From Balneolaceae bacterium (GTDB taxonomy: Bacteria; Bacteroidota; Rhodothermia; Balneolales; Balneolaceae), in assembly GCA_017640605.1 (NCBI GenBank), contig JAEPQH010000001.1:248001-312000 (forward strand): a stretch of DNA of 64,000 nt, written 5' to 3'. This document shows, in pieces, positions 1 to 64,000 of the stretch (its first letter is position 1; every line of letters starts with the position of its first letter). The notes below the pieces were generated by a model. It saw only the letters and a program-made list of their open reading frames with translations, ran no database searches and was not told the origin of the DNA. The position numbers and the translations under genes were made by a program.

Positions 1-1
1 G

Positions 2-274
2 GGTTTAATTCGCGCTAGCTTTCATAATGATGACATTCCGATTGTGCTGGGTAAAATATCGGAATCGTGGAAAGGAGAAAATGGCAAAGTATGGACTTAC
101 GGAGAGCTCATTCAACATGCCCAGGAAAAATTTGTACGCAAAGATCAGCAGGCCGCTATTGTTCGAGATACCCGGTTCTACAATTATGCCGATCCTTGGC
201 ACTACGATAGTGATGGGTACATCCGAATGGGAAAAGATTTTGCCCGTGTGCTTTCTACGATATTAGCTTGGTAG
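2..274 (+). CDS. Sialate O-acetylesterase-like (SASA/SGNH) hydrolase, 3' fragment
   Basis: Only the last 90 residues are inside the window; the frame is open from the left edge. The segment FHNDDIPIVLGKISESW followed by a C-terminal block ending in WHYDSDGYIRMGKDFARVL resembles the end of SASA-domain carbohydrate esterases, where the final Asp-x-x-His of the catalytic machinery sits just before a conserved G-x-x-FA segment; DPWHYDSDGY would supply those residues. The family removes acetyl groups from sugars such as sialic acid or xylan. No catalytic Ser is visible because the N-terminal part is missing, so the substrate cannot be judged. Confidence 0.55.
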   Translation, partial: GLIRASFHNDDIPIVLGKISESWKGENGKVWTYGELIQHAQEKFVRKDQQAAIVRDTRFYNYADPWHYDSDGYIRMGKDFARVLSTILAW

Positions 275-370
275 ACTTCTTACTATCGTGATAATTTAAT
301 TTCAACAACTTGCCATTCATATTGAACTTGATGTAGTTTCGCCGCCAATCAAAAAATTAAAGAATAGATA

Positions 371-796
371 ATGCGCAAAACTATTTTATCAACACTTACT
401 TTTGTTGCTCTGCTTTTTATCTCACAAAACACTGCTGCACAGAATAAATCCGATCTACTTTTCTATGTAAGTGCCGGTGGGTTTACTACTTCAGCTAACG
501 CAGAAAAACTGTTAACAACAAAAGGGGCTAATACCGTGTACGCAAACGTTGGTATAGGTGAAATTTATGATTCATCGTCTCAGCTATATTCTGCAGTTTC
601 GCTGCAATGGTTGCTTGGAAGGCGCAATATCCAATTTGAATCCGGCCTAGGGGTTGGTATAGGTTTTGAGGAAACCGAACTTTTCCCAGATTTTGAAATT
701 GGACTACGCTATCAAAAACCCAAAAAAGGCTGGCTACTACGTGGTGGTGTTGGCTTTCCTGAACTTATCTACTTCTCGCTTGGGTACGGGTTTTAA
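371..796 (+). CDS. Small secreted/outer-membrane protein of unknown function
   Basis: A 141-residue protein with a clear Sec signal peptide (basic MRK, hydrophobic core LSTLTFVALLFIS, cleavage after TAAQ around residue 24). The mature part alternates polar and hydrophobic residues and is rich in Gly and aromatic residues (YVSAGGF, LGVGIGF, IGLRYQ, LLRGGVGF), ending in FSLGYGF with a terminal Phe, as many outer-membrane beta-barrel proteins do. I read it as a small barrel or barrel-like protein of the outer membrane. No named family is recognised. The 254 bp downstream hold no further gene that I can see; they are AT-rich. Confidence 0.6.
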   Translation: MRKTILSTLTFVALLFISQNTAAQNKSDLLFYVSAGGFTTSANAEKLLTTKGANTVYANVGIGEIYDSSSQLYSAVSLQWLLGRRNIQFESGLGVGIGFEETELFPDFEIGLRYQKPKKGWLLRGGVGFPELIYFSLGYGF

Positions 797-1050
797 TTCT
801 ATTATTTACCACTTTTTTTATGTTATTGATCAGGACAGCAATCTTTACCATTTGTTTAATTAGTATTAGACAAGAATTCCGTTAATTGATCAGCGATTCG
901 ATTGATTAATAAATGTGTGTTTTTACTCGTAGAGATACTAACGTCAATAGTTTCATTTAAAACGATAATAGCTACACCGAGTTAAATTCCAGATTCTTTC
1001 CCTAGAATTACAAATTTAGAGCTGGCAGCAAATTCATTCATCTTTTTTCT

Positions 1051-2421
1051 ATGATATTTTCCAATAAAACAATTAAATCGGGCCCAACCTTCAAGATTTT
1101 AATGTGTTGTACATTTTTAGTTACAGCAATTGGAAGTTTAACTACTTGTGCTCAGCAGCAGCATCACCATCATCATGAGGGTTTACACCATTGGGAAATT
1201 CCAAGTAAAGATCCGGATCGAATTATCCTTACGTTTAAAGGTGACCCTGCAACATCTCGAGCTGTAACATGGCGAACCGATACATCGATTACTCACGGTG
1301 TTGCTCAAATCGCGGAAGCTTCGGTTAACTCAAAGTTCGTAGAGGAAGCAATTACCATCAATGCAGAATTAGAGGAGTTCGATTTAGGGCAGTACAAAGA
1401 TAATAATTCGTTGATAGTGCATTATCATAGCGTTGTTTTTGAAGGCTTAGAACCCGACAAATTGTATGCGTATCGAGTTGGCGATGGCGATGAGCACTGG
1501 AGTGAGTGGATTCAATTTCGAACTGCAAAACAGGGCTACAATCCTACGCAGTTTGTATATTTTGGGGATGCTCAAAATGATATTCTAGAGCATTGGTCAC
1601 GTTTAATTCGCATGGCGTACCAAACCGCACCGGATGCGTCTTTTGTAATTCATGCAGGCGATTTAGTTAACTATGCGCACCGCGATTTAGAATGGGCCGA
1701 ATGGTTTAAAGCCGGCGGATTTATCCATAGCCAATGGACCGCTATCCCTGTTGTAGGGAATCACGAGTTCATGCGGAAAGGCATGTTAAAATCACGTGAA
1801 CTGTCGATGCAATGGAGACCTCAATTCACTCTTCCTGAAGAAACCGACTTAGATCCGGAACTTCATGAAACGGTGTATTCTGTGCATTATCAGGATATTC
1901 ATATTATCGTGTTAAATTCTACCGATCAGCTTGAACAACAAACTAAGTTTTTAGAGCAGCAATTGAAGAATAGTACCGCAAAATGGAAGATTGTAACCTG
2001 CCACCATTCGGTGTTCTCGCCGGCTAAAGGTCGAAATTTTCAATTTGCTCGCGACAACTGGAAACCATTGTTCGATAAGTATGGAGTTGATTTAGTACTC
2101 AACGGCCATGACCATACATACGCTCGTGGTCATGTTCCCATTCGAACGGCAGATAAAAGCGCAACTGGTAGCATCAAAACCATGTATGTAACTTCGGTAA
2201 GTGGACCAAAGCAGTACGCGGTAGACGAAGATCAGATGGAAGAGTATAAAGCGGATGGCTATGAAAACATTGAAGTTGGTGAGCATACTCAGTTTTATCA
2301 GGTAATTACCGTTGAAGATAATACGCTAACTTACGTAGCGTATACCGTGTTAGGCGAGGAATACGATCGGGCAGTTATCGCTAAAGATTTTGAAACCGGT
2401 GATAAAATGATTCAGCAATAA
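1051..2421 (+). CDS. Purple acid phosphatase-like metallophosphoesterase lipoprotein
   Basis: The 456-residue protein starts with an export signal and a lipobox-like LTTC (Cys33), so it is probably a lipoprotein. Residues about 52-155 form the fibronectin-like N-terminal domain of purple acid phosphatases (DPDRIILTFKGDPATSRAVTWRTD region). The metallophosphoesterase core then shows its metal ligands in order: GD at residue 173, HAGD at 204, GNHE at 237-239, a CHH near 319 and GHDH at 352-355. These enzymes hydrolyse phosphomonoesters with a dinuclear metal centre. A run of five His (38-42) plus two more follows the lipid anchor; it is natural here and could bind metal. The next gene is a convergent Fur-type regulator. 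Confidence 0.85.
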   Translation: MIFSNKTIKSGPTFKILMCCTFLVTAIGSLTTCAQQQHHHHHEGLHHWEIPSKDPDRIILTFKGDPATSRAVTWRTDTSITHGVAQIAEASVNSKFVEEAITINAELEEFDLGQYKDNNSLIVHYHSVVFEGLEPDKLYAYRVGDGDEHWSEWIQFRTAKQGYNPTQFVYFGDAQNDILEHWSRLIRMAYQTAPDASFVIHAGDLVNYAHRDLEWAEWFKAGGFIHSQWTAIPVVGNHEFMRKGMLKSRELSMQWRPQFTLPEETDLDPELHETVYSVHYQDIHIIVLNSTDQLEQQTKFLEQQLKNSTAKWKIVTCHHSVFSPAKGRNFQFARDNWKPLFDKYGVDLVLNGHDHTYARGHVPIRTADKSATGSIKTMYVTSVSGPKQYAVDEDQMEEYKADGYENIEVGEHTQFYQVITVEDNTLTYVAYTVLGEEYDRAVIAKDFETGDKMIQQ

Positions 2422-2430
2422 AGTTTCGAA

Positions 2431-2808
2431 TTAAAGACACATATTGCATTTCCCGAGGATCAGCACATTGGTTTTATCGATTGTTCGATTCTCAATTTTT
2501 GGAATCTGAACAGTAATCGGTAAACAATCTACTTTTCCACACTCAGTACACTGGAAATGTGGGTGTTCATCGTGGTGATAATGCCCGGTACAATTATCAC
2601 ACTTCGCGTACCAAGTAATGCCCTGTTTGCCAAGAAAAGAGTGCACATAACCATCGTCTTCAAGTTTTTCCAACACTCGATAAATGGTGGTTTTATTGAT
2701 CTGTTCTGATAAGCGATCGATTAGCTCAGTGGTTGAAATCGCACCGGAAATGCTTTCAAACTCTTTCGTAATTAAATCTACCGATTTGGTCCTTCTCGAT
2801 ATTCCCAT
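2431..2808 (-). CDS. Fur-family metal-dependent transcriptional regulator
   Basis: A 125-residue protein of normal Fur-family size. The N-terminal winged helix contains the family block INKTTIYRVLEKLEDDGYVHSF. The C-terminal half has HYHHDEHPHFQCTECGKVDCL and ends in GKCNMCL, giving two CxxC pairs that form the structural zinc site and the His-rich regulatory site. It is divergent from a MerC-domain gene, and a perfect 15 bp palindrome lies between the two starts, so it probably represses both itself and the MerC gene. Zinc (Zur-like) is my preferred effector because of the partner gene; iron or peroxide sensing cannot be excluded from sequence alone. Confidence 0.88.
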   Translation of the reverse strand: MGISRRTKSVDLITKEFESISGAISTTELIDRLSEQINKTTIYRVLEKLEDDGYVHSFLGKQGITWYAKCDNCTGHYHHDEHPHFQCTECGKVDCLPITVQIPKIENRTIDKTNVLILGKCNMCL

Positions 2809-2821
2809 ATATTTATTTTAC

Positions 2822-2836
2822 TGCAACTGTGTTGCA
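2822..2836. promoter_or_regulatory. Fur/Zur-type operator palindrome
   Basis: TGCAACTGTGTTGCA is a perfect 6-3-6 inverted repeat in the 80 bp between the divergent Fur-family gene and the MerC-domain gene. It starts 14 bp from the regulator start codon and its right arm overlaps the likely -33 element of the MerC promoter, the position expected for a repressor site. Assignment to this regulator is by position and symmetry. Confidence 0.7.
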
Positions 2837-2860
2837 ATAGCAAGTTATTCCGTATATTTG
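2831..2860 (+). promoter_or_regulatory. Bacteroidota-type promoter of the MerC-domain gene
   Basis: GTTG, 18 bp, then TATATTTG matches the TTTG-N19-TAnnTTTG promoter consensus known from Bacteroidota. The -7 box ends 28 bp before the ATG of the MerC-domain gene. The GTTG is part of the right arm of the TGCAAC/GTTGCA palindrome, so binding of the repressor there would block the promoter. Confidence 0.6.
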
Positions 2861-2888
2861 ATTTTGAAATTACAACACTATCTATTTG

Positions 2889-3287
2889 ATGAATATTACT
2901 ACCACGAAATCTGATTTAATCGGTGCATTAGCAGGAATGGTTTGCTTGTTGCATTGCATTGCCACACCTTTTTTATTTATAGCTGTTGCAGGCTCTGCTA
3001 ATCATGGTGTAGAAGCTCCTGTCTGGTGGATATCCATCAATTACACATTTTTGGTTGTTGCCTTTTTCGCTGTACTGCAATCTGTAAAAACGACTTCAAA
3101 CAACACTATTAAACCCATTTTTTGGGTAACCTATTTTTTGCTTTTTGCAGTAATTGTAAATGAGCAATTTTTATGGATTCACCTACCGGAGTTTTTCTCG
3201 TATCTGGCTGCAAGTTTTCTAATTGGAGTTCATCTTTATAATCAGAAATACTGCCAGTGCTCAACAGAAGGCTGTTGTGTAGATTAA
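2889..3287 (+). CDS. MerC-domain membrane protein
   Basis: A 132-residue membrane protein with about four hydrophobic segments. The first carries GMVCLLHCIATPFLF, the Cys/His motif typical of MerC-domain proteins, which in mercury operons bind and pass Hg(II) across the inner membrane. In Bacteroidota many MerC-domain genes sit beside Fur-family regulators and not in mer operons, which suggests metal handling other than mercury, probably zinc. The C-terminus ends in a Cys cluster (YCQCSTEGCCVD) that may also bind metal. I chose the ATG three bases after an in-frame TTG. No other mer gene is nearby. Confidence 0.82.
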   Translation: MNITTTKSDLIGALAGMVCLLHCIATPFLFIAVAGSANHGVEAPVWWISINYTFLVVAFFAVLQSVKTTSNNTIKPIFWVTYFLLFAVIVNEQFLWIHLPEFFSYLAASFLIGVHLYNQKYCQCSTEGCCVD

Positions 3288-3297
3288 TCGAATATTA

Positions 3298-4047
3298 TTA
3301 TCGAAGCGCGTCCTCAAGCTCAAGGGAAGCATCTGAATCTTCATCCCGATACTTCACAATAATAGGACAAGCCATGCTCAAGCCTTCGCTTTTTGCCCAA
3401 TCGGAGTTCATAGGTCTTGTTCCGGGGATAACAACTGCACCTTCCGGAATTTCTGTTCCGCGATCTCTTACCTCTTCATTAACGGCATCATAAACTGGAA
3501 TAGATTTAGATAAAGTGACACCGGGAGCGATTACCGCTCTTTTTCGTACTAAAATACCTTCTACAATTACTGCGCCGGCACCAATAAAACAATCATCTTC
3601 GATTATTACAGGACTCATCCCAACAGGTTCTAACACTCCACCAATTTGTACACCAGCCGATAGGTGCACGTTCTTACCAACTTGTGCGCATGAACCTACC
3701 AAAGCGTGACTATCTACCATCGAACCTTCATCTACATAAGCACCCACATTGATGTAAGCCGGTGGCATGATTATGACACCTGACGCAACATAAGCACCTC
3801 TGCGAACCGACGAACCACCCGGCACCAAACGAACGCCATCTTCGGGCGTAAAAAATCGTGGTGGTAGATTATGTTTATCTACAAAGCCATCATAAACTCC
3901 CTCAAATTGGGCGTTTACTCCATTTTTAAAGGCAGCCAGAATTGCTTTTTTAACCTCAATATTTGCTTCCCAACCACCATCTTCGGTTGTATTTGCGGAG
4001 CGTACGATTCCTTCTTCAAGTTGATCTAAGATTTCTTCGTGAGTCAT
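3298..4047 (-). CDS. dapD: 2,3,4,5-tetrahydropyridine-2,6-dicarboxylate N-succinyltransferase
   Basis: The 249-residue protein is a left-handed beta-helix acyltransferase. Residues about 80-190 hold the hexapeptide repeats ([58 protein letters not shown]), including the GSMVDSH and GGVLEP segments conserved in DapD. It transfers succinyl from succinyl-CoA to tetrahydrodipicolinate in the diaminopimelate/lysine pathway. It is slightly shorter than the E. coli enzyme (274 residues) at the N-terminus. It stands apart from lysC-dapB-dapA, which lie 4 kb away on the same strand with unrelated genes between, so it is transcribed separately. Confidence 0.93.
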
Positions 4048-4244
4048 GTTAGTGAGTGATAAACTTTTTATTTAACGACAGAAAAACTGTCTTTAGTTGT
4101 TTCAACGGATAAGATAACCCTTGCCGTTCACCAATCTCAATCACAATCCAAAATCATTGTTTTATTATGAATCTATCTTGTCGTTGCCCTTCTAAAAAAT
4201 CAATGCTACTATTGTCAGCATTAATTATAAACTAACGGCAAAAA

Positions 4245-5093
4245 ATGATCCCACATCTTCGAATTATACTCCTCATCGTAGTTGCAGGAATTTTTTCCAA
4301 TGCCTGTACAAACAATGAGTCGAATATGAAATCCGAAAAAAGCTCAGAAGAACAATCAGAATGGAACTTGGTTTGGGCCGATGAATTTGATGGAGAAACG
4401 CTTAATTCCGAGTATTGGAACCGTCAAGTTGTTCGAGCAGGACGGTTTAATGATGAATGGCAACGATATACCGACAGCGAAAAAAACGCACATGTTGAAG
4501 ATGGTATTTTGATTTTGAATGCTATTCATGAATCCGATGAGCATGGAGTGGATCAATACACTTCGGCGCGATTAAATACAGCAGGCAAACAAAGTTTTAA
4601 ATACGGTAAGATTGCAGCTCGCATCAAATTACCAAAAGGAGAAGGAATCTGGCCAGCATTTTGGATGCTTGGAACTAATATAAACGAGAATGGTGGTGAT
4701 ACACCTTGGCCTCAATCCGGTGAAATTGACATACTGGAATTATACGGATCCAAAGATCCGGCAGTGATTGAGGCGAACATCCATTACGCCGATGAAAATG
4801 AGCAACATACCATGATGGGAGCAGTCCCTTACAGTCTTTCTGAAGGAAATTTTTCGGATGATTTCCACATTTTCGAACTCGAATGGAGCGCTGACTCGCT
4901 AAAATGGTTTGTTGATGGAAATCAATTTGCTTCCGTTTCTATAACCGACGAAGTGTACTCCGAATTTCGGAATGATTTCTTCATCCTGCTAAATATCGCG
5001 GTTGGCGGAACCTGGGCAGGTCGACCTGACGACACTACGCCGTTTCCCGCTCAAATGCATGTTGATTGGGTTCGGTATTATGAGAAGGTCTGA
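4245..5093 (+). CDS. Glycoside hydrolase family 16 lipoprotein (laminarinase-like)
   Basis: The protein has 282 residues. The N-terminus is a lipoprotein signal (hydrophobic stretch then SNAC, Cys21), so the enzyme is anchored to a membrane, probably exposed at the surface. The catalytic motif GEIDILE gives the E-x-D-x-x-E triad of GH16 (E160, D162, E165). WADEFDGETLNSEYWNR, GKIAARIKLPKGEGIWPAFWML and the C-terminal HVDWVRYYEK are also typical of bacterial laminarinases and related endo-beta-1,3-glucanases. The likely substrate is beta-glucan such as algal laminarin; agarase or carrageenase specificity is less likely but cannot be ruled out. It converges on another glycosidase gene. Confidence 0.9.
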   Translation: MIPHLRIILLIVVAGIFSNACTNNESNMKSEKSSEEQSEWNLVWADEFDGETLNSEYWNRQVVRAGRFNDEWQRYTDSEKNAHVEDGILILNAIHESDEHGVDQYTSARLNTAGKQSFKYGKIAARIKLPKGEGIWPAFWMLGTNINENGGDTPWPQSGEIDILELYGSKDPAVIEANIHYADENEQHTMMGAVPYSLSEGNFSDDFHIFELEWSADSLKWFVDGNQFASVSITDEVYSEFRNDFFILLNIAVGGTWAGRPDDTTPFPAQMHVDWVRYYEKV

Positions 5094-5126
5094 GTTTTGT
5101 GGAGTGAGGAATGAGGTGTGTTTCTA

Positions 5127-6509
5127 TCACATGATGTATTCTCGGTAGATAGAAATAGGAATTAGTGCTGTCCATCCGCAAAAATCTTTCTTTGATGGCA
5201 TCCCATAACTGATCAGATCGGGGGCATAATTCTCCCAGAAAGTATCAGTGGCTTCGAATACAATGGCCACATTCTCATAGATTTTTGCGGCTAACATTCT
5301 CGCTAAATCTTCTTCTCCAACATTGGTTAAGCCTCTCAAAGTCATGTACACTGTTGGAGCCCATACCCCTCCTAACCAATAATCTCCAAATCCGATATAA
5401 TCGGGATCAGCAGCTGAAAGTGCAGGAAGCGGTGTTAAGCGATAAAATTCATCACGATCGGTAAGGTGAGCCAGAAAAGCCTGAAGCCTATTTTCAGGTA
5501 CAAGATCACCCATTAAAGTCCAGTACATTCCTATATGTCGGCGTTCAATCTGTTTGGCAAATCCCAAATCGTAGTAAAATGCGTCTTCCTCATTCCAGCA
5601 TAAATCGTTGATCGCTAATTTTACACGATTATGAAATGCATCATACTGCGGAATGTCCTCAAGTTCCCCGGCAATGGCTGCCATTTCTTTGAGTTGCAGC
5701 GAAAACATGGCCATTTGTGCGGTGAAATCGACTAATCTACCTTGTTTGTTCCAAACGCCTTGTTTGGTATCAACATATTCGGTGATAAACACTTCTAGCT
5801 TTTCTTGGGGTGAAGCCCCAACCATGCCATCTAATTTCGCGCCGAGCTCGTGATGAGTCATTCCATTACCGCGCTCAGGCACCCAATTTCGTGGCGATCG
5901 CGGAATATTATCCATTCCCATTCCTAAGGTATCGCCCCAAAATAAACCTTCCTCTCCCTGATAACGCTCCACATGAAATTCGAAATTCTTTTTGAGGATG
6001 GGATATACTTCTTTGATACGTTCTATATTATTATTTACGCCAAATATTTCGATTTCGGCCCAAGCTAGTAGCGGCGGGTTTATACTTACGGGATGATCTT
6101 TTGGCCAAAGTGGCTCACCATTTGCCCGATATTCTCTGCAAATAAATCCATCCTCTTCCATCCTGCCATAAAAGTTATCTAATGCCTGATAAACCGGAAG
6201 TTCATCCATATGATACTTCGCAAAACAGCACATAAAAGCAGTATCCCACAAGAAAATATTCTCCGAAAAGGCCGCATCAATAAATGGTTCTTTAAAGAAC
6301 GGTTCGGATTCTCCTCCTCTCACCTTCGATTTAGTGATCGAAAGTGCTTTATCGTACATTCGGGCGGATAATTCTGGAGTAATAGTGATATCTGGATGAA
6401 TAGACTTTTTTGTTGATGAAGCTTTTACTTTTTGTCCTACCCCGAAGCCAAGCACGCCCGAAGCTAGACCAACTTTTTTAGCAAATTCTCTACGGTTCAT
6501 ATTGTTCAA
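5127..6509 (-). CDS. Tat-exported MGH1/trehalase-like (alpha/alpha)6-barrel glycoside hydrolase
   Basis: The 460-residue protein begins with a twin-arginine signal (NRREFAKKVGLASGVLGFG), indicating export of the folded enzyme. The body resembles the MGH1-like/GH63-trehalase clan: FLWDTAFMCCFAKYH, EDGFICREY, GLFWGDTLGMGMDN, and the C-terminal block FGDYWLGGVWAPTVYM followed by FWENYAPD. Conserved acidic residues in FWGDTLGMGMD and ENYAPD are candidates for catalysis. Members act on glucose- or mannose-containing disaccharides and glycosides; the substrate here is not readable. It is convergent with the GH16 gene 30 bp away, and a classical trehalase with both family signatures occurs elsewhere in the window, so this one probably does a different job. 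Confidence 0.75.
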   Translation of the reverse strand: MNNMNRREFAKKVGLASGVLGFGVGQKVKASSTKKSIHPDITITPELSARMYDKALSITKSKVRGGESEPFFKEPFIDAAFSENIFLWDTAFMCCFAKYHMDELPVYQALDNFYGRMEEDGFICREYRANGEPLWPKDHPVSINPPLLAWAEIEIFGVNNNIERIKEVYPILKKNFEFHVERYQGEEGLFWGDTLGMGMDNIPRSPRNWVPERGNGMTHHELGAKLDGMVGASPQEKLEVFITEYVDTKQGVWNKQGRLVDFTAQMAMFSLQLKEMAAIAGELEDIPQYDAFHNRVKLAINDLCWNEEDAFYYDLGFAKQIERRHIGMYWTLMGDLVPENRLQAFLAHLTDRDEFYRLTPLPALSAADPDYIGFGDYWLGGVWAPTVYMTLRGLTNVGEEDLARMLAAKIYENVAIVFEATDTFWENYAPDLISYGMPSKKDFCGWTALIPISIYREYIM

Positions 6510-6658
6510 TTTATTCTATGCTGTTTTGGCGAACATAAGAATCATGAAATTGCATCGCCACATTAAGTTTTAAGAAAAAAATGAACTAAAGGAACTTCGG
6601 GTTTGTATTGCCGTAATAATCGCAGCTTCAACACTTCAACTCAATAGCACACAATTCA

Positions 6659-6832
6659 ATGAAAGCTGAAAAACATGTACTCCACTCACTGCTGATAGGC
6701 TTTTTTACTGGACTCGTTATCGGTTTTATAACAAAGCAACCCGCGCTGTGGATAAGTTTAGGTATTGGACTCGGCGTAAGTATTGGTACAACGCTAATGT
6801 TTGTTGAAGAAGAGATTAAAGTACAGCCATAA
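6659..6832 (+). CDS. 57-residue glycine-zipper membrane protein (family copy 1)
   Basis: ATG to TAA gives 57 codons. A basic start (MKAEKHVLHS) leads into two hydrophobic helices, LLIGFFTGLVIGFIT and LWISLGIGLGVSIGTTLMF, with Gly at three- to four-residue intervals (glycine zipper), then an acidic tail. The pattern I-G-x3-G-x3-G-(6-7 residues)-LW-I-x-LG-x3-G is shared with two other 57-residue proteins of the window (minus-strand genes near 44.1 and 45.2 kb), which argues that it is translated. The function is unknown; a small inner-membrane protein is the safe reading. It stands alone between an (a/a)6 glycosidase gene and a GNAT gene. Confidence 0.68.
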   Translation: MKAEKHVLHSLLIGFFTGLVIGFITKQPALWISLGIGLGVSIGTTLMFVEEEIKVQP

Positions 6833-6955
6833 AGAATTTTCCGTGTCGGCTGGGCATTCTACCATTCCTCTGATCAAAAGTCAGCAATCTTTGATATTCT
6901 ATTAAACCCTGTTCATTTAGATTTTATCTGGCCATAAGGAAGTGTATTATCCGCA

Positions 6956-7420
6956 ATGGAAATACAAATACGAAAATCGAATTCCGAAGATCTAACTTTA
7001 CTGCAGTCTCTTTTTCAAGATACGATACGTAGTACCTGCTCTCCCGATTATTCGAAAAAACAACTTGAAGCTTGGACCGACTCTATAGAAAATAAAGATC
7101 GTTGGCTACGACTAGTAAATTATCAATACACTTTGGTTGCAACCTATGAGGATGAAGTTGTAGGATTTGGTGCTCTTGATGATGGCGATTATCTCGATTT
7201 TCTTTACGTAAACAAAGATTTCTTTCGGAAAGGAGTTGCATCTAAACTGTATAATGAGTTAAAGCTGGAATCCCTACGACAAGGATTTTATAAACTACAG
7301 TCTGATGTTAGTATTACAGCACGTCCGTTTTTCCAAGCAAAGGGATTTGAAGTAATAAAAGAGAATATTAAAGTTGTTAACGGTGTAGAATTGGTCAATT
7401 ACCGTATGATTGAACTTTAA
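6956..7420 (+). CDS. GNAT family N-acetyltransferase
   Basis: A 154-residue protein of typical single-domain GNAT size. Beta strands VGFGALDDGDYLDFLYVNKDF lead into the acetyl-CoA pyrophosphate-binding segment FRKGVASKLYNEL (the R/Q-x-x-G-x-G/A motif). The C-terminal ARPFFQAKGFEVIKENIKVV is the usual last alpha-beta unit. It will transfer acetyl from acetyl-CoA to an amine; the substrate is not readable. The gene is monocistronic by spacing. Confidence 0.85.
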   Translation: MEIQIRKSNSEDLTLLQSLFQDTIRSTCSPDYSKKQLEAWTDSIENKDRWLRLVNYQYTLVATYEDEVVGFGALDDGDYLDFLYVNKDFFRKGVASKLYNELKLESLRQGFYKLQSDVSITARPFFQAKGFEVIKENIKVVNGVELVNYRMIEL

Positions 7421-7554
7421 AACTAAGCATCCAATTTAATTTATTTAAAGCCACAAAATAATATTTTTGTGTTATATGCGTAAATATTGATATTTAAGTG
7501 AGTAGCTTAGCAGTAAGCTTCTTTGACAAATCCCATACCAATTAGAGGACCAAA

Positions 7555-8028
7555 ATGTTTAACACATCAAAAAATATTACTTTTGCATTGATATTGTTAG
7601 TAGTGGCATACGGAGTTCAGTGTAATGACATAGCCCAAATCGACTCGAACGATACAGAAGTTGCAGAAGAAAATCTTATTGTCGGTGTATCTATGCATGT
7701 TGAACACGAGGGTGAGATTAGACATGCAAATAAGTTCCTAACCTTTGAAACCAATAAAAAATGCCAAACATGGGCAATTGCTGTCCAAGCTGATGAACAA
7801 TCGGCTGAAAGTTATTACCAATATTTTGCAACACCCAAATTTGATTTTAAAGCTACAAGTTCTGAGGCATCTCTAACTTGGGAAGAAATTGGACCAAAAT
7901 TAGACTTAGAAAGTGTTGAAACTGCTTGCAAATCAGGTGAAGCTGGGAATGAGGTAACAATTTCAAGCTCAGATCTTACTTCATACCATCAAATTTACCT
8001 TAAAGTGGCTTATCATTTTGAACAGTAA
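7555..8028 (+). CDS. Exported hypothetical protein
   Basis: A 157-residue protein with an N-terminal hydrophobic signal (ITFALILLVVAYGVQC). The Cys at residue 23 could be a lipidation site, but Gln at -1 is a poor lipobox, so ordinary secretion is as likely. The mature part has a beta-rich pattern and two further Cys (KKCQTW and ETACKSG) that could form a disulfide. No family is recognised. A purine-rich AGAGGACC precedes the start and may serve as a ribosome-binding site. It is followed by the convergent dapA gene. Confidence 0.6.
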   Translation: MFNTSKNITFALILLVVAYGVQCNDIAQIDSNDTEVAEENLIVGVSMHVEHEGEIRHANKFLTFETNKKCQTWAIAVQADEQSAESYYQYFATPKFDFKATSSEASLTWEEIGPKLDLESVETACKSGEAGNEVTISSSDLTSYHQIYLKVAYHFEQ

Positions 8029-8098
8029 TTTTGTATAACAACGGTTTTTTACAATAAGCTCTGTCACCAACTGCTTTGATTAGTCCAGTCTAAAAAAA

Positions 8099-8995
8099 TT
8101 AATCCAAGAGGTCATCAAACCATAGATTTATCTTTCGATCGGCTTCAATAAGTGCTTCCTCTGTCTCAATAGATAAATCTTCTCGCATTAAAGGCAATCG
8201 AACTTGATCGGTGTTAATCCATCCTTTGTGAAATAACAGTGCTTTTACCGGTGTCGGACTTGGAGCATCGAACAGTAAGTCGGCACAGGCCACCCATTCA
8301 TCAAACAGTTTTGTAGTCTCCCCTTTTACAGTAAGTTCGAAATACGTTTTTGTTTGCTTTGGCCATGCATTTGAAGCAACCGAAACATGTCCCACAGCAC
8401 CAAGCTCTACGAACTCTTTAATTAAATTATCATCGCCACAGTAGAGTGGAGCTTCGGGAGCTGCATCCCTAAAAGCCTTAAAATCTGCGATGCTTCCACT
8501 CGCCTCTTTCAAGCCCATATAGTGATCAAATTCTTTAAACAACATCGCCGGAACCTCGGGATCCATTTTACGCCCCGCTCTTGACGGTACATTATAAATC
8601 ATACACGGTGTTTTTGTCTCATTCATCAAAGATTTAAACCATGTGTACTGCCCGATTTTTCCAGGTTTGGCGTAAATGGGTTGAACGAGTAAAAAAGCAT
8701 CTACTTTTTGATCATCACAAAATTTGATGAACTCAATTTGAGCCTCTAGATTGAATCCTCCTATTCCCACCATCACCGGAACAACAGGATTTAATGCTTT
8801 CGTAAATTTTACTATTTCCTGTTTTTCCTCCAGAGAGAGATTTAATCCCTCACCGGTACTTCCCAAGATAAGAATTCCGTTTCCGGCTACTTCTTGTTCT
8901 CTGATAACCGACTCCAGACTATCGTAATCGATCTCTGCGAAATCGTTCATTGGGGTAACTATGGCGGTCCATAGAGGAAATTGTGGTGACATCAT
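8099..8995 (-). CDS. dapA: 4-hydroxy-tetrahydrodipicolinate synthase
   Basis: A 298-residue TIM-barrel aldolase of normal length. It shows the GSTGEG phosphate/pyruvate-binding loop, the catalytic Tyr in MIYNVPSRAG, and the Schiff-base Lys in GLKEASGSIADF. It condenses pyruvate with aspartate semialdehyde in the first committed step of diaminopimelate and lysine synthesis. Its ATG overlaps the dapB stop by 4 bp, so the two are translationally coupled in the order lysC-dapB-dapA on the minus strand. Confidence 0.95.
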   Translation of the reverse strand: MMSPQFPLWTAIVTPMNDFAEIDYDSLESVIREQEVAGNGILILGSTGEGLNLSLEEKQEIVKFTKALNPVVPVMVGIGGFNLEAQIEFIKFCDDQKVDAFLLVQPIYAKPGKIGQYTWFKSLMNETKTPCMIYNVPSRAGRKMDPEVPAMLFKEFDHYMGLKEASGSIADFKAFRDAAPEAPLYCGDDNLIKEFVELGAVGHVSVASNAWPKQTKTYFELTVKGETTKLFDEWVACADLLFDAPSPTPVKALLFHKGWINTDQVRLPLMREDLSIETEEALIEADRKINLWFDDLLD

Positions 8996-9666
8996 TTAGT
9001 TTGAGTTACGCGATCAAAAAGTTCACCAAAGGTATGAACTCCATCGCTTATATGCTCATTGTGAACTAATTGTTCTGCAGCCCAAATTGCTCCTTCTGCA
9101 AAGATCGATCGATCAAGTGCATCATGCTTTAGAGTGATTTCCTCGGTAGCCGTTTTTATGGTAAGCTCGTGAATTCCATTTACATCCCCTTCTCGTTCAG
9201 AAGTTACGTTTACGGGTTGATCAAGCCATTCTTTCCATGATATCGCAGTACCACTTGGAGCATCTTTTTTGTGGATGTGATGGACTTCATGAATATGAAA
9301 TGCCGGATCTTTTAACACACCCGCGCCGGCACTCATACTTTGGATAGCTTTTCGGATGAGATTCATCCCCAGACTAAAGTTTGTAGCCAGCACCCATTTA
9401 GTTCGTAATGTCTGAACTCTGCGGTCAAGATCTTCCGGCCATTCGAAACCTGTACTCCCCCATGCGGCAGGAGTTCCGGAAGCTAACACGGTTTCTAAGA
9501 TATCATTCACAGCATCACCGGGGACAAAAATAATTACTGCATCCGCCTCAGCTAGTTGTTCTTTGGTAGGAGGATTGGAATCATCAAAGGTATGCAATAG
9601 TCGCTCACCTAATGACTCGATGACTTTACTTCCGGTTTTACCGGTACCAATTACAGATATTTTCAT
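8992..9666 (-). CDS. dapB: 4-hydroxy-tetrahydrodipicolinate reductase
   Basis: The 224-residue protein has an N-terminal Rossmann motif (ISVIGTGKTGSKVIE) for NAD(P)H. The DapB signature EVHHIHKKDAPSGTA holds the catalytic His and Lys. It reduces hydroxy-tetrahydrodipicolinate. It is shorter than E. coli DapB (273), mostly by compact loops in the nucleotide-binding domain, as in other Bacteroidota enzymes. It overlaps dapA by 4 bp; lysC ends upstream, separated by a 68 bp gap that holds a 7 bp periodic sequence. Confidence 0.93.
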   Translation of the reverse strand: MKISVIGTGKTGSKVIESLGERLLHTFDDSNPPTKEQLAEADAVIIFVPGDAVNDILETVLASGTPAAWGSTGFEWPEDLDRRVQTLRTKWVLATNFSLGMNLIRKAIQSMSAGAGVLKDPAFHIHEVHHIHKKDAPSGTAISWKEWLDQPVNVTSEREGDVNGIHELTIKTATEEITLKHDALDRSIFAEGAIWAAEQLVHNEHISDGVHTFGELFDRVTQTK

Positions 9667-9670
9667 GAGC

Positions 9671-9712
9671 TAGGATTAGGTATGGGGTATAAGGTTTGTG
9701 GGATGAGGGATG
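9671..9712. repeat. Degenerate heptamer tandem repeat
   Basis: Six consecutive 7 bp units in phase (TAGGATT, AGGTATG, GGGTATA, AGGTTTG, TGGGATG, AGGGATG) lie between the dapB start and the lysC stop. A shorter stretch of the same style (GAGTGAG, GAATGAG, GTGTGTT) occurs at 5102-5122 between the two glycosidase genes. They resemble short tandemly repeated heptamers known from intergenic DNA of other bacteria. Confidence 0.5.
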
Positions 9713-9734
9713 AGCACAAGTGTTGGGATCACTT

Positions 9735-11063
9735 TTACAATTCAATAAACTTTTTATGGATAATTTGAACAATTTCTTCCGCCTTATTTTCATCCACTAA
9801 AAAACACAGATTATGCGCAGAGGCACCATGGCATACCAATCGAATATTAAACTCTTTAAGCAAACTGAATAGCTGTCCACTTATTCCCGAGGTCACATTC
9901 AGGCGGTTTCCAATTAGGGCGATGAGTGAGAGGTTTTTTTCCACTTCCACATCACAAAACTCATTAAGCTGCCGGAATACTTTTTCTGTTAATTCCACCT
10001 TATTTGAAGCTTTCATCGCAGTATCGAGCGTAAGCGATACACTCACTTCGGAAGTTGTTACCAGATCGACCGAGATTTTATTCTCTGCCAACACACTAAA
10101 CAATTTCGCTAAAAATCCATGCTGATGAAGCATTGCCAAGCTTCTAACTGTTAATAACGTCTGATCTTTCCGCAAAGAAATAGCTCTGACAACCGGTTCT
10201 TTCTTGGTGTTAGTTACGATAAAGGTTCCTGGAATTTCCGGGCGTTTACTATCTGCCACCCGAACTTTAATCGCAGATCGCATAGCAGGTTTTAAAGTGG
10301 CAGGATGAAGTACTTTCCCACCAAATACTGATAACTCAGCCGCTTCGTCGAAGCTAATTTCTGAAATGGGCTTTGCCTCTCTAACTAAACGCGGATCTGT
10401 TGAGTATACCCCGGCTACATCGGTCCATATTTCTAGTTGATCTGCTTTCACTGCTTCTGCAAAAAGGGCTGCCGAGTAATCACTGCCTCCACGTCCAAGT
10501 GTAGTGGTGCTTCCAAAAATATCAGATCCAATAAATCCCTGCGTTAAATAAACCTTATCGGTGGATAAAAACTGATCTGCTTTCTTTTTAATCATCATGA
10601 GATCGGGAGCAGCGTTTCCAAAAGTCGAATCTGTTTTAATAATTTTTCTCGCATCCAACCATTCTGCATCAACGCTATGTTGCCGCAATACTTCGGTAAA
10701 GATTCGTGTACTTATCAACTCGCCAAAAGCATACAGTTTGTCTTTCCACCGTTTATCTCTACCAAATTGCTCGAGATGAGCCCGTAATTCGGATAACTGT
10801 CGCTGTAGCGTTGAAATCAGAATTTTTCGATTCTCAAGATTAGAGATAATCGTTAGATGCCGATTTTCTATGTCGTGAATCAATTGTTCGCGCTCGGTTG
10901 AAGTCAGATTCGGACTTTCAAGTGCTACTAAATCATTCGTTGTTCCTGCGGTAGCACTTATCACAATCAGCCTGCGCTCGGGATTGTCGGCAACAATGCC
11001 TGCACTGTGAACCATAGCTTCATACGTACCAACACTGGTTCCGCCAAATTTAGAAACGATCAT
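9735..11063 (-). CDS. lysC: Aspartate kinase
   Basis: The 442-residue monofunctional enzyme begins MIVSKFGGTSVG, the aspartokinase signature with the ATP/aspartate-binding Lys. GRGGSDYSAALFAEA and IWTDVAGVYSTDPR follow in the kinase domain, and residues about 300-442 form two ACT domains (LLTVRSLAM, VDLVTTSEVSVSLTLD, IALIGNRLNVT) for feedback control, presumably by lysine. There is no homoserine dehydrogenase fusion. I start at the ATG of MIVSKFGG because upstream in-frame residues do not fit the family. It phosphorylates aspartate at the entry of the pathway served by dapB and dapA downstream. Confidence 0.93.
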   Translation of the reverse strand: MIVSKFGGTSVGTYEAMVHSAGIVADNPERRLIVISATAGTTNDLVALESPNLTSTEREQLIHDIENRHLTIISNLENRKILISTLQRQLSELRAHLEQFGRDKRWKDKLYAFGELISTRIFTEVLRQHSVDAEWLDARKIIKTDSTFGNAAPDLMMIKKKADQFLSTDKVYLTQGFIGSDIFGSTTTLGRGGSDYSAALFAEAVKADQLEIWTDVAGVYSTDPRLVREAKPISEISFDEAAELSVFGGKVLHPATLKPAMRSAIKVRVADSKRPEIPGTFIVTNTKKEPVVRAISLRKDQTLLTVRSLAMLHQHGFLAKLFSVLAENKISVDLVTTSEVSVSLTLDTAMKASNKVELTEKVFRQLNEFCDVEVEKNLSLIALIGNRLNVTSGISGQLFSLLKEFNIRLVCHGASAHNLCFLVDENKAEEIVQIIHKKFIEL

Positions 11064-11169
11064 ATAGAATGAGTGAAATTGTGATGAACACACAAAATAA
11101 TGAGAGTTTCGATGAATCCATTATGTATTTTTGAAGTATCAGTTTGCCAACACTCAATCACTTTTATCC

Positions 11170-12372
11170 ATGCGTTTATTCTGTGTTTTTCTTTTTTCTA
11201 TTATTTTGATCAGTTGCTCGGGAGATAATCTGAACTCTTCCAATGAAGTTCAGCAACGAATAAATGACATCGAACAAATCACTGATGATGAACAGGCACA
11301 ACAAAAAGCTGATGAACTTTGGCAAGAACTGGCTTCACTTGATCAGATTCCTTATACCAGCGATTCCACCGTAATTTTTCTCTACAAAGGCGAAGCAGAA
11401 ACCGTTAGCTGGAATGGCGATTTCAATTCTTGGGGAGGCAATAAATCGGTACAAATAACCGGAGAACAGATTGGAAACACTGATTTATGGGTGGCAACTA
11501 CCGAATTCCCATCCGATGCAAGATTGGATTATAAGATCACTCTCAACGAATCTGATTGGATACTTGATCCTGCAAATCCTCATCAACAGTGGAGCGGGTT
11601 TGGCCCAAATTCAGAACTTCGAATGCCGGATTGGAAGCCGGAGCCTTTAACATTTCGATCGCCGGAAACTAACAAAGGTTTGTTATGGGAGCCTCAGATG
11701 TTAGAAAGTCAGCCGTTAGGCTATACTGTGAGTTATCAGGTGTACATCCCAAATGGATATGAAAACACTGACGAATTGCCCGTTATTTACGTAACCGATG
11801 GACAAGAATACAGCGATGATAATCTAGGTTCGATGGTAATTGTGTTGGATAATTTGATCGATAAAGAGCTTATTAAACCTGTAATGGCTGTTTTTGTGAA
11901 TCCTCTCGATCCTTCGAATCCTGATATTAACCGACGAATGGATGAGATGGGCAACAACGAAGATTATCTGAACTTTTTTGTTGAAGAACTCATCCCAACT
12001 ATAGAAAGTGAATACAAAGTCTCACCCAAAAAAGAAGACCGTGCAATTTTGGGAACTTCGCTCGGCGGGCTAAACGCTACCTATTTCGCTTTTTCTCGTC
12101 CTGATATTTTTGGCAACGTAGCCATTCAGGCACCAGCATTTTGGTATCGGGAAGAGATTTATGAGCTCGTTAAGCAAACAGAAGTAGACGATATAAACAT
12201 TTACATGAGCGTTGGCACCATTGGCGATAATACAATTGATGCCCGAACGATGAAAACCATCTTCGAAGAAAAAAACCTTGAATTCACTTATCTGGAAGTT
12301 AATGAAGGTCATTCTTGGGGCGCCTGGCGAACTCAACTTGATGATATATTGATTCAATTTTTTGGGGAGTAG
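11170..12372 (+). CDS. Lipoprotein esterase with N-terminal CBM48-like domain (enterochelin-esterase type)
   Basis: The 400-residue protein starts with a lipoprotein signal ending in LISC (MRLFCVFLFSIILISCSG); an upstream in-frame TTG would put the signal too far inside, so I use this ATG. Residues about 70-160 are an immunoglobulin-like E-set domain with SWNGDFNSWGG, as in CBM48/Fes N-domains. The alpha/beta-hydrolase follows, with LPVIYVTDGQEY and the nucleophile elbow GTSLGGLNA (G-x-S-x-G). A late NEGHSWGAW likely gives the catalytic His. The family cleaves siderophore esters or feruloyl/acetyl esters; the substrate is not determined. A tandem repeat begins 2 bp after the stop codon. Confidence 0.85.
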   Translation: MRLFCVFLFSIILISCSGDNLNSSNEVQQRINDIEQITDDEQAQQKADELWQELASLDQIPYTSDSTVIFLYKGEAETVSWNGDFNSWGGNKSVQITGEQIGNTDLWVATTEFPSDARLDYKITLNESDWILDPANPHQQWSGFGPNSELRMPDWKPEPLTFRSPETNKGLLWEPQMLESQPLGYTVSYQVYIPNGYENTDELPVIYVTDGQEYSDDNLGSMVIVLDNLIDKELIKPVMAVFVNPLDPSNPDINRRMDEMGNNEDYLNFFVEELIPTIESEYKVSPKKEDRAILGTSLGGLNATYFAFSRPDIFGNVAIQAPAFWYREEIYELVKQTEVDDINIYMSVGTIGDNTIDARTMKTIFEEKNLEFTYLEVNEGHSWGAWRTQLDDILIQFFGE

Positions 12373-12374
12373 AA

Positions 12375-12590
12375 GAGTTACAAAGTATCAGAGTTACAAA
12401 GTACCAAAGTGCCAGAGTTGCAAAGTACCAGAGTGCCAGAGTTGCAAAGTACCAAAGTGCCAGAGTTGCAAAGTACCAGAGTGCCAGAGTTGCAAAGTAC
12501 CAGAGTGCCAGAGTTGCAAAGTACCAGAGTGCCAGAGTTGCAAAGTACCAGAGTGCCAGAGTTACAAAGTGCCAGAGTTGCAAAGTTATA
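12375..12590. repeat. 216 bp tandem repeat: 27 octamers, mostly as 24 bp triplets
   Basis: The block can be cut into exactly 27 consecutive 8 bp words, nearly all of the form (A/G)AGTnnCA. Most follow the order AAGTACCA, GAGTGCCA, GAGTTGCA, making a 24 bp higher-order unit that is repeated about seven times with few changes; degenerate words (GAGTTACA, AAGTATCA, AAGTTATA) sit at both edges. It starts 2 bp after the stop of the esterase gene. Open frames through it exist on both strands only because 24 is divisible by 3; I do not regard them as genes. Confidence 0.95.
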
Positions 12591-12712
12591 GTAAGGCTGT
12601 GCTTTTTGAGGCGCATTGTTTATTTCTTGTTGGTTATTGAATATTCAATGCCTTTGTTCCTTTCCTCCCTTCTCCTTATCCTCAACGGCAATTCATAATC
12701 TAATCATTGATC

Positions 12713-13948
12713 ATGCCATTAATCACTAACGATGCTGTTGTATTCGGACTTCTGATGGCCATTTTGGCTACTATTTTTGTCACTTCACACAGTTCTAAGC
12801 CTGGTTTAAAGAAATTTTATCGCATCGTCCCGTCATTACTGTTGTGTTATTTTATTCCATCAGTGTTTACATCCTTGGGGGTAATTGATCCGAATGAATC
12901 GAATTTGTATTACATGGCTTCGCGCTATTTACTGCCGGCAAGTTTGGTGCTGCTAACACTAAGTATTGATTTAAAGGCGATCATGAATCTTGGATGGAAA
13001 GCCGTAGCCATGTTCTTTGCCGGAACAACTGGAATCATCATAGGTGGACCGATTGCATTAATGATTGTTGGTGCTATCAATCCGGAAATTACAGCAGGTG
13101 CAGGTCCCGAAGAAGTATGGCGTGGACTTTCAACCGTGGCCGGAAGCTGGATCGGTGGAGGTGCGAACCAAACGGCGATGTACGAGGTATTTCAGCCGAG
13201 CGACACTCTATTCAGTGCTATGATTACCGTCGATATTATAGTTGCCAACATCTGGATGGCTTTTATTCTTTATGGCGCCGGAATGAGTGGAACTATCGAT
13301 AAATGGTTCAAAGCGGATTCATCTGCCATCGAACGATTAAAAAAGAGTGTAGCTGATTATCAGGCGAGTATTGCCAAAGTTCCTACACTGGTAGATTTTG
13401 TAAAAATGGGTGCGATTGCTTTTGGGATCACAGCATTAGGTCATGTTATTGGAGATTTAGTAGCTCCGTGGGTTAACGATAATTCTGAGCTTTTAAGCCG
13501 ACTCAGTTTTAACTCGTCGTTTTTCTGGATTGTTGTAACCGCAACATTAGGTGGTTTTGCAATGAGTTTCACCAAACAACGTGAGCTTGAAGGCGCAGGT
13601 GCTTCGAAGATGGGAAGTCTGTTTCTCTACATTTTGGTAATGACCATCGGGATGAAAATGGATCTTGGTGCTTTTACCGAAGTTCCAGGTTTTTTTATCA
13701 TTGGTTTCATCTGGATTATCATTCACGTTATTGTACTTCTAACCGTTGGATACCTGATTAAGGCGCCGTTTTTCTTTACCGCGGTTGGATCTCAAGCTAA
13801 TGTTGGTGGAGCTGCATCGGCACCAATTGTAGCTTCAGCCTTTTCGCCATCACTTGCTCCTGTAGGTGTGCTACTTGCTGTGCTGGGTTATGGGGTAGGC
13901 ACCTTTGGAGCATGGTTATGCGGAATTATAATGCAAGCTGTTAGCTAG
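12713..13948 (+). CDS. DUF819 family membrane protein
   Basis: A 411-residue polytopic membrane protein with about ten hydrophobic helices. The blocks YLLPASLVLLTLSIDLK, STVAGSWIGGGANQTAM, and near the C-terminus SQANVGGAASAPIVASAF and LLAVLGYGVGTFGAWL are those of DUF819 (YjcL-like) proteins. The inverted pair of Gly-rich motifs GSWIGGGANQ and GSQANVGGAA looks like the two half-repeats of a transporter. The family is thought to be a permease of unknown substrate. I start at the ATG; an in-frame TTG lies two codons upstream. Confidence 0.85.
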   Translation: MPLITNDAVVFGLLMAILATIFVTSHSSKPGLKKFYRIVPSLLLCYFIPSVFTSLGVIDPNESNLYYMASRYLLPASLVLLTLSIDLKAIMNLGWKAVAMFFAGTTGIIIGGPIALMIVGAINPEITAGAGPEEVWRGLSTVAGSWIGGGANQTAMYEVFQPSDTLFSAMITVDIIVANIWMAFILYGAGMSGTIDKWFKADSSAIERLKKSVADYQASIAKVPTLVDFVKMGAIAFGITALGHVIGDLVAPWVNDNSELLSRLSFNSSFFWIVVTATLGGFAMSFTKQRELEGAGASKMGSLFLYILVMTIGMKMDLGAFTEVPGFFIIGFIWIIIHVIVLLTVGYLIKAPFFFTAVGSQANVGGAASAPIVASAFSPSLAPVGVLLAVLGYGVGTFGAWLCGIIMQAVS

Positions 13949-14064
13949 AAATTTTTACACGCGACGCATCTGTAATTTCCGATACTTTATGAGATGAATG
14001 CTCATAATTGAATATTGGTTTGCGTATCTTTAAAGTCTTTGAATTATTCTAAAACACGAGATTT

Positions 14065-15264
14065 TTGAAGAGAGCATTTCTATTTCTAGCGGTGTTCGTG
14101 GTCGTAGCTTTAGCCACGTATGCCTTAGTCATTATCCCAAATTACTCTGCATTTAAAACATTGTATGCTAACAATGATGGAATGCGTGATGGATATGAAT
14201 ACATCGAAAGTACATATTCGTTAAAAACACTCACCGAATTTATTGGCGAAAAGCCTGAGTTCTTCTCTATTGTATCTTACAATGTTAACGATCCTGATTC
14301 GGGTATTTTCTACAATCCGGACGAGCTAAGTACTTTGGGTTCGATGGGGAATATTTTCTTGCTGATCGAATATGAGCGCCAAATTGCGGAAGGTCTGTTA
14401 GATCCTAATGCGTTGGTAAACCTGCAAGAGATTGAAAAATATCTTCTGCCTCAAATTAACCAAAATGCGCACGAAGGTGCTATGGAATACCTTACTGCCG
14501 AGGAAGTTCCGGTAACCAACGACAACGCAATGCGGGCAATGTTAGAATATAATTCGCTGGCTTTATCAGATTACTTCTGGTTTAAGCTTGGTGAAGAAAA
14601 TCTTCGCAATTTGATGGCTGATCTGAATTTAAAGCACACAGAAATGCCCGTTCCTTTTTCTGGATATTATTCCGTGATCGCGCCACATGTATCGCCAACG
14701 GTAAGTGCAGATGCTCGTGAAAATCTTGATTATTTTTCTGCCATGCATCGTGATAGCATGTTCGCGGAGATGATTGAAACCGCCTACACATTCATAAATG
14801 ATGAACAGCAAAATGCTTTGCGAAAGCAATTTATTGAAGACGAGCGCTTGTCCATGTCATTTATTGAAGAGCGGGATGCGCTCGAGTTACTTCCACATAC
14901 TACAGCCCGCGAAATTACCGGATTACTTGCTGAACTCATCAATAATGAAATTATAAGTGAGGAAGTAAGTGAGGCCGTTAAAAATAAACTTCGTTGGCCG
15001 ATGGATTCTGAGCCGATTAAACGTTCGTTTTCGGATTATGGAGCTATTTATGATAACCGAATGGGCATGCTAAGTGGTATCGATTTTGGCACTTCAATTT
15101 ACGACGGACATACTTCCGTTCAGGCTGTATTTTTTGATGACTTACCCGTTGCATTTTTCATTCACTTATCCTCCAATCACATGCAGGAAGATTACCAGCA
15201 ACGCCTGATCTGGGATCCTGCTCTTTATGAAACCACCATCAAACAAATCGAAAAGAACAATTGA
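14065..15264 (+). CDS. Membrane-anchored, degenerate class A beta-lactamase-like protein
   Basis: A 399-residue protein with an N-terminal membrane anchor (FLFLAVFVVVALATYALVI) and TTG as the only plausible start. The rest reads by eye like the serine beta-lactamase fold: NPDELSTLGSMGNIFLLIEY where S-x-x-K is expected, LDPNALVNL, then MLEYNSLALSDYFWFKLG in place of the SDN block, and TAREITGLLAELINNEIIS. The nucleophile Ser may remain, but the Lys is Asn (SMGN) and SDN reads YNS, so hydrolysis is unlikely. It could bind a peptide or glycan instead. This assignment rests on pattern similarity only. It begins a probable unit with the two genes after it. Confidence 0.5.
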   Translation: MKRAFLFLAVFVVVALATYALVIIPNYSAFKTLYANNDGMRDGYEYIESTYSLKTLTEFIGEKPEFFSIVSYNVNDPDSGIFYNPDELSTLGSMGNIFLLIEYERQIAEGLLDPNALVNLQEIEKYLLPQINQNAHEGAMEYLTAEEVPVTNDNAMRAMLEYNSLALSDYFWFKLGEENLRNLMADLNLKHTEMPVPFSGYYSVIAPHVSPTVSADARENLDYFSAMHRDSMFAEMIETAYTFINDEQQNALRKQFIEDERLSMSFIEERDALELLPHTTAREITGLLAELINNEIISEEVSEAVKNKLRWPMDSEPIKRSFSDYGAIYDNRMGMLSGIDFGTSIYDGHTSVQAVFFDDLPVAFFIHLSSNHMQEDYQQRLIWDPALYETTIKQIEKNN

Positions 15265-15324
15265 ACATTGAGAGTTATCGATTGTTTGAAATTTGAAAAC
15301 TGAAATTTGGATTAAATAACCACT

Positions 15325-15807
15325 ATGAAATTTCGCCTGTTATATTTGCTTTGGCTTTTTCCTTGCTATTTAGCTTTTATCTCCATTCAACAACTCAACG
15401 TATATCGCGGAACCATCTACACCTACAATAACGGTGAAAGTATTGCCGCTGATGTCACCGATTTCGACATCAAACAAATTGCTGCACAAAGCAATGGCTA
15501 CGTTGATTTGAAATTTGTTGATCCGGAAGGTGAAACCGTTGAGCGTCGACTTTCACTTTCAGTTCAAATGGCACAAAAGATTATGGATACCGCTGTAATT
15601 CCCATCCGCTACAAAGAAGGGGCTTACCAGGAAATTGTTATGATTCCGACTTACGATCTGCAGCGAAGTACCTCTTTCATGAATATGATTATAGCACTGA
15701 TTGGATTAAGTATCCTTAGTGTGGTGATGATTTTTGTAACCAAATATGCCAATCGAAGGGCTGCGGGTGAATCCAGTAAATTCTCAATCGAACGGGTGGA
15801 TGTATGA
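15325..15807 (+). CDS. Two-helix membrane protein of unknown function
   Basis: A 160-residue protein with a hydrophobic N-terminal helix (LLYLLWLFPCYLAFISI) and a second one near the C-terminus (MIIALIGLSILSVVMIFV) followed by a basic stretch (TKYANRR). Between them lies a roughly 90-residue soluble region rich in beta strands, presumably periplasmic. No family is recognised. Its stop overlaps the start of the downstream methyltransferase gene by 4 bp (ATGA), so both are cotranslated. Confidence 0.65.
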   Translation: MKFRLLYLLWLFPCYLAFISIQQLNVYRGTIYTYNNGESIAADVTDFDIKQIAAQSNGYVDLKFVDPEGETVERRLSLSVQMAQKIMDTAVIPIRYKEGAYQEIVMIPTYDLQRSTSFMNMIIALIGLSILSVVMIFVTKYANRRAAGESSKFSIERVDV

Positions 15808-16520
15808 GCTCAAAAGGCACTTTATATCTGATTCCAACTACACTTGGTAAAACCACTTCGAATAACGCTCTTCCCGAATACACGTTGGAAGTTGTTCGAA
15901 AACTGGATGCGTTAGCCGTTGAAAATATCCAATCAGCGGTGAAATTTTTGCAATGGGTTGGTGATACCATTCCTGAATACAATATCGATTTTTATCCACT
16001 AAACAAAAAAACACCCGATCACGAAATATTTTCTTTTTTAAAGCCACTTAAAGCCGGTCGGGATATGGGAATTCTCTCGGAAGCAGGAGCTCCGGGAATT
16101 GCTGATCCGGGAGCAAAACTCGTCAAAATGGCTCATCAAAATGGAATTCGAGTGGTTCCACTTATTGGTCCATCCAGTATTCTCTTAGCTATGATGGCTT
16201 CGGGTTTTAACGGGCAATCGTTTGCATTTAACGGCTACCTCCCCATCGACCAAAAAGGAAGAAAACAGATGTTGATTCAGCTGGAAGGTGAATCTCGCCG
16301 ACATGATCGCACGCAAATTTTTATGGAAGCACCCTATCGCAATAACGAAATGCTAAAAAGTATTCTGGATACGTGCAAAGCCGAAACTCGACTTTGCATT
16401 GCCTGCGATATCACTTTAGAAACTGAGTCTATTCAATCTAAAGAAATTGGTGAGTGGAACAGTGTCAAGCTTCCTGAATTGCATAAACGCCCGACTATCT
16501 TCATTCTATACGGAAAATAA
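15804..16520 (+). CDS. RsmI-like SAM-dependent methyltransferase (tetrapyrrole methylase fold)
   Basis: The 238-residue protein has the fold of RsmI, which 2'-O-methylates C1402 of 16S rRNA: TLYLIPTTLG at the N-terminus, GRDMGILSEAGAPGIADPG at the SAM site, VVPLIGPSSILLAMMASG, and FNGYLP. The change from the usual VSDAGTP to LSEAGAP marks the second RsmI-like paralogue that many Bacteroidota carry, so the exact target may differ from RsmI. It is coupled to the upstream membrane protein and followed at once by a rho-independent terminator. Confidence 0.8.
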   Translation: MSSKGTLYLIPTTLGKTTSNNALPEYTLEVVRKLDALAVENIQSAVKFLQWVGDTIPEYNIDFYPLNKKTPDHEIFSFLKPLKAGRDMGILSEAGAPGIADPGAKLVKMAHQNGIRVVPLIGPSSILLAMMASGFNGQSFAFNGYLPIDQKGRKQMLIQLEGESRRHDRTQIFMEAPYRNNEMLKSILDTCKAETRLCIACDITLETESIQSKEIGEWNSVKLPELHKRPTIFILYGK

Positions 16521-16521
16521 A

Positions 16522-16560
16522 AAACCCTCAACAGTTTCCTGAAGAGGGTTTAGATTTTTT
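16522..16560 (+). terminator. Rho-independent terminator
   Basis: AAACCCTC and GAGGGTTT form a perfect 8 bp stem around a 14 base loop, followed by AGATTTTTT. It begins 2 bases after the stop of the RsmI-like gene and separates it from the convergent ankyrin gene. Confidence 0.85.
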
Positions 16561-16581
16561 GGTAATGTTGGTTTTAAGCTA

Positions 16582-16962
16582 TTAGTGCGCTCCGGCCTCT
16601 TGTAATATACTAGCTACGCCTTTATGGTTTTGTGCAACTGCTTGATCGAGTGCCGACCAACCGCGATCGTCATGTACATCAACGTCGCTTTTATGCTCAA
16701 TCAATAATTCTACGATTTCTTTAAATCCGTTCGTGGATGCCCAATACAAAGCTGTTGTTCCACGGTTATCCCTATGATCGATTTCTGCCCCAGCATTTAC
16801 CAGTGCCTCTACTATTTGTTTATGACCGTGCTTGGCTGCTTTTAATAAAGCGGTTCGGTCGTGTTCATCTTTGGTGTTTACGTTATTTCCTTCCGCTAGG
16901 AATCGGGTTACTGTCTCGAGGTCGCCATTCTCAGCGGCGTCAAGAAATATTTCCTCATTCAT
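16582..16962 (-). CDS. Ankyrin-repeat protein
   Basis: A 126-residue protein made of about four ankyrin repeats: a capping helix (EEIFLDAAENGDLETVTRFLAEG), then three units with the consensus starts DRTALLKAAKHGH, GTTALYWASTNGF and GWSALDQAVAQNH. There is no signal peptide, so it is cytoplasmic and probably acts by protein-protein contact. A good ribosome-binding site (AGGAGG, antisense at 16970-16975) precedes the ATG, unusual among its neighbours. No partner can be inferred from position. Confidence 0.9.
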   Translation of the reverse strand: MNEEIFLDAAENGDLETVTRFLAEGNNVNTKDEHDRTALLKAAKHGHKQIVEALVNAGAEIDHRDNRGTTALYWASTNGFKEIVELLIEHKSDVDVHDDRGWSALDQAVAQNHKGVASILQEAGAH

Positions 16963-17110
16963 AATATTCCTCCTACAGTTTTTCTTAAAATAAATGAAAG
17001 ATTAGCCCTCGCATTGTAATTGCCTTGAGCACTAATGTCAAGTGGAATGTGGCTTGCTAAGATGAAGGAATGATGAAGTTACCACAATTAATAAATTGCA
17101 GTGCTTTGAG

Positions 17111-18010
17111 TTATTTACTTTGAAATTCAGGAATCAAATTACGTGCATTCAACTCATTCATTATCAATTCGGTGATGTCACTTTTCAGTAAAAACTCATA
17201 TCTGATATCTAACACATAAGCCTTTACTTTGCATACCATCACATAATTTTGCTCATGCACCTGATTTGCTGTCATCACAACAATCGGCTTCTTCAAGTAC
17301 ACATAGCGCGATGAAATCGCAGCTTTAAAGGCAATTTCTTTTACCTGATCGATATCCGTTTTTGCCGGCAAGAAAACTTCAATCACCACCTGACAGTCAA
17401 GCGCACCTGAGTTTGTGTTCGAAACCGAGTTACTTACGATATCGGCATTAGGAATGGAAACAACAGAGTCATCCGGAGTCACGATGCGTGTAGAACGTAA
17501 TCCAATTTCCATTACTTCGCCGTAATGGCTGTTCACTTCGATCTTATCTCCTACCTGAAACGGTCGATCCATTATGATGATAAATCCGCCAAAAATGTTC
17601 TTCAGAATATCCTGCGAAGCAAAACCAACGGCGATACCAATGGATGCGCCTACCGCAACCACGGTTTCCATAGGTGGCGAAATGATTCCCGCAATCACAA
17701 TAAAAATAGCGAACGACCACACAAATACATTTAGAAATGGCACTATGCGTTTAATCAGCAATCGATAGGAGGACTGACGTTCAGCTAGCGCACCAAGCAA
17801 AAATATGACAATGCGATTGAACAGATAAGTTCCACCAAGCACTAACAAGGAGTAAATAATTTTACCCACCGAAATGAGGTCTTTAATCTGCCCGATTTTC
17901 GAGTCAGGATCGGCGACTGCATTTGTAGTGTCTGCTGCAGCCGTAGTTTGCGCAAAAGCCCATTCAGCACTAACAATCAATAAAAAAATAAAGGATAGCA
18001 GGTATTTCAT
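17111..18010 (-). CDS. MscS-family mechanosensitive channel
   Basis: The 299-residue protein has a signal sequence (residues 1-20, cleaved near AFAQ), hydrophobic helices, and the pore helix VGASIGIAVGFASQDILKNI of MscS channels, followed by FGGFIIIMDRPFQVGDKIEV and the beta domain (GEVMEIGLRSTRIVTPDDSVVSIPNADIVSN). It forms a tension- or osmolarity-gated channel of the inner membrane. It is the downstream partner of a 974-residue P-loop ATPase gene, with only one base between them, so the two are very likely co-expressed. Confidence 0.92.
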   Translation of the reverse strand: MKYLLSFIFLLIVSAEWAFAQTTAAADTTNAVADPDSKIGQIKDLISVGKIIYSLLVLGGTYLFNRIVIFLLGALAERQSSYRLLIKRIVPFLNVFVWSFAIFIVIAGIISPPMETVVAVGASIGIAVGFASQDILKNIFGGFIIIMDRPFQVGDKIEVNSHYGEVMEIGLRSTRIVTPDDSVVSIPNADIVSNSVSNTNSGALDCQVVIEVFLPAKTDIDQVKEIAFKAAISSRYVYLKKPIVVMTANQVHEQNYVMVCKVKAYVLDIRYEFLLKSDITELIMNELNARNLIPEFQSK

Positions 18011-18011
18011 A

Positions 18012-20936
18012 TCAGGCGTTTATAAAATTTCGTGACTTCAACAAGCGAACAACCTGACGGTATATTAGATCATTGAGGCTGTACTTTTTTTCATCCCTAA
18101 CCAATAAACCACGCGAATATAATCGGGAGATGATGGTCTCGGAATCAACCTTAGAAATATTCATCACACCGGCGAGTTCGCCGGCAGTAAGCACGTCATG
18201 TTTCACAAAAGCATTAAGTACAAATAAGGTATTGGAGTCCAATTCTGATAAATACTGAATACCCTGAAATTCTACCGGTTGCAAATAGATAAACGAACCT
18301 TCAATTTTTTGAATCGATCGAATCCAATAGATCATAGCTACGGTGGCATTGCCTTCGGCCATTTTAGAAAGTTCATTAAAAAACTCTGTAGCTAAATAAT
18401 CCTGTGCAGCCTCAGGGTCGTCGAGCAGTTTTTTGTATGATCTGCTTTTTGCTGTGGTATCATCAGGTATAAATTCCAATTGATAACCACTGGCTTTTTG
18501 GCGCTTGAGAATCAGGTCTTCAATTTCTTCTTTGTTGTAGGAATCTACCGCGATGGAATGTGAAAAATAATCGCTGATTTTAACCGCCACATTCAGAAAA
18601 TTCCACGCATATCTTGAACAAGAACAAATCCAAAGCACTTGCTCTTTAGTTTCAGCAATCAGGTATAGAAGTGCACTAATCGCATGATAACCCCGAACCG
18701 TACGCAGGAAACTGTTCTGCATATTTTCGAGCACAATCACAGTTTTCTTTCGTCTTCTGTTTAACAGATCAATGATGTCTGTGATATCTTCTTTTGGCTG
18801 AATTTTGAGATGCTTGCAGATAATTTCCAGTAGCTCACTTTCTGTAGAAATTGAGTTTTCTATGTTTATGTGTTCGATTCGTTCGCCATTTAGTACTTCC
18901 TGTTCCAAATAATTAATAAGCGTACTCCTGCCACTTCCTTTCTCCCCAATCACCGCAAGTGAAGATGGAAAACCGGTTGTCCATAATTGATGCGCACGTT
19001 CAGCCTGATCGAAATGTTCTTTCTTTCGAATAAAAAATGCTTCTTCCGGGCATCGTTTGTAATCAAACAGCCGGCGATAGATATAAGGAAGTTGTCGATA
19101 TTTTTTATCGGTTTCGTAGAGTAAGGTGGCAATGTTTGTTTTTTGCACATTGATGTGCTCGACCTCTACTAATCCGAAATAATTACGAATTACATCCGCA
19201 AACTCATTGAATTTTCCGACCCCGAAACGACGAATAATCTCTAAACGGTCGGTAAATTTAGCCCAGTAAATTCCAATTTTCTCGGTGTAATCTGAAGCCG
19301 ATTCCTTTACTCGAATTTGAGTATCCGCCCATTTTATTTGTCCGGCATCTTGATTCAGGAGTAGCCTTTTCACACGCTCCATCAACTCCGCGTGATGTTT
19401 ATTCAACTCTTTTTCTAAGGTTTCCTCAATTGATATGGCATCCTGTTTCAGATCACTGAGTTTAACCAGCGCCAGTTCTATACCTTTAGTTACAATTTCT
19501 AATGGACCCTCTTCCTCCGAATTGTCGGCCTCAGAGGCGATGGAAAGGTTCGTTTTAATGATTTGAACTACTTCTGCAAATTCTTCTGCAAGCTCCGCTA
19601 CTTCTTCCTCCGGATTTAGTTGCTCTGGAAGTAATTCCAAAAGATATTCATCACCTAATAATCGTCTGAACAGCGACTGCCATTCAATATCCTTAATCGA
19701 GTATTCCGGATGATGCTCTCTGAACCCTATGTCTTCTATCAAGGGTAAACGCGTTTCTACACGATTTGCTAACGTGGCAACATCTGCAGCATAGGTTTCC
19801 AGAAAAGTACTTAGAGTTCGCTCATCGGTGGCTTTATCCAGTTTTGGGATAATTCTTTCTTCAATAATCTCTGCGGTCTCAACTTGAATTTCTTCACATA
19901 CTTTAGTGAGCTTCGTTGAATTAAGCTCTTTATTTTTAACTCGATCTAATTCCCCTTCCAAATACTGAATTAGTTCAGCGTGAGGTGGAAGTACCGAATC
20001 TGTAATCGTTTTGGTGAAATCATTTTTCAACCACCCTTCCCTTTTGATTAGCTCTTGTTCAACCAACATTAATGATTGAGCCGCGGTCAACTGTTTAGCA
20101 TTGGCCCCTATCAATGCTACCCAAATAGATGCGGTTTCTTTCCAATCTAGGATATAGCTTTGTTTGCTTCGTTGAATTACCTCGTCGCTTAATTTACTTG
20201 CACTTAATGTGACCGTACCTGCTACACCAAGCCGTTGAACCACTCGCTCATGCAGGTGTTGGCGTTCCTGTTCAGATACTTCTTTAAATGATTGAAATAA
20301 TGCATCAACAACTTCTAAACTTTGGGCAAAAAGTGTGCTTAGGCGCTCTTGTTTTGCATCAGATAAATGGGTTAACAGTTCATTCTTGCAATCAATCAGC
20401 AAATAAGAGCTAACAGCTGATATCGTTTTATGCCACCGTTTAATGATGTACGCGGAATGAATACTTTGTAAAAGCACCAAGTTTCTAAATGGTACTGTTC
20501 GTTCAAAAACAGGAGTTTCGACAGCTTCTTTTTTTGCGAGTTTTAGAAAAGTATTTTTAACAGCAAAGAAAGAGTTACGTAATGTGCGGCGAATACGCTT
20601 GAATGACTTTACAAAGCGAACATAAGCCGTATCATCTTCTTCTACATTAAAGTGTCTTTCTTCTTGAGGAAGAATTACTACTTCGGGAATTTGAGCGGAA
20701 ATTTGCTCAAGCTCATTAAACCATTCAGGTTCTTCATTTTTGTTTAACGTGCGGGCATAACTTTTTAAGCGAGTGAGTGCATCTTTAGAACTACCTTTAT
20801 TTAGATCGTTTTGGCATTCCGTTAATACTTGATTTATAGCACTATATTGCGCCTCTCCCCATTTAGTAAACCATTGATCTACTTCCGGTTGTATAGATCC
20901 CCAATATTCTTTTTCTGTACTTTTTTGTGTTTGCAC
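18012..20936 (-). CDS. 974-residue cytoplasmic P-loop ATPase with long helical N-region and C-terminal winged helix
   Basis: No signal peptide or clear transmembrane helix. Residues 1 to about 600 are almost entirely helical and charged, with likely coiled coils. A P-loop NTPase domain follows: Walker A GEKGSGRSTL near residues 663-672, Walker B TVIVLENMQ near 733-741, and a sensor-like LWICSCSRYAW. The C-terminal 70 residues (LTAGELAGVMNISKVDSETIISRLYSRGLLVRD, cut here by domain) look like a winged helix. The layout recalls AAA/STAND regulators. It directly precedes an MscS channel gene with a 1 bp gap. I do not recognise a named family; coupling of ATP-driven assembly to the channel is an inference from position. 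Confidence 0.72.
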   Translation of the reverse strand: MQTQKSTEKEYWGSIQPEVDQWFTKWGEAQYSAINQVLTECQNDLNKGSSKDALTRLKSYARTLNKNEEPEWFNELEQISAQIPEVVILPQEERHFNVEEDDTAYVRFVKSFKRIRRTLRNSFFAVKNTFLKLAKKEAVETPVFERTVPFRNLVLLQSIHSAYIIKRWHKTISAVSSYLLIDCKNELLTHLSDAKQERLSTLFAQSLEVVDALFQSFKEVSEQERQHLHERVVQRLGVAGTVTLSASKLSDEVIQRSKQSYILDWKETASIWVALIGANAKQLTAAQSLMLVEQELIKREGWLKNDFTKTITDSVLPPHAELIQYLEGELDRVKNKELNSTKLTKVCEEIQVETAEIIEERIIPKLDKATDERTLSTFLETYAADVATLANRVETRLPLIEDIGFREHHPEYSIKDIEWQSLFRRLLGDEYLLELLPEQLNPEEEVAELAEEFAEVVQIIKTNLSIASEADNSEEEGPLEIVTKGIELALVKLSDLKQDAISIEETLEKELNKHHAELMERVKRLLLNQDAGQIKWADTQIRVKESASDYTEKIGIYWAKFTDRLEIIRRFGVGKFNEFADVIRNYFGLVEVEHINVQKTNIATLLYETDKKYRQLPYIYRRLFDYKRCPEEAFFIRKKEHFDQAERAHQLWTTGFPSSLAVIGEKGSGRSTLINYLEQEVLNGERIEHINIENSISTESELLEIICKHLKIQPKEDITDIIDLLNRRRKKTVIVLENMQNSFLRTVRGYHAISALLYLIAETKEQVLWICSCSRYAWNFLNVAVKISDYFSHSIAVDSYNKEEIEDLILKRQKASGYQLEFIPDDTTAKSRSYKKLLDDPEAAQDYLATEFFNELSKMAEGNATVAMIYWIRSIQKIEGSFIYLQPVEFQGIQYLSELDSNTLFVLNAFVKHDVLTAGELAGVMNISKVDSETIISRLYSRGLLVRDEKKYSLNDLIYRQVVRLLKSRNFINA

Positions 20937-21090
20937 GTTTAAGATGATGTGTATTTTTCGATCAAATAAATGGTAGTAATAAAATCTCTATAATCTATGT
21001 TTTTTGGCTTTAAACGAAAAATTTAGGCAACAATCCAAACTTTCATAAGGTTAAATATTGCATTATCTTCGATTAATCATCTACAGAAAA

Positions 21091-22368
21091 ATGGCCGTTA
21101 ATTTTAAATCCATTTCCATTATGAATGGGTATGCTTTTCTCCGTGTTTGTGCGGTTCTTGGTATCATTTTCTCTTTTACTCAAAGTTCGTATGCACAGAT
21201 ACATTTAGATCGGGTTTCTAAAGCCGAGCGTAGCGATGGGCTTGGTTACGTAGTTCGTTTTCATTTTGATCAGCCCATAGATTCTTTTCAAGTTATTCAG
21301 CCTGCCTCCGATTTAATTCAGATGCAATTGTTTGGCAATAACATCGATACAACCGGTATTCAATTACCCGAACTAGGTGGTAAAATTCAGGAAGTTCGCC
21401 TTTATAAACTCGAAGACAGCTTTGGAGTTGATATTTATCTGGATCAAAATGTATATGTAATGGCAACGGCTTATCCGGATAAAGCCTCAGATGATCTTCT
21501 TTTAGCTATGACCAAATCCACCGCTTATGAAGTGGAAGTATATACCCAGCAGTTTCTTGCCAAAAACTGGTATCTGAATATAAATCCTGATAATGCACTC
21601 GATATTACCATGATACCGGCCACGGAACCGGATGAAGACTACAATGAGATTGCCGATAAATTGAAATTTGATACCATCATAATTGATGCAGGTCATGGTG
21701 GTAAAGACCCCGGAAATATTGGCTACAGGCACACAAAAGAAAAAGACGTAGTTCTCGCAATTTCTAAAAAATTGGGAGAATATATTGAAGAGTATTTACC
21801 CGATGTAAACGTAATTTATACCCGCGAGGATGACACTTTTATTGATTTGTACGATCGGGGAAGCATCGCCAATAGGCATGAAGGTGATTTATTCGTTTCT
21901 ATCCATGCTAATGGATTTCATGATCCTTCGGTTCGTGGCACTGAAGTATTTTTCCTAGGGCTCCATCGTAGTGAAAGTTCATTGGAAATCATGAAGAAAG
22001 AGAACATGATTTTTAACGATGGCAAACGAGAAGTGCGCGAATTAACCGAAGAAGAATTATTGATTTACGAATTAGCTCATAGTGGTTACATCTCAACCAG
22101 TGAACGCATTGCCTCGATGATGGATCACCAATTTTCGAAACGGGCTAACCGAAAATCCAGAGGTGTTAAGCAAGCTGGTTTTGTGGTGTTATATGAAGCA
22201 TCAATGCCTGCATTATTAGTGGAAGTTGGTTTTCTAACCAATCCCAGCGAACAACGATTTTTATCAAGCGAGTACGGCCAATCCATAATGGCTTCCGCAA
22301 TTTTCAGGTCAATCAGAGATTACAAAGAAGAATACGAACGAAGTCAAGAAATTACTTCCTCAAACTAA
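21091..22368 (+). CDS. N-acetylmuramoyl-L-alanine amidase (AMIN + Amidase_3)
   Basis: The protein has a signal peptide ending SSYA-Q, an AMIN-like domain at about residues 40-150, and an Amidase_3 catalytic domain. Zinc ligands are visible: His in IIDAGHGGKDPG, Glu in the following KEKD segment, His in FVSIHANGFHDP, and the catalytic Glu in PALLVEVGFLTNPSEQ. It cleaves the amide bond between MurNAc and L-Ala, normally in cell separation. The insertion between SIHANGFHD and the last motif is long, as in regulated amidases. Two in-frame ATGs are possible; I use the first, and the second, ten codons later, would also give a good signal peptide. udk follows 2 bp downstream. Confidence 0.9.
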   Translation: MAVNFKSISIMNGYAFLRVCAVLGIIFSFTQSSYAQIHLDRVSKAERSDGLGYVVRFHFDQPIDSFQVIQPASDLIQMQLFGNNIDTTGIQLPELGGKIQEVRLYKLEDSFGVDIYLDQNVYVMATAYPDKASDDLLLAMTKSTAYEVEVYTQQFLAKNWYLNINPDNALDITMIPATEPDEDYNEIADKLKFDTIIIDAGHGGKDPGNIGYRHTKEKDVVLAISKKLGEYIEEYLPDVNVIYTREDDTFIDLYDRGSIANRHEGDLFVSIHANGFHDPSVRGTEVFFLGLHRSESSLEIMKKENMIFNDGKREVRELTEEELLIYELAHSGYISTSERIASMMDHQFSKRANRKSRGVKQAGFVVLYEASMPALLVEVGFLTNPSEQRFLSSEYGQSIMASAIFRSIRDYKEEYERSQEITSSN

Positions 22369-22370
22369 TT

Positions 22371-22994
22371 ATGTCGAATAAAAAACCACTCATAATCGGT
22401 GTGGCTGGTGGCTCAGGATCAGGAAAAACCACCGTTGTTGATTATATCTGCGAGCATTTCAGTAAAGAAAATATTCTGCGCTTAGAACACGATTCCTACT
22501 ATCGCGATCTCAAGCACATGCCATTAGAAGAACGCGTTAAACAGAATTTTGATCATCCTGCCTCGCTGGAAACCGAACTATTAATTCGGCACATTGAAGC
22601 TTTATCGGAGGGCTATCCAGTTGAAGTGCCCGTGTATGATTTTGCCGAGCATACTCGAAAAGATGAAACCATTACAGCAACACCAACACAGGTAATTCTG
22701 ATTGATGGTATTTTGATTTTCAGTGAGCCCCAGCTCATCAACCTGATGGATATCAAAATTTTTGTCGATACCGATGATGATATCAGACTGCTTAGACGTC
22801 TAAAAAGAGACATCAACAAAAGAGGACGAACCGTGGAAAGTGTGTTTGAGCAGTACGAGCAGTTTGTACGCCCGATGCATTTAAAATTTGTTGAACCCAG
22901 CAAACGCTACGCTGATATCATTATCCCGCGAGGGGGCAAAAATCAAGTGGCACGAGAGATGGTGATCTCGCTCATCGAGCGAAAACTTACCTAA
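22371..22994 (+). CDS. udk: Uridine kinase
   Basis: A 207-residue protein of normal length. The P-loop GVAGGSGSGKTTV is at the N-terminus, then HDSYYRDL, FDHPASLE, PVYDFAEHTRKDET and VILIDGILIFSE, all family signatures, and RRLKRDINKRGR for the lid. It phosphorylates uridine and cytidine in pyrimidine salvage. It is the second gene of the amidase transcript and overlaps the convergent coaX gene by 4 bp at the 3' ends. Confidence 0.95.
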   Translation: MSNKKPLIIGVAGGSGSGKTTVVDYICEHFSKENILRLEHDSYYRDLKHMPLEERVKQNFDHPASLETELLIRHIEALSEGYPVEVPVYDFAEHTRKDETITATPTQVILIDGILIFSEPQLINLMDIKIFVDTDDDIRLLRRLKRDINKRGRTVESVFEQYEQFVRPMHLKFVEPSKRYADIIIPRGGKNQVAREMVISLIERKLT

Positions 22995-23722
22995 GATTCA
23001 CTCAGCAAAGCTTCCATTCCAGTGAAAATTAAGTCGGGACGAACTACGCATTCTTGCTCAATGTATTGAGCAACTAATTCTGCATCCCCACCGGTTACAT
23101 AGATTTCGAAATCAGTATACTTTTCTTGATAACGAACGATATTTGCATTGATTCCATCAACAAACAATTGAGAAAGTCCCCATTGCAAAGATTCGTTACT
23201 GCTTTTTCCGGGAAACGAATCTGGAATCTGAAAAGGAAAGCGTGGAAGATTGGGGGCCGATTGCAGAAAAACTTTGAGCAAACTTTGAACGCCCGGCATA
23301 ATTACCCCGCCTTGAAATACACCATCTTCATCCATAAAATCGAGAGTACATGCACTTCCTGCATCAATTACTAAAACTGCTTTATTCGCCCATTGAAATG
23401 CTCCTAAACATGCAAAAAATCGATCTAAACCAAGAGTATCAGGCGTTTCGTAATTCAGCATTTCTGAGGGGATATCGCTTACTTCGAGTACGGCAATTTG
23501 TGTATGATCTACCAGTTGATCTAGCCAGGAATTATCGGGTTTAACACTTATCGTAATTACATAATCAATACGTTGATTCTTTATGTATTCAGCGAGTTTA
23601 TCCGGTTCTTTAAAACTAGTTATCCCCCATTGATCTTCCAGCCGAACTCCGATTTTAAATGAACTATTTCCTGCGTCAAGAAATGCGATTTTATCCACGG
23701 GTATGGAATCGATATTGCTCAT
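22991..23722 (-). CDS. coaX: Type III pantothenate kinase
   Basis: A 243-residue acetate-kinase-superfamily enzyme: phosphate-1 motif FLDAGNSSFKIG, the pantothenate-site block ETPDTLGLDRFFACLGA, and the second phosphate motif VIDAGSACTLDFMDEDGVFQ followed by GGVIMPG. It phosphorylates pantothenate in the first step of CoA synthesis and is insensitive to CoA in the known family. The gene stands alone on this strand. Confidence 0.93.
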   Translation of the reverse strand: MSNIDSIPVDKIAFLDAGNSSFKIGVRLEDQWGITSFKEPDKLAEYIKNQRIDYVITISVKPDNSWLDQLVDHTQIAVLEVSDIPSEMLNYETPDTLGLDRFFACLGAFQWANKAVLVIDAGSACTLDFMDEDGVFQGGVIMPGVQSLLKVFLQSAPNLPRFPFQIPDSFPGKSSNESLQWGLSQLFVDGINANIVRYQEKYTDFEIYVTGGDAELVAQYIEQECVVRPDLIFTGMEALLSES

Positions 23723-23774
23723 GAATTTGTATTACCTTCTAAAGAATAATAGTTTAAATAATTGATCAATTGTT

Positions 23775-24491
23775 ATGAATTTAGCGTCTAAAATTGCCAT
23801 TGTTACAGGAGCCAGTAGTGGAATCGGTACCGAATTTGCAAAAATTCTGGTCGAAGCCGGATGCACCGTATATGGCTTAGCCCGCAGCACCGACAAACTA
23901 ACAAAAATTAAGAAGCAACTGGGCAATTCATTTATCCCGGTAACCATGGACGTTACCAAATACGACGATGTTGAAGAATGGGTACTTTCTACCTTTGATG
24001 ATCAACAACCCGATATTTTGGTGAATAATGCCGGTCTTGGAATTTTTGGTGATGTAGATGAACTGAGCGTGAAAGATTGGAATACAATGATGGACGTCAA
24101 TCTATCCGGAGTGTTTTACCTCACACATCTTGTAGTGCCCAAAATGAAGCAAAATCCAAATGTTTGCCACATTGTAAATATTGCTTCTGTTGCCGGTTTG
24201 ATGGGGAATCCTAAAATTTCTGCTTATAACGCTACTAAATTTGGTCTTCGCGGATTTAGTGAAGCTCTTTTTAAGGAACTTCGGTATGATGGTATTAAAG
24301 TTTCCTGCTTCTTTCCAGGCTCCATTGCTACCTCATTTTTTGATGGAATTGACGCAATAGAGTTACACGATAATATGATGCGTCCCGTTGATATCGCAAA
24401 AACACTCAAATACGTATTGGAAACACCTGATAATTTCCTCATCAACGAAATTACAATGCGACCGTTAAATCCTAAACCACCGGAAAAGTAG
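23775..24491 (+). CDS. Short-chain dehydrogenase/reductase
   Basis: A classical SDR of 238 residues: NAD(P)-binding TGASSGIGTEFA, the NNAG motif (LVNNAGLGIFG), catalytic Ser in NIASVAGLMG, and YNATKFG with the active Tyr and Lys. The LARSTDKL stretch after the second strand, with Arg close to the fold, favours NADP(H). The substrate is not identifiable. It is followed after 3 bp by a DUF4296 lipoprotein gene. Confidence 0.88.
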   Translation: MNLASKIAIVTGASSGIGTEFAKILVEAGCTVYGLARSTDKLTKIKKQLGNSFIPVTMDVTKYDDVEEWVLSTFDDQQPDILVNNAGLGIFGDVDELSVKDWNTMMDVNLSGVFYLTHLVVPKMKQNPNVCHIVNIASVAGLMGNPKISAYNATKFGLRGFSEALFKELRYDGIKVSCFFPGSIATSFFDGIDAIELHDNMMRPVDIAKTLKYVLETPDNFLINEITMRPLNPKPPEK

Positions 24492-24494
24492 GAT

Positions 24495-24872
24495 ATGCGA
24501 TTCCTGATTTTGCTGCTTACAGCCCTTTTTTTTGCAGGATGTGAAGAAGAACCCGTGTATTCACCGCCCGTTGACCTTCTACCCGAACAGCTCTACATGA
24601 ATGTTTTAACCGAAGTGCATTTATTCAATGCTTTGGTTCAATCTGCAGATAGTGTTGCGAATGAAGACAGTTTAAGGCTGGCTCTGTATGCTCATTTTGA
24701 AGTAACTGAACAGCAGTTTCTTGAAAGTCATGCTTTTTATCAGAGCCAACCAATGCAACAAACCGTTCGATTAGATTCTATTTCCAATCGATTAAAACGA
24801 TCGTTGGATGCTCTAAATGAAACTCGGGTTCTTAATGATTCTTTGAGCGGTAATAACCGGGTTTTTCAGTAA
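24495..24872 (+). CDS. DUF4296 lipoprotein
   Basis: A 125-residue protein with a lipoprotein signal ending in FFAGC (Cys16). The segment PVDLLPEQLYMNVLTEVHLFNAL and the QQFLESHAFYQSQP helix match the DUF4296 pattern found mainly in Bacteroidota lipoproteins of unknown function. The 3' end overlaps the convergent recQ gene by 41 bp, so the last 13 codons are read on both strands. Confidence 0.8.
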   Translation: MRFLILLLTALFFAGCEEEPVYSPPVDLLPEQLYMNVLTEVHLFNALVQSADSVANEDSLRLALYAHFEVTEQQFLESHAFYQSQPMQQTVRLDSISNRLKRSLDALNETRVLNDSLSGNNRVFQ

Positions 24873-26772
24873 TCGGCTCAACAATATCCTCGCGAATCAA
24901 ATAAGAAAGCACTAGGTGTACTCGCTCGAAGGTCCAGCTTAACTGTTTTTGAATTTCTGTTACAGATAGTTTTTCCGAATTCAACCCTTCATACAGCGCA
25001 TTAATCTCTTGTTGAGTTGGTTCTATTTGTTCTTTCCCGCTTCTCTTACAGTTGTCACATTTTCCACAGTTCGTAGCGTGAACATCCCCGAAATAATTTA
25101 GCAGATACACTTCTCTACATACATCGGTTACTGCATATCCGTGCATGTAATCTAATTTAGCAAGGAGATTATCTCGATAGTTTTCAATTTGGGGTTTTGG
25201 GATGGGTAACTGATGCATTCTGGGGCCGATCAAACAAACTAAACTGTTATCATCCAGCATCGTGTACATCAGAACACGATCGTGTTGCATAAGAACATTT
25301 AACGCTTTGATAAGTCCGTTTCGTCCTATCTTGAGGCGATCGAGAAGAAACTCTGTCTCTAATTCGACCATGTTAGAAAAAGCATGGTGGCCGAATAATC
25401 GGACAAGTTTATCCAGAAATTCAGCTTTATCGGGATTTTCACAGCGTTCTTTGAATTTCCCGATCATTTCCATGCTCAATACAAACTGTAGTTGCACTCT
25501 TGGCTTCACTTCTTGTTGCAACAGCAATACCTCAAATTGGCTTAACAATTTTATACCCGATCGAATGATTGAGATCGGAAGCCCGGATCTGGTTTTGATT
25601 CTTTCAACATTTAGTGAGGTAAAGGTCTCTAAATCTGAGCCTATTGCTAAGCCTAAATCGTCGCACAGAGCATTGTAAATTTTAGAGAGTTCTTCCCACA
25701 TAGGGTAGTTATCCTGAATTCGTTTTCTGGCTCGAATGTAATCCGATTCCCGATAGTACAAAATTGGGTAACTTTCAGCACCATCACGCCCGGCACGTCC
25801 AGCTTCTTGATAATACGCTTCGATAGAAAATGGCATTTCTTCATGAATTACAAACCTGCAATCGGGCTTATCGATTCCCATCCCAAATGCATTGGTAGCC
25901 ACCACCATTGGGGTTTTTCCACTAATCCAACGCTGCTGAATTTGTTTTCTTTTTTCTGATTCTATTCCGGCATGATAAGCTTCGGTTGATAAGCCAATTT
26001 GAGTTAATCTGTGTGCCCACTGTTCGCAATTTTTTCTGGTCCCGCCATACATCAATCCATCACCCTTTTCTGAAGCTTTCAAAATCGAACGCTCAATGGC
26101 GGGTTTTTTATTTTCTGATTGGATAACCCACCAAAGTAAATTTGGCCGGGCAAATCCTTTCGAAATTACCGCCGGTTCAACAAATTGCAGATTATCGAGG
26201 ATGTCTTTTCTTACTTCGGGCGTTGCCGTTGCCGTAAGTGCAAGCCAACGTGTTGATTCCGGAAGGATCCTCAAAGCTTCACGAATAGTTCGATACGAAG
26301 GTCGGAAATCATGTCCCCATTCCGATATACAATGAGCTTCATCAACAGCTACCAATTCCACATTCATTTTTTGAATTTCGGCTTGGAAGAGCGGACTATG
26401 AAGTCGCTCCGGAGCACAATAAAGCAGTTTATACATGCCATTTCTGGCATTCACTAAACGTTGTTCAACTTCATAAGAGGGAATGGTACTGTTGATAAAA
26501 GTCGCCGAAATCCCTCGATCTTTGAGTTGTTTTACCTGATCCTGCATTAAGGCAACCAAAGGGGAAATCACCAGAGTAATTCCTTCAAATACCGTTGCCG
26601 GCACTTGATAACACAACGATTTCCCTCCGCCGGTAGGAAACAAAACCAAAGTATCTTTACTCGCGAATACAGAATTGACCACTGTATCCTGTCCATCACG
26701 AAACCCCGAATATCCCCAATACTTAGCTAAATTGGATTCCGCTTGTTTAAATAATTGCGTAGTGTCATTCAA
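24832..26772 (-). CDS. recQ: RecQ-type ATP-dependent DNA helicase
   Basis: A 646-residue SF2 helicase: Walker A FPTGGGKSLCYQVPA, DEAH box VAVDEAHCISEWGHDFRPSY with the RecQ aromatic loop, motif III LALTATATPEV, and the arginine-finger motif VI YYQEAGRAGRDG. The RQC zinc site is in YFGDVHATNCGKCDNCKRS. A short C-terminal winged-helix-like region follows, but no HRDC domain, as in many Bacteroidota RecQ proteins. It unwinds 3'-5' in recombination repair and restart. The 3' end overlaps the convergent DUF4296 gene; the trehalase gene lies 9 bp upstream. Confidence 0.93.
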   Translation of the reverse strand: MNDTTQLFKQAESNLAKYWGYSGFRDGQDTVVNSVFASKDTLVLFPTGGGKSLCYQVPATVFEGITLVISPLVALMQDQVKQLKDRGISATFINSTIPSYEVEQRLVNARNGMYKLLYCAPERLHSPLFQAEIQKMNVELVAVDEAHCISEWGHDFRPSYRTIREALRILPESTRWLALTATATPEVRKDILDNLQFVEPAVISKGFARPNLLWWVIQSENKKPAIERSILKASEKGDGLMYGGTRKNCEQWAHRLTQIGLSTEAYHAGIESEKRKQIQQRWISGKTPMVVATNAFGMGIDKPDCRFVIHEEMPFSIEAYYQEAGRAGRDGAESYPILYYRESDYIRARKRIQDNYPMWEELSKIYNALCDDLGLAIGSDLETFTSLNVERIKTRSGLPISIIRSGIKLLSQFEVLLLQQEVKPRVQLQFVLSMEMIGKFKERCENPDKAEFLDKLVRLFGHHAFSNMVELETEFLLDRLKIGRNGLIKALNVLMQHDRVLMYTMLDDNSLVCLIGPRMHQLPIPKPQIENYRDNLLAKLDYMHGYAVTDVCREVYLLNYFGDVHATNCGKCDNCKRSGKEQIEPTQQEINALYEGLNSEKLSVTEIQKQLSWTFERVHLVLSYLIREDIVEPITEKPGYYRSKNH

Positions 26773-26781
26773 ACCGAGAGG

Positions 26782-28371
26782 CTAATACTTATCAATCTCA
26801 GCATCTAGTGCTAAAGCAATACCATTGGTCCAGCCAAATCCATCTTGTGTAGGATATTCTCCACCTCCGGCAAGTAAAGTGGTATCGGCAACATTATATT
26901 TTTCCATCATTTTACCGGTGGATGCATACACTTTTCTGTTAACAGCCAACCAGTCTTTTGCCATTTTCTCGGCATCAGCTTTCATCCCATAATGCTCTAA
27001 TCCTTTGTAAGCAATCCACTGTAGAGGTGCCCAGCCGTTTGGCTCGTCCCATTGCTGTCCCGATTTATACACAGAAGTAAGCATTCCTCCATCTTTTCGC
27101 AGCTTATCCATTAAATGTGAAACTTGTGCTTTTCCATGATCTTCTGCTGCTGCTTTGAAATACATTGGATAAAAACTAGCAGCAGTTATTCTTTCCGTAA
27201 ATGTTCCATCAACCCATAGCACATCCATAAAAAGTTCCGAATCCTCATTCCAGAAAATATCATTAATGGCATCAGCTCTTTTTTGTGCAAGTAAGGCAAA
27301 CTCAGCCGCTCTGGATTCATTTCTGGTTGCTGCATATAAATCAGCGAGTACATTCTCAGTGTGATACAAAATCGAATTCAAATCAATTGGGGCTATTTCG
27401 CTGGTTCTGATGGTGGTAAAATCATTTCCATCTTCGAACCAACGTGCACTAAAATCCCATCCGGATTCGCAAGCAGCGCGTAAATCTAAAAACAATTTAC
27501 TAGCTCGTTCATCCGACATACCATGTGCCAGTTCGACGTCTTCGAGATAAGATTCAGGTCTGGGTTCAGGTAAATCATCATGGTATCGATTAACTATGTA
27601 ATCACCTATTTTTACTACTCTTCGGTAGACGGAATTTTCGACTGATAATCGATCTTTCCCATCCATCCAGAAATCGTATTCGGCCTGAAGTGCCGGCAAA
27701 TACTTCGCTGCTTCTTCTGCAGAAGTATATTGTGCGTATAAATTAACCATGGCTCCGAAAAATGGTGGCTGACTTCGCCCTAAAAAATAGGTGCGATTTC
27801 CATTCGGAATGTACCCGATCGTTTCAACCTGATACTTGAAATTATCAAGCATCGATTCGATTAAATCTACGCGACCAGAAACTCCTAATCCTATCATCGT
27901 GAAATAAGAATCCCAGTAATAAATTTCGCGAAATCGTCCACCAGGAACTACATATTCGCTAGGTAAAGGAATTAATGTACTGTAAGCTCCGGCATCTTCA
28001 CTGCTTCGGGTTAGGCTAGCCCAAAACGTATTTAAATGCTCAATCATTGGTTTAGAGGTATCCACATCAATAGCGCCGGGTTGGAAAGGTGGATTAAAGT
28101 TTTCCTCAACAAATGCTGCTAAGGAAAAATTTTCGTCGTTTTTACTCGCCTGATAATCCGCCACAATTGCCTGAGGTGCTCGTTTGGGGGTGTAATCGAC
28201 AAAAGTTTTTGAATCTGGGAAAATCCCTTCCATTTGAACATCATGGAATAGCTCGCCTAACTCTTCCCACGGTAAGTAGTAATCATCATTACCTGTTTCT
28301 TGGTTTTGAGTACAAGCCGCAAATCCAATAAATAAGAACAGTAATAGAGCCTTTGAGCAGAAATTCTTCAT
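26782..28371 (-). CDS. Alpha,alpha-trehalase (GH37) lipoprotein
   Basis: The 529-residue protein is exported and lipidated (signal ending GFAAC, Cys20). Both trehalase signatures are present: PGGRFREIYYWDSYF near residue 141 and QWDEPNGWAPLQW near 437. The catalytic Asp lies in the ESGWDFSARW block and the Glu in the late GGGEYPTQDGFGWTNG block. It splits trehalose into two glucose outside the cytoplasm, for use as carbon source or osmolyte recycling. It is 9 bp upstream of recQ on the same strand, an unusual neighbour with no functional link I can see. Confidence 0.94.
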   Translation of the reverse strand: MKNFCSKALLLFLFIGFAACTQNQETGNDDYYLPWEELGELFHDVQMEGIFPDSKTFVDYTPKRAPQAIVADYQASKNDENFSLAAFVEENFNPPFQPGAIDVDTSKPMIEHLNTFWASLTRSSEDAGAYSTLIPLPSEYVVPGGRFREIYYWDSYFTMIGLGVSGRVDLIESMLDNFKYQVETIGYIPNGNRTYFLGRSQPPFFGAMVNLYAQYTSAEEAAKYLPALQAEYDFWMDGKDRLSVENSVYRRVVKIGDYIVNRYHDDLPEPRPESYLEDVELAHGMSDERASKLFLDLRAACESGWDFSARWFEDGNDFTTIRTSEIAPIDLNSILYHTENVLADLYAATRNESRAAEFALLAQKRADAINDIFWNEDSELFMDVLWVDGTFTERITAASFYPMYFKAAAEDHGKAQVSHLMDKLRKDGGMLTSVYKSGQQWDEPNGWAPLQWIAYKGLEHYGMKADAEKMAKDWLAVNRKVYASTGKMMEKYNVADTTLLAGGGEYPTQDGFGWTNGIALALDAEIDKY

Positions 28372-28452
28372 AGCCGAATGATAAATTTAACTTCGATTTC
28401 GGCTGAATGTAGCCAGATTTTTTTTAAAGTGAGATATGAATTGGCCGCGGAA

Positions 28453-28914
28453 TTATTTCCAGCGTTCTTGCTCCAGGTTCTGAATGGCGGCCATAACATC
28501 GCGCTGACTAATTTGCCCGATCAGTTTCCCATTTTCTAGTACCGGAAACCGGCGAATTCTCAGTTCAAGGAATTTCTTCGCTACTTCCATAATGTTTTCT
28601 TCAGGTCCTACACAAGTGGGTTCCGGAGTCATATAATTTACCACCGAACCAATAAGTTCAGGAGTGTTTAAATATTTACCGCGCACAACTTGTTTAAGGC
28701 AATCCCCTTCCGAAACAACACCAATTAGTTTTCCATCGTCATCGATCACAGGAGCCCCGGAAATCCCTTTTGCCACCAAAGTCTCAATAACAGTATGCAT
28801 CGACTCATCCGGTTTAAACGTAATGAGCTTGGTGGTCATAAAATCCTTTACCTGAATGGCTTGTTCTTTAAACTTTGGCTCTTTTCGTTGAGCGGCTTTA
28901 TAACTGATAACCAT
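28453..28914 (-). CDS. Two-CBS-domain protein
   Basis: A 153-residue protein with two CBS domains: first at about residues 22-82 (VKDFMTTKLITFKPDESMH to ISGAPVIDDDGKLIGVVSEG), second at about 90-150 (VNYMTPEPTCVGPEENIME to RRFPVLENGKLIGQISQRDV). Such stand-alone pairs bind adenine nucleotides and regulate other proteins. Nothing in the context tells which. There is no signal peptide. Confidence 0.9.
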   Translation of the reverse strand: MVISYKAAQRKEPKFKEQAIQVKDFMTTKLITFKPDESMHTVIETLVAKGISGAPVIDDDGKLIGVVSEGDCLKQVVRGKYLNTPELIGSVVNYMTPEPTCVGPEENIMEVAKKFLELRIRRFPVLENGKLIGQISQRDVMAAIQNLEQERWK

Positions 28915-29021
28915 GATGACACCTCAATTTGTTGTGTTTTCCCCTCTAATAATAGAGAAGAACATCAGATTTGCAAATATTCATATTAATGAAAGCCATT
29001 TTTTTCTAAAAGCAGGGCTAA

Positions 29022-30785
29022 TTATTTCACCAATGTCAGTTTTTTGATTATTGATTGATCATCGGTAGTCAATTTGTAGAAGTAAATCCCCGATGCAATA
29101 TTGCTACCATCAAATGTATAGCTATGAATACCCATCGGTAGCTGAGATTCAACAATTGTTTCGATCAAATGACCTTTGATATCAAATACCTCTAATTTGA
29201 CTAAAGATTGTATCTGCAAACTAAATTGAATGGTAGTTGAAGGGTTAAATGGATTGGGATAGTTTTGATATAATCTAATATTTCTAAGCTGATCCTCCAT
29301 TTCATCATCAGTAGAAGTATTGAATTCTGAAATTGAGTTCTCTAAAAAACCTGGCTCATTATACAACGAGAGAATATTGTCTAAGTTAAGAACTTCATTA
29401 TATATCCGTATGTCATCAATCTTTCCCAAAAAATACCTTGCTCTCGAAGATGACGAAGAAGCCTTACCAATCACAATAGGTGCATTATTCTTAACGGGTT
29501 CAAAATTAGTGTAACTCTCATCTGTTAACGTACCATTAATGTAAAGTGCGTTATAGCCAGTAGAATCAATAATTCCTACAATATGATACCATTCAAAAGC
29601 CTCGATAGAATCATTTAATCTAAGTTGAGCTAAACTATTATCTGTTTCATTCCCAGTTTGATAAAGCAAGTGAAAAGGTGAGGAGGAACTAGAAATGATA
29701 AAACTGTATTCACGCAAATAACTTGTATCAAATGCTTTATACAGTAAAGATTCCAGGTGGTAGCCGGGACTACTTATTTCAATCTCATTGCTTTCTTTCT
29801 TAAACCAAAAGCTGATTGTTTTAGAATCAGAGCTTAACTCTTTGCTGTGTGCGATTTCTAAATAATCTCCTTCACCATCAAAAAAGTAGGATGAGACCGG
29901 GTTACCAAAACGATCAGAAGAAAGTCTTGCATCAATGACTCTAGCATCATTCAAGTTACCCGATTCATCGTCCGCATTTCCATTAAATGGATAATACGCT
30001 ACTAAATGTTCATAACTAGGATCTAGAATTGGATCTTGAGCTCCCGCTCCCCATCCGCCCTTTGAATAAATCTCTTTAATCTCAGTATGTGTTAATGCTC
30101 TTTGAACGACTAATATTTCATCAATTGCTCCCTGAAAGAATGTACGCCCGAAAACCTCTGCTTTAGATAATGCCCCTATAATTAGATCATTTTGTGATTC
30201 ACGCAGAATCTGAGGAATATCCGTTTCAAATTTTCTAACCAACTTCCCATTAACAAATAGACTCACATATTCACCGGGCTTATAACTCATCGCATAATGG
30301 TTCCAATTATCATTATCTAAATCAACGCTTAGGTATTCATCCAACACAAACTGCTCTCCAGCCACAAAAATGTGTATTACAGAACCATCATTTATACTTA
30401 TTCCAATTGGGTCCATGCCCCTAACTTCATTCTGAAACGATGTTCTGCCAATGAGTGAAGTAAAATTGGACGTCGAGGAAGCTCCTTTTGCCCAAATCGA
30501 CATTGTAATTTCGCCTTGTTGCGCTAAACTTTTCGAATACCTAATCGAGCCCCAGTCATTAAATCCGTCAAGTAGAATTGCTTCATCTTGATTTTCAAAT
30601 CGATCCAACGTGAATTCGCCGCCATAAACATTTAAATGATTTGCGTGTCCGGTTATGTCGACCGTGTTCCCACTAATAGGGATTGAAGCAATAACTTCTC
30701 TTGGATTTTTCAGTTCATCTTGCGCATAAGTGTGCAATGGTAAGGTGAGTAATAAACCCCAAAAAAGAACTTTAAATACGTACAT
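29022..30785 (-). CDS. Secreted LamG-domain protein with type IX secretion sorting domain
   Basis: The 587-residue protein has a signal peptide (residues 1-21, cleaved after TYAQ) and two laminin-G/concanavalin-like domains, residues about 40-235 (ITMSIWAKGASS, SLFVNGKLVRK, AIDEILVVQRAL) and about 265-475 (KTISFWFKKE, NALYINGTLTDE, KIDDIRIYNEVL). The last 80 residues are a type IX C-terminal domain, starting YQNYPNPFNPSTTIQF and ending in SGIYFYKLTTDDQSIIKKLT. So it is exported across the outer membrane and attached to the surface or released. LamG pairs commonly bind glycans or proteins. It ends about 40 bp from the leu operon in codirectional order but belongs functionally elsewhere. Confidence 0.9.
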   Translation of the reverse strand: MYVFKVLFWGLLLTLPLHTYAQDELKNPREVIASIPISGNTVDITGHANHLNVYGGEFTLDRFENQDEAILLDGFNDWGSIRYSKSLAQQGEITMSIWAKGASSTSNFTSLIGRTSFQNEVRGMDPIGISINDGSVIHIFVAGEQFVLDEYLSVDLDNDNWNHYAMSYKPGEYVSLFVNGKLVRKFETDIPQILRESQNDLIIGALSKAEVFGRTFFQGAIDEILVVQRALTHTEIKEIYSKGGWGAGAQDPILDPSYEHLVAYYPFNGNADDESGNLNDARVIDARLSSDRFGNPVSSYFFDGEGDYLEIAHSKELSSDSKTISFWFKKESNEIEISSPGYHLESLLYKAFDTSYLREYSFIISSSSSPFHLLYQTGNETDNSLAQLRLNDSIEAFEWYHIVGIIDSTGYNALYINGTLTDESYTNFEPVKNNAPIVIGKASSSSSRARYFLGKIDDIRIYNEVLNLDNILSLYNEPGFLENSISEFNTSTDDEMEDQLRNIRLYQNYPNPFNPSTTIQFSLQIQSLVKLEVFDIKGHLIETIVESQLPMGIHSYTFDGSNIASGIYFYKLTTDDQSIIKKLTLVK

Positions 30786-30825
30786 ATCAAAAAAATTTAT
30801 TTCTGATATATATCCATAAAAGCAG

Positions 30826-31941
30826 TTAAATCAAAGGTAAATTTCCTTCAAATAGGTTATCAAAGGCGTTTTCATCTTCCAGATCAGATTCAATAAGCAA
30901 ACTGATTACATCCCCAACTTTTGAACAGGCTATAAAACTCTCCGGGTTAAGGTCTGGAGTGACTAAGCCTTTATCTATAACCTTTTTTACGGTACTGCGA
31001 ACCAGCTTCGCTTCTTCGTGCATTTCGAAGTGATCGAGCATCATCGCAGCCGATAAAATAGTTGCCACAGGATTGGCAATATCCTTTCCCGCTCCCTCCG
31101 GATAACTGCCGTGGATGGGCTCGAATAATGCGGTGTTGTCACCTACCGAAGCCGAAGGTAACAACCCAATAGAACCGGTAATTACACTCGTTTCATCACT
31201 GATTATATCACCGAACATATTTTCAGTGAGAATCACATCAAACTCATTGGGGCGCTGTATAATCTGCATAGCAGCATTATCCACAAACAGATATTCAACG
31301 TCTACCAATGGAAAATTCTTCGCTAATTTCTGAACTGTTTCGCGCCATAAACGTGATGTTTCCAGCACATTCGCTTTATCTACCAATGTAAGTTTCTTAC
31401 GCCTCCGAAGTGCGGCTTCAAAAGCTAAGTTAGCAACACGTTCTATCTCTTCAACGCTATACTCGCAATGATCAAAGGCCGTAGCTCCATTATTCATTCT
31501 CCCCTTTTCTCCAAAATAAATCCCACCGGTAAGCTCGCGGTAAACCACTAAATCCGTTCCTACAATGCGATTCTCTTTTAATGGAGATCGTTCGATTAAG
31601 GAGTTATATAATTGTACAGGACGAATATTCGCATACAATCCAAGGCTCTTTCTCAATTTGAGTAGTCCTTGCTCCGGACGTACTTTCGCCGAAGGATCGT
31701 TATCATATTTTGGATCGCCAATTGCTCCGAAAAGTACTCCATCCGATAGTTTACAGGCTTCGATAGTTTCATCAGGCAATGGGCTTCCCGTTTCATCGAT
31801 GGCTGCTGCGCCTACTAAGGCTATATCGTAAGTAAAATTGTGAGAGAACCGATGCCCGATGGCATCCAGTACTTTAATTGCCTGCTTTACAACTTCGGGA
31901 CCAATTCCATCTCCCGCTAACACTGCAATCCGTTTGTCCAT
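30826..31941 (-). CDS. leuB: 3-isopropylmalate dehydrogenase
   Basis: The 371-residue protein starts with IAVLAGDGIGPEVVKQAI and has the substrate arginine region ANIRPVQ, the YFGEKGR loop, the signature TLVDKANVLETSRLWRE, and NMFGDIISDETSVITGSIGLLP. It oxidatively decarboxylates 3-isopropylmalate with NAD in leucine synthesis. It is the last gene of leuA-leuC-leuD-leuB, 4 bp after leuD. Confidence 0.96.
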   Translation of the reverse strand: MDKRIAVLAGDGIGPEVVKQAIKVLDAIGHRFSHNFTYDIALVGAAAIDETGSPLPDETIEACKLSDGVLFGAIGDPKYDNDPSAKVRPEQGLLKLRKSLGLYANIRPVQLYNSLIERSPLKENRIVGTDLVVYRELTGGIYFGEKGRMNNGATAFDHCEYSVEEIERVANLAFEAALRRRKKLTLVDKANVLETSRLWRETVQKLAKNFPLVDVEYLFVDNAAMQIIQRPNEFDVILTENMFGDIISDETSVITGSIGLLPSASVGDNTALFEPIHGSYPEGAGKDIANPVATILSAAMMLDHFEMHEEAKLVRSTVKKVIDKGLVTPDLNPESFIACSKVGDVISLLIESDLEDENAFDNLFEGNLPLI

Positions 31942-31945
31942 GCTC

Positions 31946-32539
31946 CTAAAATTCTATGTGCTGCTTCTCGAATGCCTCAATATCGGCCTTTTTGCTCAAT
32001 AAAAAATCAATATCATCGTAGCCGTTAAGCATACACATTTTTTTGTATGAGTTGATTTCAAATTGCTCAGAAAATTCTGTTTCTGATATTGATATGGTTT
32101 GATCGGGTAGATTTATAAGCAAATATTGCTGAGGATTTTCCTCAGTATGCTTAAAAATCTCTTTCAAAAACTCCGGACTCACCTGCACAGGAAGTAGACC
32201 GTTATTTAGTGCATTTCCCTTGAAAATATCCGCGAAATAACTGGAAACAACAGCTCTGAACCCATAATCTACCAAAGCCCATGCTGCGTGCTCCCGGCTT
32301 GATCCACATCCAAAATTTTCGTCAGCTACAAGAATTGATCCGGAATATCGAGCTGAGTTTAGTACAAAATCAGGCTTTGGATTTCCTTGCTCATCAAAGC
32401 GCCAATCCCGAAATAAGTTTTCGCCAAATCCTTCTCTTGAAGTCGCTTTTAAAAAACGAGCAGGGATGATTTGATCGGTATCAATATCCTTCACTTTGAT
32501 AGGAACCACCGTGGATTCTAGTATTCCGAATTTTTCCAT
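31946..32539 (-). CDS. leuD: 3-isopropylmalate dehydratase, small subunit
   Basis: A 197-residue protein with the swivelling-domain signature [12 protein letters not shown] and the [15 protein letters not shown] loop of the LeuD/aconitase family. It pairs with LeuC to isomerise 2- to 3-isopropylmalate. Its first base is the last base of the leuC gene, so the two subunits are translationally coupled. Confidence 0.95.
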
Positions 32540-33948
32540 CAGGCGGGTACCTCCACACCAACAAAGTTTCGGGCATCAGATATTTTACCTTCTACGGCTA
32601 TTACCGCAGCTGTTAGCGGACTTACCAACATAGTTCGAGCGCCAGGCCCTTGACGTCCTTCAAAATTTCGATTGGATGTGGAAACGCAATATTCCCCTTT
32701 CGGAATTTTATCGTCGTTCATGCCTAAACAAGCCGAACAACCGGGCTCTCGTAATTCGAAACCGGCCTCTTCCAGAATTTGATGTAATCCTTCTTTCCGG
32801 GCTTGTTCTTCTACCTGTTTCGAACCGGGTACGATCATGGCTGTCACGTTTTCTGCTTTCTTTTTTCCCTTAACAAACTCCGCTACAATCCGAAGATCTT
32901 CGATTCGGCTATTGGTACAACTGCCAATAAAAACATGATCGATGGACTTCCCGATCAGAGTTTCTCCTTCGTTAAGTCCCATATATTCGAGCGACTTTTT
33001 TAGAGATTCCGGACTAGCAACTTGTGATGAAGTTGGGACTTTTTGAGTGATTCCGATACCCATTCCAGGGTTGGTTCCATAGGTTATCATCGGTTCAATT
33101 TCACCCGCATCAAAATTAAATTCTGCGTCAAAAACAGCATCCTCATCCGAAAATAAACTGCTCCAATATTCTACAGCTTTTTCCCATTGTTCTCCTTTCG
33201 GAGCGTGCTTCCGGCCTTTAATATAGTCGAATGTAGTTTCATCGGGGGCAATCATTCCACCTCTTGCGCCCATTTCTATACTCATGTTGCAAATCGTCAT
33301 TCTGGCTTCCATCGATAGCGAACGAATGGCAGATCCGGCATATTCCACGAAATATCTGGTACCACCGGCTGTACCCAATTTCGAAATGATGTAGAGAATC
33401 AAATCCTTCGAAAATACTCCCTTCTGCAATGTTCCATCAATGGTGATTCGCATCGTTTTTGGGCGCTGAAGTAACAAACATTGAGTAGCCATCACTTGTT
33501 CAACCTGCGACGTTCCGATCCCGAAAGCAATGGTTCCAAAAGCTCCGTGCGTTGACGTGTGGCTGTCACCACAAACAATGGTCATTCCCGGTTTGGTGAT
33601 TCCAAGTTCAGGGCCAATTACATGTACGATTCCTTGAAAAGGATGACCAAGTCCGTACAAATCGATTCCAAATTCTTCGCAGTTTCTGGTTAGAGTATCT
33701 ACCTGATGTTTGCTTAAAAAATCCTTGATGGGCAGATGCTGATCTTTGGTGGGTACGTTATGATCAGCCGTAGCAACAATTCGATCTTTTCGAAATAGAC
33801 CAATACCTCGATTCCTAATTCCATCAAATGCTTGCGGACTGGTTACTTCATGAATAAAATGCCGATCAATGTAAACAATCTCTTGTCCGCCATCCACTTC
33901 CGACACAACATGACGGTTCCAAACTTTCTCAAAAAGTGTTTTTCCCAT
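32539..33948 (-). CDS. leuC: 3-isopropylmalate dehydratase, large subunit
   Basis: A 469-residue aconitase-superfamily protein. Cysteines for the 4Fe-4S cluster are seen in [15 protein letters not shown] and in [17 protein letters not shown]; the substrate-site [14 protein letters not shown] and the end block [19 protein letters not shown] are typical. It is the catalytic, cluster-bearing partner of LeuD. It follows leuA by 3 bp. Confidence 0.96.
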
Positions 33949-33951
33949 AGA

Positions 33952-35115
33952 TTAAGCCGACTTTACCTCTGTTTTTGAAAATAGTGAAATCAGATCTTCA
34001 TCCTGCACTACTTTTTTCTCGTCGGCAATATTTAGAAATTCCTGATAATACCCTTCCATGTCTTCTCGGGTGACATTAAACCCAAGTTTTTTAGCACGAT
34101 AATTCAATGCCGCACGGCCACTTCTGGCGGTTAAAACGATAGAAGATTCATTTACCCCAACTTCATTCGGATCTATGATTTCGTAAGTCTCTCGTTTTTT
34201 GATGACTCCATCCTGATGTATTCCGGATGAATGTGCAAAAGCATTTGAGCCAACGATGGCTTTGTTGGGTTGAACGGGCATGCGCATTTTTGTAGCTACC
34301 AATTCACTCGTTGCTTTTAAACAACGTGTATTAATTCCGGTGTCGTGATTCAAATCCTGATGCTGACGCATAATCATCACCACTTCTTCTAACGATGCAT
34401 TTCCGGCACGTTCTCCTATACCATTTATGGTACACTCAATTTGACCAGCCCCGTTCACAACACCGGCAATCGAATTGGCAGTTGCTAAGCCTAAATCGTT
34501 GTGGCAGTGAGTAGAAATGATTGCTTTGTCGATACCCTTCACATTCTCTTTTAGGAATTTGATCTTTTCACCGTATTGCCATGGTAAGCAGTAACCGGTA
34601 GTATCCGGGATATTTACGACGGTTGCGCCGGCAGCAATAGCAGCTTCAATTACTTTCGCAAGAAACTCATTGTCGGTTCTTCCGGCATCCTCCGCATAAA
34701 ACTCTACATCTTCTACAAAACTTTTAGCCAATTTTACAGCAGCAACGCCCCGTTCAATTACTTTTTCGCGGGTACTTTTAAGTTTATCGTAGATATGGCT
34801 ATCAGAGGTTCCAATTCCGGTATGAATGCGTGGTCGTGCAGCTCCTTGTAATGCTTGAGCTGCTACTTCGATGTCTTTCGGTACAGCACGCGAAAGAGCA
34901 CAAACGGTAGTATTTTTAATTATTTGAGCAATTTTATGAACAGAATGGAAATCGCCCGGACTTGAAATCGGAAATCCAACTTCCATTACATCTACACCCA
35001 ACGCTTCCAGCGCCAGTGCTACTTCGATCTTTTCGTCCGTATTGAGCTGGCAGCCCGGGACTTGTTCTCCGTCGCGTAGTGTGGTGTCGAATATTTGAAT
35101 GCGTTTGTTTGGCAT
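33952..35115 (-). CDS. leuA: 2-isopropylmalate synthase, short form
   Basis: The N-terminal TIM barrel is clear: [14 protein letters not shown], the [13 protein letters not shown] metal site, [16 protein letters not shown], and [18 protein letters not shown]. It condenses acetyl-CoA with 2-oxoisovalerate. At 387 residues it lacks the about 130-residue LeuA dimer/allosteric domain of the E. coli-type enzyme (over 500 residues), ending shortly after the communication region. Either leucine feedback is absent or it works differently. Homocitrate synthase and citramalate synthase share this architecture, but position before leuC-leuD-leuB supports isopropylmalate synthase. Confidence 0.88.
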
Positions 35116-35292
35116 TTGTCTGTTGATTGCTGATTTTTAAACTTCTACTTACCGTTTGAGGTGTAAGTGATTGTCGCCGAAATTAGAATCGCTCTTAAAT
35201 TATCCGAAACCGCAATCTAATTATATTACAACACCCAAATTGGTATATGATGAAGGACACCATTGTTAACTCACTCATTTTATTTTGGATAT

Positions 35293-35308
35293 AGATATTT
35301 TTATATCT
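35293..35308. promoter_or_regulatory. AT-rich palindrome between leuA and the divergent gene
   Basis: AGATAT-TTTT-ATATCT is a perfect 6 bp inverted repeat in the 204 bp between leuA and the divergent helical-protein gene, 11 bp before the latter's ATG. It may be a regulator site or simply AT-rich promoter DNA. No leucine-rich leader peptide with terminator is visible before leuA. Confidence 0.3.
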
Positions 35309-35319
35309 AATTAATTACA

Positions 35320-36858
35320 ATGCCCAACCAACCAAACGACCATCTTTATCAGTTAATAAAATCGCTTACTAAGGCTGAAAAACGGTCATTTAAGATTTAT
35401 GCCACTCGCACAAGCTCTTCTGATGCGAAATTTATTCAGTTGTTTGATGCGATTGATAAAGCGAAAGAATACGACGAGGATGTTATTTGTTCTAAGATCA
35501 ATGATCTGAAAAAAGCCCAGTTTTCGAATCTGAAAGCACATCTCTACAAACAGATTCTTACGAGTCTACGGCTCAATTACACCAATCATAATATTGATAT
35601 TCAATTACGCGAGCAGATCGATTATGCGAGAATTCTGTACGATAAAGGATTGTACAAACAGAGCCTTAAAATTCTGGATAAAGCCAAGCAGCTATCAGCT
35701 CAAAATCATCGGATTACTTTAACTACTGAAATTTTGGGATTCGAAAAGCTTATCGAATCGCAGTATATCACACGAAGTTTGCGAAATCGGGCCGACGAGC
35801 TGATCGAACAAACCGAAGAATCGGTAAAATCGGTGGAGAGGTATCATGCACTATCAAATCTTTCGTTGCGATTATACGGGATTTACATAAAAGCAGGACA
35901 TGTTCGAAATGAGCGCGATTACGACATCACTAAGAAGTTCTTCGAGAATGCCCTTAAACAAATCGATCTAAATGATACCGACTTTTTCGATGAGCTCTAC
36001 TACAATGTATCGCATGCCTGGTACAGTTTGATCGTACAGGATTTTTTGATGCAGTATCGATACGCCCAAAAATGGGTAGAGCTGTTTCACACTAATCGTG
36101 ACATGCTGGAACTGGAGCCGATTTGGTACTTAAAAGGCATGCACGTTTTACTCGAAGCTTTGTTCATTTTAGGGCATCCGCAAAAACATGAAGAAGTAAT
36201 GCATCAACTGGAGGAATTTGTTCAAAACCCACCGGTTCGTTCTAATGAAAATCTTGAAACCTTAGGGTTCCAATACTATTACACGAGTAAGATCAACAGC
36301 TATTTTATGAATGGGCAGTTCGTTGATGGCTTATCCATAGTCACGCAATTGGAGAAACAGATTGAAAAGTATCAGCACAAAATAGATTCACATCGCGTTC
36401 TCGTTTTTTATTACAAAATCGCCTGTTTGTTTTTTGGAGCCGGCAAATTCAAAACTTGTATCACTTATCTAAATAAAATAATCAACTATCCTGATCCCAG
36501 ACTCCGTGAAGACATCCATTGCTTTGCCCGAATATTAAGCCTGATTGCTCATTTTGAACTTGGGAATCAGATCTTGGTAGAGTATCAGGTTCGAAGCACC
36601 TACCGCTTTATTCGAAAAATGAATGATCTGAACTCGGTTCAGGAAGAGATTCTCAAATTCCTACGAAATCTAAGCTCCGTTCGTCCCGATTATCTAAAAA
36701 AAGAATTCATCAAACTTCGAGATCGATTGCAACAAATTCAGGATCAACCCTATCAGCGCCGGGCTTTTTTGTACTTGGACATCATAGGATGGCTGGAATC
36801 TAAAATTGATGGAAAACCCATTCAGGACATCATTAAACAGCGTTTTCATCGAAGATAA
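35320..36858 (+). CDS. Large alpha-helical (TPR-like) cytoplasmic protein of unknown function
   Basis: The 512-residue protein has no signal peptide or membrane helix and is nearly all helical, with repeat-like helix pairs (YDKGLYKQSLKILDKAKQLS, FFENALKQIDLNDTDFF, LNKIINYPDPRLREDIHCFA) that suggest TPR-type packing. The N-terminus (LYQLIKSLTKAEKRSFKIYA) is a motif I have seen at the start of conserved Bacteroidota proteins without function. It lies between the leu and ilv operons, 110 bp before the ilv leader peptide and codirectional with it; a role in the pathway is not implied by its sequence. Confidence 0.7.
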   Translation: MPNQPNDHLYQLIKSLTKAEKRSFKIYATRTSSSDAKFIQLFDAIDKAKEYDEDVICSKINDLKKAQFSNLKAHLYKQILTSLRLNYTNHNIDIQLREQIDYARILYDKGLYKQSLKILDKAKQLSAQNHRITLTTEILGFEKLIESQYITRSLRNRADELIEQTEESVKSVERYHALSNLSLRLYGIYIKAGHVRNERDYDITKKFFENALKQIDLNDTDFFDELYYNVSHAWYSLIVQDFLMQYRYAQKWVELFHTNRDMLELEPIWYLKGMHVLLEALFILGHPQKHEEVMHQLEEFVQNPPVRSNENLETLGFQYYYTSKINSYFMNGQFVDGLSIVTQLEKQIEKYQHKIDSHRVLVFYYKIACLFFGAGKFKTCITYLNKIINYPDPRLREDIHCFARILSLIAHFELGNQILVEYQVRSTYRFIRKMNDLNSVQEEILKFLRNLSSVRPDYLKKEFIKLRDRLQQIQDQPYQRRAFLYLDIIGWLESKIDGKPIQDIIKQRFHRR

Positions 36859-36968
36859 TGATCTAAGTAAAAGGTTGGGCATCCCATTTTTATTCAGATT
36901 TATCCTCTATTTGCTTTGCGATTCCCAACGAATAGCTATTTCTTTGCTCTCAGATAAAAAACTCACTC

Positions 36969-37046
36969 ATGAAGAACTCTGTCATTCCTGTGGTCATTAT
37001 TAACGTTATTGGTTACATAAACCGATCCGGGAATGCTATTTGTTAA
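36969..37046 (+). CDS. ilvL: ilv operon leader peptide (25 codons, Val/Ile-rich)
   Basis: An ATG opens a 25-codon frame ending in TAA. Residues 5-17 read VIPVVIINVIGYI: nine of 13 are Val or Ile, and the whole peptide has 4 Val and 6 Ile but no Leu. It lies just before an antiterminator/terminator pair and the ilvD start, so it fits a ribosome-mediated attenuation leader that senses charged tRNA-Val and tRNA-Ile. The stop codon sits inside the stretch between the two antiterminator arms, as the mechanism requires: a ribosome reaching the stop would cover the upstream arm, while one stalled at the Val/Ile codons would leave it free. Confidence 0.88.
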   Translation: MKNSVIPVVIINVIGYINRSGNAIC

Positions 37047-37097
37047 TGTTACGATTACTACAAAATGAGCCTTCCCGGAACGGAAGGCTTTTTTTTT
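37022..37097 (+). promoter_or_regulatory. Attenuator of the ilv operon: antiterminator and terminator
   Basis: Terminator: AGCCTTCC (37068-37075) pairs perfectly with GGAAGGCT (37082-37089) around a 6 base loop and is followed by nine T. Antiterminator: TCCGGGAA (37026-37033) is the exact complement of TTCCCGGA (37072-37079), and CCG/CGG (37022-37024 with 37081-37083) extends it past one A-A mismatch to 11 of 12 pairs. The two structures share the 37072-37083 strand, so only one can form. The upstream arm lies inside codons 18-22 of the leader peptide. Confidence 0.88.
37068..37097 (+). terminator. Intrinsic terminator inside the ilv leader
   Basis: Perfect 8 bp GC-rich stem, 6 base loop and T9 tract, located between the leader peptide and ilvD, 16 bp before the ilvD start codon. 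A long ATG-initiated reading of ilvD would translate straight through it and give the odd residues EGFFFEH, which supports the downstream start. Confidence 0.92.
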
Positions 37098-37112
37098 GAA
37101 CATGCATCATCT

Positions 37113-38792
37113 ATGGCGGAATTAAATAAATACAGTAAACAGATAACTCAAGACGGTTCACAACCGGCTGCACAGGCAATGCTTCATGCACTCGGTTTAA
37201 GTGATGAAGATCTGAATAAACCGCTTGTTGGTATCGCAAGCACAGGCTACGAAGGTAATCCGTGCAACATGCACCTTAATGATTTAGCAGTACATGTAAA
37301 ACGTGGTGTTAACACCAATCAACAAACCGGTTTGATCTTTAATACCATTGGAATTAGCGACGGCATTTCGATGGGAACACCCGGAATGCGGTATTCTCTC
37401 CCTTCACGTGATATCATCGCAGATTCGATGGAATCGGTGGTTGAAGGAATGAGCTATGATGCCATGGTTGCCATTGTTGGATGCGATAAGAATATGCCGG
37501 GCGCTTTAATGGCCATGCTGCGTGTGAATCGACCCGCAATTCTAGTGTATGGCGGAACCATTGCGCCGGGCTATCATAATGGACAAAAACTAGATGTTGT
37601 TTCGGCATTTGAAGCTTGGGGACAAAAAGTTTCAGGCTCCATCGATGATCAGGAATTCAAAGATATTGTGATGAATGCCTGCCCCGGACCTGGAGCTTGT
37701 GGTGGAATGTACACCGCAAACACCATGGCATCGGCGATAGAAGCAATGGGGATGGCACTCCCTTACAATGCGTCCAATCCTGCAAACGCTGCCGAAAAAG
37801 TGCTCGAATGTGAAGCAGTTGGAACACACTTAATAGAGTTGCTCAAAAAAGATTTAAAACCGAAAGACATTCTCACCAAAAAGTCGCTGGAAAATGCTTT
37901 TCGATTAATCACCGTTCTTGGTGGGTCTACCAACGCCGTGCTTCATTTACTGGCTATTGCAAAAACAGCTGGCATCGAATTTACTTTAAAGGATTTCCAG
38001 AAAATCAGCGACGAAACTCCTTTTTTAGGTGATTTGAAGCCAAGTGGGCGTTATGTGATGGAAGATTTACACAAAGTAGGCGGCATTCCGGCGGTAATGA
38101 AATTCATGCTTGAAAACAACATGTTGCATGGCGATTGCCTCACCGTTACCGGAAAAACAATTGCTGAGAATTTAGCCGAAGTGGACGGATTACAAATAGA
38201 TCAGGATGTAATCCGACCTGTGGATCAACCGATCAAAGAAAACGGCCATATCCAGATTTTGTATGGGAATATCGCCACAGAAGGCGCCGTTGCCAAAATC
38301 ACCGGAAAAGAAGGAGTTCGATTTAGCGGTCCTGCCCGGATTTTTAACAGCGAAGAAGAAGCCAATGAGGGCATCCAAAACGGAAAAGTTCGTAAAGGCG
38401 AGGTAATAATTATCCGTTATGTGGGGCCTAAAGGTGGTCCCGGAATGCCTGAAATGCTAAAACCAACCTCCGCCATCATGGGCGCTGGACTTGGCAAGGA
38501 AGTTGCACTGATTACCGACGGAAGATTCTCGGGTGGATCGCACGGCTTTGTAGTTGGGCATGTAACTCCGGAAGCTCAGGTTGGTGGCAACATCGCCTTA
38601 GTGCAAGACGGCGATCCTATTCGTATCGATGCAGAATCCAATGAAATTGAAATTGAAATTAGTGATGCAGAACTCGCATCCAGAAGAAAACAATGGCAAG
38701 AACCACCGCTTAAAGCAAAAAGTGGAACCTTGTATAAATATGCCAAAACCGTTAGCTCAGCATCCGAAGGCTGCGTTACCGACGAGTTTTAA
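37113..38792 (+). CDS. ilvD: Dihydroxy-acid dehydratase
   Basis: A 559-residue IlvD/Edd-family protein. Cluster cysteines are seen in [18 protein letters not shown] and [17 protein letters not shown]; the C-terminal block [22 protein letters not shown] is the second family signature. It dehydrates dihydroxy-isovalerate and -methylvalerate for Val, Leu and Ile. I start at [10 protein letters not shown] because an ATG 48 bp upstream would place an intrinsic terminator within the coding sequence. It leads the ilvD-ilvB-ilvN-ilvC operon behind an attenuator. Confidence 0.95.
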
Positions 38793-38810
38793 TCCAAACG
38801 GCACACAATT

Positions 38811-40550
38811 ATGAATACCATAGAGGCCCCTTCAAAAATGGAAACAAAATCAACGAAAACCACCGAAAGAGTTACCGGTGCAGATGCTGTTGTCCGGATT
38901 TTGCTGCAAGAAGGCGTGGATCTTGTTTTTGGATATCCCGGCGGTGCGATTATGCCGGTATATGATTCTTTGTACGATTATCAGGATAAAATTCATCACG
39001 TACTAGCCCGCCACGAACAAGGTGCAACTCATGCTGCTCAAGGCTACGCGCGAGCTTCGGGTAAAGTTGGTGTTTGTCTGGCTACTTCCGGTCCGGGCGC
39101 AACCAACTTGATAACAGGTTTAGCCGATGCCCAAATAGACTCCACTCCTATGGTTTGCATCACCGGTCAGGTTCCTTCTGCTTTATTAGGATCGGATGCT
39201 TTTCAGGAAACCGATGTAATTGGAATTTCTATGCCGGTTACCAAATGGAATACACAAGTTACACGAGCCGAAGAAATTCCCGAGGCGTTAGCTAAGGCAT
39301 TTTATATCGCAAAATCAGGGCGACCAGGCCCGGTGTTGGTCGACATCACCAAAGATGCACAGTTCCAGGAATTCGATTTCAATTACGAAAAATGTACCGG
39401 ACTTCGAAGTTATGTTCCCGTACCGGAATTGGATCAAACCAAAGTACAAGAAGCCGCTGATTTGATTAATAATGCGGAACGGCCTTACATCCTATTCGGA
39501 CAAGGCGTGATTTTAGGGAATGCCGAGAAAGAATTTAAAACCTTCATCGAAAAGACCGGAATCCCTTCGGCATGGACCATAATGGGGCTTTCCGCTTTGG
39601 AAACCGATCATCCACTAAATGTTGGGATGTTGGGCATGCACGGAAATTACGGGCCTAATCTACTAACCAACGAATGCGATGTATTGATTGCCATTGGGAT
39701 GCGATTTGATGATCGGGTAACCGGAAATCTGGACAAATACGCCAAGCAGGCTAAAGTGATTCATCTGGAAATTGATCCCGCTGAAATCGACAAAAATGTG
39801 AATACCGATGTGGCAGTTTTGGGAGATTGTAAGGAGTCGCTTACAGAGCTGACTAAATTGGTTGAACCAAAATCGCATGATAAATGGCTGCAACGATTCA
39901 GAGATTGCGATGCGATGGAACAGGAAAAAGTGATTCAAAACGAATTGCATCCTACCACCGATTTATTGTCGATGGGCGAAGTGATTCGAATTATTAACGA
40001 AAAAACCAATGGCGATGCAATTTTAGTTACCGATGTAGGCCAACACCAGATGGTTGCCTGCCGATACACTAAATTCAACCAATCGAAAAGTAATATTACC
40101 AGTGGCGGATTAGGTACCATGGGTTTCGGCTTACCTGCAGGATTGGGAGCAGCACTTGGAGCGCCTGATCGAACTGTGGTTACCGTAATTGGTGATGGCG
40201 GTCTTCAAATGACCATTCAGGAATTTGCCACGATTTACCAGACCAGAGCAAAAGTGAAAGTTCTCCTATTAAATAACGAGTTTTTGGGCATGGTACGGCA
40301 ATGGCAACAACTCTTTTTTGATAAGAGATACAGCGCAACTGAAATGATCAACCCGGATTTCCAAACGATTGCAAAAGGATATCATATCCCTACCAACAAA
40401 GTTACCGAACGGGATAAATTGGACGAAGCAATAACTGAATTCATCAATCATGACGGCGCTTACTTTTTGGAAGTGATGGTCGGAAAAGAAAACAATGTAT
40501 TTCCAATGGTTCCCAGCGGAAGCGGCGTTGCAGAAATCAGATTGGAGTGA
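38811..40550 (+). CDS. ilvB: Acetolactate synthase, large (catalytic) subunit
   Basis: A 579-residue ThDP enzyme of the usual three-domain form: activating Glu in ARHEQGATHAAQGYARASGK, FAD/acetohydroxyacid region in the middle (ALETDHPLNVGMLGMHG), and the ThDP-binding GDGGLQMTIQEFATI followed by NNEFLGMVRQWQQLFF. It makes acetolactate or acetohydroxybutyrate. It lies 18 bp after ilvD. The first about 20 residues are a charged extension; an internal Met at residue 10 is an alternative start. Confidence 0.96.
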   Translation: MNTIEAPSKMETKSTKTTERVTGADAVVRILLQEGVDLVFGYPGGAIMPVYDSLYDYQDKIHHVLARHEQGATHAAQGYARASGKVGVCLATSGPGATNLITGLADAQIDSTPMVCITGQVPSALLGSDAFQETDVIGISMPVTKWNTQVTRAEEIPEALAKAFYIAKSGRPGPVLVDITKDAQFQEFDFNYEKCTGLRSYVPVPELDQTKVQEAADLINNAERPYILFGQGVILGNAEKEFKTFIEKTGIPSAWTIMGLSALETDHPLNVGMLGMHGNYGPNLLTNECDVLIAIGMRFDDRVTGNLDKYAKQAKVIHLEIDPAEIDKNVNTDVAVLGDCKESLTELTKLVEPKSHDKWLQRFRDCDAMEQEKVIQNELHPTTDLLSMGEVIRIINEKTNGDAILVTDVGQHQMVACRYTKFNQSKSNITSGGLGTMGFGLPAGLGAALGAPDRTVVTVIGDGGLQMTIQEFATIYQTRAKVKVLLLNNEFLGMVRQWQQLFFDKRYSATEMINPDFQTIAKGYHIPTNKVTERDKLDEAITEFINHDGAYFLEVMVGKENNVFPMVPSGSGVAEIRLE

Positions 40551-40670
40551 CAATATGGAACTGATTAGTCAACCGAGCGCGCTCTGTAGAGAGTATATAT
40601 TCCTAAACTCCAACGTTCTCTTAGAACGGACTTTCGAATTTCATCCACAGCTTCTAAAGCTCTATTAATT

Positions 40671-41210
40671 ATGGAAAAAAGAGAATTCACTATTACCGCT
40701 TACACCGAAAACACGGTTGGATTACTACATCGAATTACCATCATTTTCACTAAGCGAAAAATCAATATCGAAAGTATTACCGCTTCTGAAAGTGAGATGG
40801 AAAACATCTACCGGTTTACAATTGCGGTTACTGAAACCGAAGAATTGGTCGGTAAAGTAGTAAAACAAATTGAAAAGCTCGTGGAAGTTCATAAAGCCGC
40901 TTATTTCAAAAAAGAGGAAGTGGTTCAGCAGGAACTAGCATTATATAAACTGGCTACCGAATCACTCACAAATGGTTTAGAAGTTGAGCGGATCGTCAGA
41001 GAACATTCAGCTCGTTTTTTAACCATCGAAAAGAATTTTGTGGTGATTGAAAAAGCAGGATATAGACGCGAAGCTTTTGCCCTATTCGACGAACTTAAAC
41101 CATTTGGAATCAAAGAATTTGTACTCTCAGGCAGAGTGGCTGTAAGCCGAGCTGAGCATGGAATCGGCGCAGAAGTTCGCGAATTGTTACAGGCCGAAAC
41201 GAACACGTAA
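40671..41210 (+). CDS. ilvN: Acetolactate synthase, small (regulatory) subunit
   Basis: A 179-residue protein with an N-terminal ACT domain (TAYTENTVGLLHRITIIFTKRKINIESITAS split here by strands) and the C-terminal ALS small-subunit domain (ILVREHS-like VEVHKAAYFKKEEV, ENFVVIEKAGYRREAFAL region). It binds valine and stimulates and feedback-controls IlvB. The 120 bp gap after ilvB holds no gene; it contains the small inverted repeat CGTTCT/AGAACG. Confidence 0.92.
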   Translation: MEKREFTITAYTENTVGLLHRITIIFTKRKINIESITASESEMENIYRFTIAVTETEELVGKVVKQIEKLVEVHKAAYFKKEEVVQQELALYKLATESLTNGLEVERIVREHSARFLTIEKNFVVIEKAGYRREAFALFDELKPFGIKEFVLSGRVAVSRAEHGIGAEVRELLQAETNT

Positions 41211-41292
41211 AATCACCAAAAAAGTCACACTAATTGTGTGAAAGGGTTCAAACACTTTTTATTCATATAAATAATCAAAACAACTATCTAAT

Positions 41293-42339
41293 ATGGCAAT
41301 TTTAAATTTTGGCGGGGTCGAAGAAGTAGTAGTAACCCGTGAAGAATTTCCACTGAAACGTGCACAAAAAACTCTGGCTGAGGAAACCATCGCAGTGATT
41401 GGTTATGGAGTTCAGGGTCCCGGACAAGCATTAAATCTTCGCGATAATGGGTTTAATGTAATCGTAGGACAACGAAAAGAATCTAAAACCTGGGATAAAG
41501 CAATAGCTGATGGCTGGGTTCCCGGCGAAACCCTGTTCGAAATTGAAGAAGCGTGTGAGCGTGGAACCATAATTCAATATTTGCTTTCTGATGCAGGTCA
41601 GATCACGCTTTGGCCAACGGTTAAAAAGCACCTTACTGCCGGAAAAGCGCTGTATTTTTCTCATGGCTTTGGCATCACCTATAAAGAACGAACCGGAATT
41701 ATACCACCGGAAGATGTAGATGTGATTCTTGTTGCTCCAAAAGGTTCAGGAACATCCCTTCGACGCATGTTTTTAGAAGGTCGTGGGTTAAATTCCAGCT
41801 TCGCCATTTTCCAGGATGCTACAGGAAATGCGTTAGATCGTGTGGTCGCACTCGGTATTGGAGTAGGATCCGGATATCTGTTCGAAACCGATTTTAAACG
41901 CGAAGTATATTCTGATTTAACCGGCGAGCGTGGTACGTTGATGGGTGCCATTCAAGGAATATTTGCTGCTCAGTATGAAGTATTGCGTGCAAATGGTCAC
42001 ACCCCTTCGGAAGCTTTTAATGAAACGGTGGAAGAACTCACTCAATCGTTGATGCCATTAGTTGCAGAGAATGGAATGGACTGGATGTACGCCAACTGCT
42101 CCACTACCGCTCAGCGTGGTGCACTGGATTGGTGGAAGAAATTCCGGGATGCAAGTAAGCCCGTGTTCCAAGAATTGTATAGCGAAGTAGCTGCCGGAAA
42201 CGAAGCTCAGCGCTCAATCGATTCGAATTCGCAGCATGATTACCGCGAAAAACTAGAAAAAGAACTCGAAGAATTACGAGAATCCGAAATGTGGCAAGCC
42301 GGACAAACGGTTCGAACTTTGAGACCAGAGAACGGGTAA
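41293..42339 (+). CDS. ilvC: Ketol-acid reductoisomerase
   Basis: A 348-residue KARI. The nucleotide motif VIGYGVQGPGQALNLRDNG replaces the common GYGSQGHAHALNLRDSG, and the cofactor loop GQRKESKTWDKA carries Arg and Ser expected for NADPH. Metal-binding acidic residues are in TDFKREVYSDLTGERGTLMG and in the C-terminal helices (ANCSTTAQRGALDWW). It rearranges and reduces acetolactate. The divergent P-loop-like motif is typical of the Bacteroidota branch as far as I recall. The 82 bp before it contain TCACAC/GTGTGA, a small hairpin. Confidence 0.92.
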   Translation: MAILNFGGVEEVVVTREEFPLKRAQKTLAEETIAVIGYGVQGPGQALNLRDNGFNVIVGQRKESKTWDKAIADGWVPGETLFEIEEACERGTIIQYLLSDAGQITLWPTVKKHLTAGKALYFSHGFGITYKERTGIIPPEDVDVILVAPKGSGTSLRRMFLEGRGLNSSFAIFQDATGNALDRVVALGIGVGSGYLFETDFKREVYSDLTGERGTLMGAIQGIFAAQYEVLRANGHTPSEAFNETVEELTQSLMPLVAENGMDWMYANCSTTAQRGALDWWKKFRDASKPVFQELYSEVAAGNEAQRSIDSNSQHDYREKLEKELEELRESEMWQAGQTVRTLRPENG

Positions 42340-42382
42340 ATCTCTTATCTGGTCATCCCTGAGAAGTAAATAAATTCAAAAT

Positions 42383-42486
42383 CGGTCTGACGGATTTCCC
42401 GTCTGACCGATGTTCGAGTTGGAAGTAGCTTCGAAGCTAGAGCTTCTAGACTAAGATTCTCAAGCAGGAGCTTGGGAACTGGGGGA
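42383..42486. repeat. Structured dispersed repeat, copy A
   Basis: About 104 bp shared with a second copy at 43783-43888 in the same orientation. Three hairpins follow each other: CGGTCTGACGG/CCGTCTGACCG (10 of 11 pairs), GAAGCT-AG-AGCTTC and CAAGC-AGGA-GCTTG. The first 68 bases differ from the other copy at two positions; then about 10 bases vary, and a conserved AAGCAGGAGCTTGGGAAC segment follows. It lies between the 3' ends of ilvC and a convergent lipoprotein gene. Confidence 0.9.
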
Positions 42487-42504
42487 AAAATTCATGGCAT
42501 TTAT

Positions 42505-43599
42505 TTAGTTGTTTGGATTAGGTGCCAAGTAGATTCTCTCGGTACTTATTTGCCTCCTTCCATTTCTGTAATAACTATATTTTTTAAAAATCTCTCTTTC
42601 TCTTAAGTCTATTATATAGTAGCTGACTAATGTATTTACTATTGCATATCGCTCATTAGGAGTTAGAAATACTAAATCAGTATTATTCCCTAAAAAAACG
42701 GTGTCACTTATACTATTAGATTCTGGATCATACACATAGAAACTTTCAGTATCACCGGGGGCAATGGCATTCCCATAGTCGGTGATGTACACTTCTTTAT
42801 TATCTTTTCTTACTGCGGCTGTGCCGAAAAAAGGCAGGTTTATAGAACCCATTTGTCGATTTCTTTTTAGATCAAGCACGGGTCCTTTTGGGAAATACGC
42901 TGTATTTCCATCACTGGATAAGACAAAGTAAGAGGCAGGATTAAAATTTACTTCTTCAAAGAGGTAGGTGCGTTCTTGAGTTTCGTAATTGTACTTGTAA
43001 AATCTATAATTTGAATCGACCGCATAAAGAAGTGGAAGCTCGGGATGTAATTCAATTGCCAGATGTTCACTTCCACTGCCATCATTTGAATCTATATACA
43101 CACGACCTAGTTCTGAAACTTTATTGCTTTGGACATCAATTTCCCCAAATACACGTTCCTCCGAAATTGGGTATAAATTTGATTCATCGTATTCCAATTT
43201 TGTAAAAAAGAAAATTTCACCAGAAAGATTTGTTATTAATCCAGCAGCTTTTTCATATATAGCTTCATACTCCCATGTAATAGGATCAACTGCATAGATA
43301 GTACCAGGGCCTGAGCCAAAAATACCTGCTGCTGTACTTACAAATAATTTTTTACCGTCAATGGTAGAAACAATAGAGCGAATTCCTTTAAAGTGACTAA
43401 TCTTTTCAAAACTACCGGTTTCTAAATCAATTACGGCGAGTGTATCAAAGCCTATACCAAAAGTATATAATACACTTTCACCCAAACTCTCCTCTTCCCA
43501 CAAAATGGGTTTTTCTTTGTCTTCGCCCCCTAGAATGCCACAATTTCCAAGTCCAATGAATACCAAGATTGGTAACATAAATAATAATGTACGTTTCAT
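42505..43599 (-). CDS. Beta-propeller (YncE-like) lipoprotein
   Basis: The 364-residue protein starts with a lipoprotein signal (MKRTLLFMLPILVFIGLGNC). The body consists of repeated blade-like strands with the IDL-type turn (LAVIDLETGSFEKIS, IYAVDPITWEYEAIY, FVYDP-like YVYDPESNSISDTVF, YIIDLREREIFKKY), the pattern of YVTN/YncE propellers. Function is unknown; no catalytic motif. I chose the ATG at MKRT; an upstream in-frame start four codons earlier adds only MGVA. The gene is flanked by two direct copies of a structured repeat. Confidence 0.75.
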   Translation of the reverse strand: MKRTLLFMLPILVFIGLGNCGILGGEDKEKPILWEEESLGESVLYTFGIGFDTLAVIDLETGSFEKISHFKGIRSIVSTIDGKKLFVSTAAGIFGSGPGTIYAVDPITWEYEAIYEKAAGLITNLSGEIFFFTKLEYDESNLYPISEERVFGEIDVQSNKVSELGRVYIDSNDGSGSEHLAIELHPELPLLYAVDSNYRFYKYNYETQERTYLFEEVNFNPASYFVLSSDGNTAYFPKGPVLDLKRNRQMGSINLPFFGTAAVRKDNKEVYITDYGNAIAPGDTESFYVYDPESNSISDTVFLGNNTDLVFLTPNERYAIVNTLVSYYIIDLREREIFKKYSYYRNGRRQISTERIYLAPNPNN

Positions 43600-43782
43600 A
43601 GCTACCCCCATTTAGTGTGTTCATTTCGTTAGAAGCACTTCGCTTAAAATAAGTGTATGATATATTTGAGAATAAATTATGAAGAGTGGTTGAATACAAG
43701 TAATTCAATTTAGAATGGTTCAATGATCAATTAAGGATGAAGTAACATTCAAGTTACAAGTAATTGATAATATATTCGGTTT

Positions 43783-43888
43783 TCGGTCTGACGGATTTCC
43801 CGTCTGACCGATGTTCGGGTTGGAAGTAGCTGCGAAGCTAGAGCTTCTAGAATGCGTTACACAAGCAGGAGCTTGGGAACTTGGGGAA
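43783..43888. repeat. Structured dispersed repeat, copy B
   Basis: Second direct copy of the three-hairpin element, upstream of the beta-propeller lipoprotein gene. It keeps all three stems; differences from copy A are one base in the spacer after the first hairpin, one before GAAGCT, and a replaced 10 base linker. It occupies part of a 443 bp gene-free stretch (43600-44042) that also holds a second inverted repeat and a terminator. Confidence 0.9.
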
Positions 43889-43920
43889 TGACAAAATTCT
43901 TGATTTTTAAAGAGTTCTAG

Positions 43921-43971
43921 ATTCCCGCCACTCCTTTGCATAAAGCTCCGGACTGCATGCTTCGCGGGAAT
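43921..43971. repeat. ATTCCCGC/GCGGGAAT inverted repeat
   Basis: ATTCCCGC at 43921-43928 is the exact complement of GCGGGAAT at 43964-43971, around a 35 base centre that can itself pair (AGCTCCGG near GCATGC). Such GCGGGAAT-ended palindromes occur as intergenic repeats in many bacteria. It directly follows structured repeat copy B. Confidence 0.6.
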
Positions 43972-43996
43972 GACTTAGTTTGTATTTAAGAACTGA

Positions 43997-44020
43997 AAAA
44001 GCCTCCATATGGAGGCTTTT
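43997..44020 (-). terminator. Bidirectional intrinsic terminator
   Basis: AAAAGCCTCC-ATAT-GGAGGCTTTT is a perfect 10 bp stem with A and T tracts on both sides, 22 bp after the stop of the small glycine-zipper gene on the minus strand. Confidence 0.88.
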
Positions 44021-44042
44021 CTGTATGGTTTTTTATTTCAGT

Positions 44043-44216
44043 CTATGAATTTGACTCTGCGCTTTCTCGTTTCGACTTTGCCTCAAAACCGGCACCAAAA
44101 ACAACTCCCAGAGCCAACCATAAACCCATATTGCCTGTGATTGCCCCGATTACCGTGCCAATAATTAACCCGTACGCGAACCCACTTCCTTTTTTGTTTT
44201 TCATCGATTTGTCCAT
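44043..44216 (-). CDS. 57-residue glycine-zipper membrane protein (family copy 2)
   Basis: From the ATG of MDKSMKNKKGSGF the protein has 57 residues. Basic N-terminus, one or two hydrophobic helices with a glycine zipper (FAYGLIIGTVIGAITG, then GLWLALGVVFGAGFE), polar tail. The core lines up with copy 3 (near 45.2 kb) and copy 1 (near 6.7 kb) at G-x3-G-x3-G and LW-x2-LG-x3-G. A longer in-frame reading that overlaps the dipeptidase gene upstream is possible but would begin with a GTG and break the shared length. It is the second gene after the VanX-like gene and is followed by a strong terminator. Confidence 0.75.
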   Translation of the reverse strand: MDKSMKNKKGSGFAYGLIIGTVIGAITGNMGLWLALGVVFGAGFEAKSKRESAESNS

Positions 44217-44275
44217 CTGTTTTTTGTTCAATAACTGAATTACGGGATAGCTTACTTTCTGTTGCAATATAAACG

Positions 44276-45007
44276 TCACTCTATGGGCACATCAAAATAA
44301 GTATCGGGAAATTCTTCGGGATTATAGCTAAAGTGCCACCACTCTTTGCTGTAGTTTACGAATCCTTCAGCTTGCATAGCTTCAAGCAATAGCCTTCGAT
44401 TGGCTAATATGCTATGCGGCATCAGAGATGAAAAAGTATGCGATCGTTCATCAAAACAATCGTAGGAAGTGCCCATATTTAGTTCGCTTCCACGAAATTG
44501 GTATCCATTCTCATCCAAGCAAGAATACTCGAAGTTTGTAGGAGCAACATAGGGCAAACGAACAATCGTCAAATCAACGGTAGAACCGCGGCTATGTCCC
44601 GAACGCTCTGCGATGTAACCAAAGGCAAACAGGCTATCTGCCGGAACATTTGGAAAGTAAAACTCTTTGGTTTTTGAGGCTCCCTCTCCTGCTGCCCATC
44701 GCACAAAATGATCTACGGCTTGTTGGGGTCGGTAACAATCGAATACTTTAAGTGACAAGGATTTCGCTAACAACTTCTCCTGAACTGCAGCTAGTGCCAC
44801 CGCTGCAGATTCCGTTAAATAGCATTTTGGTGCACCGTAACCATCAACTTGTTCCCCTACAAAGTTATGAGGCCCTGCATATCGAATTTCTTTGATCATG
44901 GTTGGTGCAACCTCTGAAATCTCGACTAATGGAAAGGAAGTTTGTCCCGAAGCAGCAACCGGGAGTAAACAGATTAGTAGCGTGACTTTTATAAACGATT
45001 TAATCAT
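44276..45007 (-). CDS. D-alanyl-D-alanine dipeptidase (VanX/DdpX family)
   Basis: A 243-residue exported protein (signal MIKSFIKVTLLICLLPVAASG). The M15D zinc site is complete: SGHSRGSTVDLTIV provides His and Asp (S-x-H-x-x-G-x-A/T-x-D), and EWWHFSY provides the catalytic Glu and the third ligand His. The substrate-site segments CYRPQQAVDHFVRWA and DLRYATxxNF-like IKEIRYAGPHNFVG are also present. It hydrolyses D-Ala-D-Ala, releasing D-Ala in wall recycling; without vanH/vanA neighbours there is no reason to link it to vancomycin resistance. I start at the ATG of MIKSF. Confidence 0.92.
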   Translation of the reverse strand: MIKSFIKVTLLICLLPVAASGQTSFPLVEISEVAPTMIKEIRYAGPHNFVGEQVDGYGAPKCYLTESAAVALAAVQEKLLAKSLSLKVFDCYRPQQAVDHFVRWAAGEGASKTKEFYFPNVPADSLFAFGYIAERSGHSRGSTVDLTIVRLPYVAPTNFEYSCLDENGYQFRGSELNMGTSYDCFDERSHTFSSLMPHSILANRRLLLEAMQAEGFVNYSKEWWHFSYNPEEFPDTYFDVPIE

Positions 45008-45040
45008 GTTGAGAAAGTACAATCTTGCATGCAAACTAAA

Positions 45041-45062
45041 AAAGCCTCTGTTTGGAGGCTTT
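45041..45062 (-). terminator. Intrinsic terminator
   Basis: AAAGCCTC-TGTTTG-GAGGCTTT, perfect 8 bp stem with A/T tracts on both sides. It lies between a small glycine-zipper gene (ends 45091) and the downstream VanX-like gene (starts 45007), so the small gene is its own transcript. Confidence 0.85.
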
Positions 45063-45090
45063 TATTCATTTGTTTTTACTGTGTAGGCAT

Positions 45091-45264
45091 TTAATCGTCC
45101 GAACTGCATCCCCACGAATCAAAATCTAAAGTATCTAATTCTCCATTCTCGATCAGTACGCCAAGTACCACACCCAATGCAATCCAGATTCCCATACCAC
45201 CAAAGATTACGCCCATCATAACGCCCATTCCAATTCCGATTGCCATTCCAGTACCTTTTTCCAT
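45091..45264 (-). CDS. 57-residue glycine-zipper membrane protein (family copy 3)
   Basis: ATG to TAA on the minus strand gives 57 codons with an AGGAG ribosome-binding site 8 bases before the start (antisense around 45271-45276). The N-terminal two thirds are a striking glycine zipper (MAIGIGMGVMMGVIFGGMGI then WIALGVVLGV), the C-terminus is acidic (LDTLDFDSWGCSSDD). It shares the G-x3-G periodicity and W-I/L-A-LGVV-x-G block with copy 2, which lies on the other side of the dipeptidase gene. Function unknown; a membrane oligomer is a fair guess from the zipper. Confidence 0.75.
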   Translation of the reverse strand: MEKGTGMAIGIGMGVMMGVIFGGMGIWIALGVVLGVLIENGELDTLDFDSWGCSSDD

Positions 45265-45394
45265 GATGTTCTCCTTGTGTTAACTATGTGATTGAAACGA
45301 GTACGGAGCATATTCTCAAAAGTTTCTGTGGCAAATTTTCTGTTTGTTAAATCGAAGAAAGCTTTCGTTCTTTCAAAAAAATTCGAGGTACCAA

Positions 45395-45937
45395 ATGGAT
45401 CAACAACTACAAACCATGATTAACAACATGCCGGAGAAAACAGGCAAATCTCTGGATGAATGGAAATCCATTTTAAAAGAAAAAAGCTTTGCAAAACATG
45501 GTGAAGCTCTCAATTATCTAAAGAAAGAACACGGTGTTTCTCATGGTTTTGCCAATACTATTGTTCACTTATCAAAAAATGATGAACAGGAAGAAGTTGA
45601 TTTAGTGGAAGCTCAGTTTAAAGGGAAAGAAAATTTACGCCCGATTTACGAACGCTTTAAGACAGAGGTATTAAAAATTGGTGATGATATTACCGTTGTG
45701 CCTAAGAAAACCACCGTTTCTTTCGTTCGAAAAAAGCAGTTCGCTCTTTTCAAACCCGCTACGAAAACGCGAGTAGATCTGGGGCTTAAACTTAAAGATC
45801 ATGAATTAACCAATCGCCTTGAAAACTCAGGCCCATTTGGGAGTATGTGTACACATCGGGTTCGTATTGAACAAACTGATGAAATTGATTCAGAATTACT
45901 TGGCTGGATCAAACAAGCTTATGATGCTGCCGGTTAA
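45395..45937 (+). CDS. DUF4287 + DUF5655 protein
   Basis: The 180-residue protein has a DUF4287 domain at about residues 1-60 (TGKSLDEWKSILKEK, HGEALNYLKKEHGVSHGFAN) and a DUF5655 domain at about 80-180 (YERFKTEVLKIGDDITVVPKKTTVSFVRKKQFA and the late GSMCTHRVRIEQTDEID, each split here). Both are small domains of unknown function often found together. I start at MDQQLQ; an upstream in-frame start gives an unrelated extension. It begins a run of four small codirectional genes. Confidence 0.85.
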   Translation: MDQQLQTMINNMPEKTGKSLDEWKSILKEKSFAKHGEALNYLKKEHGVSHGFANTIVHLSKNDEQEEVDLVEAQFKGKENLRPIYERFKTEVLKIGDDITVVPKKTTVSFVRKKQFALFKPATKTRVDLGLKLKDHELTNRLENSGPFGSMCTHRVRIEQTDEIDSELLGWIKQAYDAAG

Positions 45938-45952
45938 TCAATTCTTAGAAGT

Positions 45953-46372
45953 TTGGATCTTAGAAGTCCCTCCCTTATCGAAAACGTTGTAAATGGATAT
46001 CCGGCATCTGTTCAGCTTCGATTTGAAGAATTCAGGCAATTAATCACAGAAGTAGCGTCCAATATCGAAGATTTAAAAAGGCTTGATGAAGAGATTAAAT
46101 GGGGTGAACCCAGCTATAAATCTAATATTGGCAGTCCGGTAAGGTTCGGATGGAGTAGTAAACGACCGGATCAGTTTGGGATTTATTTCGTGTGTTCCAC
46201 ATCACTGGTTGAGACCTTCCAAAAAGTATTTCCCGGTGTTTTTACTTTGGATGGAAATCGTGGACTTATTTTCGATATCAACTTAGCACTCTCCCGTGAA
46301 CCACTCGAACGCTGCCTCGAAGCTGCGTTGAGGTACAAAAAGTTGAAAGATTTACCCTTTTTGGGATTATAA
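45953..46372 (+). CDS. DUF1801 domain protein
   Basis: A 139-residue protein with the DUF1801 fold (iron chaperone/YdhG type): RFEEFRQLITEVASN, DEEIKWGEPSYKS, FGWSSKRPDQFGIYF. Family members are small soluble proteins of uncertain role. The only reasonable start is TTG, 15 bp after the DUF5655 gene stop, so it probably shares its transcript. Confidence 0.8.
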   Translation: MDLRSPSLIENVVNGYPASVQLRFEEFRQLITEVASNIEDLKRLDEEIKWGEPSYKSNIGSPVRFGWSSKRPDQFGIYFVCSTSLVETFQKVFPGVFTLDGNRGLIFDINLALSREPLERCLEAALRYKKLKDLPFLGL

Positions 46373-46487
46373 TTATCAATTAGTTAATCATCTATTACTC
46401 CTACTCACCTACGCTACTTCGAACTTTAACCGATAATTTACTTAATTGTGCATTCAAGCTTTAAAGTGAACTAATTTAAAGACTACT

Positions 46488-46724
46488 ATGAAAACGATGA
46501 CCTGCAAACAACTAGGTGGCGCTTGCGATCTTACCTTCAGTGCTGAATCTTTTGAAGAAATCGCGGAATTGAGTAAACGTCATGGCATGGAAATGTTTGA
46601 ACAGAAAGATGTTGCCCATTTAAAAATGATGGCTAAAATGAAACAAATGGCTGAAAAACCGGGAGCATTCGAAACATGGATGGACGAGAAAAAGGCATTA
46701 TTTGATAGCTTACCTCACCAATAA
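46488..46724 (+). CDS. DUF1059-like small protein
   Basis: A 78-residue protein beginning MTCKQLGGACDLTFSAESFEE, the C-x-Q/D-LGG-x-C-D pattern of DUF1059 proteins. The rest is a Met- and Lys-rich helix (MMAKMKQMAEKPGAFETW). Two Cys could bind metal. It precedes a dihydrofolate reductase-family gene by 14 bp. Confidence 0.75.
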   Translation: MKTMTCKQLGGACDLTFSAESFEEIAELSKRHGMEMFEQKDVAHLKMMAKMKQMAEKPGAFETWMDEKKALFDSLPHQ

Positions 46725-46738
46725 TCAGGATTATTGTA

Positions 46739-47281
46739 TTGTCCAGAAAGTTGATTCTTTACATTTCTATGAGTCTGGATGGCTTTATTGCTACCCCCGA
46801 TGATTCTCTTGAATTTCTGAATCCATTTATGATTGATAGTGAAGATTATGGGTACTCAGAATTCACCTCAACCGTAGACACTTACCTTGTTGGCCGTAAA
46901 ACCTATGACGTAGTTTGCACCTTAACCGGTGGCACTTTCCCTCCTGCTGAACAATTTCAGTGCTATGTACTATCTAAATCACGGAGTGGCTCAGAAAATG
47001 GCATTACTTATTACAATGGCAACTTAAATGAACTTATTGATCAGCTAAAAAACTCATCTGGCAAACATATTTATTGCGATGGTGGTGGACACTTAGTTCG
47101 TGAACTCTTAGAAATCGATGCCATTGATGAGTTCATCATTACAGTGTTACCTATTCTTTTAGGCAAGGGAAAGCGATTATTTCCCGGTGCAGATTCCGGT
47201 CTTCTCTCACTACATGCTCATGAGCCTAAGAAATATGGAAATGGGTTAATTCAACTTCGATATTCCTGTGAAAATCGCTGA
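46739..47281 (+). CDS. Dihydrofolate reductase-family protein (RibD C-terminal type)
   Basis: A 180-residue protein: LILYISMSLDGFIATPDDS at the N-terminus, TYLVGRKTYDVV, IYCDGGGHLVRELLEIDAIDEFIITVLPILLG near the end (split here), the usual YyaP/YwjB-like layout of the RibD_C domain. It should bind NADPH; the substrate is unknown. TTG is the likely start. Confidence 0.85.
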   Translation: MSRKLILYISMSLDGFIATPDDSLEFLNPFMIDSEDYGYSEFTSTVDTYLVGRKTYDVVCTLTGGTFPPAEQFQCYVLSKSRSGSENGITYYNGNLNELIDQLKNSSGKHIYCDGGGHLVRELLEIDAIDEFIITVLPILLGKGKRLFPGADSGLLSLHAHEPKKYGNGLIQLRYSCENR

Positions 47282-47338
47282 TTGGCTATTGGAATGGAGC
47301 TGAATTAGAACTCTTTGAAGTTCTATAAATTCACAAAA

Positions 47339-47364
47339 AAAGCCGATGCTTCCACATCGGCTTT
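47339..47364. terminator. Bidirectional intrinsic terminator
   Basis: AAAGCCGATG-CTTCCA-CATCGGCTTT: perfect 10 bp stem with A-run before and T-run after, between the convergent RibD-like gene and fasciclin gene. Confidence 0.9.
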
Positions 47365-47392
47365 CTCATTTAAACAGTAACGAAGTGTATTC

Positions 47393-47908
47393 TTAGTTAG
47401 CTGATGCTAAAGCTTTTTTGATGCTTGGTGGTAAAATTACGGTGTCAATTACATGTACTACACCGTTGCTTGCCATAATATTTGCAGCAGTAACATTCGC
47501 ATTATCGATCATTACTTTTCCGTAATTAATATCTACGGTAATTTTACTGCCTTCAACTGTCTTGGCGGTCATTCCATCGCTTAAATCGGTAGACTTTACT
47601 TTGCCCGGCACTACGTGGTACGTTAATACAGCTACAAGAGCGTCTTTATTTTCCGGCTTAAGTAGATTTTCTACAACTCCTTCAGGAAGCTTAGCAAATG
47701 CTTCGTTGGTGGGCGCAAATACTGTAAATGGACCGTCGCCTTGTAAGGTTTCAACTAAACCGCCAGCTTGAACTGCGGCCACTAATGTTGAAAGAGACTC
47801 GGTTCCAACAGCTAATTCTACGATGTCTTTGTTTTGAGCTTGTGTATTTGAAAGACTGAATGCCAATAGTAATGCAAACAGACCTGCGGTGATTTTAGAT
47901 AACTTCAT
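47393..47908 (-). CDS. Fasciclin (FAS1) domain protein
   Basis: A 171-residue exported protein (signal cleaved near TQAQ) with one FAS1 domain: the H1 motif [19 protein letters not shown] and H2-like [13 protein letters not shown], ending in [20 protein letters not shown]1 proteins mediate adhesion or extracellular matrix contact. It follows an anti-sigma/ECF-sigma pair on the same strand, a recurring arrangement in which the sigma factor controls the fasciclin gene. Confidence 0.93.
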
Positions 47909-47993
47909 GATGAATAGTTTTAGTTGTTCTAGGTTAAAGTTACTGTAGGTACGAAGCTCGCACCCCGTTTGGATTTCCTAGAACAAAAAAAAT

Positions 47994-48770
47994 TTATGAA
48001 GTTGCTTTTCCGCTTAGATAGGCGCGCTCCACGGTGGCTGTTTCAGAGCCGCCCTCTTCTTCGAGCGTTACATTCAACGATTCAAAATCGCCTTCGAATA
48101 CAGTAAGATGCTGCAAGCTTTTATTATGATGGAAAACTCCAATATTGTGCATATGTCCATCACGATCTGCCCATAATTGATACTGATGCCCACTCGGCGG
48201 AACAGGAAGATCTCCTATTTTGATATACACGTCGCGTGTTTGCTCGTTGATATAAACCGTTGCATGCGATTTTGGAGAAACATCCAGTCCATAAAGAGCA
48301 ATTTCCATGTTAGCCGCGCTGGTTACAACATCCAATTGGCTTGAAAGAGTAGCAATTTGTTGATTTGCCTGAGCCTGTTCATTTTGAACAGTTTGAAGCT
48401 CGTTAAAAAAGTATCCGTTAACCCCAACACTAATTAGTAGAGCGATAGAAGCAACTATTTTATACCAGTCTCTTGTACTGGAAACTGTTTCAGCTTTTTC
48501 AGTATTGGTTGATGTAGCTTCTCTTGATGCCTCAGATTCAGAGGGTTCTTTCTGAATATCAGCTAGTGCTTTAGTTAAAATTGAAGAAGATGGTGCTTTA
48601 CCAACTTGTCGAGCATAATTATTTATCGAACTACGAATGGCATCGATTTCCTGTTTTACTTCAGGATGATGTGTTGCGTATTCTTCAACTTGTTGAGCTT
48701 CGGTTTCCGATAATAAACCGCTCACATAAAGCTCCAGTATTCCGGAATCTATGTAGGCTTTGAAATCCAT
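47994..48770 (-). CDS. RskA-type anti-sigma factor
   Basis: The 258-residue protein has an N-terminal cytosolic anti-sigma domain (YIDSGILELYVSGLLSETEAQQVEEYA, split), one membrane helix at about residues 105-122 (IVASIALLISVGVNGYFF) and a periplasmic RskA domain with coiled-coil start (QTVQNEQAQANQQIATLSSQ) and the block GHQYQLWADRDGHMHNIGVF. It should hold the adjacent sigma factor inactive until cleaved or triggered. Its start lies 3 bp after the sigma gene. Confidence 0.88.
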   Translation of the reverse strand: MDFKAYIDSGILELYVSGLLSETEAQQVEEYATHHPEVKQEIDAIRSSINNYARQVGKAPSSSILTKALADIQKEPSESEASREATSTNTEKAETVSSTRDWYKIVASIALLISVGVNGYFFNELQTVQNEQAQANQQIATLSSQLDVVTSAANMEIALYGLDVSPKSHATVYINEQTRDVYIKIGDLPVPPSGHQYQLWADRDGHMHNIGVFHHNKSLQHLTVFEGDFESLNVTLEEEGGSETATVERAYLSGKATS

Positions 48771-48773
48771 GAG

Positions 48774-49328
48774 TTAGAAAATACGTCTAAGTGTGCTAAT
48801 TGCCTTACGCATTCTTGTTTTTACAGTACCAAGTGGTAGATTTAATTCTTGTGATATTTCTTTTTGAGTATATCCTTGAAAGTATGCCATATCAATTAAA
48901 CAGCGTTGAGCGTCGGGAAGTTGATTCACCGACTCCCAAACGCCGTTTTTTCGCTCTTGAACACTCTTCTGATGAATAGCCTCACCATTAAATACGAAGT
49001 TATCTACGCTTTCGGATTTCCTAGATCGTAAAAAATCTTTTCCCCGTGTTTCATCGATGGCAGCATTTTTACTGATTCGTATCAACCATGTGTATAAACC
49101 AGCTTTTTGCGGATTAAATGAATCCCCTTTCTCCCAAATTTTTACCAGCACTTTTTGAAGTACATCTTCGGCAACGGCTTCATTTTTAACCACCGATCGA
49201 ATTACATTCATCATTGCCAATGAATAATTTTCAAAGATAAGTTCGATGGCTCTATCATTTTTCGCGTGTAAATATCTTACAATTTGATCTTCAACGCTGA
49301 TAGAAAGTATGGGTACGGGGTGTGACAC
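48774..49328 (-). CDS. ECF RNA polymerase sigma factor (SigK-like)
   Basis: A 184-residue ECF sigma factor: region 2 (YSLAMMNVIRSVVKNEAVAEDVLQKVLVKIW, split; GLYTWLIRISKNAAIDETR) and region 4 (LIDMAYFQGYTQKEISQELNLPLGTVKTRMRKAI, split). The GTVKTR recognition helix is typical. GTG is the only suitable start. It forms one unit with the RskA anti-sigma factor and the fasciclin gene. Confidence 0.92.
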   Translation of the reverse strand: MSHPVPILSISVEDQIVRYLHAKNDRAIELIFENYSLAMMNVIRSVVKNEAVAEDVLQKVLVKIWEKGDSFNPQKAGLYTWLIRISKNAAIDETRGKDFLRSRKSESVDNFVFNGEAIHQKSVQERKNGVWESVNQLPDAQRCLIDMAYFQGYTQKEISQELNLPLGTVKTRMRKAISTLRRIF

Positions 49329-49402
49329 AGAAAAAGTTTGATTATCTGATCAACCCACAATGTTTTGCAAATCATTCCAATGTACTATCTCTGATGGTAA
49401 AC

Positions 49403-50794
49403 TTAATTATTGATCTGAGAATCCATCCACTCAATGCGAGCTTCAATCCAGCTTTTTATATACTCAATTTCGTCCTCATAGGTCTCTCCCACAAAGGAGT
49501 TAAACACCACCTGCTCTCCCAGAATATCCCATCGCTCAAAATTCCGCTTGATTGCACCTGAGCTATTTAATTCGTTTGCATAATTATCAATTCTTGCATG
49601 AATGTTTGCTACACTTAGTGTATTAGATCGTAAACTATTCCAGCGAGATTGTAATGCATTTTGAAAGCTCGGATCAGAAAAAATGCTTTCCCAATAAAAT
49701 GGAATCAACCATAAATCGTCGGGATAATTTTGATTGTAGTCAATCACCCAACCTTCGGTAGCACTTCGTCCGTCATTCCCTAATGCTATGTTAAAATCCC
49801 AAATGGGTCCCATTTTCAGTTTTTCGCTTTTGTCTTTATGCAGATACGTGCTCAAACGATATGCATCCGGATTTCCACTCAATTCATTCAGAATAAAGTG
49901 ATCTACAAAGCTGTCGATATCGATGTAGTTCTGATAAGCTAATTGATGCTCATTATTGATTATGGCTGTTTCAAATTCTTGGATATATGTTTGAATGTAG
50001 TTTTTTTGCTCTGCAGTGATGTCAGCGGCGCTCGGGTCTTCGTACAGATAATAGGTTTCTTCCCCTCGTTTAGCTCCATAAGCCGAGTATTCTAACTCAT
50101 TCCCATATACTCCATATTCCGATCTAAAGCTTATTTCCTGTGTATATTCATGATCACCCGACCAATCTTCATCATCAGAATCACCGGCAGTTTTATCAAT
50201 TTTCAGAATATAGCCACCGGTTAAGTCTTCCCCGGAATTTTCGGATGGCCTTAAGTTTGATAATGCCAATCGGTTGTCATCGCGCTTTATTTTTTCCATA
50301 AAAACATACACACCTTCATACTCTCCATTCACCTCGACTTCTGTAAAAAAACCACGGCTCGCATATCCTCCAATTTCTCTAGCCAGATCGTACATTAGTA
50401 TGTTACGCATCAAAGTTTTATCGCTGTAGGGTCCATATAATACCCAGTCTTCTTCTTCGGGCAAGCTGTTAATGCTCACATCAATATCATTGCCATTTTC
50501 ATCCCAGGTTTCAATTGCGAAGGATTTCTTATCAAAAAGCCGCCGAGAAGTCGAGCCTCTTAATTCTATCCCAATAGTTCCGGTGAAAATCATTTCTTCA
50601 GCGACGGTCACATTCATCGTAGCCATAATTTTTGGCTCATCTACGATCTCTTGTCCATCAGTGAGTATACTTATCTTAGGAATTTCTTCTACGGGCAAAG
50701 GTTCGGGCCCGGTTGTGTCGGTTTTACATGCAACTGATGTAATCAGAATTAATAGCACGCATTGTAAACTTCTCCATCGACAAGCCATATTCAT
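49403..50794 (-). CDS. CotH kinase-family lipoprotein
   Basis: The 463-residue protein is lipidated (signal ending TSVAC, Cys23). The CotH domain covers the rest: IELRGSTSRRLFDKKSFAIE, LYGPYSDKTLMRNILMYDL, YVFMEKIKRD, GGYILKIDKT and the metal-site GPIWDFNIALGN. In spores CotH is an atypical protein kinase; in Bacteroidota such proteins are surface lipoproteins of unknown target. The 5' end overlaps the GNAT gene by 4 bp. Confidence 0.9.
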   Translation of the reverse strand: MNMACRWRSLQCVLLILITSVACKTDTTGPEPLPVEEIPKISILTDGQEIVDEPKIMATMNVTVAEEMIFTGTIGIELRGSTSRRLFDKKSFAIETWDENGNDIDVSINSLPEEEDWVLYGPYSDKTLMRNILMYDLAREIGGYASRGFFTEVEVNGEYEGVYVFMEKIKRDDNRLALSNLRPSENSGEDLTGGYILKIDKTAGDSDDEDWSGDHEYTQEISFRSEYGVYGNELEYSAYGAKRGEETYYLYEDPSAADITAEQKNYIQTYIQEFETAIINNEHQLAYQNYIDIDSFVDHFILNELSGNPDAYRLSTYLHKDKSEKLKMGPIWDFNIALGNDGRSATEGWVIDYNQNYPDDLWLIPFYWESIFSDPSFQNALQSRWNSLRSNTLSVANIHARIDNYANELNSSGAIKRNFERWDILGEQVVFNSFVGETYEDEIEYIKSWIEARIEWMDSQINN

Positions 50795-51282
50795 AAGCCT
50801 TTGTTTAGATTCTTAACCATTAAACTTACCCACTTTTTACCTCCTTCCGAAGATTGCTGAGCAACTTCTTTAAAACCCAATTTTTGATGAAATGTTATCG
50901 AACCTGGATTTGGGGGCTTTAAGTTTACCTCGCAGGTAACTCGCTCTTCGTCGCTATGTTCCATCAAGTATGCATACAATTTGGAGCCAATTTTCTTTCC
51001 TTGGTGTTCTTCTGCTACCACAATTCGGTCTACATAATCAAAGCTTTGATAGTGCGCTGAGAAATATCGGTAATTTTCGGAATCATAGGTTTTTCCAGGC
51101 CCGAGCACAATCAAAAATGCTGCTAGTTCATTATCAATCTCCACTACCAAAAAAAACGAGCTTATCCTCATAAAAGCTTCAAAATCGCTGATTGGAATAC
51201 TATTTACATGAGGAAGAGCTTGTTCATTTAGTGAATGTATCGAAGATAAATCGGAATGTTTTACGGGACGAATTAACATCAA
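50791..51282 (-). CDS. GNAT family N-acetyltransferase
   Basis: A 163-residue acetyltransferase: VDRIVVAEEHQGKKIGSKLYAYL holds the acetyl-CoA site (QGKKIGSK), followed by CEVNLKPPNPGSITFHQKLGF. The pattern NPxSxxFHxKLGF is shared with predicted amino-acid- or puromycin-type GNATs. Its stop overlaps the CotH start (ATGA-type coupling), so the pair is one transcript. Confidence 0.87.
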   Translation of the reverse strand: MMLIRPVKHSDLSSIHSLNEQALPHVNSIPISDFEAFMRISSFFLVVEIDNELAAFLIVLGPGKTYDSENYRYFSAHYQSFDYVDRIVVAEEHQGKKIGSKLYAYLMEHSDEERVTCEVNLKPPNPGSITFHQKLGFKEVAQQSSEGGKKWVSLMVKNLNKGL

Positions 51283-51457
51283 TGGTTGCTGGGTTTTCTT
51301 TACTTACATCAGAAGAATGTAGGATTCGTTCTACTTCTATAAAACCGAAATCGGAAACAAATGGTAAATGAAGGATTTTCTTTAGGCTAAAGCACTTCAT
51401 GTTATCCTATGTACTTCGAATCTGCTATATTCAGCCACTCACTCAGAAACTATTTGT

Positions 51458-52723
51458 ATGGCAGATTCCGTAGAATCAAAACTTATTTCCACCCAAGAAA
51501 TAGACGAAGCAGCTGAAACGCTTCGTGGTATTGCGACCCACACTCCTGTTCAGGAAAATATTTTACTTTCTGATGAAATAGGTGCGAACATCTGGCTGAA
51601 GCGGGAAGATTTACAAGTGGTTCGGAGTTATAAAATTCGAGGTGCTTACAACAAAATTCAAAGCCTTTCGGAAAAAGAACTCGAGCATGGTGTTGTATGT
51701 GCAAGTGCCGGCAACCACGCTCAAGGAGTAGCTTTAGCTTGTTTCAAAAAGAAGATTCATGGCACCATTTTTATGCCGAATACCACACCGGCTCAAAAAG
51801 TGAAACAAGTAAAAATGTTCGGGAAAGACTTTGTTACCGTTGTTTTGGAAGGCGACACTTTTGATGATTCTTTTGCAAAAGCAGCTACCTTTTGTAGCGA
51901 AAAAGGCGCTGCTTTTATACCACCTTTCAATGATCCCAAAATAATTGCCGGACAAGGAACTGTTGGCAAAGAAGTGCTTGAGGACATGCAAGAGCCCATC
52001 GATTATTTGTTGGTTCCGGTAGGTGGTGGTGGACTTTCGGCCGGAATGGGTTCCTACTTTAAAGCTGTTTCGCCGGATACCAAGATTATTGGTATTGAAC
52101 CAGCTGGCGCTCCTGCAATGCAAAAATCGATGGAACTTGGCGAAATAATTACCCTGCCAAACATCGATAAATTTGTGGATGGTGCGGCAGTACAGCGAGT
52201 TGGTGACATCACTTTTGAAATATGCCGTGAAGTGCTGGATCGTGTTATTACCATTCCGGAAGGCATGATATGTGGCACTATTCTTAAAATGTACAACGAG
52301 CAAGCCATTGTTGTAGAACCGGCCGGAGCTCTGGCCATTAGTGCACTGGAAATCTTAAAAGAGGAATTAACAGGCAAAACAGTAGTATGTGTTGTATCAG
52401 GAAGCAATAACGACATTACTCGAACCGCAGAAATAAATGAGCGCTGGTTAATGTATCAGGGGTTGAAACACTATTTTATTGTTGATTTTCCGCAACGTGC
52501 GGGTGCCTTAATGGAATTTCTGAGTGATGTGCTTGGCCCGGATGATGACATCACATATTTCGAGTATTCGAAAAAAACCAATCGAGAATTAGGTCCGGCC
52601 TTGATTGGCTTAGAGTTGCAAGACAAGCACGATCTAGAGCCGTTGATTGAACGAATGAAAACCAAGAATCTAAGTTTTGAATACGTGAATGACCAGCCAA
52701 GACTATTTAGGTTTTTGACTTGA
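51458..52723 (+). CDS. ilvA: Threonine ammonia-lyase (biosynthetic threonine dehydratase)
   Basis: The 421-residue fold-type II PLP enzyme has the Schiff-base Lys in VVRSYKIRGAYNK, the SAGNHAQGVA loop, and the phosphate-binding GGGGLSAGM. The C-terminal about 85 residues (FPQRAGALMEFLSDVLGPDD onward) are a single ACT-like domain for isoleucine control. It makes 2-oxobutyrate for the isoleucine branch served by the ilv operon 9 kb away. It stands alone with no leader peptide or terminator visible upstream, unlike ilvD. Confidence 0.94.
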   Translation: MADSVESKLISTQEIDEAAETLRGIATHTPVQENILLSDEIGANIWLKREDLQVVRSYKIRGAYNKIQSLSEKELEHGVVCASAGNHAQGVALACFKKKIHGTIFMPNTTPAQKVKQVKMFGKDFVTVVLEGDTFDDSFAKAATFCSEKGAAFIPPFNDPKIIAGQGTVGKEVLEDMQEPIDYLLVPVGGGGLSAGMGSYFKAVSPDTKIIGIEPAGAPAMQKSMELGEIITLPNIDKFVDGAAVQRVGDITFEICREVLDRVITIPEGMICGTILKMYNEQAIVVEPAGALAISALEILKEELTGKTVVCVVSGSNNDITRTAEINERWLMYQGLKHYFIVDFPQRAGALMEFLSDVLGPDDDITYFEYSKKTNRELGPALIGLELQDKHDLEPLIERMKTKNLSFEYVNDQPRLFRFLT

Positions 52724-52786
52724 TCTTCTTGTTGCCTTCCATCTAGAGGAGCATAATTTTGTGGGATATTTTTTGTTTATTCAGAT

Positions 52787-53014
52787 ATGAAAACAATCAC
52801 ACTTCAAATACCTGAGCATTTGGATGTTGATAAACGAGAAGCTTTAGAGGCTTTAACTACTCGTTTTTATCAACAAGGTAAATTGAGTTCTGGCCAATGC
52901 ACCGAACTTCTAAATCTTTCGAAGCAGGAATTTTTTGAATTACTTTCAAAATTTGATATTCCTGTGATTGATTACGATCCAAGTGAGCTTGAATCAGATG
53001 TCGACAATGTCTGA
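52787..53014 (+). CDS. UPF0175 family antitoxin-like protein
   Basis: A 75-residue protein: TITLQIPEHLDVDKREALEALTTRFYQQGKLSSGQ then CTELLNLSKQEFFELLSKFDIP, the UPF0175 layout with a DNA-binding helix-turn-helix. It is paired with a DUF3368 gene whose start lies inside its last codons. UPF0175/DUF3368 pairs are predicted type II toxin-antitoxin modules. Confidence 0.85.
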   Translation: MKTITLQIPEHLDVDKREALEALTTRFYQQGKLSSGQCTELLNLSKQEFFELLSKFDIPVIDYDPSELESDVDNV

Positions 53015-53456
53015 TGTTGTTGTATCCGATACAAGTTGCTTAATCCTACTTAGTAAAATTGAACAGCTTGAACTCTTGCAGGATCTTTTCGAGAAGATTT
53101 TGATAACTCCTGAGGTCGCTATTGAATATTCCGAAACCCTACCGGAATGGATTCATATTTCAGAATCGAATTCAAAGCTAATACCTGAACTTGACCATAA
53201 ATTAGACTCTGGAGAAGCCACAAGCATTCGATTGGCAAAGGAAAAGCGAGCCACTTTAATTTTTGACGAATTAAAAGGTCGTCGAATAGCTCAACAATAC
53301 AATCTAAAAATAACCGGTACACTTGGGATATTAATCAAGGCTAAACAGCTTAACAGAATTTCTACTTTGAAGCCTCTTTTAGATCAGCTTAAAGATCAAG
53401 GTTTTCGCATTTCAAACCGGTTATATAATCGCGCTCTCCAACTTGTAAACGAATAG
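52998..53456 (+). CDS. DUF3368 PIN-like toxin
   Basis: A 152-residue protein with the PIN-like fold of DUF3368: SDTSCLILLSKIEQLELL with the first acidic residue, DSGEATSIRLAKEK, LIFDELKGRRIAQ and GTLGILIKAKQL, matching the four acidic positions expected for metal-dependent RNA cleavage. Its start overlaps the UPF0175 stop by 17 bp (ATG of MSTMSD; a second ATG three codons later is possible). Together they form a toxin-antitoxin pair. Confidence 0.85.
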   Translation: MSTMSDVVVSDTSCLILLSKIEQLELLQDLFEKILITPEVAIEYSETLPEWIHISESNSKLIPELDHKLDSGEATSIRLAKEKRATLIFDELKGRRIAQQYNLKITGTLGILIKAKQLNRISTLKPLLDQLKDQGFRISNRLYNRALQLVNE

Positions 53457-53461
53457 AACTA

Positions 53462-54610
53462 ATGACCTCCCAAAAACATCTTTTTGATTTAGATCCCTCG
53501 GTTACCTATCTGAACTGTGCGTATATGTCGCCATTGATGAAATCAGTAGAGGAAGCCGGAATTAAAGGAATTCGTCGTAAGCTTCAGCCAAATCAGGTAT
53601 TGGGTAATGATTTTTTTACAGAGAGCGATCAACTGCGTGAAGAGTTTGGGCGCTTGATTAATTGTAAAGAAACCAATCGACTTGTCATTATTCCAAGTGT
53701 GTCCTACGGAATGGCTAATGTGGCAAACAATATTTCGCTTTCGCCAGGTGATGAGATACTGATTGTGGATGAGCAATTTCCGAGTAATGTGTATCCATGG
53801 ATGAGAATTGCAAAAGAAGCCCGCGCTATCATTAAAACAATATTGCCTCCAAAAGTTCTTGATAATCGCGGTAAGATTTGGAATCAACGGATTCTAGATG
53901 CTATAACTACAAAGACCAAGCTCGTAGCTTGTGGTCAAATACACTGGGCAGATGGCACACTGTTTGATTTAGTTTCCATCCGAAAAAGAACCTCAGAAGT
54001 TGGGGCACTTCTTGTGATAGATGGCACACAGAGTATTGGAGCGCTTCCCTTTGATCTCGCCGAAATAAAACCCGATGCGTTAATAGCAGCAGGTTATAAA
54101 TCGATGATGGGACCGTATAGCATTGGAATGGCCTATTATGGCTCTGCATTTGATGATGGTATTCCTATCGAAGAAAACTGGATTAACCGGTATGAAAGCG
54201 AGAATTTTGCTAATCTGGTAAACTACAACGAGCGTTATCAACCCGGAGCTTTGAGATATGAGGTAGGTGAACACAGCAATTTCATTCTTGTACCAATGTT
54301 GTTAGAAGCCCTCAAAATGCTGAATAACTGGAAACCTGAAAACATCCAAAGTTACTGTCAATCTCTTATATCAAACGCTGTTGATATACTTCGCGAACAT
54401 GGATACTGGATCGAAGATGAGGGATACCGGGCTACTAATTTATTTGGAATTCGTTTACCAAATAGCATTTCCATGAATGAAGCAAAAGAACGCCTTACCC
54501 GAGCCGGTGTATTTGTATCCTATCGCGGCGATTGCATTCGCGTTTCACCACAAATATATAATCAAAGCGAAGACATGGATGCTTTAGTCAACGCTTTGAT
54601 TAACTCTTAA
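53462..54610 (+). CDS. Class V aminotransferase-fold PLP enzyme
   Basis: A 382-residue protein of the aminotransferase class V/cysteine desulfurase fold: YLNCAYMSPL at the start, VIDGTQSIGALPFDL with the PLP-binding Asp and Gln, and the Schiff-base Lys in AAGYKSMMGPYS. The absence of a cysteine-rich catalytic loop argues against a desulfurase, and the PGALRYEVGEHSNF stretch resembles kynureninase- or isopenicillin-epimerase-like members. The substrate is open. It starts 5 bp after the toxin gene. Confidence 0.85.
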   Translation: MTSQKHLFDLDPSVTYLNCAYMSPLMKSVEEAGIKGIRRKLQPNQVLGNDFFTESDQLREEFGRLINCKETNRLVIIPSVSYGMANVANNISLSPGDEILIVDEQFPSNVYPWMRIAKEARAIIKTILPPKVLDNRGKIWNQRILDAITTKTKLVACGQIHWADGTLFDLVSIRKRTSEVGALLVIDGTQSIGALPFDLAEIKPDALIAAGYKSMMGPYSIGMAYYGSAFDDGIPIEENWINRYESENFANLVNYNERYQPGALRYEVGEHSNFILVPMLLEALKMLNNWKPENIQSYCQSLISNAVDILREHGYWIEDEGYRATNLFGIRLPNSISMNEAKERLTRAGVFVSYRGDCIRVSPQIYNQSEDMDALVNALINS

Positions 54611-54616
54611 AGCTGA

Positions 54617-55366
54617 TTAATTGTTGTTATTATTGAGCGGAGGAACTTCAAAGTCAGTTTTGTCTTTTGATTCTTCGGCTTCTTTAGAATACTCCTGAAT
54701 TAATCCTTTTAAGCTTGTATCTGTTTTATCTTCAACTTCTAAGTTCTTTATAGGGATTACCAACCGAGTTTGCTCCCACTCGATAAATAGATCTAGTTCG
54801 TCTTCTCCAACGGTAGACTCTTCGGTATGTATGGTTAAACTCTCAACAGGTTGCTGAAGAAATTTTGGTTTAATTTTAAAACTTCCGATCTCCTGACTTC
54901 TCACATCTGCATTAATGTCGTTGCCCCAGTGCGAAATTGATTTCGACACGAAGATTTCCCAATCGAATCTACCTGGTATCGCATATAAACTATACCTCCC
55001 TTTTGGTAATACTATACCACCCATATCAACATCCGCCGTGGTATAAAACCGAGTTGGCTCATTAGCCCCTAATCGCCAAAGCTCATTATAGGGAACACGT
55101 TCTCCAATCATTTTTCTGCTTCTGAGCGATGGTTGACCGTAACACATCAACATTTCCCAGCCCTTTATTTTAAAACCGTGGCTTTCTAAAGGACTTAATC
55201 GCTCATCATAGGTCGGCATGGCTGTGTAGTCCATTTTGCACGAACCAATTGTTAGTTGTACGGGGATGTAATTGAACCTTGTGAAGAAGAAAAAAGCGAA
55301 AAGTGCCGGTAAAACCACTGCAAAAAGAAATATTAAGCCAACTTTCTTTGGATTGATATTAACCAT
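54617..55366 (-). CDS. DUF2911 membrane-anchored protein
   Basis: The 249-residue protein has an N-terminal membrane helix (VGLIFLFAVVLPALFAFFFF) and a DUF2911 domain: YGQPSLRSRKMIGERVPYNE, LWRLGANEPTRFYTTADVDMG (split) and LPKGRYSLYAIPGRFDWEIF. DUF2911 proteins are common exported proteins of Bacteroidota with unknown role. It ends in a short Asn run. It converges on the PLP enzyme gene with 6 bp between stops. Confidence 0.88.
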   Translation of the reverse strand: MVNINPKKVGLIFLFAVVLPALFAFFFFTRFNYIPVQLTIGSCKMDYTAMPTYDERLSPLESHGFKIKGWEMLMCYGQPSLRSRKMIGERVPYNELWRLGANEPTRFYTTADVDMGGIVLPKGRYSLYAIPGRFDWEIFVSKSISHWGNDINADVRSQEIGSFKIKPKFLQQPVESLTIHTEESTVGEDELDLFIEWEQTRLVIPIKNLEVEDKTDTSLKGLIQEYSKEAEESKDKTDFEVPPLNNNNN

Positions 55367-55424
55367 GATGTTCGTAAGTAGATGATGGGTTTAAAACGCC
55401 ATAATGTATCGCTTGCAAGAGTTA

Positions 55425-55460
55425 AATAAAAAAGCCACTTGGAAAATTAATCAAAGTGGC
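55425..55460 (-). terminator. Intrinsic terminator of the flotillin operon, now separated by an IS
   Basis: On the minus strand GCCACTT, a 13 base loop, AAGTGGC, then TTTTTTATT. It faces the flotillin gene, but an IS481-type element is inserted between them. Without the insertion it would lie about 30 bp after the flotillin stop codon. Confidence 0.85.
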
Positions 55461-55479
55461 CCTTTCTGCAATAATTAGT

Positions 55480-56748
55480 TGTAATAGCCACGACTTCATC
55501 TGACAGTCAGGGGTTAAAAATTAGGATTTGTTGTCGGGTTAGTGGTACTCAGATGTTGATCTTGTTCCACGATGGTTTTTGAATTTGATTCTTCTGGCTC
55601 TAACAGCTCCTTCGTGTGTTTCTTTGATTGCCAAGGTAGCTGATCGAGTTGTTTTTGCAAAGCCAGTTCTTTAGAGTCCTGCATGGTCTGCCACGGAGTC
55701 TTCCCGTAACAATATTTGCCTGAGTGTGTGCGCTCGGTGTTATACCATCCGAGCCACGCATCAAGCTCGCACTGTAGCTCCTCAATACTGGTGAACACTT
55801 TTTTGCGAAAGATTACTGCATAAAACTCCTCCTGAATGGTCCGGTGGAATCGCTCACAAATACCGTTGGTTTGCGGAGATTTCGCCTTGGTGCGGGTATG
55901 ATCGATATCTTCCAGGTCCAGATAGAGTTGGAAGGGATGGTTTTCTAGTTTACCACAATACTCGGTGCCCCGGTCTGTAAGAATACGAAGCAGGCGGATG
56001 CCTTGTTCTTCGTACATGGGTAAGACTTTGTCGTTGAGCAGGTCCGCAGCGGTGATCGCGTCCTTAGCCGAATAAAGTTTGGCCTCGGCCACCTTACAAT
56101 ACGTATCAATAAAGGTTTGTTGGTAGATACGCCCTACGCCTTTGATCGTGCCCACATAGTACGTATCCTGAGCTCCCAGATACCCTGGATGATGCGTCTC
56201 GATCTGCCCATGAGCCACCTTGGCTTCCTTAGCTTTTTCCATCGCCACTAACTGGGGTTCCGTCAGGATTATTCCGTCTTGAGCAACTTTTGCCTCCAGA
56301 GCTTTCAGGCGCTTTTTAAAGGTTTCCAACTCATGGCGCAACCAAATACTACGTACCCCGCCTGGGGAAATAGTAACGCCCCGTTTGGCCAGTTCGTTGC
56401 TCGCTCGCTTTTGCCCGTAGGCAGGAAACTCAAAAGCCATTTCCACTACCTGAGCTTCAATAGCAGGATCCACTCGGTTTTTATGATTAGGTTTGCGCCG
56501 CGAGAGCTCTTGCAGGGCCGCTTCTCCTCCGGCATCATACAAATCTTTGATCCGATAATAACTATCTCTTGAATATCCCATCGTACGACAGGCTTGAGAA
56601 ACATTATTCAGATGCGTGGCGAGCTGTAGTAATCCTACTTTAGTTTTGATTATTTTATCTGATGTAGTCATGATGTGTCTAGGTTTAGTTTTTAGAATGT
56701 TGCAATCCTAAAATATCCAAACTGTCAGATTTCATCGTGACTACTTCA
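55480..56748. mobile_element. IS481-family insertion sequence, 1269 bp, intact
   Basis: The two ends are imperfect inverted repeats: TGTAATAGCCACGACTTCAT on the left corresponds to the complement of the right end, TGAAGTAGTCACGATGAAAT, and both run into ATCTGACAGT. Directly outside each end is the same 7 bp, AATTAGT (55473-55479 and 56749-56755), a target-site duplication. One complete transposase gene fills the element. Fully conserved duplication means a recent insertion. Confidence 0.93.
55514..56671 (-). CDS. IS481-family transposase
   Basis: The 385-residue protein has N-terminal helix-turn-helix segments (ATHLNNVSQACRTMGYSRDSYY, split) and an rve/DDE integrase core: Asp in TFIDTYCKVAEAKLYS, Asp in ILTDRGTEYCG, Glu in NGICERFHRTIQEEF. 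The spacing fits IS481 (IS3-like DDE without frameshifted orfA/orfB). It is a single uninterrupted frame, so it should be active. Confidence 0.93.
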   Translation of the reverse strand: MTTSDKIIKTKVGLLQLATHLNNVSQACRTMGYSRDSYYRIKDLYDAGGEAALQELSRRKPNHKNRVDPAIEAQVVEMAFEFPAYGQKRASNELAKRGVTISPGGVRSIWLRHELETFKKRLKALEAKVAQDGIILTEPQLVAMEKAKEAKVAHGQIETHHPGYLGAQDTYYVGTIKGVGRIYQQTFIDTYCKVAEAKLYSAKDAITAADLLNDKVLPMYEEQGIRLLRILTDRGTEYCGKLENHPFQLYLDLEDIDHTRTKAKSPQTNGICERFHRTIQEEFYAVIFRKKVFTSIEELQCELDAWLGWYNTERTHSGKYCYGKTPWQTMQDSKELALQKQLDQLPWQSKKHTKELLEPEESNSKTIVEQDQHLSTTNPTTNPNF

Positions 56749-56764
56749 AATTAGTGTTAACAGT

Positions 56765-58579
56765 CTAAGTTTTTGGCGGTGTAGTTTGTGGGTTTTGATT
56801 ACTTGAAGGCTCTTGCTCTGGTGTAGTTTCTGACGATACTTTCGCTATCTCTTTGTTAACTACCTCTTCACTATTTGTTGATGATTTGGGAACTATTATA
56901 TCATCAGTATTCGTATCCAAAACTTTGGTTAAACCTTTGATACTGCCCGGTTCCAATCCAACTTCGTTTAAAATATTATCAACAACAGGAGCTAACCCAC
57001 GATATTTGAGCAAGCTATTAACCAGTTGATCGGCCATATTCCCATTGTTGCCCCCAGCAGTTGCAGCCCCGTTAGTATGACCTGCACCAACGAAATCACT
57101 GAGTCCGCCAACGTTAATCACCTTCATATCTGTAATTGCCTCCATCGGCTTAACAGAAGCTTCGATAATAGCAGCTGCATGTTTAATCGTTTTAAGCTGA
57201 ATTCTCATACGGATAATATCTTCCGAAAGTACATTTTCAGCCGCATTCAGCTTCTCATTACCTTCTGCTTCAACCGCGTAGCGTTCTTCATCGGCTTTTG
57301 CTTTTATCTTAATTGCTTCAGATTCTGCTGTTGCGGTTGTTTTAATAGCTTCGGCTTTATCTAACGCTGCAGATTTTTCTGCTTGTGCAGCCACTTTAAC
57401 CGTTACAGCTTCTTGCTCAGCTTTTTCGGTTGCCTTGATAACTGCAATTTCTTTATTCCTATTTGCAATTTCAGTCTCTTTAGCGGTAGCAACCTTTTCA
57501 TTAGCAGCTACTGCTTCGGCTTCAGCTAATCGAGCTTCTTTTTCTGCTTTCGATCGCTCCTTCGATTTATTAGCAACCGCGATATCTCTATCCTGATCGG
57601 TTATTTCAACCGTTTTTTCACGCTCGATATCTTTCTCCTTAATCGCCTGCTCGTTCAGGATTCTTTCTTCCTCTACCTCTCTATTTGCCTTAATTCTCGC
57701 AGTTTCAACTTCTTTTTCTGCAACAATTGTAGCCTCTTCTGCGAGTTTATCGTTTTCTGCTTTTTCTTTGGCGATTGAGCTTGCTTCTACGGCAGCTTGG
57801 TTTGCAATTGCGCGTTGCTGCGCTGCTCGGGCGAACTCTTCTTCTCGTTCTAGCTCAAGGCGCTCTTTTTCCGCCTCCAGATTCTTCTTTTTGATGGCTA
57901 CCGATGTATTCTGTTCGATATCATTTCGAACTTTCTTCTTCTCTTCGATGGTTTCGGTTAATTTCGTTAAGCCTGTGGCATCAAACGCATTGTTGGCATT
58001 AAAGAATTGTTTATCCGTTTGATCAAGTCCGGTTAGTGAAACCGTCTCCAATTCTAATCCATTTTTCTCAAGATCTGCTTTTACCGCATTCTGCACTTTT
58101 TGAACGAAATCGGTTCTCTTTTCATGAAGCTCTTCCATGCCCATTTCGGCGGCTACGGCTCTAAGTGCATCCACAAACTTACCTTCCATCAATTCTTTTA
58201 ACTGATCGGGTGAGATTGTACGCTGACCTAACGTTTGGGCGGCATAAGCGATGGCATCAACTTCCGGCTTTACTCGAAGGTAAAATTCTGCCGTAGCATC
58301 AACGCGCATTCTATCTTTCGTAATCAGTGCTTGTTCATTCTTTCTCGAAACAACCAAACGAAGTGTGTTCATGTTTACAGTGATAACCTCATGAAGCACC
58401 GGAAATACCAATGCCCCTCCATTCATCACCACTTTTTGTCCACCAAAACCTGTTCTTACAAAAGAAAGCTCTTTCGAGGCTCTTTTAAATAATCGGGCAA
58501 AAACTAACCCTATTACCAAAAGGCTTATTAAAACAGTTACAGAGATAAAAATGAAGTCGTTTGACGTAAATAATTCCAT
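56765..58579 (-). CDS. Flotillin / SPFH-domain protein (YqiK-like)
   Basis: The 604-residue protein has an N-terminal membrane helix (FIFISVTVLISLLVIGLVF), the SPFH domain at about residues 35-200 (VRTGFGGQKVVMNGGALVFP, LRLVVSRKNEQALITKD), and a long Glu/Ala-rich coiled coil to about residue 460 (repeated AEKEA, EAEKERLE types), with the GGLSDFVGA region after it. Flotillins organise membrane microdomains. With the adjacent gene it makes the yqiJ-yqiK pair. Its stop is 9 bp from the target duplication of an IS element that cuts it off from its terminator. Confidence 0.92.
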   Translation of the reverse strand: MELFTSNDFIFISVTVLISLLVIGLVFARLFKRASKELSFVRTGFGGQKVVMNGGALVFPVLHEVITVNMNTLRLVVSRKNEQALITKDRMRVDATAEFYLRVKPEVDAIAYAAQTLGQRTISPDQLKELMEGKFVDALRAVAAEMGMEELHEKRTDFVQKVQNAVKADLEKNGLELETVSLTGLDQTDKQFFNANNAFDATGLTKLTETIEEKKKVRNDIEQNTSVAIKKKNLEAEKERLELEREEEFARAAQQRAIANQAAVEASSIAKEKAENDKLAEEATIVAEKEVETARIKANREVEEERILNEQAIKEKDIEREKTVEITDQDRDIAVANKSKERSKAEKEARLAEAEAVAANEKVATAKETEIANRNKEIAVIKATEKAEQEAVTVKVAAQAEKSAALDKAEAIKTTATAESEAIKIKAKADEERYAVEAEGNEKLNAAENVLSEDIIRMRIQLKTIKHAAAIIEASVKPMEAITDMKVINVGGLSDFVGAGHTNGAATAGGNNGNMADQLVNSLLKYRGLAPVVDNILNEVGLEPGSIKGLTKVLDTNTDDIIVPKSSTNSEEVVNKEIAKVSSETTPEQEPSSNQNPQTTPPKT

Positions 58580-58589
58580 AAGTTTCTAT

Positions 58590-59243
58590 TTAATCGATTT
58601 TTATTGCTTTAAATATTGATTGATCGTACCCGGTTAATTGAACTTTTGTACCCTGTTCAAACTGCTCGGTATCGTTTTCCGGTTCTACCATGAAATAATG
58701 AAGTTGCCCAAATTGGTCCTTGTATTTCCCTTCAGCAGGAAGGCCTTTTTTTGCAGTGCCGGTATTAATCTCAATAATCTCGCCTACAAAGGTTTTTTCA
58801 GAAAGAGCGGTAGTTACTTCTTTAAAAATTTTAGCCCCCAAAAACTCAGAGATCATTTTATATACTGGAATTGCCCCTACAAAAGCTACTATGGTTGCCG
58901 CCCATGTTGGGGCTGGATTGTCAATTGTTCTTACCAACATACTTTGCCCCACATACCCTATAATCGAAAATGATGCTGCGTATACCACTGCTAAAATTAA
59001 GAGCGGTACATTTTTCACTTTAATCCAGGCTATATATTTGGAGATGAAGTTATCATTGATTTCAACATCTGCATCTGAATCTGCACCAATTCCAACATCA
59101 GTTGCATCAAATAAATTATCGATGATCTGAGAAAGCCCCGCCCCAATTAGTAAAGAACCGACTTCAAGTACCATTACAGCAGCCACAAAGCTAAATGCGA
59201 TTAAGAATGGTGTGTTATAATCGGCAAGTAAATAGTCTATCAT
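58590..59243 (-). CDS. NfeD/YqiJ-like membrane protein with OB-fold
   Basis: The 217-residue protein has several membrane helices (FLIAFSFVAAVMVLEVGSLL, VPLLILAVVYAASFSIIGYV, AATIVAFVGAIPVYKMI) and a C-terminal OB-fold domain at about residues 140-217 (EKTFVGEIIEINTGTAKKGL, ending QLTGYDQSIFKAIKID). This is the YqiJ/DUF1449 type of NfeD partner that accompanies flotillins. It lies 10 bp upstream of the SPFH gene, first in the operon. Confidence 0.88.
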   Translation of the reverse strand: MIDYLLADYNTPFLIAFSFVAAVMVLEVGSLLIGAGLSQIIDNLFDATDVGIGADSDADVEINDNFISKYIAWIKVKNVPLLILAVVYAASFSIIGYVGQSMLVRTIDNPAPTWAATIVAFVGAIPVYKMISEFLGAKIFKEVTTALSEKTFVGEIIEINTGTAKKGLPAEGKYKDQFGQLHYFMVEPENDTEQFEQGTKVQLTGYDQSIFKAIKID

Positions 59244-59298
59244 ACCCGAAATTTTACCTGTAAATAATGGTTTTTATCTTCATTTACCACTAAAAAAT

Positions 59299-59336
59299 AA
59301 AAAAGCCACTCCGAATTTAATCAGAGCGGCTTTTTT
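59299..59336 (-). terminator. Intrinsic terminator of the sdh operon
   Basis: Read on the minus strand, AAAAAAGCC-G-CTC, 12 bases, GAG-T-GGCTTTTTT-type pairing (one A-C mismatch on the plus strand), T-rich end. It begins 23 bp after the sdhB stop. Confidence 0.8.
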
Positions 59337-59358
59337 CCAGTGATTGCTCACTTGGATG

Positions 59359-60111
59359 TTAGCTAAATACAGCCTTTACGTAATCTTTTCTCATCTCAGC
59401 AATTGCTGAAATTGATATTTCTTTCGGACAAACTGCTTCACATTCGCCGTAATTCGAGCAGTCGCCAAATCCTTCTTCGGTCATTTGATCTACCATTGCA
59501 ACAACACGGCGGCTTTGCTCAACCTGTCCTTGCGGTAGTTGGCTTAGGTGCGCAATTTTTGCACCAGTAAATAATGATGCCGATGCATTTGGGCACGCTG
59601 CCACACAAGCACCACAACCAATACAGGTTGCATAATCAAAAGCGATGTCGGAGGTTTCTTTCTCGATCGGACGAGCATTTGCTTCTTGTGCCGAGCCAGT
59701 TTTAACAGATACATAACCACCGGCTTCAATGATTCGATCAAAAGCAGATCGATCTACCACCAAATCCTTGATTACAGGAAAAGCCGCTGCACGTGGAGGT
59801 TCAATGGTGATTTTATCTCCATGTTTGTAATTACGCATGTGAAGCTGACAGCACGCTGTTCCTTTTTTAGGTCCGTGCGCCTGTCCATTTATCACCAAAT
59901 TACAGGAACCACAGATACCTTCGCGACAATCGTAATCGAATTCGACAGGATCTTTTCCTTCAAGCTGAAGTTCTTCGTTCAGAACATCAAGCATTTCAAG
60001 AAAGGACATATGTTCGTTTACAGTGTCTAATGTTCGCTCTTCGAAATACCCTTTGGCTGTTGGGCCGTTTTGTCTCCAGTATTTCAGATGTACGGTAAAA
60101 TTCTTACTCAT
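59359..60111 (-). CDS. sdhB: Succinate dehydrogenase iron-sulfur subunit
   Basis: The 250-residue protein carries the 2Fe-2S motif [16 protein letters not shown] with the upstream DCREG and downstream CQLHM cysteines, and the ferredoxin-type 4Fe-4S and 3Fe-4S motifs [14 protein letters not shown] and [16 protein letters not shown]. It carries electrons from the flavin subunit to quinone. I start at the ATG of MSKNF; an upstream GTG is not needed. It is the last gene of sdhC-(GxxExxY)-sdhA-sdhB. Confidence 0.95.
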
Positions 60112-60177
60112 AACTTTAACTTTTGCCACAAAAACACGGAAACACTTTCTTCTCGTGCTTTTGTGATTTTATGGCTT

Positions 60178-62100
60178 TTATTTATACGATCTTTGTTTCA
60201 ACTCAACAAACTCGAACTCTAATGGTTCTTTATGCAGCTCAGTTTCAAGCTGTCCATTCACTCGTTTAAATTCCCATGCTGATACATAAGAGAATTCTTT
60301 ATCATTACGGAGCGCTTCACCTTCTTCGGTTTGATATTCTTCACGCAAATGGCAACCACAAGACTCTTCTCTGTCGAGTGCATCTTTAGCCATCAATTCT
60401 GCTAACTCGAAGAAATCAGCAACTCTGAAAGCAAATTCCAGATACTTATTGTAGTTGTTCTTCTCGCCCGGTACATACACATCTTTCCAAAATTCTTCAC
60501 GAAGGGCTTGTATCTCTTTAATTGCAGACTCTAAACCTTCTTTCGAACGCTGAATTCCGATTTTATCCCAAACAATCTTACCTAGAGACCGGTGGAAATC
60601 GATGATGGTACGCTTTCCTTTAATGCTTAGTAATTTGTCGATGTCATCTTGAGCTTTCTTCGCAGCTTCGTCGAAGGCTTCGTGATCGGTTCCATATCGA
60701 GTACCCGGTTTCACATCAGCCAAATAATTTCCGATAGTAGCAGGTAGCACAAAATAACCATCCGATAATCCTTGCATCAAAGCACTAGCTCCCAAACGGT
60801 TTGCACCGTGATCAGAGAAATTAGCCTCTCCTGCTGCAAATAAGCCCGGGATATTGGTCATCAAATTATAATCTACCCAAAGACCACCCATAGTGTAATG
60901 CACTGCCGGGAAAATACGCATTGGACGTTTGTATGGATTTTCGCCTGCAATATTTTCATACATATCAAACAGGTTACCATATTTGGCTCTGATGGTATCT
61001 TCACCATCGCGCTTAATGGCATCGCGGAAATCGAGATACACAGCTAAACCGGTTTCTCCAACTCCTAAGCCTTCATCGCATACTAATTTCGCATTTCGGG
61101 AAGCCACATCACGTGGTACAAGGTTTCCAAAACTTGGATATCGCTCTTCCAGGTAGTAATAGCGCTCCTCTTCTGGAATATCGTTTGGATGACGATCATC
61201 CCCTTTTTTCCGTGGCACCCAAACTCGACCATCATTTCTTAAACTCTCACTCATAAGAGTTAATTTCGATTGATAATCGCCGGATACCGGAATACACGTT
61301 GGGTGAACCTGTACAAAACATGGATTAGCAAATAACGCGCCTTTTCTGTGCGCACGCCAAGCGGCTGTAACATTACTATTTTTAGCATTAGTTGACAGAT
61401 AAAATACGTTTCCATATCCACCACTTGCTAAAACAACTGCATCGGCTTCATGCCGTTTGATTTCGCCGGTTACCAAATCGCGAGTAATAATACCACGTGC
61501 TACACCATCAATAATTACTACATCCAGCATTTCGTGGCGTGGGAAGTATTCGATATTTCCTTCCTCAACCTGACGCATCATACTTTGGTAAGCACCAAGC
61601 AATAACTGCTGACCGGTTTGGCCACGAGCGTAAAAAGTTCTGGAAACCTGAGCACCACCAAACGAACGGTTTGCAAGTAATCCAGAGTACTCACGCGCAA
61701 ATGGAACTCCCTGAGCAACCGCCTGATCAATAATATTGTTTGATACTTCGGCTAATCGATACACATTAGCTTCTCGTGATCTGTAATCGCCACCCTTGAT
61801 GGTATCGTAAAACAAGCGATAAATACTGTCACCATCGTTTGGGTAGTTTTTAGCGGCATTAATTCCACCCTGAGCTGCGATAGAGTGTGCACGTCTGGCT
61901 GAATCCTGAATGCAGAATGCTTTAACATTATAGCCCATTTCTGCTAAACTAGCTGCACCGGCGCCACCTGCGAGTCCGGTTCCTACAAAAATTACTTCAT
62001 ATTTGCGGCGATTATTTGGCGCCACAAGTTTCATATTCTTTTTATGCGATTCCCACTTGTGTTCCAGTGGGCCTTCGGGTACTTTCGATTCTAATTTCAT
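60178..62100 (-). CDS. sdhA: Succinate dehydrogenase flavoprotein subunit
   Basis: A 640-residue flavoprotein: dinucleotide motif [19 protein letters not shown], the flavin-attaching His in [19 protein letters not shown], catalytic [14 protein letters not shown], the FAD-binding [20 protein letters not shown] (exactly 20 shown), and the capping [15 protein letters not shown]. It oxidises succinate to fumarate. I start at [10 protein letters not shown], after an in-frame GTG. Between sdhC and this gene lies a GxxExxY gene. Confidence 0.96.
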
Positions 62101-62134
62101 AAGCTTTTTTGACACAGAAACACAAAATCACAAA

Positions 62135-62542
62135 TTAATTGACGATTCTAGTAGTTCCACGTCCTATATTTTTAACGTTAAAGTTAATCAAATAACCAAG
62201 TCTTCTGTTAGTTAATCTTAAATGACTCAGAACTTGGGCTTTCCAAACAAGATTTACGATATCTACAGCTTTCAGTTCGCAAATCACACTGTCTTCCACC
62301 AATAGATCTAGGCGAAGACCTTCTTCAAATATTAATCCATCATAGTTAATCGGCAAAACTACCTGCCTTTCAACCTGCATGCCTTGTTTTTTTAATTCAT
62401 GTTCAAGGCAAACTTCATACACTTTTTCTAACAATCCCGGACCCAATGCTTTGTGCACTTTAAAAGCACAATCCACCAATACGCTACCAATTTGGTTTAG
62501 CCTTGCTGGGATTGCTTCATATTTTTCAGTGTTTTTGAGCAT
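62135..62542 (-). CDS. GxxExxY protein (PD-(D/E)xK nuclease-like)
   Basis: A 135-residue protein with the name-giving motif GPGLLEKVYEVCLEHELKK (G-x-x-E-x-x-Y) and a nuclease-like acidic core in LRLDLLVEDSVICELKAVD (D...E-x-K). Function of the family is unknown; a transferred or mobile origin is often suspected. Here it sits inside the sdh operon, between sdhC (12 bp) and sdhA (34 bp), where genes are normally contiguous. Confidence 0.9.
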   Translation of the reverse strand: MLKNTEKYEAIPARLNQIGSVLVDCAFKVHKALGPGLLEKVYEVCLEHELKKQGMQVERQVVLPINYDGLIFEEGLRLDLLVEDSVICELKAVDIVNLVWKAQVLSHLRLTNRRLGYLINFNVKNIGRGTTRIVN

Positions 62543-62554
62543 TAGTGGCAGAAT

Positions 62555-63259
62555 CTAATATGCTATTAATGACCCTTCACCGCCTGTGAAGTAAATGTAT
62601 AGTGGTATAAATATGAAACCGGCCATTATTACAATTGCAAAGGCATAAGCCGCAGTTTGAATTTTTTTTGAGGTATCGCCATGCTTCATTCCTAACGAAG
62701 TGAAAGCACTCCAAAAACCATGCGATAAATGTAAAATAGCCAGCCCAAGTACGCCTACATAACCAATTACTACCCATGTTTTCTGAAATTCTTCGATAAC
62801 CAATCTGCGCAAGTCTCTAACTTCTTTTCCACTTTCAGAAAGAACGGTTGAGTAATCAGCGCCAAATTTGAAATGAATGATGTGTAGCACTAAGAACACT
62901 AAAATTATGGTTCCGGTGTAAATCATACTTCTGGAAGCTAAACTTTGATGACTCGCTCCGCCTCGCGTTTTGTATTCGTTATATCCTTCTGGCCGGGCCT
63001 TTCTTTTGTTAAGCCAAATTGAGACTCCTAAAATTGTGTGATACAAAAAGAAGAATGCAAGACCGGCTTCAATTACATAAAGCAACGGTCCAAGACTCAT
63101 TAATTTATCAGTGTAAATGTTAAAGGCTTCAGCACTCCCGAAAATGGTAAGGTTACCGCCCAAATGCCCGATGAGAAACAGCATCAAACCAATGCCGGTA
63201 ATACCGGTCATAAATTTGCGTCCAACTTGCGAATTAATCGCTTTTAAATAAGATGGCAT
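62555..63259 (-). CDS. sdhC: Succinate dehydrogenase cytochrome b558-type subunit
   Basis: A 234-residue five-helix membrane protein of the fused single-anchor type (class B): GIGLMLFLIGHLGGNLTIF and the heme-ligand His residues in FFLYHTILGVSIWL, LVFLVLHIIHFKFG and LAILHLSHGFWSAF. The last motif binds one heme on the membrane side. It anchors SdhA-SdhB and passes electrons to menaquinone. It is the first gene of the operon. Confidence 0.93.
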   Translation of the reverse strand: MPSYLKAINSQVGRKFMTGITGIGLMLFLIGHLGGNLTIFGSAEAFNIYTDKLMSLGPLLYVIEAGLAFFFLYHTILGVSIWLNKRKARPEGYNEYKTRGGASHQSLASRSMIYTGTIILVFLVLHIIHFKFGADYSTVLSESGKEVRDLRRLVIEEFQKTWVVIGYVGVLGLAILHLSHGFWSAFTSLGMKHGDTSKKIQTAAYAFAIVIMAGFIFIPLYIYFTGGEGSLIAY

Positions 63260-63462
63260 AGGTGTTAATATGTTTTATTAAGGTGCGTATCGGTGGTTTT
63301 TACTAAGTTTCAATAAAAATTGAAAACAGAACGTTCCGATAAATTTTGATATGAAAATCGTTCTTTTATGTTCTAATTACAAGGTAGAATCAGACTAAAT
63401 AAGTGCAGTTTTATCCTATCTTACGGCTATACAATTCCCTCATTTCTCATTCAATTTAGATC

Positions 63463-64000
63463 ATGAAAACCATACAAACCGAAACAGAATCTACCATTAG
63501 AGAAAGAGGCTCAAAATTTTACGGATTTCTTTTTCCTTGTAATTCTGTCGATTCTTTTGAACTCAAACTTGAAGAGTTAAAAAACCACTACCCCGATGCA
63601 ACACATCACTGCAGTGCGTACAGAATAATTTCTGAGCAGATAATTGAATACTCGAACGACGATGGCGAGCCCTCCGGTACTGCCGGATTACCTATTTTGA
63701 ATACCTTAAAATCTGCAGAGCTTGTTAACATTGGGGCAGTAGTAGTTCGATATTATGGAGGCTCTAAACTTGGTAAAGCAGGATTAATTGATGCCTATAG
63801 CATTTCAATTAGTGAGTGCATCAACATTGCTACCATCGGAGATTTACAAAAAGTCTTTCGGCTCAAAATTAGCTACGATTATGCTCAAGAGTCACACATC
63901 AAGCAAATCATTCATACCTTAAAGCTTACTGAATCAGAGCAAGAATTCACAGAAACGGTAACGAAAATTATTCAAGGTCCCATCCAAAAAGAAAACGATT
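63463..64000 (+). CDS. IMPACT/YigZ-family protein, 5' part
   Basis: The frame is open from ATG to the right edge, giving 179 codons and missing only the 3' end. The YigZ signature DDGEPSGTAGLPILN and the following VVVRYYGGSKLGKAGLIDAY are complete, as is the N-terminal ERGSKFYGFLFPC. The second, ferredoxin-like C-terminal domain begins near residue 125. YigZ proteins are conserved hydrolase-like or translation-related factors of unclear role. It is divergent from the sdh operon with a 203 bp gap holding no other gene. Confidence 0.93.
   Translation, partial: MKTIQTETESTIRERGSKFYGFLFPCNSVDSFELKLEELKNHYPDATHHCSAYRIISEQIIEYSNDDGEPSGTAGLPILNTLKSAELVNIGAVVVRYYGGSKLGKAGLIDAYSISISECINIATIGDLQKVFRLKISYDYAQESHIKQIIHTLKLTESEQEFTETVTKIIQGPIQKEND

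Follow-up and report, generated by a model that had tools for sequence, protein, structure and literature searches.

Transcription of the ilvDBNC operon in this Balneolaceae bacterium is governed, with a probability that we put at roughly 0.93, by a ribosome-mediated transcription attenuator. The operon lies in the window, the 64-kb (64,000-nucleotide) stretch of DNA that was analysed. The bacterium very probably switches on its genes for valine and isoleucine synthesis only during a shortage of these amino acids.

Architecture of the leader region

The first-pass annotation described a 25-codon ORF with 4 Val and 6 Ile codons ahead of ilvD, and a recount agreed with this description, including the nine of these codons that fall inside VIPVVIINVIGYI. 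Eight of the ten are located within codons 5-14, the exceptions being Ile 17 and Ile 24. Cognate codons are thus clustered in a short ORF, predicted to be translated, 5' of the cognate operon. An intrinsic terminator sits between the leader and the first structural gene. Its arms, AGCCTTCC at 37068-37075 and GGAAGGCT at 37082-37089, form the perfect 8-bp stem followed by T9 that had been reported, and the whole element was confirmed at 37068-37097. The antiterminator pairing of 11 out of 12 positions was also reproduced, between 37026-37037 (TCCGGGAATGCT, within strand 2) and 37068-37079, with a sole mismatch at 37034:37071; its upstream arm, previously assigned to codons 18-22, actually occupies codons 20-23. 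A further element absent from that annotation, strand 1, forms a protector hairpin with strand 2, as seen from folding and covariation. Together, the four strands provide the 1:2, 2:3 and 3:4 pairings of a classic attenuator (Table 1).

Table 1. Features of the ilvDBNC leader region and operon (positions in the window)
Feature	Position	Strand	Details
Operator-like box GTTGGGCATCCCA (TTGGNNATCCCA)	36874..36886	+	TTGG start 41 nt 5' of promoter TTG
Predicted Bacteroidota-type promoter TTG-N20-TTTCTTTG	36916..36946	+	conserved spacing
Leader peptide ORF MKNSVIPVVIINVIGYINRSGNAIC	36969..37046	+	ATG 36969, stop TAA 37044-37046; kept in relatives
Strand 1 (protector) CATTCCTGTGGTC	36983..36995	+	codons 5-9; pairs with 37024-37035; RNA fold
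Strand 2 GATCCGGGAATGCT	37024..37037	+	codons 19-23; alternative partner to strands 1 and 3
Strand 3 AGCCTTCCCGGA	37068..37079	+	terminator 5' arm and loop bases; antiterminator partner
Strand 4 GGAAGGCT with T9 tract (37089-37097), intrinsic terminator	37082..37097	+	
ilvD	37113..38792	+	TIGR00110, 765 bits; conserved N-terminus MAELNKYSK
ilvB, acetolactate synthase large subunit	38811..40550	+	TIGR00118
ilvN, acetolactate synthase small subunit	40671..41210	+	TIGR00119
ilvC, ketol-acid reductoisomerase	41293..42339	+	TIGR00465

The leader RNA was more stable than expected (minimum free energy z = -3.3), with none of 200 shuffled sequences equally stable. The combination of a Val/Ile/Leu-rich leader and a terminator occurred only here on both strands of the window, and never in 20 shuffled windows. 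The hairpin could in principle merely terminate the gene at 35320-36858, which lies on the same strand and ends 210 nt before it, with the Val/Ile-rich ORF arising by chance. We consider this highly improbable, as a conserved promoter-like element separates that gene from the hairpin, and the leader, strands 1-2 and terminator, which are conserved as a group, were not reproduced by shuffles. The upstream gene, which also adjoins the attenuator in seven relatives, encodes a 512-aa protein that had no Pfam match; its match to the BT2802 family was below threshold (151 of 550 bits).

Promoters of Bacteroidota follow a -33/-7 pattern with TAnnTTTG, and the conserved pattern before the leader, TTG-N20-TTT[C/A]TTTG, is close to it. 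The spacing is identical at loci L001-L006 and is shared by most other ATG-type Balneolaceae leaders. Upstream of this promoter lies the TTGGNNATCCCA box, in the window a TGGG-CAT-CCCA palindrome, at a nearly fixed distance of 41-42 nt from the promoter TTG (start to start). Besides the window, the box was found at L002-L006, L130, L133, L136, L140, L141 and L143-L146. Of 39 genomes, 6 contained the combined box and promoter pattern, each a single time and always before the ilvD leader; a reversed-pattern control gave 0 matches. The box is a candidate operator. Its single occurrence per genome and near-constant position would suit a scheme in which a protein bound there controls initiation and the attenuator plays a minor part. 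Such a scheme is unlikely, for it leaves the leader codons and the alternative stems unexplained; the putative box more likely adds a second layer of control to attenuation.

An RNA sensor such as a T-box, a metabolite riboswitch or another aptamer was given the lowest credence of all the alternatives, close to nil, and nothing was found in its favor. No Rfam family reached its cut-off in the window, where neither the T-box model (also without a match at the leader itself) nor the amino acid leader families (Leu, Phe, Trp, His etc.) scored above the gathering threshold. At the leader, the highest-scoring family was Phe_leader, whose weak match of 21.3 bits falls well short of its cut-off of 55. 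In addition, the leader and strands fill nearly all the space between the presumed transcription start and the terminator.

The apparent extended ilvD start at 37065 had been dismissed as false, and the comparison with relatives bears this out. The frame from 37065 reads MSLPG in the window and MSLP followed by a stop in the sister species, and relatives' IlvD proteins are conserved from MAELNKYSK onward. By this alignment the true ilvD start is 37113, which corrects the annotation of the gene.

Ribosome position, alternative folds and strand coadaptation

In the proposed mechanism, RNA polymerase would start near 36953 and a ribosome would translate the leader. If Val-tRNA or Ile-tRNA ran short, the ribosome would stall with its A site on one of codons 5-14 and cover strand 1, so that strand 2 would be available to strand 3 once the latter emerged. 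Formation of 2:3 would block the terminator and allow the operon to be transcribed. With charged tRNAs plentiful, the ribosome would reach the stop codon and cover strand 2, so that 3:4 would form and transcription would end near 37097. Without translation, 1:2 would form and termination would be expected as well.

Folding was compared for different ribosome positions, with the ribosome modelled as a masked stretch of RNA. When the A site was placed at codons 4-14 of the window RNA, the probability of 2:3 was 0.85-0.99, corresponding to the antiterminator. From codon 17 to the stop, the probability of 3:4 was 0.99, corresponding to the terminator. The computed antiterminator and terminator are mutually exclusive, strand 2 being freed by a stalled ribosome and masked by a terminating one, in agreement with the placement initially proposed for it. 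With no ribosome, 3:4 had a probability of 0.95 and coexisted with 1:2. When the RNA was cut before strand 4, again with no ribosome, the model favored 2:3 over 1:2; termination without translation thus presupposes that 1:2 forms first.

The same approach was extended to other leaders. In RNAs cut just before strand 4, a ribosome-dependent switch was predicted in 27 of 27 Balneolales leaders and in 44 of 56 leaders overall, compared with 13 of 336 shuffles. In equilibrium folds of full-length RNAs, the switch appeared in 9 of 56 leaders and 0 of 448 shuffles, and for most relatives the full-length models preferred the terminator whatever the ribosome position. For the mechanism to work, 2:3 would have to form before strand 4 is synthesized. 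The figure of 9 of 56 is as expected for a kinetic mechanism, yet it limits the evidence.

An alignment across Balneolaceae, proposed along with the original claim as a check for compensatory stem changes, gave a divided answer. Leader and terminator are conserved in the family, but compensatory changes are thin in 3:4 and 2:3; conservation together with covariation was found across Bacteroidota. Stem 3:4 was 100% paired and nearly invariant in 20 Balneolaceae, with one double change. The 2:3 core, GGGAA/TTCCC, was likewise nearly invariant in the family, with covariation not above that of shuffles. The outer three pairs of the window's 11/12 antiterminator are lineage-specific, as few relatives have them. 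Stem 1:2 was more variable, with a covariation score that 1 shuffle in 500 reached. As 2:3 varies too little within the family to be tested there, strands were swapped among 41 leaders from many families. Own strands paired more stably than swapped strands for both 2:3 (-11.3 vs -7.7 kcal/mol) and 1:2 (-15.0 vs -11.4 kcal/mol). No permutation out of 100,000 was as good, a result that ignores relatedness and whose exact value is unreliable; the strand-swap comparison is nevertheless conservative, as strands shared by relatives strengthen the swapped set. The conserved leader and terminator, the exclusive ribosome-responsive folds, this coadaptation of strands, the conserved promoter-like element immediately before the leader and the lack of conservation of the 37065 frame all support the attenuation logic first suggested for a Balneola-like host.

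Distribution, codon choice and history

A search of 92 genomes of the family yielded 27 whose ilvD shares 76% identity or more with that of the window. A Val/Ile-rich leader with a terminator was present at 26 of these 27 loci; at the lone exception, L132, no leader was detected. The ATG-type leaders of different genera could be aligned on a GTCATTAT core that never varies, and their terminator and tail hardly do. Strands 1-2 are co-conserved with the leader and the terminator, and the reading frame is kept in 20 ATG-type Balneolaceae leaders. In one lineage (L007 and relatives) the leader has diverged and starts with TTG. The window leader had been proposed to sense Val and Ile but not Leu. 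In terms of codons this holds for the genus (G000 and G001), as neither the window leader nor that of the sister species has a Leu codon; it does not hold for many Balneolaceae relatives, as ATG-type leaders outside part of genus g17 mostly have 1-2 Leu codons and one (L009) has many.

Beyond the family, a leader with a terminator was found within 500 nt of at least 30 of 109 ilvD genes, an undercount as some minus-strand loci were left unturned, compared with 1 of 2180 shuffles. Further Val/Ile/Leu leaders with terminators were located about 1.1 kb upstream of ilvD, where they presumably precede a preceding gene. Judged from these comparisons, relatives share the same switch, and variants of it extend across Bacteroidota. 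Pairs of leader-plus-terminator units were arranged in tandem before ilvD in Gaetbulibacter, Aquimarina and Lutibacter (L053, L054 and L065), with differing leader peptides such as MQKQILNIISIISVVIISQR and MKYIVNIIIIAIINSS; these are possible tandem attenuators. Two contigs labelled Thalassovita and Candidatus Planktophila (L066 and L083) carry an ilvD that falls inside Bacteroidota, with an upstream leader-plus-terminator at L066, and are probably misbinned metagenome contigs.

The choice of Val codons was assessed in 36 ilvD leaders sampled across the group, with expectations derived from each ilvD's own codon usage. They were strongly biased to GTC, which was present in 32 of the 36, L001 included, compared with a simulated mean of 7.4 and a maximum of 15. 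It accounted for 46 of 101 leader Val codons (8.3 expected), often within GTC-ATT-ATT, but is a rare codon in the ORFs of the window, at 6% of their Val codons. One gene each was detected for tRNA-Val with anticodons GAC and TAC among the 150 of 281 candidates that were scored. The third base of GTC was paired with a probability of 0.63, vs 0.57 for other codons, and base pairing and shared ancestry remain as partial explanations of the bias. That the switch in Bacteroidota/Balneolota senses charging of tRNA-Val(GAC) alone, and not of valine tRNAs generally, is a tentative idea that we judge somewhat improbable. If it is true, these leaders would provide an extensive natural collection on which the selective-charging theory of attenuator codon choice could be tested. 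Codon bias in E. coli attenuators has been discussed (PMC1183508), and the GTC bias of the present leaders agrees with it in direction.

The gene order leuC-leuA, 35320 gene, attenuator and ilvD-B-N-C was kept in the seven attenuator-bearing relatives that were checked. In a rapidly built ilvD tree, many of whose forks are open, attenuator-bearing Balneolaceae formed a single clade that grouped with Flavobacteriaceae (SH-aLRT 94), and a second Balneolales ilvD clade stood apart from it. In the second-clade members checked, ilvD adjoins a divergently oriented ilvBNC-leuA cluster of far lower similarity (ilvB about 45%, the rest 26-36%), and the intergenic stretch contained no leader-plus-terminator. 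The simplest reading of the tree and gene orders is that cluster and attenuator were probably acquired jointly from a Flavobacteriaceae-like donor. The LeuA protein of the window (33952-35115, minus strand, 387 aa) matched 2-isopropylmalate synthase models over the first ~380 of ~500 positions, and appears from these matches to lack the C-terminal region in which long LeuA has its regulatory domain.

Other biosynthetic genes of the same genome were also inspected. Upstream of trpE (G000:C26; L181 reverse complement 1250-1390) are a leader, MQIKGLNKTAWWWPVDESTAGLLH, with WWW and a terminator; a leader segment, AACAGCGGG, and the terminator arm, CCCGCTGTT, are complementary to each other. On the basis of this Trp leader and terminator, the host seems to use attenuation elsewhere. 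Before hisG (G000:C5; L180 1329-1400), a GTG-start ORF, VNSTLHHTSSIHHDRHLGHHHVH, with 9 His in 23 residues, directly follows a promoter-like element, TATCTTTG. No intrinsic terminator was found upstream of hisG, and its His leader may act another way. A leucine leader was looked for by eye before leuA (35116-35319) and not found, and no Thr/Ile leader with a terminator was evident upstream of three aspartate kinase genes.

Comparison with known attenuators

Regulation of amino acid synthesis has been little studied in Balneolota and Bacteroidota, and no Rfam model marks such leaders. The comparative data suggest that leader-peptide attenuation operates in Balneolota and widely in Bacteroidota, where the leaders come in numerous natural versions, single or in tandem and rich in Ile, Val or Leu, on which leader codon choice can be tested. 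A 2004 survey by Vitreschak et al. reportedly listed candidates for such attenuation in Bacteroidetes/Chlorobi. Among the papers covered by our literature search, none was dedicated to ilv attenuators in Bacteroidetes. Clues to leader-peptide attenuation in Flavobacterium have been published (PMC9723704); the parts of that paper available to us do not describe the Balneolaceae ilvDBNC system. In Corynebacterium, according to two reports, a leader ORF and attenuator control ilv genes (the ilvBNC attenuator and ilvB-II uORF; PMC10272879, PMC11857589). That system belongs to Actinobacteria and has a different operon order.

The closest parallels are the ilvGMEDA (ilvL) and ilvBN (ivbL) attenuators of Escherichia coli, which likewise combine a cognate-rich leader, alternative hairpins and a terminator before a branched-chain operon. 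Under the ribosome-masking model, the ilvL and ivbL leaders gave a similar but noisier profile with hand-set arms; automatic terminator finding missed these controls and the trp leader described above. The present attenuator differs in belonging to another phylum, in having a leader of 25 codons rather than 32 and without Leu, and in having ilvD as the first gene. The leaders of the two groups are joined by no shared sequence or Rfam family. Some Balneolaceae leaders resemble E. coli IlvL (ISLVVISVV / ISLVIISVI); homology is not claimed, as support for the resemblance from shuffling was weak for L003 and L004 and absent for the window leader. Given that attenuation is classic in E. coli, that there are clues to it in Flavobacterium, and that no Rfam family matches, the attenuator described here is a well-supported new example of the classic mechanism rather than a new mechanism.
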